From Candidatus Hydrogenedentota bacterium (GTDB taxonomy: Bacteria > Hydrogenedentota > Hydrogenedentia > Hydrogenedentales > CAITNO01), in contig JAKOTZ010000014.1 of NCBI GenBank assembly GCA_029776995.1, positions 1 to 34,227 on the forward strand: DNA of 34,227 nucleotides, read 5' to 3'. How positions within the stretch are numbered: position 1 is the first letter of the stretch; each line of letters begins with the position of its first letter. The notes below the pieces were generated by a model, which ran no database searches, had not been told where the DNA came from, and worked only from the letters and a program-made list of their open reading frames with translations. The translations under genes were made by a program, and so were the position numbers. Positions 1 to 34,227 of the stretch are shown here, piece after piece.

Positions 1-1
1 T

Positions 2-1120
2 GACCCGCTGTTCGTCAAAGCGCTGGCCGTGTCGGACAGGCGTGATACTGTCGTGATCGTCGGCGCGGATATGTTGCAGACCCTGCCGAACCTGGTTGAG
101 CAGGTTGAAACAAACCTCTCAAAAAACACCGCGGGTCCAACACCGCCGATTTTTTACACCACGAGCCATACCCACTGCGGCCCGGGCGGGCTGGCCCCCG
201 GCATTGCGGCCCGGATTTCTTACGGTGAATACGACCCGGAACTCGTGAGCATGCTGGCAGGCCGTTTTGCTGAAGCCATAACAGATACTCTGAATTCCAT
301 GGAGCCAGGCAGATTTGCCCATGGGGCTTTGGATGGTTCCGCCTATATATGCAACAGGTCCCGCAATGCGGACGTCGATAAATGGCTCGATTTTGCTGTA
401 TTTGAAAAAACATCCGGAAGTCGGATGATAGCTGTTCGATATTCAGCGCACCCCACCATTTACCCGGAAGAAATGCTGGCTTTTTCTGCCGAATACCCTG
501 GCGCGCTGCAACAGCGGGTTAAAGAAAAGACCGGCTCTGAGTGCGTGTATCTGGGAGGTGCGGTCGGTTCCATGGGACCTAAACCGCCGGAAACCGATTC
601 AACGCCGGAAGAACAGGTAGCCGCCATGGGAAACGCGCTGGGAGACCTTGTCTGCGCGGCTGTAAACGGCAGCCTGAACTGGATGGATAAAGCAGATGTG
701 GCCGCCCTCGTCAGCCGGTTTGGCACGCCACCGCTTCAGGCCCATCCGGTTTCCGCATCCTGGCGGCTTTCTCCCTTTATGAGCGCTGTTTTTGGTGTCT
801 TGCCCGAGGGACGCATGCAGATGGCCCGCATCGGCGACCTGGTGTTATGCGGCATGCCCTACGATTTCAGCGGAGAAGTGAGTGTCAGATGGCGGGATCT
901 GGCCCGGGAACATGGTTACTCTCTCTGGGTAACCAGTCACTCCGAAGCATATCTTGGATACCTGTCACCCGACTCATATTACTGGGATCTGGGACCGGCT
1001 TACTCTTACGATCACAATTACGAAGTAGGCCTGATGAACTGGTTCGGGCCAAATCAGGAAGCTTACATGACGGATCTGTTTTCCCGGGCCCTGGATCGAT
1101 TAACGCCACCCCGTTCCTGA
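2..1120 (+). CDS. Neutral/alkaline ceramidase-family hydrolase, 5'-truncated by the window
   Basis: The reading frame is open from the first bases of the window, so the N-terminus lies upstream; the first in-frame GTG (position 29) is internal. The Zn-site signature TSHTHCGPGG is near residue 55 of the visible part, followed by YSAHPTIY (a second candidate metal-binding His) and GAVGSMGP, the order expected in the N-terminal catalytic domain of neutral/alkaline non-lysosomal ceramidases. The protein stops about 200 residues after the last motif, so the C-terminal Ig-like domain of classical ceramidases is probably absent. In environmental bacteria such short members often have unknown substrates, so amide or ester hydrolysis is family inference. 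The gene is convergent with two minus-strand micro-ORFs, with a minus-strand terminator just after its stop. Confidence 0.8.
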   Translation, partial: DPLFVKALAVSDRRDTVVIVGADMLQTLPNLVEQVETNLSKNTAGPTPPIFYTTSHTHCGPGGLAPGIAARISYGEYDPELVSMLAGRFAEAITDTLNSMEPGRFAHGALDGSAYICNRSRNADVDKWLDFAVFEKTSGSRMIAVRYSAHPTIYPEEMLAFSAEYPGALQQRVKEKTGSECVYLGGAVGSMGPKPPETDSTPEEQVAAMGNALGDLVCAAVNGSLNWMDKADVAALVSRFGTPPLQAHPVSASWRLSPFMSAVFGVLPEGRMQMARIGDLVLCGMPYDFSGEVSVRWRDLAREHGYSLWVTSHSEAYLGYLSPDSYYWDLGPAYSYDHNYEVGLMNWFGPNQEAYMTDLFSRALDRLTPPRS

Positions 1121-1154
1121 AAATAAAAAGCCACCACACGTCTGCATGGTGGCT
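1121..1154 (-). terminator. Intrinsic terminator of the minus-strand micro-ORF pair
   Basis: An 8-bp perfect stem, AGCCACCA (1129-1136) with TGGTGGCT (1147-1154), encloses a 10-nt loop. Read on the minus strand, the stem is followed by TTTTTATTTT (1129 down to about 1120). No T-tract follows on the plus strand, so the terminator serves the minus-strand genes that end at 1178. Confidence 0.75.
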
Positions 1155-1177
1155 TACTCACCGTTTCCGAAGATAAC

Positions 1178-1306
1178 TCAGGCCAGAGGATCCTCCCCTG
1201 TGCCGAAAAGCAGCCCGTTCAGAAAACTGTAAATGGGCGCGGCTATCAGGTTGACCAGGAAGGAAACGAGCACATCAATAACCGTGGCAAGCAGTCCATT
1301 CAGCAT
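1178..1306 (-). CDS. Micro-ORF, 42-aa hydrophobic peptide (second of a tandem pair)
   Basis: ATG at 1306-1304 (minus) is preceded by AAGGAG with a 7-nt spacer, a near-perfect Shine-Dalgarno, and the frame ends in TGA just before an intrinsic terminator. The 42-residue product starts MLNGLLATVIDVLVSF and ends GTGEDPLA: a long stretch rich in Leu/Val/Ile/Phe with Asp11 and Asn19 inside, long enough for one membrane helix, then a short acidic tail. The neighbouring micro-ORF upstream has the same length class, composition and RBS context. No known family was recognised. Possibilities include a small membrane regulator, a surface-active peptide, or a type I toxin-like peptide. That it is coding is supported by RBS, start and terminator; its function is unknown. 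Confidence 0.6.
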   Translation of the reverse strand: MLNGLLATVIDVLVSFLVNLIAAPIYSFLNGLLFGTGEDPLA

Positions 1307-1333
1307 GGTTCATCTCCTTGTGTTGTTGTGTGG

Positions 1334-1450
1334 TTATTCGGAAATGCCCACGGCGCCGGCAATCAGACCGGTAAGCAGGGTAATCACGTAACCCACGAGG
1401 AAGCCCCAAATTGCATCGAACAGTTCCAGAAACAGATCCCGGATAATCAT
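1334..1450 (-). CDS. Micro-ORF, 38-aa hydrophobic peptide (first of a tandem pair)
   Basis: ATG at 1450-1448 (minus) follows AAAGGAG with a 6-nt spacer; TAA is at 1336-1334. The product starts MIIRDLFLELFDAIWGF and ends GAVGISE. The first half is an amphipathic acidic/hydrophobic segment (Asp5, Glu9, Asp12) and the second half is uniformly apolar and Gly-rich, compatible with one membrane helix. The 27-nt gap to the second micro-ORF holds that gene's RBS, so the two are probably co-transcribed. They look like distant duplicates or functional partners (similar length, one helix, acidic end). No family is recognised and no antitoxin-like or antisense RNA gene is obvious. Confidence 0.58.
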   Translation of the reverse strand: MIIRDLFLELFDAIWGFLVGYVITLLTGLIAGAVGISE

Positions 1451-1773
1451 GACATCTCCTTTCTAGTTGTTACGTCCCCGGTTCCGCTTTTGACCTGTAT
1501 GGCAATTCTCATGCCATCCATTTTTTTGAACGAACAGATGTATATTATCACACTTTTTTCAGTAAAAACACCTATTTGGCTGAATATTTTTTATCTTTTC
1601 TGCCGGGCAGCCCAGGAAGAATACCGGTTGGTAAGTTCTATGTGTACAGAAATTACCATCGGGTATGATGTTTTCTCTTTCGTCAGGGCGGAAACCTAAC
1701 AACCCGCCAGTGAGTCTTTTGCATTAAACTGTTTCACCCGGTCTGAGCCGGAAAATGAAAAAGGAGACTGAAC
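1451..1773. other. AT-richer intergenic region between divergent transcription units
   Basis: These 323 bases separate the minus-strand micro-ORFs from the plus-strand exported-protein gene. They hold a candidate extended -10 for the minus strand (1544-1552), an AT-rich tract (about 1515-1600), and a short CCGG-N6-CCGG repeat at 1739-1752 ahead of the plus-strand RBS AAAAAGGAG (about 1758-1766). No convincing plus-strand sigma-70 promoter was seen, and no further gene. Confidence 0.5.
1544..1552 (-). promoter_or_regulatory. Candidate extended -10 promoter for the micro-ORFs
   Basis: Minus-strand TGTGATAAT matches the TGn-TATAAT extended -10 form at five of six core positions. No good -35 lies at 17 bp. 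It would give a leader of about 85-90 nt before the first micro-ORF. A near-identical TGTGATAATA occurs upstream of the E2 gene at 12871. Confidence 0.35.
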
Positions 1774-3237
1774 ATGCGAAAATCTTTTGTATGGGGTATT
1801 ACGCTGGCGGTAGCGGTCACCCTGCAGTGCGTTACGGGCGGCAGCGCGGCATTCGCTCAGGGACCGCTCGGATTTGTTCCTGAAGATGCGGCGGCCGCCG
1901 TATTTTTGCCGTCTGTGGCCGATGTGGAAAGCGCTGCCGGCGGTCTGATGAAAATACCGGCCATTGGCGGCCAAATTGCCCCCGAGAAAGTACTGGGGGA
2001 TATCGCCTACCAGTTGAACCTGGGCGGAGCAATCACCTACACCGATTTTCTTAAAGCCATGGGAGTCAACGTGAACGCTCCCGCTGTTGTAATGCTGCTT
2101 CCGGAAAATAAATTTGGCGCTGTTCTTCCTCTGGCCAGCCGTGAAACGGCGGAAAAACAGCTTGCCGAGCTGCTGGGGACCGGACTGGATCCGGTTGAAG
2201 AAGGCAACTTCAGAGGAGCGTACAGCGTCATGGATGGAGTGGCCTACGCGCTCAGCGACGCAATTGCTCTGGTGGGATCAGACGATGTGACCATCAAAAA
2301 AATTGCGGCATCCGGGGGAACGGCTAAATCTTTCAGTTATCAGCCGTCCGGCGAGCTGGCCGTTTTGTCCGCATTCGACAGGCTAAAATCCGCCAATCTG
2401 CTGCCTCAGGGATTGCCGGGCGCGAATATGGAAGCCACCTATCAGCAGCTTGCCACCATGATGGATGAAATGGTAGTCGCGGTGGGAGAGACCGATGGAT
2501 CCGCCTACCTGAAACTGGGACTCCGCCAGCCCGGTGGGTCGGATATCGAAAAACCGGCCCCGCTCGCGCTGCATGCCCTGCTACCTGAAAACGCGGCGGT
2601 CGCGGTAAACCTTCGAAACAACGCGAACCTGATCAACCAGATCCGCCCGTTGCTGGCGGCCAATCCGGCGCTCAGCAAAAACATCGCGATTATCATGCTG
2701 GTGTCGCAGATGCTGGGCAATGAGGTTGCCATCGGGCTCACAGGCATGACCAACGGGGTGCCGTCCGGTCTGGTTGCCGCGCATCTTTCCCGGCCGGACA
2801 GCGTCAAAATGTTGCTGGGCATGGCTGGAGCCAAACCGGACACGCCGGATGAGGTATACAACAACGCATCCATTTTCACCATCAAGGAAGTAAAAGAAGG
2901 GGTGAACGTATATGTGGCTACGGCAGGAGCCTATCTGCTGGTTTCCACCAATGACGCCCAGATCAAGAGCGCGCTGGATAAGCTGGATACCACCGGCGCG
3001 ATCAAGGCGGATGCTGCCAGCGCGTATGCCGCGCAGGCGTCCAAAGGGCTGAACGGTTTTATTTGCCTCGACGGCTCCAAACTGAATGCCGCAGACCTTC
3101 CTTCGAATCTGGCGGGGCTGGGCCAAGCAAATGCCGAAATGATCCTGGGAATCAATGGCGCATGGTATGACAACCGTCTGATCATTCCCGGCGGCTTCGC
3201 CAAAGTGGAACAGCTGGTCGGCATGTTCGTCAAATAA
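1774..3237 (+). CDS. Exported protein of unknown function with duplicated architecture
   Basis: A 487-aa protein with a clear Sec signal peptide: Arg2-Lys3, a hydrophobic core, and a probable AFA|Q cut near residue 28. The mature part appears to be two related halves. Each opens with a similar phrase, FVPEDAAAAVFLPSV (about residue 33) and LLPENAAVAVNLRNN (about residue 269), followed by Ala/Leu-rich alpha-beta sequence. The pattern resembles DUF3352-type exported proteins, but that assignment is by impression only. There is no catalytic motif, lipobox or C-terminal anchor, so it is probably periplasmic. The start is supported by AAAAAGGAG 7 nt upstream. The gene stands alone: divergent from the micro-ORFs and closed by a strong terminator at 3255-3290. 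Confidence 0.8.
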   Translation: MRKSFVWGITLAVAVTLQCVTGGSAAFAQGPLGFVPEDAAAAVFLPSVADVESAAGGLMKIPAIGGQIAPEKVLGDIAYQLNLGGAITYTDFLKAMGVNVNAPAVVMLLPENKFGAVLPLASRETAEKQLAELLGTGLDPVEEGNFRGAYSVMDGVAYALSDAIALVGSDDVTIKKIAASGGTAKSFSYQPSGELAVLSAFDRLKSANLLPQGLPGANMEATYQQLATMMDEMVVAVGETDGSAYLKLGLRQPGGSDIEKPAPLALHALLPENAAVAVNLRNNANLINQIRPLLAANPALSKNIAIIMLVSQMLGNEVAIGLTGMTNGVPSGLVAAHLSRPDSVKMLLGMAGAKPDTPDEVYNNASIFTIKEVKEGVNVYVATAGAYLLVSTNDAQIKSALDKLDTTGAIKADAASAYAAQASKGLNGFICLDGSKLNAADLPSNLAGLGQANAEMILGINGAWYDNRLIIPGGFAKVEQLVGMFVK

Positions 3238-3254
3238 ATTCTTCCCGCAGCTGA

Positions 3255-3290
3255 AACGGGGCGCGTCTTAAAGGCGCATCCCGTTTTTTT
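3255..3290 (+). terminator. Intrinsic terminator of the 1774-3237 gene
   Basis: The hairpin arms AAACGGG (3254-3260) and CCCGTTT (3280-3286) enclose a further GCGC/GGCGC stem, and the structure runs into seven Ts (3284-3290). It lies 18 nt after the stop codon. Confidence 0.85.
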
Positions 3291-3367
3291 ATCTTCACAT
3301 CTCGCTGGTGCCCCGGGAGAACGGGGATTATGTTTTGATTTTATACAAATTTTTCTGATAAATTTTC

Positions 3368-3564
3368 CAGGCCGGTCGCTGATTAGCGTTAAAAGGGAAT
3401 CCGGTGTGAATCCGGAACTGCCCCGCAGCGGTAATCAGGAACGAACGACGCGCCCGGGTCGGTAAGTCCGGGAATACGCACTGGGACAGGTTGTCCTGGG
3501 AAGCAGCGTCCAGTAGGTGTCACCTGTTGTGGCGTGCCTGAAAGTCCGAAGACCTGCCGGCTGG
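3368..3564 (+). promoter_or_regulatory. Cobalamin (adenosylcobalamin-type) riboswitch aptamer
   Basis: The conserved core is directly visible: GGGAATCCGGTGTGAATCC (about 3394-3412), then CTGCCCCGCAGCGGTAATC (about 3419-3437), a peripheral insertion, and the 3' B12 box AGTCCGAAGACCTGCC (about 3543-3558). The closing P1 helix can be drawn between CCAGgCCGG (3368-3376) and CCGGCTGG (3557-3564) with a one-base bulge. Orientation is plus, so it controls the gene starting at 3677. Genes under such riboswitches are normally turned off when B12 is plentiful and usually serve B12 uptake, synthesis or B12-independent replacement. Confidence 0.93.
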
Positions 3565-3609
3565 ATCACGCCGTGCCTGAAATGCGGCGCCTTCGCGGGA
3601 AGGATTGAA

Positions 3610-3676
3610 CCCCCGTTCCCAAACGGGGATGAGGGCGTTCGTTTCCGGGTGCGGCACAACCGCGAGGGCCGGAAAC
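3610..3676 (+). promoter_or_regulatory. Probable riboswitch expression platform enclosing the RBS
   Basis: Two hairpins follow the aptamer. The first pairs CCCCGTT (3611-3617) with AACGGGG (3622-3628). The second pairs TTTCCGG (3642-3648) with CCGGAAA (3669-3675), with an inner GCGG/CCGC helix (3651-3654 with 3660-3663). The only Shine-Dalgarno candidate, GAGGG (3664-3668), sits in the internal loop of the second hairpin directly before ATG 3677. No U-tract follows either hairpin, so control of translation initiation fits better than transcription termination. Confidence 0.6.
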
Positions 3677-5035
3677 ATGTTCACCTATCACACGCATCGC
3701 TCCCCATTCCCTAAAACATTTAATTCCCCTGCTTCGCTGTCGGCATTGTTGGCATTGGTAACATGCCTGCTCACCTTGCCCGCATTATCGGCTCCGGTAT
3801 CTTTGCGCGCCTATCCCGTCATTACCAGGATTACCGCGCCTTCCGGACATGCCATCTCTTCCTTCGACTTTGCACCTGCCAACAGTGTTGTCTTTATGAC
3901 CGGTGACCCGTTTTATGGCCTGGGGCTGACCCTATGGCGACACGACGGATCTTCAGCTGTTTCGCTGTTTACCGACCCGGGCGTGTTTGCGGGATCCCGA
4001 GTGGTCTTTCACAATGGCAGGATCTACTTCAACGACGGTGGCGACTACAGCCGATGGACGTATGATTACTTCCTTCTGAACCCGGACAACACTGTGACAC
4101 AGGTACTGGATTCAACCGTTTCCATAAGCCTGTGGGGCGGCGAAACCGGCCCGGATAACGCCCTGTATGCCTCCGGCGCGGAAGGATTCGGCCCTTCACG
4201 AATATACCGAATCATTCCTGATCCTTCCGGACTGTTCAGCGATATAACAATGCTGGAAGAAATCGGCGACGCTTCGGGTCCGCTGGCTTTCACCCCAGCC
4301 GGCGGGCTGTACTGCGTTCCGGGGTATTACTACGCCGGGCCGCCGGTGCCGGTTTATGGCTATACGGCCCAGGAAGTTGCGGCTGCCTTGGCAGACCCGA
4401 CCGGCGCGCCGCTGACGCCGTCCGGCCACGTATGGGCCGAGCTTCCCGCGCCCTACACTGGAGCATCCGGAGCAGTAACAGATTCATACGGCCGGCTCTA
4501 CGTCAGCGCCAACGCCTGGGGTGAACCCGGAAGAATCCTTATGTACACTCCTCAGGATCCAATGCCTGTTGCCGTCGCGGAAAACCCGGGAGGACGTATT
4601 GAAACGCTTCGGATTGATAACGGGAAGCTGGTGTTCAACACGGCCGACGGCATTTATGAAACCCCCATTCCGCTTATTGTTACCACAACAGGGGGAACTG
4701 TGGAAGCTACAGCCGGGGATCCCCTGACCCTGTCCGTTCAAACCGATGGTGGCGCCGGAACGTTTCACTATCAGTGGTTCCGCGTCACCGGTGAGAAAAC
4801 ATCCGTGCCCGTGGGAGACAATCTGCCCTATTACACTTTCACTCCTGGTCCAGGTGATGACGGTACAAGGTATTACTGCGAGGTGTCCGACGCAGGATTT
4901 ACCGTCGTTTCTCCAGAATTCGTACTGCGGGTCAGTCTGCCCACACCGGTTGGAAAAAACGCATTCCTGGTTCTGTTGATTCTGCTGCCGACCGCCGCCA
5001 TCTGGTTCCGGAAAATTCGCTTAGTCCGCCACTGA
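3677..5035 (+). CDS. B12-riboswitch-controlled secreted beta-propeller/Ig-like protein with C-terminal sorting-like tail
   Basis: A 452-aa exported protein. ATG 3677 is chosen because it follows the GAGGG Shine-Dalgarno and begins a good signal peptide (to about residue 39, ALSA|P); the open frame to 3605 would run through riboswitch RNA. Residues about 45-340 are beta-rich with recurring blade-like units (RIYFNDGGDY, NALYASGAEGFG, GRLYVSANAWG, LVFNTADGIYE), suggesting a propeller. Residues about 345-418 look like an Ig-like domain (YQWFRVTG ... YYCEVSD). The end has LPTPVG, a hydrophobic helix, then RKIRLVRH: the motif/helix/basic-tail plan of IPTL-CTERM or PEP-CTERM signals. It is the only gene downstream of the riboswitch, so a role in B12 capture is a reasonable inference. 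No metal or nucleotide site was recognised. Confidence 0.8.
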   Translation: MFTYHTHRSPFPKTFNSPASLSALLALVTCLLTLPALSAPVSLRAYPVITRITAPSGHAISSFDFAPANSVVFMTGDPFYGLGLTLWRHDGSSAVSLFTDPGVFAGSRVVFHNGRIYFNDGGDYSRWTYDYFLLNPDNTVTQVLDSTVSISLWGGETGPDNALYASGAEGFGPSRIYRIIPDPSGLFSDITMLEEIGDASGPLAFTPAGGLYCVPGYYYAGPPVPVYGYTAQEVAAALADPTGAPLTPSGHVWAELPAPYTGASGAVTDSYGRLYVSANAWGEPGRILMYTPQDPMPVAVAENPGGRIETLRIDNGKLVFNTADGIYETPIPLIVTTTGGTVEATAGDPLTLSVQTDGGAGTFHYQWFRVTGEKTSVPVGDNLPYYTFTPGPGDDGTRYYCEVSDAGFTVVSPEFVLRVSLPTPVGKNAFLVLLILLPTAAIWFRKIRLVRH

Positions 5036-5050
5036 CGCGCGATGAGCAGT

Positions 5051-5084
5051 CGCCCCCGAAACGAGTTAAACCGTTTCGGGGGCG
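5051..5084. terminator. Strong hairpin between convergent genes
   Basis: A 12-bp perfect stem, CGCCCCCGAAAC (5051-5062) with GTTTCGGGGGCG (5073-5084), encloses a 10-nt loop, placed between the stop codons of the plus-strand 5035 gene and the minus-strand 5107 gene. Neither side has a T-tract, so it may act as a 3'-end stabiliser or a weak bidirectional terminator. Confidence 0.55.
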
Positions 5085-5106
5085 CTTGGGAATCCTTTGC
5101 TGAGAA

Positions 5107-6474
5107 TCAACCGAGCAGTTCGTCGACTTTTTGCCGGATCAGCTTCTCGATCTCCAGCATGCGCTTGCGGTTATCCGCTTCCACGCGCATGACGAGCTTG
5201 GGCGAGGTGTTGGATGCGCGAATCAGCCCCCATCCATCCGGGAATTCGATCCGGGCGCCGTCGATGGTCACCACCTGAAGTTTCAGCTCATCTTTGAAAT
5301 AACGAACCAGCTGTCGGACAATCTCAAACTTTTTCTCATCCGGGCAGGAAAACTCGATCTCCGGTGTGCTGACCCGTTTCGGAATCGTGGCAAGATGCGC
5401 GCTCAGCGGCTGGTCGCTGTTGGCAATTATTTCCAGCAAACGCGCCCCGGAATAGAGCGCATCATCAAAACCGTACCAGCGGTGTTTAAAGAAGATGTGC
5501 CCGCTCATTTCTCCGGCCAGCTCCGCATGGAACTGTTTCATGGCCGCCTTCAGGTGGGAATGTCCTGTCCGCCACATGATTGCCTTGCCGCCATGTTTTT
5601 CAATATCTTCATACAAACCGCGGGAACATTTGACTTCGCCGAGAATGACCGACCCGGGCTTCTCCGCCAAAATGTTCCGGGCAAACAGGGCCAGCAGACG
5701 GTCTCCCACCAGAGGCGTGCCCTGTTCGTCACACCCGCCCAGCCGGTCTACATCTCCGTCGAACGCGATACCCACATCGGCTTTGTGTTTCTTCACGGCA
5801 CGGATGATGTCTTTAAGGTTCTCCACTTTAGTAGGATCTGCGTGATGGTTCGGAAAGGTTCCGTCCACTTCACAGAACAGCGGAATGACTTCGCACCCGA
5901 GCGCCTGGTACAGCGGCACGCCGACCAGGCCGCCCACGCCGTTTGCCGCGTCCACTACAACTTTCAACGGCCGACGAAGTTTAATGATCTGCTTCACCCG
6001 GGCCATGTATTTCGGGATGATATTCATCCGGGTGATGATCACATTCCCCCGCGCGGAGGGGAACTTACCCTTCATGGCAATCTGACCGAGCTTCTGGATC
6101 TCTTTGCCGTAAATGGTCGTCTTGCCAACGCCAACTTTCATTCCGTTATATTCTTTCGGGTTATGGCTGGCAGTCAGCATCAGGCCGCCATCAACAGGAA
6201 GCACCTGCATCGCGTAATAAAGCACAGGCGTCGGCACCATGCCAATATCGATTACATTCATTCCGGCGGCCGTCAGTCCCTCCATAAGCGCGTAGGCCAG
6301 CGCGCGTCCGGATACCCGTCCGTCCCGCCCCACAACAACGGTATTATGCTGGCGCCGGTTCTTCATGTAAGCCACATAGGCCCGTCCCAGCAGTTCCATA
6401 ACCTCCTCATCGAGGTCCTGGCCGACAATGCCCCGGATATCGTACTCGCGCAGGATTGTGGGATTGAGCTTCAT
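5107..6474 (-). CDS. manB: Phosphomannomutase/phosphoglucomutase
   Basis: A 455-aa alpha-D-phosphohexomutase interconverting hexose 6-phosphate and 1-phosphate, supplying precursors for GDP-mannose or UDP-glucose polysaccharide synthesis. All four family sites are visible in order: the phosphoserine loop TASHNPKEYNGMK (Ser103), the Mg site DGDVDR (Asp239, Asp241, Asp243), the sugar-specificity loop GEMSGH (321-326), and the C-terminal phosphate-binding loop RASNTSPKLVMR. Length is normal for the AlgC/ManB group. The start is supported by CAGGAG about 8 nt upstream. GEMSGH suits bifunctional PMM/PGM enzymes, so substrate preference cannot be fixed and the symbol is provisional. The gene appears monocistronic, and its leader holds a small GC-rich hairpin (6501-6513). 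Confidence 0.9.
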   Translation of the reverse strand: MKLNPTILREYDIRGIVGQDLDEEVMELLGRAYVAYMKNRRQHNTVVVGRDGRVSGRALAYALMEGLTAAGMNVIDIGMVPTPVLYYAMQVLPVDGGLMLTASHNPKEYNGMKVGVGKTTIYGKEIQKLGQIAMKGKFPSARGNVIITRMNIIPKYMARVKQIIKLRRPLKVVVDAANGVGGLVGVPLYQALGCEVIPLFCEVDGTFPNHHADPTKVENLKDIIRAVKKHKADVGIAFDGDVDRLGGCDEQGTPLVGDRLLALFARNILAEKPGSVILGEVKCSRGLYEDIEKHGGKAIMWRTGHSHLKAAMKQFHAELAGEMSGHIFFKHRWYGFDDALYSGARLLEIIANSDQPLSAHLATIPKRVSTPEIEFSCPDEKKFEIVRQLVRYFKDELKLQVVTIDGARIEFPDGWGLIRASNTSPKLVMRVEADNRKRMLEIEKLIRQKVDELLG

Positions 6475-6747
6475 GCCGGTTCTCCTGTTGGTTTCCTCAC
6501 GGGCCGAAGGCCCTGTCCTGATGAAAGGTAGTATACCGAAAAAATGTTCCGCGGAAGAAAGTATAAATTTGCGGAAAGTGGCGTCACTGTGTCATGATTT
6601 AGGCATGGATTACACATTTCAGAGAACAGCCTGCCTGACTCAGATCTGCGGGTGCCGATGGCGGCGGCACGCCGCGTGACGTAATCTATTCAATTTTCCC
6701 ATTGTCGTTTTCTTGTATTCAGCCATATCACTACACAGGAGCATACT

Positions 6748-8232
6748 ATGTACCCATCCATTGAAGCCTTTCGCGCCATGGCGCGACCCCATGCGGTGAT
6801 ACCGGTTTATGAAGAAATCCTGGCTGACCTCGAAACACCGGTTACGGCGTATCTAAAACTTTCAAAAGACACTGACCACGCGTTTTTGCTGGAAAGTGTT
6901 GAAAAAACGGATGTGATCGGACGCTATTCCTTTTTGGGGGCAGCTCCATCCGTGATATTTCGGTCTAAAGGTAACCGCGGAGAGATCCTCCGGAACGGCG
7001 TAACCGAATCCTTTGAAACGGATGATCCCCTTGGGCGGCTGCGTGAATTGGTAAAGACCTATCAGCCCATACCAGTGGACGGCGTTCCCGGATTTCATGG
7101 CGGCGCCGTCGGCTATATCAGTTACGATACAGTCCGGTTTTTTGAAAAGCTACCGGATCTGAAACCGGATCCGCTGTACCTGCCTGATCTGTATTTCATG
7201 ATCACGGACACTCTGGTCGTGTTTGACCACGTTCGGAACAAGATCCAGATTATTTCCAATGCCCACGTGGATGGTGAAGCGGATGCCGCCTACAATGAAG
7301 CAGCCCGGAAAATCATGGAGATCCGCCAGAAACTCCGGGGACCATTGATGGTGTCCACGGAGAAAATGCACCACGCAACCGCTGAACCGCCCATTGAGTC
7401 GAATTTTTCCCGTGAAGACTTCTGCAATGCCGTGCGCAAAGCAAAAGAATATATTTGCGCCGGGGATATCTTTCAGGTCGTATTATCCCAGCGGTTCCGC
7501 CGTCCCGTATTTGCCCGGCCGGTCAACCTGTATCGCGCGCTGCGCTGCATCAATCCTTCGCCTTACATGCTGCTGCTCGAATTTCCCGATTTTTCCCTGG
7601 TCGGCTCCAGCCCGGAGGTAATGACTCAGGTTAAAAGCAGACGCTGTATGGTCCGCCCGATAGCCGGCACACGGCGTCGGGGGGCCACAGTTGAGGAAGA
7701 TCTCGCGCTGGAAAAAGAACTTCTGGCCGATGAAAAAGAAATCGCGGAGCATATCATGCTGGTAGACCTCGGTCGGAATGATGTTGGACGGGTCAGTAAA
7801 CCCGGCACGGTAGCTCCGGTTCCCGGCAAACTGATGGTCATTGAACGGTACTCCCACGTAATGCACATTGTCAGCGAGGTAGCCGGTGAAATGGCCGATG
7901 GCGTGGACGCGTTCGATGCCATCCGCGCGACGTTTCCCATGGGAACGGTCAGCGGCGCGCCCAAAATACGCGCCATGGAAATCATCGAGGAGCTGGAGCC
8001 TGAGCGCCGGGGGCCCTACGCGGGCGGCTGCGGTTACATCAGTTACAACGGAGACATGGACACCTGTATCCTGATCCGGACCATGGTGGTCAAAAACGGC
8101 GTCGCCTACCTGCAGGCCGGCGCGGGAGTGGTCTATGACAGCGATCCCGAACGGGAATACGAGGAAACGGTCAACAAAGCTATGGCCCTGTTCCGGGCTG
8201 TGGAATTCGCAGAAAAAGGGCTGGAGCCATGA
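6748..8232 (+). CDS. trpE: Anthranilate synthase component I
   Basis: A 494-aa chorismate-utilising enzyme converting chorismate and ammonia to anthranilate, the first step of tryptophan synthesis. The N-terminal feedback site LLES is at 47-50 followed by GRYSFLG. The C-terminal catalytic domain has the hallmark runs [53 protein letters not shown] and [20 protein letters not shown]. The LLES site and coupling to a glutaminase by an ATGA-type overlap favour TrpE over PabB or a salicylate/isochorismate enzyme. CAGGAG lies about 7 nt before ATG 6748. The 273-nt region upstream contains no convincing tryptophan attenuator. The rest of the trp pathway is not in the window. Confidence 0.93.
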
Positions 8233-8801
8233 TGGTAATCATCGATAACTACGACTCGTTCACCTATAACCTGGTGCAGTATTTCGGAGAACTGGAACCG
8301 GATATCCGGGTATTCCGCAATGACGCGATATCCGTATCCGATATTGATGCCATGCGGCCGGACCGAATCGTCATCTCTCCGGGTCCCTGCACGCTCGCCG
8401 AGGCGGGAATTTCAATTGAAACGATTCGGGAGCTGGGACCTAAATATCCTATTCTGGGCGTATGCCTCGGTCACCAGAGCATTGGCGCCGCGTTCAGCGG
8501 AGAAGTAGTCCGCGCGGGCGTCATCATGCACGGAAAAATAAGCGCGATAAGGCACAACGGAAATCCCCTGTTTGCGGGAGTGGAGAACCCTTTTAATGCC
8601 ACCCGCTACCATTCATTAATTATTCGGCGGGAAACTATTCCCGACTGCCTGGAAATAACGGCCGAGACCGAAGACGGCACAATTATGGGGGTCTCCCATA
8701 AACAGTTTCCTATATGGGGCGTACAGTTTCACCCCGAAAGCATCCTGACCACGGAAGGGAAAAAGATCATTCGGAATTTCATGGGATTCAAACGGCCCTG
8801 A
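8229..8801 (+). CDS. trpG: Anthranilate/aminodeoxychorismate synthase glutaminase component
   Basis: A 190-aa class I glutamine amidotransferase that supplies ammonia to TrpE. It opens with [17 protein letters not shown], contains the oxyanion segment VISPGPC, the nucleophile elbow GVCLGHQ (Cys79) and the catalytic His-Glu in QFHPES (His168, Glu170). The start overlaps the trpE stop (ATGATG; ATG at 8229 or 8232 are both possible and differ by one Met), implying translational coupling and a 1:1 complex. Such subunits often also serve PabB in folate synthesis; no pabB is present here, so an amphibolic role is possible but untested. No terminator was seen before the next gene, 87 nt downstream. 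Confidence 0.93.
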
Positions 8802-8888
8802 CCGGCTGCCATGGTTCAGGTTTGCTTGCTGCGCTCCAGCCCGTTCATTCAGTAAAATGATACAGCTGAGGGAAAATGGGATATTGCC

Positions 8889-9839
8889 ATGAATGAGCCA
8901 GCTGTTGAGGCCCGCAACCTCACGAAAGTATACAAAGCCCTGGGAAAAAGGCCCGTGCATTCCCTGCGCGGCCTGAACCTTTCCATTGCTCGGGGTCAGG
9001 TGTTCGGATTCCTCGGCCGTAACGGCGCGGGGAAAACCACTACCATAAAGCTGCTTTGCGGCCTGATCCGCCCAACCGCAGGCGAAGCACTGCTTTTTGG
9101 AAAAAATTCCGCGATCCCCGAAGCCCGGCGGGAAATGGGTTATCTGCCGGAACAGCCCTACTTCTACGAGTACCTGACCCCCCGGGAAACCGTGACTTTT
9201 TACAGCAGACTGCGCGGGATTTCCCCTCGGCAGCAGAAAGAGCAATGGGAAAAGCTTTGCGGGCTCCTGGAACTCGAAGACATCGCAGACCGGCGAATCC
9301 GTGAATTTTCGAAGGGCATGCGTCAGCGGGTGGGCTTCGCGATCGCGCTTGTGGGTGATCCAGAGCTGCTGATTCTGGACGAACCCATGAGCGGACTGGA
9401 TCCCGTCGGAAGGCGACTTATCCGAAATGCCATCCTGCGGCTCAAATCCGAAGGTAAAACGATTTTTTTCAGTTCCCATGTGCTCAGCGACGTGGAAGAG
9501 CTCTGCGACCGGATCGCCATTCTTGTTTCGGGATCCTTGGAACTGGAAGGCGCCATGGACAACCTTCCCGGAAGGCGGGTGCTTCAGGTGGAAGTAATCG
9601 CATCCGGGCTGGATCCTGAAACCGTGGCAGGACTGGCAGCCGGAACGAGCCATCGCCGCGTTGAAGTAGGGGACGAATTCAGGGTCAATACCCTGGAAGA
9701 AGCCAACCGCATCGCCGCCCGGGTACTTGATCGGGGCGGAACTCTGGTTGCCCTGCGTCCCGTAACCGAAACGTTGGAAGAATATTTCTCCCGGGTGCAG
9801 CAGCTGGCTGCCACCCGGACAGGGGGAAAATCAGAATGA
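8889..9839 (+). CDS. ABC transporter ATP-binding protein (ABC-2 export type)
   Basis: A 316-aa ATPase with Walker A GRNGAGKT (43-50), Q-loop region YLPEQPYFYEYL, signature FSKGMRQR in place of LSGGQ, Walker B LLILDEPMSGLDP and switch His in FFSSHVLSD. About 85 extra C-terminal residues form the regulatory-type extension seen in ABC-2 ATPases such as NatA/CcmA-like proteins. It overlaps the next gene, a six-helix permease, by 4 nt, so the two form one transporter. The Shine-Dalgarno is weak (GGGA about 8-9 nt before the ATG). The substrate cannot be deduced; NosF/NosY-like, gliding and polysaccharide exporters share this architecture. Confidence 0.9.
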   Translation: MNEPAVEARNLTKVYKALGKRPVHSLRGLNLSIARGQVFGFLGRNGAGKTTTIKLLCGLIRPTAGEALLFGKNSAIPEARREMGYLPEQPYFYEYLTPRETVTFYSRLRGISPRQQKEQWEKLCGLLELEDIADRRIREFSKGMRQRVGFAIALVGDPELLILDEPMSGLDPVGRRLIRNAILRLKSEGKTIFFSSHVLSDVEELCDRIAILVSGSLELEGAMDNLPGRRVLQVEVIASGLDPETVAGLAAGTSHRRVEVGDEFRVNTLEEANRIAARVLDRGGTLVALRPVTETLEEYFSRVQQLAATRTGGKSE

Positions 9840-10600
9840 AGCGGATTCAGGTAGTCGCGCTGAACACGCTCCGGGAAGCCATCCGCGACAAAGCTCTTTA
9901 CGTGCTGGCCGGCTTCGCGCTGGTGACCATTCTCGGATCAAAGGCAATCGGCTGGATCAGCGTCGGACAGGACATAAAAATCGTCAAAGATATCTGCCTT
10001 GCCGCCATGTCGGTTTTCGGAGCCCTTACCGCCATTTTCGTGGGTACCAACCTGCTGTACAAGGAAATCGACAAAAAAACCCTGTATACCATTCTGGCCC
10101 AGCCGATGGAACGCTATGAGTTTGTTATAGGCAAATATTTGGGCCTGGCGGCTCTGCTGTTGCTGGATATCCTGTTCATGACAGCCGTAACTGTCGCGTG
10201 GATCCTGGTCCTGAAAGGCGAAATCAGTCCGGTCTTCTTCCAGGCTGTGCTGTTGATTTATGTGAAACTGCTTCTGATTACCGCTTTATCCGTCCTGCTG
10301 TCAGCCGCGGCTTCCCCTATCCTGGGGGCAGTGATTGTTTTCTGCGCTTATGTTTTCGGCCATGCCACTGAAGTGTTCAGAGATCTGCCCCCTCAGATTG
10401 CCGGCACTCCCGCGGAGCCGGTTCTGAAAACCATTTATTACATCGTTCCCAATCTTTCACTGCTGGATCTTCATGCGTACGCAGCCAATAACGTGCCGGT
10501 AAATCCCCTGTACGTTTTCTGGGCCGCTGTCTATGGTGCAGGCTGGGCAATCGCCATGCTGGCATTGGCCTGCGTGGCCTTCGAAAACAAGGAGCTGTAA
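9836..10600 (+). CDS. ABC-2 type transporter permease
   Basis: A 254-aa integral membrane protein with about six hydrophobic segments. The N-terminal MKRIQVVALNTLREAIRDKA, the first helix and the cytoplasmic segment LYKEIDKKTLYTILAQPMER are typical of the ABC-2 family (NosY/CcmB-like), where they couple to the ATPase. Between helices 5 and 6 lies a roughly 45-residue extracytoplasmic loop (about 180-225). The start overlaps the ATPase gene and the stop is 1 nt before the GTG of the next gene, implying an obligate operon. The single permease gene suggests it works as a homodimer. Confidence 0.87.
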   Translation: MKRIQVVALNTLREAIRDKALYVLAGFALVTILGSKAIGWISVGQDIKIVKDICLAAMSVFGALTAIFVGTNLLYKEIDKKTLYTILAQPMERYEFVIGKYLGLAALLLLDILFMTAVTVAWILVLKGEISPVFFQAVLLIYVKLLLITALSVLLSAAASPILGAVIVFCAYVFGHATEVFRDLPPQIAGTPAEPVLKTIYYIVPNLSLLDLHAYAANNVPVNPLYVFWAAVYGAGWAIAMLALACVAFENKEL

Positions 10601-10601
10601 G

Positions 10602-11654
10602 GTGCCGTCCGGACACTCCAGAAGCGTCAGGATCACCGCCCTGATACTGGCCCTGCTGGCGGCCTTTACTGCTTTGGGGGCTTTGCGGATTACCGATCGG
10701 TACCGCCCCCGGCAAAGCGACAGCCTGCTGTACCTGCCCAATGAACACCTGCTGAATCATTTCACCGCAGGGCTGAGTCCGATTATCGCCGATTTGCTCT
10801 GGTTGCACTGCATCCAGTACGTGGCGATTGAAAACCGGTCTGCCCGGAATTTCACCTGGCTTGAACACATGGTATACACCACGGTACGGCTGGATCCTCT
10901 GTTCCGGGATGCCTACCGGTATGGTTCCATTTTTCTGTCAGCGTTACGGGCCGACGCGGAAAGCGCCCGTAATCTGCTGCGGATGGGGATGGAAAATCGC
11001 CCGGACTGCTGGGAGCTGCCCTATGAGATGGGCACCCTTTACCTGTTGAACCTGCGTCATACTCCGAACGCCCTGAAGACGGCCACTTACTATCTCGCTA
11101 TCAGTGCTACCCGACCGGATGCTCCGCCGGAGGTGGCAAAACTCACCGCGGCAATTCAGCAGCGCCACAACCTGGATGACATTGAAGAAGCAATGTGGCG
11201 CGACATGGCGGAACGAGGATCGAAGACCCTGCGTGAAATGGCCCAGCGAAAATTGGCCGAACTGGAAATCCGGCGGGCTATCCCTGTCCTGAATGAACGC
11301 GCCCGGATGTTCCGGGACCGTACCGGCCGCCTCCCGGAAAACGTTAACGAGCTGATCGAAAAAGGTCTTCTGAATGGCGCGCCACCGCAACCGATCCCCG
11401 GCCATTATTTCATCGGCCCGGACGGCCAGTTTTACAACACGGCCCTGCTGGAAGAGGAATCCAAACAGATCCTGGAACGACTTTCGCAGCGCGTTGAAAA
11501 TTTCAGACAAAAAGAAGGGCGTTTTCCGGCGCAACTGGACGAATTAATCGAGAAAAAATACATCAGCGAAATACCGCCTTGTCCGTGGCCAGGCGGCACG
11601 TGGCTTTATGATCCCCAAACCGGCGCGCTGTCGCTGGGAAAGCCTGCTCAATGA
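10602..11654 (+). CDS. Membrane-anchored helical-repeat protein with pseudopilin-like motifs, partner of the ABC transporter
   Basis: A 350-aa protein. GTG 10602 is chosen over upstream frames because AAGGAG ends 6 nt before it, inside the permease stop region. Residues 11-27 form one membrane helix, so the bulk is probably extracytoplasmic. Residues about 50-180 are TPR-like helices (LDPLFRDAYRYGSIFLSAL ... MGTLYLLNLRHTPNALKTA). The C-terminal third carries a motif twice: RTGRLPENVNELIEKGLL and KEGRFPAQLDELIEKKYI, each followed by a Pro/Gly-rich turn and then aromatic, beta-prone residues. This resembles the C-terminal substrate-like segment of GspG-type pseudopilins. It sits between an ABC-2 permease and mtlD, overlapping the latter by 4 nt. 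Function is unknown; an accessory subunit of the transporter is the simplest inference. Confidence 0.72.
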   Translation: MPSGHSRSVRITALILALLAAFTALGALRITDRYRPRQSDSLLYLPNEHLLNHFTAGLSPIIADLLWLHCIQYVAIENRSARNFTWLEHMVYTTVRLDPLFRDAYRYGSIFLSALRADAESARNLLRMGMENRPDCWELPYEMGTLYLLNLRHTPNALKTATYYLAISATRPDAPPEVAKLTAAIQQRHNLDDIEEAMWRDMAERGSKTLREMAQRKLAELEIRRAIPVLNERARMFRDRTGRLPENVNELIEKGLLNGAPPQPIPGHYFIGPDGQFYNTALLEEESKQILERLSQRVENFRQKEGRFPAQLDELIEKKYISEIPPCPWPGGTWLYDPQTGALSLGKPAQ

Positions 11655-12856
11655 ATACCGAGAAGACCGCCGTCCATTTCGGAGCCGGAAACATTGGCAG
11701 AGGGTTTCTGGCCCAGCTGTACACCGAGTCCGGCCTTAAAGTGCTCTTCGTGGATGTACTGGATCACATCATCGAAGCATTACATAGCCGGGGCTGCTAT
11801 CCGCTGGATATCGTAGAAACGGACCGGACCACCCGTATTCAGATACGCCCGGTCGATGCCATACACGCCGGAAATATGGAAGCCGTAGCTGACGCGCTGG
11901 CTGGGGCAGACATCGCTTCTACCGCCGTAGGCGCAAACGTGCTGACCCGGCTGGCGGGATCCATTGCCCGGGGCATAGAACGGCGCCGGATAGTGCGTCC
12001 GGATACCCCTCTTAATTTCATCCTTTGTGAAAATCTGCATGATGCCGCCGACCTTCTAAAACCGCTGGTTCATGCGCATCTGGACGAATCCGCCAAAGCG
12101 TGGGCCGAGACGCATATCGGTTTTGTCAACGCCTCAATCGGCCGTATGGTGCCCATTATGACCGACGAACAGAAAGCCGAAGATCCGCTGCTGGTCCGCG
12201 TGGAGCCTTACTGCGAGCTTCCGGTCGACGCCGACGCCCTCATCTCACCGTATCCAGAAATCAAGCACATGAAGCCAATTGCCAGGTTCATTTCCTACGT
12301 GGAACGGAAACTTTATGTGCACAACCTCAGCCACGCGGCGACCGCATATCTGGGTTGGTTTCATCAGCACCGTTATATTTGGCAGGCTGCCGAGGACCCC
12401 GTTGTCGTGCGGATTGCCCGCGCGGCCGCCATGGAATCATGCCAGGCGCTTTTCCGAAAATATGGCATGCCCCTTCCTGAGCTGGAAGCCCACGTGAACG
12501 ACCTTTTCCAGCGATATCGGAACCGCGCGCTGGGAGACACGGTTGAGCGGGTGGCGAGGGATCCCATCCGAAAACTGGGTCCTGAAGACCGGATTATCGG
12601 AGCGGCCCGGATGTGTCTTGAAGCGGGGATAACGCCTGAAAATATCGCAATGGTAGCCGTTGCGGCCTCGCTCTACCGCAATCCGGACGATCCCGCGGCA
12701 TGCCAAATCCAGAATATAATGCAGGAAAAAGGGCCACACGCGGTTTTTACGGAAATTTCAGGAGTACAACCTTCGGAACCGCTTTACCCGCTGTTACAGT
12801 GTGCCCATGAAGCTCTCACGACAACGTTTCCCGCGGCTTCAGCCGCCGGTTTTTGA
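11651..12856 (+). CDS. mtlD: Mannitol-1-phosphate 5-dehydrogenase
   Basis: A 401-aa NAD-dependent polyol dehydrogenase of the long-chain mannitol dehydrogenase family, interconverting mannitol 1-phosphate and fructose 6-phosphate in the cytoplasm. The N-terminal Rossmann loop HFGAGNIGRG is at 9-18, and FILCENLHDA and GFVNASIGRMVP follow as in MtlD. The catalytic Lys/Asn/His region is ERKLYVHNLSHAATAYLG. Length is close to the usual 380-390 residues. The start overlaps the preceding gene by 4 nt with only a weak Shine-Dalgarno, so it is probably translationally coupled. No mannitol PTS gene is present, so it may make mannitol 1-phosphate as a compatible-solute precursor rather than degrade mannitol; this is inference. 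Confidence 0.9.
   Translation: MNTEKTAVHFGAGNIGRGFLAQLYTESGLKVLFVDVLDHIIEALHSRGCYPLDIVETDRTTRIQIRPVDAIHAGNMEAVADALAGADIASTAVGANVLTRLAGSIARGIERRRIVRPDTPLNFILCENLHDAADLLKPLVHAHLDESAKAWAETHIGFVNASIGRMVPIMTDEQKAEDPLLVRVEPYCELPVDADALISPYPEIKHMKPIARFISYVERKLYVHNLSHAATAYLGWFHQHRYIWQAAEDPVVVRIARAAAMESCQALFRKYGMPLPELEAHVNDLFQRYRNRALGDTVERVARDPIRKLGPEDRIIGAARMCLEAGITPENIAMVAVAASLYRNPDDPAACQIQNIMQEKGPHAVFTEISGVQPSEPLYPLLQCAHEALTTTFPAASAAGF
12831..12854 (+). terminator. Intrinsic terminator embedded in the 3' end of mtlD
   Basis: Stem GCGGC (12833-12837), loop TTCA, and GCCGC (12842-12846), extended by CC/GG flanks with a one-base bulge, are followed by TTTTT (12850-12854), whose last T begins the TGA stop. 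It marks the end of the 8889-12856 transcription unit. Confidence 0.6.
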
Positions 12857-12870
12857 TCTACTCCCCGGTT

Positions 12871-12879
12871 TGTGATAAT
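12871..12879 (+). promoter_or_regulatory. Candidate extended -10 promoter for the E2-E3-NAD salvage operon
   Basis: TGTGATAAT directly follows the mtlD terminator and precedes the E2 gene by 55 nt. TTGATC (12853-12858) is a possible -35 but with a 15-bp spacer. The motif repeats the minus-strand TGTGATAATA ahead of the micro-ORFs. Confidence 0.4.
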
Positions 12880-12934
12880 AATACTGAAGTCGGTCCTTGA
12901 ATCCTCATCCTAAGATCCACATGTGGAGAATTTT

Positions 12935-14272
12935 ATGCACCAGGTTTTACTGCCCAAAATGGGAAATTCTGTGGAAGAAGCACTGATTGTACGCTGGCTG
13001 AAACAGGAGGGCGACACCGTCCGGGAGGGTGAGCCGCTTTTCGTCATTCAGACGGATAAAGCCGAGGTGGAATGCGAAGCCACCGCATCCGGGGTGCTCC
13101 GAAAAATCCTCGCTCCGGAAGGTTCCGAGTTGCCGGTAATGACGGTTGTCGCGCTGATCGGTGAAGCGGATGAACCTCTGCCAGCGGATCTGAAAATCGC
13201 GGAGCCCACCGAAGCGTCGGCTTCGACACCGCCGCTTTCACCTGAACCTGTGTCTGTCACCACAAGTTCTGCAGCTGAAACAGGTCCGAAATCGCTGCCC
13301 ACCTCAGAAACCCCGGTTGCGTCACCCCGCGCGCGTCGGCTTGCGGATGAGAAGTGTATTCCCCTGGTCGGAATTTCAGGCAGCGGCGTGGGAGGTAGGA
13401 TTCTTTCTGAGGATGTGCTGGCTGCTGCTGAATCTGTGCGGGCGACTCCTGTAGCCCGCCGGGAGGCCATGGCAGCCGGCGTTGACCTCCGGGCGGTTCC
13501 GGGGACCGGTCCCGGCGGAAAAGTTACCCGTGACGACGTGCGGCAGTTCACCGCGGCTGTTCCGGATACTTCCCCGGTGCGGGAGTCGGCAACATCAGCC
13601 GAAACAGTGGAGCCAGGCGTGAAACGCATCCCGCATACTCCCATGCGCAAGGTCATCGCGCGTCGCATGTGTGAAAGTAAGTTCAGCGCGCCGCATTATT
13701 ACGTCACGGTTGAAGTGGATATGGCGGCAGCCAAAACTTTCCGTTCCGGACTCAAGTTCAAAGTGTCCTTTAATGATCTTGTCCTATACGCGACGATGAA
13801 AGCGTTGCGTTTGCATCCGGAAGTCAACGTGCGCTGGGCTGATGACGCAATTGAGCAGGTTGAAGATATCAATCTCGGGATGGCCGTTGCCCTTCCGACC
13901 GGGCTGATCGTGCCGGTAATCCGCCGCGCGCAGTTACTTTCTCTCGAGGGGCTGTGCGCGGTCACCAAAGACCTGGCGGAACGCGCTCAAAAAGGAAAAC
14001 TGTTGCCGGACGACTACACTGGAAACACCTTCACGGTTTCCAATCTGGGCGCTTTCGGGGTTGACCACTTCACCGCGATTATTAACCAGCCGGACAGCGC
14101 CATCCTGGCGGTAGGCCAAATCAAAGACCGTGTGGTTGTCATCGACGGCGGACTGCATATCAGGCCGATCATGAAACTGACGCTGTCCAGCGACCACCGC
14201 GTGATTGACGGAGCAGTTGCCGCCAAATTCCTGGCTGACCTGAAACAGATTCTTGAATCCGCTGAATTCTGA
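12935..14272 (+). CDS. 2-oxoacid dehydrogenase E2 acyltransferase with two peripheral subunit-binding domains
   Basis: A 445-aa E2 core of a pyruvate- or branched-chain-type dehydrogenase complex, transferring the acyl group from lipoamide to CoA. ATG 12935 is preferred over GTG 12923 because GTGGAGAA then serves as the Shine-Dalgarno. An N-terminal lipoyl domain (1-77) has lipoylation Lys42 in QTDKAEVE. After an Ala/Pro/Ser linker come two peripheral subunit-binding domains, about 129-164 (SPRARRLADEK ... GSGVGGRILSEDV) and about 170-205 (TPVARREAMAAGVDL ... GTGPGGKVTRDDV). The catalytic domain runs from about 230 to 445 with SSDHRVIDG (His421, Asp425). Most E2s have a single such domain. 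No E1 gene is adjacent, so the substrate is uncertain; pyruvate is most likely. Confidence 0.9.
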   Translation: MHQVLLPKMGNSVEEALIVRWLKQEGDTVREGEPLFVIQTDKAEVECEATASGVLRKILAPEGSELPVMTVVALIGEADEPLPADLKIAEPTEASASTPPLSPEPVSVTTSSAAETGPKSLPTSETPVASPRARRLADEKCIPLVGISGSGVGGRILSEDVLAAAESVRATPVARREAMAAGVDLRAVPGTGPGGKVTRDDVRQFTAAVPDTSPVRESATSAETVEPGVKRIPHTPMRKVIARRMCESKFSAPHYYVTVEVDMAAAKTFRSGLKFKVSFNDLVLYATMKALRLHPEVNVRWADDAIEQVEDINLGMAVALPTGLIVPVIRRAQLLSLEGLCAVTKDLAERAQKGKLLPDDYTGNTFTVSNLGAFGVDHFTAIINQPDSAILAVGQIKDRVVVIDGGLHIRPIMKLTLSSDHRVIDGAVAAKFLADLKQILESAEF

Positions 14273-14305
14273 ATCTGAATACCAGACCCACGCAAAGGAA
14301 AAATC

Positions 14306-15703
14306 ATGGATACGAAAAAATATGACGTGGCCGTTATCGGCGCGGGGCCGGGCGGGTATGTTGCCGCAATCCGCGCGGCCCAGCGGGGCGCCAAAACATT
14401 GGTCGTGGAACGGCGTTTCCTGGGGGGAGTTTGTCTGAATGTCGGATGCATCCCCACCAAGACACTGATTCGTTCTGCTGAACTCTACCGTCTGATGCAG
14501 CGCTCGGCGGAATTCGGCATCCTGGCAGACAACGTCCGCCTGGATCTGAATGCCCTGATGACGCGCAAAGATAAGGTCGTGTCGGTAAACACCGGCGGTA
14601 TTGACGCCCTGTTCAAAGCCAATGGCATCGACTGCGTTATTGGCGAAGCCTCTATTCCCGCTCCCGGGAAAATTGCCGTAAACGGCGAAACGTACGACGC
14701 GGCCAATATCATTATCGCCACGGGGGGACGCCCGGCAGTCCTGCCGGGACTCGAGTTTAACGGCTCAACAGTGATCGGGAGTACGGAAGCGCTCTCCATG
14801 ACCCGGGTTCCGGAGCGGGTTGCCGTTATCGGCGCGGGCGCGCTGGGCGCTGAATTTGCCTGCGTCTGGCATGCTTTCGGCGCGCAGGTCACCCTGATCG
14901 AAATGATGCCTACGGTGCTTCCCCGGTGCGACGAAGAATTAACCAAACGGTTGGCCCAAATCTGGAAGCGTCGAGGCATGGACGTGCGCACTGGAACCAA
15001 GGTGGCCAGACTGGAACATCTGGACAACGGCGTACGTCTGCACCTTGAGGGGGATAGCCCGGGGTCCGTTGAGGTGGATACTGTATTGGTAGGCATCGGC
15101 CTCCAGTGCAACTCCGAAATCGTGGCCGCCAACCCGTCCCTTGGCATTCGGCTGGGAAAACGGGGAGGAATCATCGTCAATGACCGGATGGAAACCGATG
15201 TTCCCGGCATTTACGCCGTAGGCGACGTAACCGACCGCACCTGGTTGGCCCATGGCGCTTCGCATGAAGGCATCGTGGCTGCCACCAACGCCACCGGCGG
15301 TAACATGCGGGTAGATTACCGTGTTCTGCCTGCCTGCAATTTTACCTCGCCGGAGGTGGCCTCAGTCGGGCTCACCGAAGCGCAGGCCATTGAGCGGGGC
15401 TATTCCGTCCGGTGCGGACGGTTCCAGTTTGCCGCAAACGGGCGCGCTCATGCTTTGGGCGAAACCGATGGCATGGTAAAAATCGTCGCTGATAGCCGGA
15501 CAGATGAAATTCTCGGCGTTCACATTATGGGGCCGGAAGCGGGTGAGCTGATCGCGGTTGGCGCGCTCGCCATGTCCATGGAAGCCACGGTGGAGGAAAT
15601 CTGCCGCACGATTCACACCCATCCCACGCTCTCCGAGGCTATTCTGGAGGCCGCAGAGGACTACTACGGCCACGGTATTCACACGCGCCCCAGAAAACGC
15701 TAG
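14306..15703 (+). CDS. lpdA: Dihydrolipoyl dehydrogenase (E3)
   Basis: A 465-aa FAD-containing pyridine-nucleotide disulfide oxidoreductase that reoxidises E2 dihydrolipoamide and reduces NAD. The FAD-binding GAGPGGYVAA is at 12-21, the redox disulfide GGVCLNVGC has Cys43 and Cys48, the NAD-binding loop is VIGAGALGAEFA, the second FAD motif is GIYAVGDVT, and the dimer-interface catalytic pair is HTHPTLSE near the C-terminus. AAAGGAA precedes the ATG by about 6 nt, 33 nt after the E2 stop. E2 and E3 together supply two thirds of a 2-oxoacid dehydrogenase complex; E1 must be elsewhere. Confidence 0.95.
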   Translation: MDTKKYDVAVIGAGPGGYVAAIRAAQRGAKTLVVERRFLGGVCLNVGCIPTKTLIRSAELYRLMQRSAEFGILADNVRLDLNALMTRKDKVVSVNTGGIDALFKANGIDCVIGEASIPAPGKIAVNGETYDAANIIIATGGRPAVLPGLEFNGSTVIGSTEALSMTRVPERVAVIGAGALGAEFACVWHAFGAQVTLIEMMPTVLPRCDEELTKRLAQIWKRRGMDVRTGTKVARLEHLDNGVRLHLEGDSPGSVEVDTVLVGIGLQCNSEIVAANPSLGIRLGKRGGIIVNDRMETDVPGIYAVGDVTDRTWLAHGASHEGIVAATNATGGNMRVDYRVLPACNFTSPEVASVGLTEAQAIERGYSVRCGRFQFAANGRAHALGETDGMVKIVADSRTDEILGVHIMGPEAGELIAVGALAMSMEATVEEICRTIHTHPTLSEAILEAAEDYYGHGIHTRPRKR

Positions 15704-15717
15704 CGCATTTCCCTTCC

Positions 15718-16179
15718 ATGAACGCCGACAGCGCAAAATACGTATATGATTATCCGCGCCCAATGGTTACGGTGGATACTGTGGTTTTTTCCGGACCTCT
15801 GGACGATCTGGCGGTGTTGCTTATCCGCCGCGCCAGGCCTCCTTTCCAGCACTGCTGGGCTTTGCCTGGGGGATACATCGATATGGACGAGCCCCTCGAG
15901 GCTGCCGCCCGACGGGAACTGCTGGAGGAAACAGGACTGAACGTGTCCAAACTGGCACAGCTGGGAGCGTACGGAGATCCCGGCAGGGATCCGAGAGGAC
16001 GGACCATCTCCGTGGTATACTGGACCAGACTCGAACAGCCGGTTCCGGTTTCCGGCAGGGACGATGCTGACGCGGCAGATTGGTTTTCGGTCTCCGCATT
16101 GCCGGATCTGGCTTTCGACCATGGGGCGATTATTCAGGATGCGCTGAAACAGCTGCGGAGTACGCGGAATGATCCTTGA
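15718..16179 (+). CDS. Nudix hydrolase, probable ADP-ribose pyrophosphatase
   Basis: A 153-aa protein with a complete Nudix box at residues 52-74 (Gly52, Glu58, Arg66, Glu67, Glu70, Glu71, Gly73). The opening YVYDYPRPMVTVDTVVF and the late AFDHGAIIQDAL are typical of the ADP-ribose pyrophosphatase/NrtR-type subgroup; there is no C-terminal winged helix, so it is an enzyme rather than the NrtR repressor. It would cleave ADP-ribose to AMP and ribose 5-phosphate. The Shine-Dalgarno is poor, and translation may depend on lpdA 14 nt upstream. It overlaps pncA by 11 nt, placing it in an NAD salvage operon, where removing ADP-ribose from NAD turnover makes sense. Confidence 0.87.
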   Translation: MNADSAKYVYDYPRPMVTVDTVVFSGPLDDLAVLLIRRARPPFQHCWALPGGYIDMDEPLEAAARRELLEETGLNVSKLAQLGAYGDPGRDPRGRTISVVYWTRLEQPVPVSGRDDADAADWFSVSALPDLAFDHGAIIQDALKQLRSTRNDP

Positions 16180-16738
16180 ACCCACAGACGCTCTGCTGGT
16201 TATAGACGTCCAGAATGACTTCTGTCCTGGAGGAGCGCTGCCCGTACCCGGAGGAGATGGGGTTATTCTCCCGCTCAACCGCCTGATTAATCGGTTTGAA
16301 ACCGTCATATATTCCCGCGACTGGCATCCGGATGATCATTGCAGCTTCAGCCTGGACCCCCAGTTTATGGATGGCAGCTGGCCGGTTCACTGTGTACAGG
16401 ATACGCCTGGCGCGGAGTTTCCTTTCGCTTTGCGGGTCCCTTTGGACGCGGTCATCGTGAGCAAGGGCACCGACCCCAACAAAGAAGCTTACAGCGCGTT
16501 TCAGGACACGGACCTTAAAAATATTCTGGCCAGCAGGCAAATTCAGCGGGTTTTCATCGGAGGACTGGCCTTGGACTATTGCGTCAAGGAAACCGCCCTG
16601 GATGCCCGTCGCGCCGGATTTGAAGTCTACGTGGTTGAGGACGCCACGCGTGCCGTCTCTGAAGAGACGGGCAGGCAGGCTATGGAAGCGCTGAAAGCTG
16701 CCGGAGTTCGGTTCTGTTTTTCCGGAGAGATTAAATGA
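16169..16738 (+). CDS. pncA: Nicotinamidase
   Basis: A 189-aa isochorismatase-fold hydrolase converting nicotinamide to nicotinate and ammonia. The catalytic triad is visible: Asp13 in VIDVQNDFCPGGALPV, Lys99 in VSKGTDPNKEAYSAF and Cys138 in LALDYCVKET. The metal site DWHPDDH supplies Asp51, His53 and His57. Length is normal for the family. It starts within the Nudix gene (11-nt overlap) and its stop overlaps the pncB start by 4 nt, so nicotinate can pass to the next enzyme of the operon. This gene and pncB together show the deamidating salvage route rather than NAMPT-type salvage. Confidence 0.95.
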   Translation: MILEPTDALLVIDVQNDFCPGGALPVPGGDGVILPLNRLINRFETVIYSRDWHPDDHCSFSLDPQFMDGSWPVHCVQDTPGAEFPFALRVPLDAVIVSKGTDPNKEAYSAFQDTDLKNILASRQIQRVFIGGLALDYCVKETALDARRAGFEVYVVEDATRAVSEETGRQAMEALKAAGVRFCFSGEIK

Positions 16739-18204
16739 ATGGGCCTCTTGATCCATGGTTTCAGCGCCGGGGGATGACCCTGCTAACTGACTTTTATCAA
16801 CTGACAATGATGGCGGGGCAATGGCGTGAGGGACGCGCCCATCAGCGGGTAACTTTTGACTACTTTTTTCGTTCATTGCCTCCCCATACCGGTTTTGCCA
16901 TCTGCGCGGGGATGGAATCGGTACTCGATTTTTTGGAGAATCTACGGTTTGAACCGGACGACATCGATTATCTGCGTTCCCTGGGAACCTTCGACGATGA
17001 TTTTCTGGCCTACTTAAAAAATTTTCGCTTGACCTGTACCGTCAGGGCCGTACCCGAGGGAACGCTTATCTTTCCCGACGAGCCCGTCCTGCAGGTCGAA
17101 GGCCCCATTATTGAGGCCCAACTGCTTGAAACAGCCCTGCTCAATCTCCTCAACTATCCAATTCTGATCGCCACCAAAGCAGCCCGGGTATGCCTTGCCG
17201 CTGAAGGTGAACCGGTATTGGATTTCGGACTCCGCAGGGCGCACGGCCCGGATGGCGGAGTCACCGGTTCGCGCGCCGCGTATATTGGCGGGTGTCTGTA
17301 CACATCAAACGTGTTGGCCGGAAAAGTTTACGGCATACCCGTGGCGGGAACCCACGCGCACAGCTGGGTAATGAGTTTTCCTTCGGAACTGGAAGCATTC
17401 CGGGCTTTCGCGCGACAGTACCCGGATCGTTGCATCCTGCTGGTGGACACTTACGATGTGGTGAAAAGCGGGGTTCCCAATGCCATTCAGGTTTTTAAAG
17501 AGCTGGCGGCGTCCGGCCGCAGTGTTCGGCCCGCTATCCGCCTCGATTCAGGCGATCTGGCCAAGCTCAGTAAAGCCGCCTATAAAATGATGACCGAGGC
17601 CGGTTTGGAAAATCCCCTCATTGTCGCGTCCAACGATCTCAATGAGGATCTTATTGCGGACCTGAAGCGCCAGGGGGCGCGCATCAACGCGTGGGGAGTA
17701 GGCACTCAACTTATAACTTCATTCGACTGCCCGGCCCTGGGCGGAGTCTATAAACTGACCGCCATAGAAGGTCCGTCAGGTTGGATTCCCCGGATGAAGA
17801 TTTCTTCCAACATTGAAAAAGCCACCAATCCGGGACGAAAACAGATCATCCGGTATTACGACGCGGATAACCGCCCCATAGGCGACCTGTTGATCCAGGA
17901 GGGAAGCGCCTGGCCGGAGAAAGGCGTTATCCCCGGACGTTCCAGAAAGCTTCCCCATCTAAAAGCCCAGCTGGAAAATGCCGCCATGGGCATGCCATTG
18001 CTCCAGACGGTATTCGCGGACGGACGAAGGCTCATCGAGAAAACACCTACCTCAGCCATTCGCAGCCGCGCGATAGAACAGCAGCGACTACTGGGCGAGG
18101 AATTTAAACGATTGCGAAATCCGGAAATTTACAGAGTAATCCTCTCGGAAGAACTGGGAGAAATCAAAGCCCGTCTACTGGGCGGAAATCCTGAAATCTT
18201 CTGA
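16735..18204 (+). CDS. pncB: Nicotinate phosphoribosyltransferase
   Basis: A 489-aa enzyme forming nicotinate mononucleotide from nicotinate and PRPP with ATP hydrolysis. It opens with TLLTDFYQLTMMAG, as in this family, and has FDYFFRSLPPHTGFAICAG, the active-site run DFGLRRAHGPDGGVTGSRAAYIGG with the phosphorylatable His in AGTHAHSWVMSF, LVDTYDV, IRLDSGDLAKLS and WGVGTQLITS. The length of about 490 residues fits the longer PncB2-like clade. The start overlaps the pncA stop by 4 nt (ATGA), and nadE follows after 15 nt. The product still needs a nadD adenylyltransferase, which is not in the window. Confidence 0.95.
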   Translation: MNGPLDPWFQRRGMTLLTDFYQLTMMAGQWREGRAHQRVTFDYFFRSLPPHTGFAICAGMESVLDFLENLRFEPDDIDYLRSLGTFDDDFLAYLKNFRLTCTVRAVPEGTLIFPDEPVLQVEGPIIEAQLLETALLNLLNYPILIATKAARVCLAAEGEPVLDFGLRRAHGPDGGVTGSRAAYIGGCLYTSNVLAGKVYGIPVAGTHAHSWVMSFPSELEAFRAFARQYPDRCILLVDTYDVVKSGVPNAIQVFKELAASGRSVRPAIRLDSGDLAKLSKAAYKMMTEAGLENPLIVASNDLNEDLIADLKRQGARINAWGVGTQLITSFDCPALGGVYKLTAIEGPSGWIPRMKISSNIEKATNPGRKQIIRYYDADNRPIGDLLIQEGSAWPEKGVIPGRSRKLPHLKAQLENAAMGMPLLQTVFADGRRLIEKTPTSAIRSRAIEQQRLLGEEFKRLRNPEIYRVILSEELGEIKARLLGGNPEIF

Positions 18205-18219
18205 AGCTGGAGAAATGAA

Positions 18220-20163
18220 ATGAGACTGGTTAAAATCGCGGTGGCATCGGTTTCCGTGAGGGTAGGCGATTACCGGGGCAACGCGCAAAACCTTCGACAT
18301 GTTATCGAGTTGGCGCGGGAACAGAAGGCGCACCTGCTGGTAACTCCGGAATTGGCTATCTCCGGTTATAGCCTGGAAGACCGTGTTTTCTGGCCCAATG
18401 TTTGTCATTACAGCTGGGAATGCCTGGAATCGTTGCGGGACGCCACGGAAGGTATTGCCGTTTTTGTGGGTCTGCCGGTGCGGATCGATGATCGCCTGTA
18501 TAACGCCGCCGCCCTGCTGTATAACGGCGCCATCCGGGGGCTTATCCTAAAGAAAAATCTGCCAACCTACAGCATTTTTTATGAAGGCCGGCACTGGTCG
18601 TCATGGGAGGGGGGTGTAACGGACTGCAATGGGGTCCCGGCAGGAAACCTGGTATTTGAGCTGCCTTTTGGTCGGGTATCCGCAGAAATCTGCGAAGACC
18701 TTTTTTCCGCCGAATCGCCTGCCCGGGAACGGGTTCAGGCGGGAGCGGAAATCATTTGCAACCTGAGCGCATCTCCTTTTTCGCCGCTGAAAAACGAAAC
18801 CCGCAAACAGTTAGTAACAGTAGCTGCTTCCAAGCTGAACGTGGTATACGCCTACGCCAACCTGTTGGGATGCGATTCCAGCCGGCTGGTTTTTGACGGT
18901 GGCAACATCATCGCGACCCCGGACGGCATTATCGCGGAAGGGCCACTGCTTTCCAGAAACTATTACACTATCCAATGCGCCGTCGCCGATCTGGATCAGG
19001 TGCGACGCCATCGGCTGGAAAACAGCACGTGGCGTCAGGTCACTCAGCCGGACGACGCCGCGGCGGAAGTGGACACCATAAGACTTTTCTGCGGCGGAAC
19101 CTGGACCCCCGCGCCGATCCGCGAATATACCGCGCATCTTCCTGCTTCATTTTATATATCCGCCGATTCGGCGGATATTGCTTCCAGGGAGCAAAAAGCC
19201 CTTGACGAACTTTTCGATGCGCTGGTACTTGGATTGCGGGATTACTTCGAGAAGGTCGGGGTATTCCGAAAATTTTTGGTGGCCCTGTCTGGAGGGCGGG
19301 ACAGCGCGCTGTGTCTCCTGATGGCCGTGGAAGCGGCAAAATCGTTACAGGGCGGCGCGGCCGCCTCTGCATGGCAGGAACATATCGAAAGTGTGTACCT
19401 GCCCAATTCCCGTCACAGCAGTTCCGCCACCCTGGATGCCGCCCAGTCTCTGGCTCAGGAGCTCAATGTACCTTTCCGGATACTGAAAATTGATGAAGAG
19501 GTCGTTGTCGCGGAAAAACTGGCGGCCGAACTGATGGGAGGCAGAGAACATATCGCCCCCTTGGCGCTGCAGAACTTGCAGGCCAGGGTGCGGGGTGCAA
19601 TCATGCTGAATTGGGCCAATTCTGTCGGCGGGCTCGTGTTGGTCACTTCAAACCTCAGCGAGGCCGCGGTGGGATACAGCACTACCGGCGGCGATAACCA
19701 GGGAGGGTATTCTCCGATCGCCAACGTGCCAAAAACCTTGGTAAGCAGGCTTCTGGAGCACCTTGCGAGAACCCGGAATATTCAGTCTTTGCAAAAGATT
19801 TTTGCCATTCCGCCCAGCGCGGAACTCGCTCCGGACCAGCAGGATGAGAAAGACCTGATGCCTTACGTCATCCTGGACGACCTTTTGCATCTGTATGCCG
19901 CGCAGCGCCTGGCACTGCCGGACTGCTGGCGCGTGCTGATCTGCAGACACCCCGACAGAGACCCTGAGCAGCTCCGCCTTTGGACTGCCGATTTCGCGCG
20001 GCGGTTCTGCGCTAACCAGTGGAAGCGGGATCAACACCCGGTCGCGCTCAAGGTGCTCCCCCTGGATCTGGATCCCAAAACGGGCTTCCGGTTTCCCGTA
20101 AGCCAGAGCATCGAACGCGAGTTGCAGGAATTGCGGGATGCCCAGTTTGAACCGAATACCTGA
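18220..20163 (+). CDS. nadE: Glutamine-dependent NAD(+) synthetase
   Basis: A 647-aa two-domain enzyme amidating nicotinate adenine dinucleotide to NAD. The N-terminal nitrilase-fold glutaminase (about 1-280) has the Glu-Lys-Cys triad: Glu44 in VTPELAISGY, Lys111 in LKKNLPTY and Cys158 in AEICED. The C-terminal synthetase (about 325-647) has the PP-loop SGGRDS at 357-362, LVTSNLSEAAVGYSTTGGD for the NaAD/ammonia site, and EKDLMPYVILDDLLHLY. Length suits the long, fused type common in actinobacteria and many environmental bacteria. ATG 18220 follows CTGGAGAAATGAA, with GGAG 8 nt upstream. The operon thus ends NAD salvage with a self-sufficient ammonia donor. Confidence 0.95.
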   Translation: MRLVKIAVASVSVRVGDYRGNAQNLRHVIELAREQKAHLLVTPELAISGYSLEDRVFWPNVCHYSWECLESLRDATEGIAVFVGLPVRIDDRLYNAAALLYNGAIRGLILKKNLPTYSIFYEGRHWSSWEGGVTDCNGVPAGNLVFELPFGRVSAEICEDLFSAESPARERVQAGAEIICNLSASPFSPLKNETRKQLVTVAASKLNVVYAYANLLGCDSSRLVFDGGNIIATPDGIIAEGPLLSRNYYTIQCAVADLDQVRRHRLENSTWRQVTQPDDAAAEVDTIRLFCGGTWTPAPIREYTAHLPASFYISADSADIASREQKALDELFDALVLGLRDYFEKVGVFRKFLVALSGGRDSALCLLMAVEAAKSLQGGAAASAWQEHIESVYLPNSRHSSSATLDAAQSLAQELNVPFRILKIDEEVVVAEKLAAELMGGREHIAPLALQNLQARVRGAIMLNWANSVGGLVLVTSNLSEAAVGYSTTGGDNQGGYSPIANVPKTLVSRLLEHLARTRNIQSLQKIFAIPPSAELAPDQQDEKDLMPYVILDDLLHLYAAQRLALPDCWRVLICRHPDRDPEQLRLWTADFARRFCANQWKRDQHPVALKVLPLDLDPKTGFRFPVSQSIERELQELRDAQFEPNT

Positions 20164-20962
20164 TCAAGCTCATCCCGATACTGTCCTTCGCCCGCCGGTT
20201 TCCCACACGGTACAGGCCATCGTGTTTGACTATGGAAACACCCTCATTCCATTCGGTCGGGCGGAAGTGGACCGCTTTGATATCCGCCTGAAAACCTTCC
20301 TGCAACAGCAGTTCGGACCGTTTGATGAACTCCAGTATCACCGCATCTGCGAACGCGACCGGCTGGCTCCTTATCAGGGGAACCCGCCGGCATACCGGGA
20401 GAGCGACCTCAATCAAATGGTCGGGGATCTTTTTGCTGCGTTATACCGGCGGCCCCCCATACCGGAAGAACTGCAGGATATCATCCGTTTTCGCCGCGCT
20501 GTATTTGTTGAGATAACGGACATGGCAGGCGAAACCCGGGATATACTCAAGGATCTACGAGCCGATTACAGGCTGGGGCTGCTCTCCAATTACCCCGACG
20601 GGGAAGCCATACGCCAGAGCCTCCGTAAAAACAAGGCGGATCTTCTTTTTGACGCGGTGCTGGTATCGGGAGATATTGGTCTGGTTAAACCCCATCCCGA
20701 AGTATTCCGACAAATACTCCGAAGCCTCGATATTCACCCGTCACAATGCCTGTTCGTTGGGGATAACTGGCTGGCCGACGTGCAGGGCGCCCGGCGGGCA
20801 GGCATGATCGCCTGCCACTTTACTAAATGGGTTCCACCGGAACGCTTCGACCCTACTCCGGAAGACCTGCTTCCGCATGCCACCATCCGGGATTTGTCCG
20901 AACTCCGGCTCCTTCTTCCAACCCGGACGAATTGCCAGGGAAATATCGCGCCTCATGGGTGA
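20138..20962 (+). CDS. HAD-family hydrolase
   Basis: A 274-aa haloacid dehalogenase-fold protein of the YjjG/phosphoglycolate phosphatase-like type with an alpha-helical cap. Motif I is VFDYGNTL: the nucleophilic Asp is present, but the second Asp of DxDxT is Gly, as in the FDxGNT subgroup that includes active phosphatases. Motif II is LLSNYPDG, the motif III Lys lies in GLVKPHPEVF, and motif IV is FVGDNWLADVQGARRAGM. It overlaps nadE by 26 nt, with CAGGA 8 nt before ATG 20138. In this context NMN/NaMN or another nucleotide monophosphate is a possible substrate, but the sequence does not show it. Confidence 0.85.
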   Translation: MPSLNRIPDQAHPDTVLRPPVSHTVQAIVFDYGNTLIPFGRAEVDRFDIRLKTFLQQQFGPFDELQYHRICERDRLAPYQGNPPAYRESDLNQMVGDLFAALYRRPPIPEELQDIIRFRRAVFVEITDMAGETRDILKDLRADYRLGLLSNYPDGEAIRQSLRKNKADLLFDAVLVSGDIGLVKPHPEVFRQILRSLDIHPSQCLFVGDNWLADVQGARRAGMIACHFTKWVPPERFDPTPEDLLPHATIRDLSELRLLLPTRTNCQGNIAPHG

Positions 20963-22271
20963 TACAAGATTTTCCGAAAATGCTGTCAGACAGTCTGACG
21001 CCATCAGGCTCTGTCCCCATTTCGGCGTGTGCGGCGGCTGCCTTATCCAACACATGCCGTATGAGCAGCAGTTGGCAGAAAAAGCCAAACAATTGGCCAC
21101 TCTATTCTCGGACGTATACCGCGGGCAAATCGATATTGTGCCGTCTCCCGCAATCTACCATTACCGCAATAAAATTGATCCGGCGTTCTCCCCGGAGTGG
21201 TTCGACGCGCCGCCTCCCCCGGGAACTGTGCGAAAGGCCGTGCTGGGCTTCAAAGCTCGGGGGAACTGGTTTCGGACGGTCTGCATTGAAGACTGCCTGA
21301 TAGGCCCGGAAGGACTGCTTGAACTGTTTCGGTCGGTCAGAGAATGGGTTAATGATCAACAGCTTGCCCCGTACGACAGCCGGCGCAATACCGGTTTTCT
21401 ACGTAATCTGCTTATACGGAAAGCATGCAGAACTGAAGACCGGATGGTTATGCTGATCACCACGCCCGGGGCAATCGATCGGGAATCTTTTGTGAGCACT
21501 GTTCACGCTGCATGGCCAAACGCCTCGGTACTGTGGGGAACTTTCTCCGGCAGGGGAGAAGTAGCCGCGGCAGACCACGTGGAGATCCTGGCCGGCATCG
21601 GGGAAATTGATGAACACCTGGTCATACCTGACCATTTGGAACGGACATGGTGGCCTACCCCTAAAGACGCGCTGAATGACATGGCCCAGATTCCGTCCCT
21701 GGAGGGCCACCGCAAAAAACTGGCCTTTCGGATTTCACCCATGGCCTTTTTTCAGACCAATACACTCGCAACGGAACGTCTCTACGCCCGCATACGCGCC
21801 TGGGTAGACTCGATACGCCCGCCTGTACTTTACGATCTATACGGAGGCATGGGGACCATCGCCCTGTGCGTGAGCGATCTGGTTCCGCAGATACATTCCG
21901 TGGAAGAAGTCGCGGCTGCTGTTGAGGATGGAAAACGGAACGCCGCCCGGCAGGGCGTTAGCCATATCTATTTTCATCAGAGCCGGGTGCGCCCCTGGCT
22001 TAAAGAACAGATCCGGTCCGGTGGAATTCCGCCGGACAGCGCGGTTATTGTGGATCCACCCCGAGCCGGATTGTCGCCCAGGGTGGTAGAACGGCTGATC
22101 ACCCTGGCGCCCCGCAATATGCTATATGTCTCCTGTAATCCATCTGTCCTCGCCCGTGAACTGCCGGCTTTCCTGGAATCGTATCACCTGGTGTCACTTG
22201 AGGCGGTCGATCTGTTCCCCCATACGCCCCATGTCGAGACCATTGCGACCCTGGAACGACGAGAGACCTGA
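20955..22271 (+). CDS. Fe-S cluster RNA (uracil-5-)-methyltransferase, RlmD/RumA-like
   Basis: A 438-aa SAM-dependent enzyme methylating uracil C5 in 23S rRNA or tRNA. ATG 20955 overlaps the HAD gene by 8 nt and starts just before a [4Fe-4S]-type cysteine set, CPHFGVCGGC (Cys20, Cys26, Cys29) with Cys114 as the probable fourth ligand. The methyltransferase half has FRISPMAFFQTNT, SAM motif YDLYGGMGTIAL, VDPPRAGLSP and the catalytic nucleophile loop VSCNPSVLAREL, ending HVETIATLER. The N-terminal TRAM domain of RlmD is lacking, as in many shorter homologues. Substrate position (U1939, U747 or tRNA U54) cannot be decided. It is the last gene of the packed 12935-22271 run. Confidence 0.9.
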   Translation: MGDTRFSENAVRQSDAIRLCPHFGVCGGCLIQHMPYEQQLAEKAKQLATLFSDVYRGQIDIVPSPAIYHYRNKIDPAFSPEWFDAPPPPGTVRKAVLGFKARGNWFRTVCIEDCLIGPEGLLELFRSVREWVNDQQLAPYDSRRNTGFLRNLLIRKACRTEDRMVMLITTPGAIDRESFVSTVHAAWPNASVLWGTFSGRGEVAAADHVEILAGIGEIDEHLVIPDHLERTWWPTPKDALNDMAQIPSLEGHRKKLAFRISPMAFFQTNTLATERLYARIRAWVDSIRPPVLYDLYGGMGTIALCVSDLVPQIHSVEEVAAAVEDGKRNAARQGVSHIYFHQSRVRPWLKEQIRSGGIPPDSAVIVDPPRAGLSPRVVERLITLAPRNMLYVSCNPSVLARELPAFLESYHLVSLEAVDLFPHTPHVETIATLERRET

Positions 22272-22306
22272 CCGTTCTAAAAAACTGTTCCATCTGCTCC
22301 GTGCAG

Positions 22307-22335
22307 TTGCGCGGATTGGCGCGGCTGTTTACAAT
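22307..22335 (+). promoter_or_regulatory. Sigma-70-type promoter for the 22360 gene
   Basis: TTGCGC (22307-22312), a 17-bp spacer and TACAAT (22330-22335) give a good housekeeping promoter. The predicted start near 22342 leaves a leader of only about 18 nt, containing little beyond the ATG context. Confidence 0.5.
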
Positions 22336-22359
22336 GAAAAATAGGAATGATCTGGTTAT

Positions 22360-23310
22360 ATGTCTTACGTTTGGCAATGGCTGGCCAATAGCATAGGCTG
22401 GGTCCGGTGGATCTGGTGGGGACCGATGGAGCGCCTGCTCAACGCCATCACCAGACCGTTGGGTATGGAAACCCCTGCGGGGACCGCCAACTTCGTCTGG
22501 AAAAGCGTATTCATCCTCCTGGGATTTTTTATTTTGGCTGAAATTTATTTGCGGCTCCGCAGCGCCTGGGTCGCCCGGTCCCTTCGTAAAAGCATGGAAG
22601 GCCATGTAATACCCGAGCCGCTGGCCGCCAGAAAAGACGGCTTCGGCGACCGCATCGAAGGCGTACACCATCCCGAGAAAACCATAGACCGCCTGCGGAA
22701 GGAAAAGGCGTGGGGGAGAATCGGGGAAGTCTTTGAGGCCCTGAACCAGCCTGATGAGGCCGCAAGATGGTTCGAAAAAGACCGGCAGTGGGAACGGGCG
22801 GCGCGGAACTGGGCAGCCGCGGGGAAAACATCCCGGGCTGCCCGGCTGCTGTGGAAAGCAGGATCCTGGGAAGCGGCTGCCCGTCTGTACGAATCGATTG
22901 GAAAAAAACGTTATGCGGCCAAAGGATTCATGAGGGCGGGGAAAAATGACGAAGCGGCCCGTGTTTGGATGGAAATGGGAAAATCCGATCTGGCAGTTCA
23001 GTGTCTGGAAGAGTTTGCCGCCTTGGCGCTTGAAAAATCAGACGAGCGCGACCAGGCCATTGGCAGGCTTTGGCAGCTGATTGAAAGCGGAAGAGATTCC
23101 CTGAAGCCTGACCAACAGGAACGCTTGCGCCGACTGGCCCGCCTATGTGCCGCTCACTTCGAACAGGCCGGAAAAACCGCTCTTGCGGCCCATGCTTTTT
23201 CAGCTTCAGGCGACTTTTTGCGCGCGGCAAAGCTCTTTAATCAGATCGGTGATGCCCCATCAGCCCGCCGTTGTCTGGAAGCTTTAAAACAACATGCCGA
23301 TGCTTCCTGA
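22360..23310 (+). CDS. Membrane-anchored helical-repeat (TPR/IFT-like) protein
   Basis: A 316-aa protein. The first 40 residues are Trp-rich and amphipathic, residues about 47-65 form a membrane helix, and about 70-100 are a basic linker. From about residue 105 a run of short alpha-hairpin repeats follows the x-AA-x-x-(W/L)-x-x-A-G pattern: DEAARWFEKDRQWERAARNW, SRAARLLWKAGSWEAAARLY, RYAAKGFMRAGKNDEAARVW, and again near the C-terminus. This resembles TPR or intraflagellar-transport-style scaffolds used for protein-protein contacts. The Shine-Dalgarno is weak and distant (AGGAA, 13 nt). It has its own promoter and is convergent with the HD-GYP gene, stops 10 nt apart. No enzymatic motif is seen. 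Confidence 0.75.
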   Translation: MSYVWQWLANSIGWVRWIWWGPMERLLNAITRPLGMETPAGTANFVWKSVFILLGFFILAEIYLRLRSAWVARSLRKSMEGHVIPEPLAARKDGFGDRIEGVHHPEKTIDRLRKEKAWGRIGEVFEALNQPDEAARWFEKDRQWERAARNWAAAGKTSRAARLLWKAGSWEAAARLYESIGKKRYAAKGFMRAGKNDEAARVWMEMGKSDLAVQCLEEFAALALEKSDERDQAIGRLWQLIESGRDSLKPDQQERLRRLARLCAAHFEQAGKTALAAHAFSASGDFLRAAKLFNQIGDAPSARRCLEALKQHADAS

Positions 23311-23320
23311 CAAACAGAAA

Positions 23321-24502
23321 TCAACAATTTTCAATCGCCATGGCCAACTGCTGAAGAATGGATATCTGGCCCGTGTATCCGAACCGCTCCCGTATTTCGA
23401 TAAATCCGTCTTCCACGTTAAGAAATGCCTGCACCACATCCGGATCAAAATGGGTGCCCGCGCTTTCCAGAATAATATCCTTCGATTTCTCGTGGCTGAA
23501 CGGCTCCTTATAGGGACGCCTTGAAGAAAGCGCGTCGTAAACATCCGCAAGAGCGACAATCCGGGCGCATAAAGGAATATCATTTCCCTTCAGGCCATAG
23601 GGATAACCGGTTCCATCCCAGCGTTCATGATGGAAATAAGCGATATCCCGGCCCATGGCCAGGAAGGAACTGGTGCCGGCCTCTTCGTCCGCGTCCCTCA
23701 GGGTATCTCCCCCGATGAGGGTGTGGGTTTTCATGATATCGAATTCCTGAGGTGTCAGCTTGCCGGGTTTAAGCAGAATCTTATCCGGTACGCCGACTTT
23801 GCCGATATCATGCAGCGGGCTGGAAAGGAAGAGTTCTTCCACGTACCTCGGATTGCTGAACTCTTCATAACGCCCCCAATTCCGCATTTCCTCACCCAAC
23901 AGACGGACATACCGCCGCATGCGGTCGAGATGATCTCCAGTTTCCGTATCCCGCGATTCAGCCAGCCGGGCCAGCGAAAACACGGCTATTTCGCGGGTTT
24001 TCTCCACTTCTCGCGTCCTTTCCCGCACCCGTTCCTCCAGTTCCTGCTGATAGGACAGCAGCGCGTCCTGAAGCTTTTTCGTGCGGAAAGATGTTTTGAT
24101 GCGCGCCATCAGCAACACCCGGTCAAAGGGTTTGATCAAAAAGTCGTCTGCGCCGGCTTCCACCGCTTTTATATTGGCCTCCCTATCCGTGAGACCGGTA
24201 ATGATGATTACCGGAATATGGCGTGTTGCCGGATTGCCTTTCAGTTCACGGCATACGTCAAAACCGCTCATCCCGGGCATGACCAAATCCAGCAGTACCA
24301 GATCCGGAGGAGTTTCCGCGATATATGCCAGCGCTTCTTCGCCGCTTTTTACCGCGTCGATCCTGAAATGCATTGGCTCCAGGAACTGTTTGAGTATGAT
24401 CGCGTTTTCCGGAAGATCATCGACCACCAGAATGGTCCCCCCCTCCAACAGGGTACCCATTTCACAGGAATTACCCTGATCTTCCTGTCCCTGTCGGTTC
24501 AT
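23321..24502 (-). CDS. Response regulator with HD-GYP phosphodiesterase domain
   Basis: A 393-aa two-domain protein. The N-terminal receiver (about 22-140) has the acidic pair Asp28-Asp29, phosphoacceptor Asp72 in LLDLVMPGMSGFD, the conserved Thr in IIITGL and Lys in DFLIKPFD. A coiled-coil linker (about 148-172) leads to an HD-GYP domain with SPLHDIGKVGVPD, HHERWDGTGYPYGL and DVYDALSSRRPYKEPF, all metal- and substrate-binding residues intact, so it should hydrolyse cyclic di-GMP (or a related dinucleotide) on phosphorylation. The start follows AAAGGAGG 6 nt upstream, an excellent Shine-Dalgarno. No histidine kinase is adjacent, so it is an orphan regulator. Confidence 0.93.
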   Translation of the reverse strand: MNRQGQEDQGNSCEMGTLLEGGTILVVDDLPENAIILKQFLEPMHFRIDAVKSGEEALAYIAETPPDLVLLDLVMPGMSGFDVCRELKGNPATRHIPVIIITGLTDREANIKAVEAGADDFLIKPFDRVLLMARIKTSFRTKKLQDALLSYQQELEERVRERTREVEKTREIAVFSLARLAESRDTETGDHLDRMRRYVRLLGEEMRNWGRYEEFSNPRYVEELFLSSPLHDIGKVGVPDKILLKPGKLTPQEFDIMKTHTLIGGDTLRDADEEAGTSSFLAMGRDIAYFHHERWDGTGYPYGLKGNDIPLCARIVALADVYDALSSRRPYKEPFSHEKSKDIILESAGTHFDPDVVQAFLNVEDGFIEIRERFGYTGQISILQQLAMAIENC

Positions 24503-24558
24503 GTACCGCCTCCTTTTATTGAATTTATTTCGGATATACGTAATTTAAATTTCGTCCC

Positions 24559-24592
24559 ATACAATTGTATCACGATTTAAGATTTTTTTCAA
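24559..24592 (-). promoter_or_regulatory. Sigma-70 promoter of the HD-GYP gene with an overlapping 12-bp palindrome
   Basis: On the minus strand TTGAAA (24592-24587), a 17-bp spacer and TACAAT (24569-24564) form a strong promoter match. A perfect palindrome, ATACAATTGTAT (24559-24570), covers the -10 element, so a dimeric repressor binding there could block RNA polymerase. Confidence 0.6.
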
Positions 24593-24709
24593 CCCTAAAA
24601 TCCGTGTTTATCTACTTTTTATTATATTCTTTACTTAATTTTATTTTTAGTATTTTGTGCGCCGCCGCATAGGTTGAATTTTTCCGGCCTGTGGTTTATA
24701 GTACTAGCA

Positions 24710-24715
24710 TATAAT
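24710..24715 (+). promoter_or_regulatory. Candidate -10 box for the exported DegT cluster
   Basis: A perfect TATAAT lies 26 nt before the DegT start codon. No acceptable -35 is found at 16-18 bp, so an activator or alternative sigma factor may be needed, or the match may be chance in AT-rich DNA. Confidence 0.35.
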
Positions 24716-24741
24716 CACAACAACGAAGGAGAGGAGAGCTG

Positions 24742-26076
24742 ATGAATTCGCATTCTTTTCCCCCCACCAATGCCCCAAAAGATTCCGCCAGGCTTCCCAG
24801 AAGGTATTTTTTGGCCGGAACCGGCACGGCAGCCGCCGTGGTTACGATGGCTGCCGCAAACAGCGGTTCCAAGGAAAAACTGGCGCTGTTCGGGGGGCCC
24901 AAAAGTGTAACTCATCCGCATGATGACGCCACCAGGTGGCCAAGATACGGGCGGGAAGAAGAAGAAGCCATTCTTGAGCTGATCCGGCACCCCTCTTACG
25001 ACCCCAATAAAGCGCTCGAAGAGGACTGGAAAACATTCCTAAACGTGCCTTATGCGAAAGCCCATTTCAACGGCACATCCGCCCTTACGTCCATGTTTTT
25101 CGCGCTGAATCTGCCGCCGGGGAGCGAAATCCTGGTGCCCAGTTACACGTTTTTCGCCACCATTCTTCCCATGCGGCTTTTTGGCCTGGTTCCCGTGTTT
25201 GTGGACATCAATCCGCGCACGCTGAACATGGATCCGGAAGACGCGAAAAAACGGCTGACTCCCCGCACAAAGGCCGTCCTGCCGGTACACTGGATTGGGC
25301 TGCCGGCCGATATGGACGTCATCTGTGACTGGGCAAATGAAAAAGGGCTCATCGTGCTGGAAGACTGCGCGCACGCCCACGGAGCTAAACTCCAGGGACG
25401 TCCCATGGGAACCTGGGGCCGCATGGCCATCTTCAGTTACCAGATGACCAAACCCCTTCCAGCCATCGAAGGCGGCATGGGCGTTTACCAGCACAAAGAG
25501 GATTTCGAACGCGCTACAGCCTTCGGCAATTACGAAATGCCAGGCATTCCGGAAGACAGCCCGTATTACAAATATAAAGGATCCGGCCTGGGCGTCAAAT
25601 TCCGTATGCATCCCTTTGCGGCAGCCTTGGCCCGCTGCCAGCTGAAAGGGCTGGAGGAACGCAACGCGGCGGGAGTCCGGCAGGTCCGAAAACTGAACGA
25701 CGCCCTCCTGGAGCTGCCTGGTCTGTATGAACAGAGCAGCGGACGGCAGGATGTCACCCGTTTGCACTACTCATGGAACATGCTTTTTGTGGATGAAAAA
25801 ATCGTAGGCGTCTCCCGTGACCGTCTGGTGGAGGCGCTCAAAGCCGAAGGGGTCCAGGCCAGCGGCCTCCATTACACCCTGCAGCATCAGTTGCCGGTCT
25901 ACACCGAACCGGAATGGTGGCATCACCTGCCTGAGATTCCGGAGCTTCCGGGCTCCGTACAGGCGAACGCCACCAATATCGCCCTACCTTATTTCACCAC
26001 TGAGGTGCCCGAACTCGTGGAGCAGTACATCCGCGCGTTCCGGAAGGTCTGGGCCCATCGCAGCGAGCTGGCATAA
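24742..26076 (+). CDS. Tat-exported DegT/DnrJ/EryC1/StrS-family aminotransferase (first copy)
   Basis: A 444-aa PLP-dependent sugar aminotransferase-fold protein preceded by a twin-arginine signal: LPRRYFLAGTG (Arg20-Arg21), then an Ala-rich core to about residue 40. The PLP fold is intact: phosphate-binding FNGTSAL (109-115), pyridine-binding Asp208 and His211 in LEDCAHAHGA, Schiff-base Lys237 in SYQMTKPLPAIEGG, with Glu243 conserved. DegT enzymes normally act in the cytoplasm on nucleotide-linked or cyclitol ketones. Tat export of a folded, cofactor-loaded enzyme would place this one outside the inner membrane. The Shine-Dalgarno AAGGAGAGGAG is very strong. It is co-directional with an exported isomerase, a symporter and a paralogue. 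The substrate is unknown; keto-sugars or inososes are plausible. Confidence 0.88.
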   Translation: MNSHSFPPTNAPKDSARLPRRYFLAGTGTAAAVVTMAAANSGSKEKLALFGGPKSVTHPHDDATRWPRYGREEEEAILELIRHPSYDPNKALEEDWKTFLNVPYAKAHFNGTSALTSMFFALNLPPGSEILVPSYTFFATILPMRLFGLVPVFVDINPRTLNMDPEDAKKRLTPRTKAVLPVHWIGLPADMDVICDWANEKGLIVLEDCAHAHGAKLQGRPMGTWGRMAIFSYQMTKPLPAIEGGMGVYQHKEDFERATAFGNYEMPGIPEDSPYYKYKGSGLGVKFRMHPFAAALARCQLKGLEERNAAGVRQVRKLNDALLELPGLYEQSSGRQDVTRLHYSWNMLFVDEKIVGVSRDRLVEALKAEGVQASGLHYTLQHQLPVYTEPEWWHHLPEIPELPGSVQANATNIALPYFTTEVPELVEQYIRAFRKVWAHRSELA

Positions 26077-26101
26077 TAACGGAGAGCAGAGGAAACTTTT
26101 T

Positions 26102-26962
26102 ATGAAGTATATGACACGATATGGGATTGCCGCATGCCTGCTGATAACCATAACAGCAGGACAAATCCGCGCGCAGGAAAATGACACGCCCAAATGGCCC
26201 CTGGCCGTACGACTGCTCAGTTATGGCCCGTACCTGGAAGAGGGGTGGGCTCATTTGGCCTCTATCGGGGTTCATTACGTGTTTTTGAGTGTGCCCGGAC
26301 CGGAAGAAAAAGCGAATATCCGCGCAAAACTCGAACAGCATAAGTTAACTCCTGTTGTGTTTCGGGGCAGCGCGGATCTGTCCAGCGCCGATTTTGTTAA
26401 TCAGATACGGCCACAACTGGAAACCTGCCGGGAATTCGGGGTGAAATACCTCTTTTTAAGCGCCAAACGTGGCGAAACGCCCAAAGAGGAAGCCTACCAG
26501 CGCCTGCGCGCGGCTGGTGAGGTCGCCCGGGAAAACGGGGTAATTATCGTGCTGGAAACCCACCCGGACCTCGGGACCAACGGAACGGTTCAGGTGGAAA
26601 CCATGCAGGCGGTCAGACACCCTAATGTTCGGGTGAATTTTGATACCGCCAACATCACTTACTATAACCGTGACACTACAGCGGAAGCGGAGCTCACAAA
26701 GAGCCTCGGGTATGTGGCTACCGTTGAATTCAAAGACCACACCGGCGCTTTTGAAACCTGGGACTTCCCCGTGCTGGGAAAAGGGATCGTGAATTTCCCG
26801 CAAATTGTCCGCATGCTTCGCCAGGCAGCCTATGACGGGCTGATCACCATTGAATTTGAGGGTACAAAAGGCGTGGAACTCACTAAAGAACAGCTGTTTC
26901 AGGCAATAGCTGACTCCGTCGCCTATGCCCGGTCCCTGGGCGTATTCGAACAGGAACCATAG
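26102..26962 (+). CDS. Exported sugar phosphate isomerase/epimerase-like TIM barrel
   Basis: A 286-aa protein of the xylose isomerase-like TIM-barrel superfamily. ATG 26102 is chosen because GAGGAA lies about 8 nt upstream and a Sec signal peptide begins there (MKYMTRYGIAACLL, cut near RAQ|E, residue 25). Candidate metal ligands follow family order: Glu in IIVLETHPD, Asp in VNFDTANIT, Asp-His in EFKDHTG, and Glu in LITIEFEGTKG. Homologues act as hydroxypyruvate isomerases, tagatose/inosose epimerases or 2-keto-myo-inositol dehydratases. The gene lies 25 nt after the Tat-DegT gene and 1 nt before the symporter start, implying a joint pathway outside the cytoplasm. Exported members of this family recur in PVC and related bacteria, but their function is not established. 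Confidence 0.85.
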   Translation: MKYMTRYGIAACLLITITAGQIRAQENDTPKWPLAVRLLSYGPYLEEGWAHLASIGVHYVFLSVPGPEEKANIRAKLEQHKLTPVVFRGSADLSSADFVNQIRPQLETCREFGVKYLFLSAKRGETPKEEAYQRLRAAGEVARENGVIIVLETHPDLGTNGTVQVETMQAVRHPNVRVNFDTANITYYNRDTTAEAELTKSLGYVATVEFKDHTGAFETWDFPVLGKGIVNFPQIVRMLRQAAYDGLITIEFEGTKGVELTKEQLFQAIADSVAYARSLGVFEQEP

Positions 26963-26963
26963 T

Positions 26964-28742
26964 ATGGAAACCGGTGCCTCAACTGTTGGCCTGTCCTGGC
27001 TCGACTGGCTCATGGTAGGAGGGTATTTTCTTATCATGGCCGCGATAGGGGTTTTCTTTTACGGAAAAATGCGCCAGATGAAGGACTATTTCAGTGGAGG
27101 CAACGCCATTCCCTGGTGGCTTAGCGGCGTATCCTTCTATATGAGCAGCTTCAGTGTTGCGGCCTTTGTTTTCTATCCTTCGCTCTGTTACCGCTTCGGT
27201 TTTGTGGGGGTTACCCTGCTGTGGGTGGCCATTCCGGCCACTCTGTTCAGCGCTCTGCTGTTCGCGACACGGTGGAGACGCGCCCGGATCAACAGCCCGG
27301 TAGAGTACCTGGAGAGCCGTTACAGCCCGCTGCTGCGGCAAATCTTTGCCTGGCAGGGGATCCCCGTGCGAATCATCGATGATGGCATGAAGCTGCTGGC
27401 GACAGCCACTTTCATATCATTGTGCGCGGGTATTCCCCCGGCCCAAAGTGTCCTGTGGACGGGCGGAATTATCCTGTTGACGACCTTTCTCGGCGGATTG
27501 TGGGCAGTGGCGGTGACGGATTTTATCCAGTTTGTGGTGCTTACGGCTGCTGTTCTTCTGCTTTTGCCTCTTTCAATAGCCAAAGCGGGGGGAATCGGCA
27601 CGCTGGTTTCCGCACTGCCGGAAGGTTTTTTTCAGCTGACGACGCCGGAATACGGTTGGGGCTACGTTTTATCGTTGGTGCTCATGTATGCCCTGGCCTG
27701 GTCAAGCATCAACTGGTCTCTGATTCAGCGGTATTACTGTGTGCCCCGGGAGCGGGACGCGCTGAAAGTGGGAGGGCTGGTTGTCCTGCTGTATGTTATC
27801 GGGCCACCCCTGATGTTTTTTCCCGCCATGGCCGCGCGGCAATTCCTGCCAAATCTGGACGATGCCGGCCATGTTTACCCGTTGCTGTGCACCGTTCTTT
27901 TGCCGCCGGGAATTATGGGGTTGGCCGTTGCGGCAATGTTTGCGGCCACCATGTCCACGCTGAGCAGCGACTATAACGTATGCGCCAGCGTGCTGACCAA
28001 TGATGTATACCGCCGGCTTTTTCGGCCTCGGGCTTCCGAAAGGGAACTGGTGGTGGTCGGCAGGGCGCTTACGATCTTGGTGGGCCTGAGCGCGCTGGGG
28101 GTCGGCTGGGCGCTTTCATCGGGCAAGGCGGAAAACCTGTTCCGCGTAATGGTCTCGCTGTTCAGCATAGCCACCGCACCAGTCGCCATTCCCATGCTCC
28201 TCGGCCTTTCCACCCGAAAAGTCAGCAATACCGCCGCGCTGGCTGGATTCCTGACAGGAACCGCGGCCGGTCTGGCGTTGTTTTACCTTTCCCGGCAGCC
28301 TTCTTTCAGTTATTGGGGAATCACCTGGGACGCAGCCGGTAGCCAGATTATCTGGCGGACGCTCACGATTAAAATGGAAACCGCCCAGTTCTACGCCACC
28401 TGCCTGGGGACGCTTATAGGCACCGGTTTTGGGATGCTTCTCTCCTCAACCACTTCATCCGAACAGGTTCAAATTGACCTGTTTATGGCGCGTTTAAAGA
28501 CCCCGATCGGACTTTTACCTGAAGACCAGATGGTTACAGGGGAGTCGGCGTTCTCGCCCTACCCGGTCGCCAGCCTATCGGTGGCGGCCATAGGCGGGCT
28601 GATGCTGCTGCTTTTGCCGTTCCTGGGGCTGGGGAATATGACCGCCTGGCTGAATGGAGGATTGGGATTGTTTTTCCTGCTTGCGGGAATTGGAGTGTAT
28701 TATAAATCAAGACGAGTCGGGACAATTCCGGAACCAAAATAG
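26964..28742 (+). CDS. Sodium:solute symporter (SSS family)
   Basis: A 592-aa membrane transporter with about 13-14 hydrophobic segments. ATG 26964 is selected as the first Met with CAGGA upstream; an earlier in-frame Met would overlap the isomerase. Characteristic SSS features include MKDYFSGGNAIPWWLSGVSFYMSSFSVAAFVF around helix 2, the TTFLGGLWAVAVTDFIQFVVL segment, and GLAVAAMFAATMSTLSSDYN, where the Ser pair in helix 8 forms the sodium site. The family imports sugars, myo-inositol, sialic acid and similar solutes with sodium. Its place between two exported aminotransferases and beside an exported isomerase suggests it imports the product or substrate of that chemistry. Confidence 0.9.
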   Translation: METGASTVGLSWLDWLMVGGYFLIMAAIGVFFYGKMRQMKDYFSGGNAIPWWLSGVSFYMSSFSVAAFVFYPSLCYRFGFVGVTLLWVAIPATLFSALLFATRWRRARINSPVEYLESRYSPLLRQIFAWQGIPVRIIDDGMKLLATATFISLCAGIPPAQSVLWTGGIILLTTFLGGLWAVAVTDFIQFVVLTAAVLLLLPLSIAKAGGIGTLVSALPEGFFQLTTPEYGWGYVLSLVLMYALAWSSINWSLIQRYYCVPRERDALKVGGLVVLLYVIGPPLMFFPAMAARQFLPNLDDAGHVYPLLCTVLLPPGIMGLAVAAMFAATMSTLSSDYNVCASVLTNDVYRRLFRPRASERELVVVGRALTILVGLSALGVGWALSSGKAENLFRVMVSLFSIATAPVAIPMLLGLSTRKVSNTAALAGFLTGTAAGLALFYLSRQPSFSYWGITWDAAGSQIIWRTLTIKMETAQFYATCLGTLIGTGFGMLLSSTTSSEQVQIDLFMARLKTPIGLLPEDQMVTGESAFSPYPVASLSVAAIGGLMLLLLPFLGLGNMTAWLNGGLGLFFLLAGIGVYYKSRRVGTIPEPK

Positions 28743-28757
28743 TGGGAGGAAAGAAAA

Positions 28758-30149
28758 ATGCGCGCCAATCATCACGACCGTTCGAAATCGGCTCAGTTGC
28801 CATCGCGCAGGGATTTCATCAAACAGGCCGGTCAGGCAGCGACCGGTTGCTGGACAGCCGGTCATATGCTTGGCGGAACCGCCGCGGGTGTATTTTCGGT
28901 TACAGCCGCAGCCGGAGCCGCATCCACAAAGAAGGTATCCGGTGAACGCCTGGCGATTGACGGCGGACCGAAAGCCGTTACGGCTGTTGCGGCTGACGCC
29001 ACAAAATGGCCGATTTACGGCGATGAGGAAATCGCGCTGGTCAGTGAACTACTGCGGTCACCCAACTACGAACCCATAGCCGAATTTGAGAAAGCCTGGT
29101 GCGTGTATCACGGGTGTGAATTCGCGAAAGCCCACTGCAACGGCACCAGCGCGCTGACTTCCATGCTGTTTGCCCTGGAACTTCCTGAGGGCAGTGAAAT
29201 CCTGGTTCCGGATTACAGCACGTGGTTTCCGGTAGTTCCCATGCGGCTTTTTGGACTGGTCCCCGTTTTCACTGACGTGGACCCGGAAACCATGAATATC
29301 GACGTGGCCTCCTGTGAAAAGGCGTTGACCCCCAACACCCGTGCGGTTTTAGCCGTCCATTGGTATGGGCTTCCGTGCGACCTGGATGACCTGGCCGATT
29401 TCTGCGAACGGAAAGGCCTGATCCTGCTGGAAGACGCCAGCCACGCCCACGGATCCCGGGTTAAGGATCGGCTGATCGGGACCTGGGGACGAATGGCCGG
29501 ATTCAGCCTGCAGATGACCAAACCTCTTCCGGCAATCGAGGGTGGGATCGGCATGTACAAGGATCGGGGAGATTACGAACGCGCTGTTACCTACGGGAAC
29601 TATGACCTTCCCAGAACCTTCCCCGAAGACAGCCCCTACCGGAAATATCAGGGTACGGCATTTGGGTCAAAGCTTCGCATGCATCCGGTATCGGCCATCC
29701 TGGCCCGGCTTCAGCTCCGGGATCTGGATAAGCGGAACGCGGAGGGCGTCGCCCAGGTCCGGGCGCTGAATGACCGGCTGACTCAGCTGCCCGGTATCAC
29801 GGAACCCCGCCTGCGCAAAGATGTATCCCGGGTCTATTATTCGAAAAATCTGCTGTTTATCGATGAGAAGAAAGCAGGCGCGTCCCGCGAAGCACTGGTT
29901 AAGGCGCTGCAGGCGGAAGGCGTGGATGTTACGCCTTATACGTGGACCCTGCTGCATACCTACCCCATCTTCAGCGAAGAAAAATGGTGGCGCCATATGC
30001 CCGTGCTGCCCGAATCCGTACCGAACTGCGACAGCATTAACCGCAGTCTCATCCAGCTGCCATATTTCACTTCGCCACAGCCGGAACTGGTAGAACAGTA
30101 TGCGGCGGCCTTTGAAAAGGTCTGGGCCCACCGATCCAAACTGGGCTAG
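28758..30149 (+). CDS. Tat-exported DegT/DnrJ/EryC1/StrS-family aminotransferase (second copy)
   Basis: A 463-aa paralogue of the 24742 product with a canonical twin-arginine signal, SRRDFIKQAG (Arg17-Arg18), and an unusually long Ala/Gly-rich hydrophobic and linker region to about residue 58. PLP residues are intact: CNGTSAL (127-133), Asp226 and His229 in LEDASHAHGS, Lys255 in SLQMTKPLPAIEGG. The two copies share many diagnostic runs (PMRLFGLVPVF, RMHP, KVWAHRS at the C-terminus) but differ around the substrate-loop region, for example SYTFFATI against DYSTWFPV after the phosphate site, suggesting different substrates. GGGAGGAAAG lies about 5 nt before the ATG. The gene ends 6 nt from the stop of a convergent minus-strand gene. 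Confidence 0.88.
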   Translation: MRANHHDRSKSAQLPSRRDFIKQAGQAATGCWTAGHMLGGTAAGVFSVTAAAGAASTKKVSGERLAIDGGPKAVTAVAADATKWPIYGDEEIALVSELLRSPNYEPIAEFEKAWCVYHGCEFAKAHCNGTSALTSMLFALELPEGSEILVPDYSTWFPVVPMRLFGLVPVFTDVDPETMNIDVASCEKALTPNTRAVLAVHWYGLPCDLDDLADFCERKGLILLEDASHAHGSRVKDRLIGTWGRMAGFSLQMTKPLPAIEGGIGMYKDRGDYERAVTYGNYDLPRTFPEDSPYRKYQGTAFGSKLRMHPVSAILARLQLRDLDKRNAEGVAQVRALNDRLTQLPGITEPRLRKDVSRVYYSKNLLFIDEKKAGASREALVKALQAEGVDVTPYTWTLLHTYPIFSEEKWWRHMPVLPESVPNCDSINRSLIQLPYFTSPQPELVEQYAAAFEKVWAHRSKLG

Positions 30150-30155
30150 AACAAG

Positions 30156-30830
30156 TCAGATTGCCCGGTTAACTGGGCTTTGGCGGAGAACATCCAGGAG
30201 AGCAGGGAAAAGGGTGTTCCCGCTTTGTGCGGCGTCTGTCCCGTACACTCGTACAAGGCGGCTTTTCGCCAGCCCGAGCCTTAACAGGCGATCACCGGCC
30301 ATCTGAGTCAACGCGACGACAGGCCCTTGTCCAGGAAGGTTTTTCAGCGATCTGATCGGACGGCTGACCAGGGGGATCGGGCACATGGTTCTGGCCGGTA
30401 ACGGCATGTGCCACATGGATTCAACCGCCCACATGAAAATATTGTTCCCTGGGTTGAGATCCATCCGCGCGGTCAATTTGCGCCAGAACACCCGTGAAAT
30501 AATGGGAAAAAGCCAGCGTCCACCCAGTACTACGCGCCATATTCCCGTAATGGGATCCTTCCGCACGCATGCAGAAGAGGCATCTCCCCAGAATAGGCGG
30601 CTCTGTCCCGGAGCCACCCAAAACACTTCCCAACCGTCACGCGCGGCCCCTGTCAGCGCCTCAGCCGCAAACCGCCCTGTTACGGACATTGCCGGATCAT
30701 CCCAGAAACGCGGATGCCAAAACCAGATTCTGTGCTGAGGATTCAGACCACCGTCTGTACCCGTTGCCCGTATCCCCCGGGTTACTCCCTCTTCAGATTG
30801 TTCTGAGATACGGCACGTGTCCCGCAACAT
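30156..30830 (-). CDS. Probable truncated glycosyltransferase (N-terminal GT-B-like half only)
   Basis: A 224-aa protein from ATG 30830, 4 nt after the leuA stop; an alternative ATG at 30872 would overlap leuA by 38 nt, and neither has a good Shine-Dalgarno. From residue about 33 the sequence resembles the N-terminal domain of family 4 glycosyltransferases: RIWFWHPRFWDDP, GWEVFWVAPGQ (like GHEV-x-VVAPG), and MAGDRLLRLGLAKSRLVRVYG (like the xxLLxLG-x-xxxKI-x-V-x-x-G-D linker). The frame ends soon after, where the C-terminal nucleotide-sugar-binding domain should begin. It is therefore probably a remnant or pseudogene whose 3' half was lost at the junction with the DegT cluster. High Trp content argues against a chance ORF. 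The family call is by impression. Confidence 0.5.
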   Translation of the reverse strand: MLRDTCRISEQSEEGVTRGIRATGTDGGLNPQHRIWFWHPRFWDDPAMSVTGRFAAEALTGAARDGWEVFWVAPGQSRLFWGDASSACVRKDPITGIWRVVLGGRWLFPIISRVFWRKLTARMDLNPGNNIFMWAVESMWHMPLPARTMCPIPLVSRPIRSLKNLPGQGPVVALTQMAGDRLLRLGLAKSRLVRVYGTDAAQSGNTLFPALLDVLRQSPVNRAI

Positions 30831-30834
30831 AAAA

Positions 30835-32376
30835 CTAATGACCGTTCTTCGCGTTTCCGTTCTGGGATTCACTTAAAACCAGATATTTGTTAATAGCATT
30901 CAGATACGCCAATACGGACGCCTCGATAATATCCGTGCTGGCCCCGGTACCCCGGTAATCACGGTCACCGATCCGCACCACGACATGGGCCTCGCCCATG
31001 GCTTCCTTGCCCGGCGTATTTGCTCGGATTTCGAACTCCTCTAGCCTGCCGGATATCTGCGTGATCCGTTCTATGGCCATACAGGCCGCATGGACCGGAC
31101 CGTCACCCACCGCTGAATCGCAGAACAGCTGGTCGCCACGGCGCAGTTTGACCAGTGCCATGGAGGGATCATGTCCGGACGTGCTTAACTGTTCCAGCTC
31201 GTAAACGTTCGTCGCACCCTGCTGAACCCCCAGTATCAGGAGATGAAGATCATCATCGTATACTTCTTTCTTTTTGTCAGCCAGCGCGATAAACCGTTCG
31301 TAAAGCTTGTCCACCTCAGCCTCTGTCAGCACGTATCCCAGTTCCGCGCACCGCTTGGAAAGGCCCGCCCGGCCGCTGTGTTTGCCCAAAACCAACTCAC
31401 TGCGGTTTCGCCCCACGGATTCGGACGTCATGATTTCATAGGTCCGGGCGTTTGCGATCACGCCATGCTGATGTATGCCGGATTCATGGGCAAACGCATT
31501 GCGCCCTACAATCGGTTTGTTGTACGGCACAGTGAGTCCGGTGAGTTTGCTCAGCATAGCGCTCGAAGGCACAATTTCACGGGTGTGGATCTCCGTGTAA
31601 TAGGGATACACGTCATTGCGGATTTTCATCGCCATAACCACTTCTTCCAGTGAAGTGTTTCCCGCGCGCTCTCCAATCCCGTTTACGGTGCACTCTATCT
31701 GACGGGCTCCGCCATTTACGGCCGCAAGGGCATTGGCTACAGCCAGACCCAGGTCATTGTGGTTATGGGTGGAAAAAATCACGTCCCGGTCCTGTAACAG
31801 GTCTGACACCCCCGCAATGACGTAGCGGAACATTTCCCGGATTTCATCCGGCGTTGTATATCCCACGGTATCGGGCAGATTGATCACATCCGCGCCGGCT
31901 TCAATGGCCACGCGGGTCAGCCGCACCAGAAAATCCCACTCGGAACGGGTAGCGTCTTCCGCGGAAAACTCCACCCTGGGAATCCGTTTCTTTGCCAGTC
32001 GCACCGCGTTGCCGGCCGCGTCAAGTACCTGTTCCGGCGACATCCGCAGTTTGTGTTCCATGTGGATGGGGGAAGAGGCAATGAACGTATGCAATACCGG
32101 CGAAACCGCTTTTTCCAGGGCAGATGCCGCCCGTTCAATATCTTTTTCCAGCGCCCGCGCCAATGCGGCGACCTTGCATTTCTTAACCGTCTCCGCGATG
32201 CGCTTCACGGACTCGTATTCCTGCTGAGACGCTATGGGAAAACCTGCTTCGATAACATCCACCCCGAGACGTTCCAGCTGCAGCGCCATCTGGAGCTTCG
32301 ATGCCGCATCCATACTGGCGCCGGGCGACTGTTCTCCATCCCGAAGGGTCGTGTCAAATATGTATACTCGTTCCAT
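30835..32376 (-). CDS. leuA: 2-isopropylmalate synthase
   Basis: A 513-aa enzyme condensing acetyl-CoA with 2-oxoisovalerate, the first committed step of leucine synthesis. The catalytic TIM barrel begins YIFDTTLRDGEQSPGASM, includes ERLGVDVIEAGFP, SAEDATRSEWDFL, NLPDTVGYTTP, the metal site STHNHNDLGLAVANALAAVNGGA, and GIGERAGNTSLEEV. After the linker HESGIHQHGV the C-terminal leucine-sensing LeuA dimer domain (about 385-500) is present, with GTGASTDIIEASVLAYLNAINKYL near the end. This favours leuA over homocitrate or citramalate synthase. AAGGAACCGGAG precedes the ATG. A good promoter is at 32421-32449. No leuCD or leuB is adjacent. Confidence 0.93.
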   Translation of the reverse strand: MERVYIFDTTLRDGEQSPGASMDAASKLQMALQLERLGVDVIEAGFPIASQQEYESVKRIAETVKKCKVAALARALEKDIERAASALEKAVSPVLHTFIASSPIHMEHKLRMSPEQVLDAAGNAVRLAKKRIPRVEFSAEDATRSEWDFLVRLTRVAIEAGADVINLPDTVGYTTPDEIREMFRYVIAGVSDLLQDRDVIFSTHNHNDLGLAVANALAAVNGGARQIECTVNGIGERAGNTSLEEVVMAMKIRNDVYPYYTEIHTREIVPSSAMLSKLTGLTVPYNKPIVGRNAFAHESGIHQHGVIANARTYEIMTSESVGRNRSELVLGKHSGRAGLSKRCAELGYVLTEAEVDKLYERFIALADKKKEVYDDDLHLLILGVQQGATNVYELEQLSTSGHDPSMALVKLRRGDQLFCDSAVGDGPVHAACMAIERITQISGRLEEFEIRANTPGKEAMGEAHVVVRIGDRDYRGTGASTDIIEASVLAYLNAINKYLVLSESQNGNAKNGH

Positions 32377-32420
32377 CTCCGGTTCCTTATCTCGAAAATC
32401 AATAAAAAGCGGGTTAATTA

Positions 32421-32449
32421 ATTATAACTTCTATATAAGCAGCGAACAA
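32421..32449 (-). promoter_or_regulatory. Sigma-70 promoter of leuA
   Basis: On the minus strand TTGTTC (32449-32444), a 17-bp spacer and TATAAT (32426-32421) give a strong promoter. The leader to the leuA ATG would be about 38 nt, too short for a leader peptide or T-box. Confidence 0.65.
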
Positions 32450-32510
32450 AAAGTTTCTAATAACAACAGGAAATATTCTGGACTCATTCCTTGAAAAAAC
32501 ATTAACCGAA

Positions 32511-32522
32511 TATAATACTGTC
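32511..32522 (+). promoter_or_regulatory. -10 box of a probable leaderless transcript
   Basis: A perfect TATAAT (32511-32516) ends 6 nt before ATG 32523, so transcription should begin at or within 1-2 nt of the A of the start codon. Candidate -35 elements are TTGAAA (32491, 14-bp spacer) or TTCCTT (32487, 18-bp spacer). No Shine-Dalgarno is present. Confidence 0.5.
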
Positions 32523-33110
32523 ATGGAAATTCTACGGGAAGTCGCCCGACATAAGACCCTGCGGCGTGCCCTGCTGGAGTACCTGTACGTCCGTTATCGG
32601 CAGAATCCGGTTGGTATGGTGGAACCTGCCGATCTGCTGGAGCACATTCCAACGGACAAGGATTTACTTGCGTTCAATATGCACTATCTTGCGGATCACG
32701 GCTGGGTGGAATTGCTGCGGGGGTACGCGCCGCCCCTGTTCACTGCCGCGCGCATAACCGCCACGGGAATCGACCTGGTGGAAAATCCCGGAAGATTCAA
32801 CCGGATATTGCCACCTTCGCGGTCGGAGCAGGAGGACTCCCCGGAAGGGGCCTTGCCCGTAATTGTCGATACCCTGTGCGAGGAGTCCCTCTACGCTCAG
32901 GTGGACGCGGAACAGCGGGATACCCTTGATATGGATCTGGCATACCTGCGCGCGGAACTTGCCCGGTCGTCAGCCCGTCGGCGTCCTGAACTCATTTATT
33001 CAATCATCAACGCAATGGCAACCGTCCGGAATATGGATCCCCAGGCGCTGCCTTCTCTCGAAAAGCTCCGGGAACTCTTGCGCTTGGCCGGAATCGAACC
33101 TCCCGCCTGA
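32523..33110 (+). CDS. Unknown protein with winged-helix-like N-terminus
   Basis: A 195-aa soluble protein. Residues about 1-85 read as a helical/winged-helix unit: ALLEYLYVRYRQNP, DLLEHIPTDKDLLAFNMHYLADHGWVELLRG, then a strand pair and RITATGIDLVENPGRF, the pattern of helix-turn-helix proteins whose third helix is followed by a wing. Residues about 115-190 are a second helical region (LDMDLAYLRAELARSS, IYSIINAMATVRNMDPQ, SLEKLRELLRLAGI). No DNA-binding family can be named with certainty. The start is fixed by the -10 box 6 nt upstream; the absence of a Shine-Dalgarno points to leaderless translation. It is divergent from leuA with about 146 nt between, and convergent with the HDOD gene. Confidence 0.7.
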   Translation: MEILREVARHKTLRRALLEYLYVRYRQNPVGMVEPADLLEHIPTDKDLLAFNMHYLADHGWVELLRGYAPPLFTAARITATGIDLVENPGRFNRILPPSRSEQEDSPEGALPVIVDTLCEESLYAQVDAEQRDTLDMDLAYLRAELARSSARRRPELIYSIINAMATVRNMDPQALPSLEKLRELLRLAGIEPPA

Positions 33111-33133
33111 GACCGAACCCAGCGTAAACCTGC

Positions 33134-34000
33134 TCAGCCGTTTCCCGCGACTGACGCCAGCAAAGCATCCAGCCGCGCGGTGCTGTCCCGCAGCAGCTGC
33201 AGTAAGGCCTGAACCGTTTCTTCCGGCACACGCAACGTCTGAAGTGAATCCAGCAGTGGTGCCCGCGCAACCTGTTCGTCCGCGGCAATCTCTGAGAAAC
33301 CGGCACAGTTTGCAAGCCAGTTAGCCAGCGCGGTCAGATGCGCCAGACCCGGCTCCAGCCTGGCAAGCCCCGGGGCATGATGCCGCTGAATGGCTTCGCG
33401 CAGGGCAGGGGGGAGACTCCAATGCTCAGCCAGGGCGCCGCCGAATTGGGCATGGTCAAATCCGAACACTTCCCGCTCCACAGCGCATATATCTACTGCG
33501 CCGCGTTCCCGCAGCAGCGTTACCGAGGTTTCAAAGGCTTCCCCGAACAGCAGCTCCATGGCCACGCGGCCGATATCGTGCAGCAATCCCGCCTCAAAAA
33601 AACCCATGTTGCGTCCCGCGCCCTGTTTGCCAATCATCTCCGCGGCCATGGCCGTGGCAAACGCGTGACGCCATAACCGCTGGCGGCGCTCCATGTTTCC
33701 TCCCAGGCCAAGCGCTTCAAAGGTCTTGGCCGCCAGGGCCAGCTTGCGTACTTCCGCAAAACCCAACAGCACAATCGCCTGGGAGATTGAAGTAACCCGG
33801 CGGGAAAACCCGTAATACGCGCTGTTCACCACGCGTAAAAGCGTGGCTGAAAGGCTCTGGTCGGTTGCCACCAGCTCTCCAAGATCCACGGCGGATGAAT
33901 TTGGATTATTTATGGTATCCATAATCCGCAGCACGATCTGGGGAAGAGTAGGCAATTCCCGGATTTTCGGAATAGCTTCCTCAATCGTCATTGTTTTCAT
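33134..34000 (-). CDS. HDOD domain signalling protein
   Basis: A 288-aa protein made almost entirely of an HDOD domain (about 12-210): IRELPTLPQIVLRIMDTINNP, the conserved LVATDQSLSATLLRVVNSAYYGF, ISQAIVLLGFAEVRKLAL, and GLLHDIGRVAMELLF, where the His-Asp pair is retained. HDOD proteins are generally non-enzymatic, linking signalling to motility, development or stress responses. The rest, about 215-288, is helical with a Leu-rich end and no output domain. AGGGGA lies about 7 nt before the ATG. The gene is divergent from a peroxiredoxin; the shared 68-nt region contains an 18-bp inverted repeat. Confidence 0.88.
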   Translation of the reverse strand: MKTMTIEEAIPKIRELPTLPQIVLRIMDTINNPNSSAVDLGELVATDQSLSATLLRVVNSAYYGFSRRVTSISQAIVLLGFAEVRKLALAAKTFEALGLGGNMERRQRLWRHAFATAMAAEMIGKQGAGRNMGFFEAGLLHDIGRVAMELLFGEAFETSVTLLRERGAVDICAVEREVFGFDHAQFGGALAEHWSLPPALREAIQRHHAPGLARLEPGLAHLTALANWLANCAGFSEIAADEQVARAPLLDSLQTLRVPEETVQALLQLLRDSTARLDALLASVAGNG

Positions 34001-34030
34001 AATCAGTCCCCTGTATAAAACTTACCATAA

Positions 34031-34048
34031 ATGTCACCCCCGTGACAT
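34031..34048. promoter_or_regulatory. 18-bp inverted repeat, candidate operator
   Basis: ATGTCAC (34031-34037), CCCC, GTGACAT (34042-34048) is a perfect inverted repeat between divergent HDOD and peroxiredoxin genes. Written as TGTCA-N6-TGACA it has the half-site spacing of CRP/FNR-family operators (5-6-5), though the half-sites differ from classical CRP or FNR sites. It could also fold as an RNA hairpin, but it lies upstream of the likely coding transcripts. Confidence 0.5.
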
Positions 34049-34068
34049 ATTAAGTCGAAAGGCAAAAC

Positions 34069-34227
34069 ATGACTGCAACAGAAAAAACTGTGTACCCCAT
34101 GCCAGCGGAGGGCACACCGGCCCCGGCATTCAACCTTCCATCGAACCAGGGAACCCGTGTTACGCTGGAACAGTTCCGCGGAAAAATTGTCGTCCTCTAC
34201 TTCTATCCGAAGGATAACACGCCTGGC
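34069..34227 (+). CDS. bcp: Peroxiredoxin (BCP/PrxQ type), cut by the window end
   Basis: The first 53 residues are visible. The sequence EGTPAPAFNLPSNQGTRVTL, then QFRGKIVVLYFYPKDNTPG, is the N-terminal thioredoxin-fold core of thiol-dependent peroxiredoxins; the next residue, outside the window, should be the peroxidatic Cys in the usual TPGCT motif. It reduces hydrogen peroxide and organic peroxides using thioredoxin. An AAAGG Shine-Dalgarno is about 6 nt before ATG 34069. The inverted repeat at 34031-34048 is a likely control site. Confidence 0.88.
   Translation, partial: MTATEKTVYPMPAEGTPAPAFNLPSNQGTRVTLEQFRGKIVVLYFYPKDNTPG

Follow-up and report, generated by a model that had tools for sequence, protein, structure and literature searches.

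The window, the whole stretch of 34,227 nucleotides analysed here, is one entire contig of a Candidatus Hydrogenedentota bacterium, in which four genes follow one another on the forward strand (Table 1): a DegT-family enzyme (DegT-A, or A), a TIM barrel (T), a sodium:solute symporter (S) and a second DegT-family enzyme (DegT-B, or B). An earlier sequence-only reading had placed them in this order with gaps of 25, 1 and 15 nt, and the ORF coordinates agree; the starts of A and B are each preceded by a purine-rich Shine-Dalgarno-like stretch. All four Pfam assignments lie far above cut-off, with 238 and 220 bits for DegT-A and DegT-B against PF01041 (cut-off 19.8) and 135 bits for S against PF00474 (cut-off 22.8). 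The two DegT enzymes are 55% identical, and PF01041 is also matched by 31 of 31 aligned relatives from A, B and a related clade, C. Divergent from DegT-A, a response regulator with an HD (HD-GYP-like) domain occupies 23321-24502 on the reverse strand, a position taken by a different upstream gene in the sister genome (locus L066). On the 3' side of DegT-B, and convergent with it, lies a reverse-strand ORF (30156-30872) that may not be coding and that overlaps the end of a 2-isopropylmalate-synthase-like gene (30835-32376).

Table 1. Genes and predicted leaders of the DegT locus, in window coordinates.
Feature	Position	Strand	Basis
DegT-A, predicted exported DegT/DnrJ/EryC1/StrS-family PLP enzyme, 444 aa	24742..26076	+	ORF, PF01041; Lys237 (Schiff base), Asp208
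DegT-A twin-arginine leader LPRRYFLAG (approximate end)	24742..24858	+	RR invariant among relatives; cytosolic homologues start at EKLALxGG
T, predicted exported xylose-isomerase-like TIM barrel (AP_endonuc_2), 286 aa	26102..26962	+	ORF, PF01261
T Sec-type leader (approximate end)	26102..26176	+	sequence; Sec, lipobox or Tat leaders in relatives at the same place
S, sodium:solute symporter (SSS), 592 aa	26964..28742	+	ORF, PF00474
DegT-B, second predicted exported DegT enzyme, 463 aa	28758..30149	+	ORF, PF01041; Lys255, Asp226
DegT-B twin-arginine leader PSRRDFIKQ (approximate end)	28758..28931	+	RR invariant among relatives; TIGR01409 15.5 bits (cut-off 16.7)

In both DegT enzymes the twin-arginine motif runs into a hydrophobic stretch, of Ala/Thr/Val in DegT-A and a long one of Ala/Gly in DegT-B. 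By curated models the window's own leaders are weak, that of DegT-A matching neither of the Tat models TIGR01409 and Pfam PF10518 and that of DegT-B just missing the former, and the case for Tat therefore rests on the relatives. There the twin-arginine signal proposed for both enzymes is upheld: the RR pair, within a conserved RRxF-type motif of the N-terminal leader, is present in 40 of 40 rows of the A set (A plus clade C) and in 28 of 28 B rows, all full-length proteins with the window counted in both, and no full-length A or B relative lacked it. Pfam TAT_signal at E<=0.05 recognises 23 of the 31 aligned A, B and C proteins, the background of Tat-like patterns is 17 in 471 neighbouring genes of the same loci, and TatC is encoded in the window's genome. 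In the closest leaderless DegT homologues (31-37% identity) the probable start Met is at most 1-2 residues from the EKLALxGG motif; because these cytosolic proteins have nothing ahead of the folded domain, the leader of about 40-60 residues is an addition to a cytosolic-type protein. The AlphaFold model of DegT-A (pLDDT 88) has residues 1-42 disordered and the remainder in a confident DegT fold. A, B and C apparently form a deeply conserved leader-bearing branch of the DegT family, for which Tat export itself is a prediction.

The active sites had been described as intact, and so they are in nearly every relative. Lys237 and Asp208 of DegT-A are invariant in 40 of 40 A-set rows, Lys255 and Asp226 of DegT-B in 28 of 28, and the flanking histidine is kept in 38 of 40 (His211) and 28 of 28 (His229). 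The Schiff-base position in A and B is thus Lys and not the dehydratase His, the ColD/E1 dehydratase branch having His in place of the catalytic Lys. The best structure matches of the DegT enzymes are Fic25 (8gyh) and a Serratia protein (8y96), with identities of at most about 33% in the structure alignment; among solved structures Fic25, also the nearest to the DegT-A model, and ArnB rank first, and a Serratia 'heterooligomeric aminotransferase', DesI, BtrR and AHBA synthase are not far behind. A and B share with ArnB, AHBA synthase, BtrR and Fic25 the fold, the catalytic Lys and Asp, and the FSxQ-x-x-K and EGG motifs. In the NCBIfam search no substrate-specific match was obtained and all matches were far under the equivalog cut-offs, the best DegT score being 154 bits against the 423.5 needed (ArnB, PseC, DesI, WecE and LegC types), and naming the DegT enzymes by equivalog was dropped for that reason. 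An early tree groups A, B and C together; since its root sits on very long outgroup branches, the branching order of the three was not used.

The export signal attributed to T is also borne out, as a Sec-type leader in the window and as plain Sec, lipobox or Tat leaders in its relatives, according to lineage, with Tat leaders in five loci (L084, L106, L108, L113 and L117). All readable T relatives are apparently exported, judging by their N-termini, and because the type of leader changes while export stays constant, it is as if location rather than any one signal were under selection. In the alignment of relatives, residues E152, H154, D181, E209, K211, D212, H213, E251 and E253 are invariant; an alignment with related enzymes places Glu209 at their metal-ligand His, which it seems to replace. 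The nearest folds to the T model (pLDDT 85) are the UlaE 3-epimerase, the DgpB-C lyase and D-tagatose 3-epimerases. T resembles UlaE, D-tagatose 3-epimerase, DgpB-C and AtHYD in its TIM barrel and conserved carboxylate set, but unlike them it carries an export leader, and identity to them is only 12-18%. The substrates of DgpB-C-type lyases are 3-keto-C-glycosides (compare PMC13273386). As for S, its closest solved relative is the SiaT-type symporter 5nv9 (E 6.4e-34), followed by the SGLTs; family and length are the same, a similarity that leaves the substrate of S unfixed. At the presumed Na2-site serine pair, S331 is invariant, whereas position 332, a Thr in the window, is Thr in 18, Met in 6 and Cys in 1 of 25 relatives, the Met being a difference from SiaT and SGLT.

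The relatives' loci show that the conserved unit is smaller than the four-gene system first proposed. Same-strand A-T-S, in this order, occurs in about 20 Hydrogenedentota genomes and in two Pirellulales MAGs (L045 and L046, with S split in the latter), and a third Pirellulales locus (L047) is arranged A-B-T-S. Across 68 Hydrogenedentota genomes, an exported DegT of clade A or C and T are both present in 34, the DegT alone in 1, T alone in none and neither in 33; A and S occur together in 30, A only in 2, S only in 1 and neither in 35; and for A and B the counts are 26, 6, 2 and 34. The corresponding p-values (2.5e-18, 8.2e-16 and 6.1e-11) ignore kinship and are descriptive. Co-occurrence is conserved, T never being found without an exported DegT in these genomes, and the A-T-S trio is kept even when it is split, since G029 and G030 have T and S side by side at a distance from A. 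The four genes as a conserved unit had to be ruled out: B usually lies elsewhere in the genome, is part of the operon in no more than the window's genus, G015, G011, G012 (S-B) and L047, and is best described as a co-occurring paralogue, present in 26 of 32 A genomes; its neighbourhood has recurrent neighbours only among close relatives and gives no functional clue. Linkage to the symporter stands for A-T but does not extend to the clade C loci L106, L108, L113 and L117, where T precedes the DegT gene, in reverse order, and S is lacking. In these four loci the upstream T is of the Tat type, and three of them then carry a beta-propeller/kelch-like protein (cluster 30). A survey of 392 Planctomycetota genomes gave at least one strong A match among the at most four scored candidates listed per genome, and A looks sporadic in Planctomycetota among the matches listed. 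Near-identical Tat-type A-like DegT proteins are encoded on two contigs labelled Candidatus Omnitrophota (L055 and L056), for which the label or the binning could be worth checking.

Around A-T-S no regulatory or glycan-building genes are conserved, a ceramidase-like gene (PF04734) excepted. Nine of the 32 A genomes, drawn from five families, have it close to A; in 8 of them it is divergent from A, in the remaining one (L070) it precedes A on the same strand, and the example read bears a signal. A rough chance model makes nine or more such neighbours unlikely (7.9e-10); ceramidase-like genes are, however, numerous in these genomes, with 8-18 PF04734 matches per genome in the ten Hydrogenedentota genomes searched, some with Tat or Sec leaders. 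Within the window no ceramidase-like gene stands beside A. A partial ceramidase-like protein, open at the contig end (2-1120, forward strand), lies about 23 kb upstream of A and scores 31.6 bits against the PF04734 cut-off of 32.1. Were the ceramidase-like protein an amidase, it would supply the transaminases with an amine.

These features make it somewhat probable that the four genes specify a PLP module that works outside the cytoplasm and converts amino or keto sugars, or cyclitols, for sodium-coupled uptake. DegT-A and DegT-B would fold and take up PLP before leaving the cytoplasm via Tat, and T would leave via Sec. On the outer side of the inner membrane, the two DegT enzymes would interchange amino group and carbonyl on a sugar or cyclitol; T would isomerise, epimerise or eliminate on the resulting keto compound at its metal site, and S would import the product with sodium. 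In this scheme we infer PLP loading, actual export, the substrate, the direction and the role of S. Of the exported amino-sugar system first proposed, the export leaders, the PLP-site residues and the symporter linkage are conserved, around a core of three genes (A-T-S). A transporter of the SSS family is normally an importer, and because the conserved partner is of this kind and a ceramidase-like gene, for a predicted exported protein of the N-acyl amidase type, is often adjacent, we favour with moderate confidence the catabolic direction, in which an amino-sugar-like compound is de-aminated before uptake, over amination. It weighs against the module that an extracytoplasmic transaminase needs an amino donor or acceptor in that compartment. 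More tentatively, the pathway for amino sugars or aminocyclitols could be complete outside the cytoplasm, with an exported amidase-like enzyme freeing the amine, the two exported DegT enzymes, possibly as a mixed A and B oligomer, removing or moving the nitrogen, the exported metal-dependent TIM barrel rearranging the keto-sugar, and the sodium symporter taking it up.

The alternative that survives best, which we nevertheless regard as rather unlikely, runs in the opposite direction: the exported DegT enzymes would add amino groups to keto-sugars, or would tailor surface glycans or secreted metabolites by aminating their keto-groups, and S would recycle the amino-acid donor or the product. The solved DegT relatives are indeed mostly enzymes of amino-sugar biosynthesis, and in the clade C locus L108 a Tat-type Gfo/Idh/MocA oxidoreductase (6479-7798), the usual ketone-making partner in NtdC/NtdA-type pathways, immediately precedes T and the DegT gene. 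An exported oxidoreductase of this family linked to T would also be expected of a 3-keto-glycoside pathway, which pairs a Gfo/Idh/MocA oxidase with an AP_endonuc_2 lyase. However, this exported oxidoreductase is found directly upstream of T in that one locus only and is absent from the recurrent A-T-S neighbours, A-T-S has no conserved glycosyltransferase or export gene at its side, and the partner that is conserved is an SSS symporter. The exported DegT proteins might also catalyse another PLP reaction (an elimination or a PvdN-like decarboxylation), or serve in binding or sensing for S; PvdN itself leaves by Tat and catalyses a PLP reaction other than transamination (PMC6206403), but no relative departs from the catalytic Lys and Asp and the Lys is not exchanged for the His of the ColD/E1 dehydratases, which makes such roles improbable. 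Least credible by far is an ordinary cytoplasmic sugar pathway whose leaders are not export signals: the failure of DegT-A's own leader against the Tat models fits it, but it must contend with an RR pair invariant in 68 rows against a background of 17/471, and with three kinds of export leader on T, which would be puzzling if that enzyme worked in the cytoplasm.

To our knowledge, the known sugar and cyclitol aminotransferases of the DegT/DnrJ/EryC1/StrS family are cytoplasmic, and A, B and C differ from them as a separate leader-bearing set. For the extracytoplasmic module there is a precedent in PtaA and PvdN of pseudomonads, which carry their PLP through Tat and are active in the periplasm, where they modify a siderophore, PtaA as a periplasmic transaminase (PMC6206403). 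The DegT enzymes would resemble them in being PLP enzymes that Tat exports in the folded state, and this precedent makes PLP loading before export plausible. PtaA and PvdN are not described there as members of the DegT family, nor does that account mention a TIM barrel or an SSS symporter linked to them, and the comparison with them covers the leader only, the leaders of some relatives giving weak matches to the PvdN model. A limited search of the open-licence literature found no exported or periplasmic DegT-family enzyme, in Hydrogenedentes or elsewhere; while exported PLP enzymes are already known, an exported DegT branch with an A-T-S partnership was not found in that search. Our results raise questions about cofactor loading, about which periplasmic compounds give and accept the amino group and about what Hydrogenedentota live on, and they suggest that cells of this uncultured phylum carry out sugar nitrogen chemistry outside the inner membrane.
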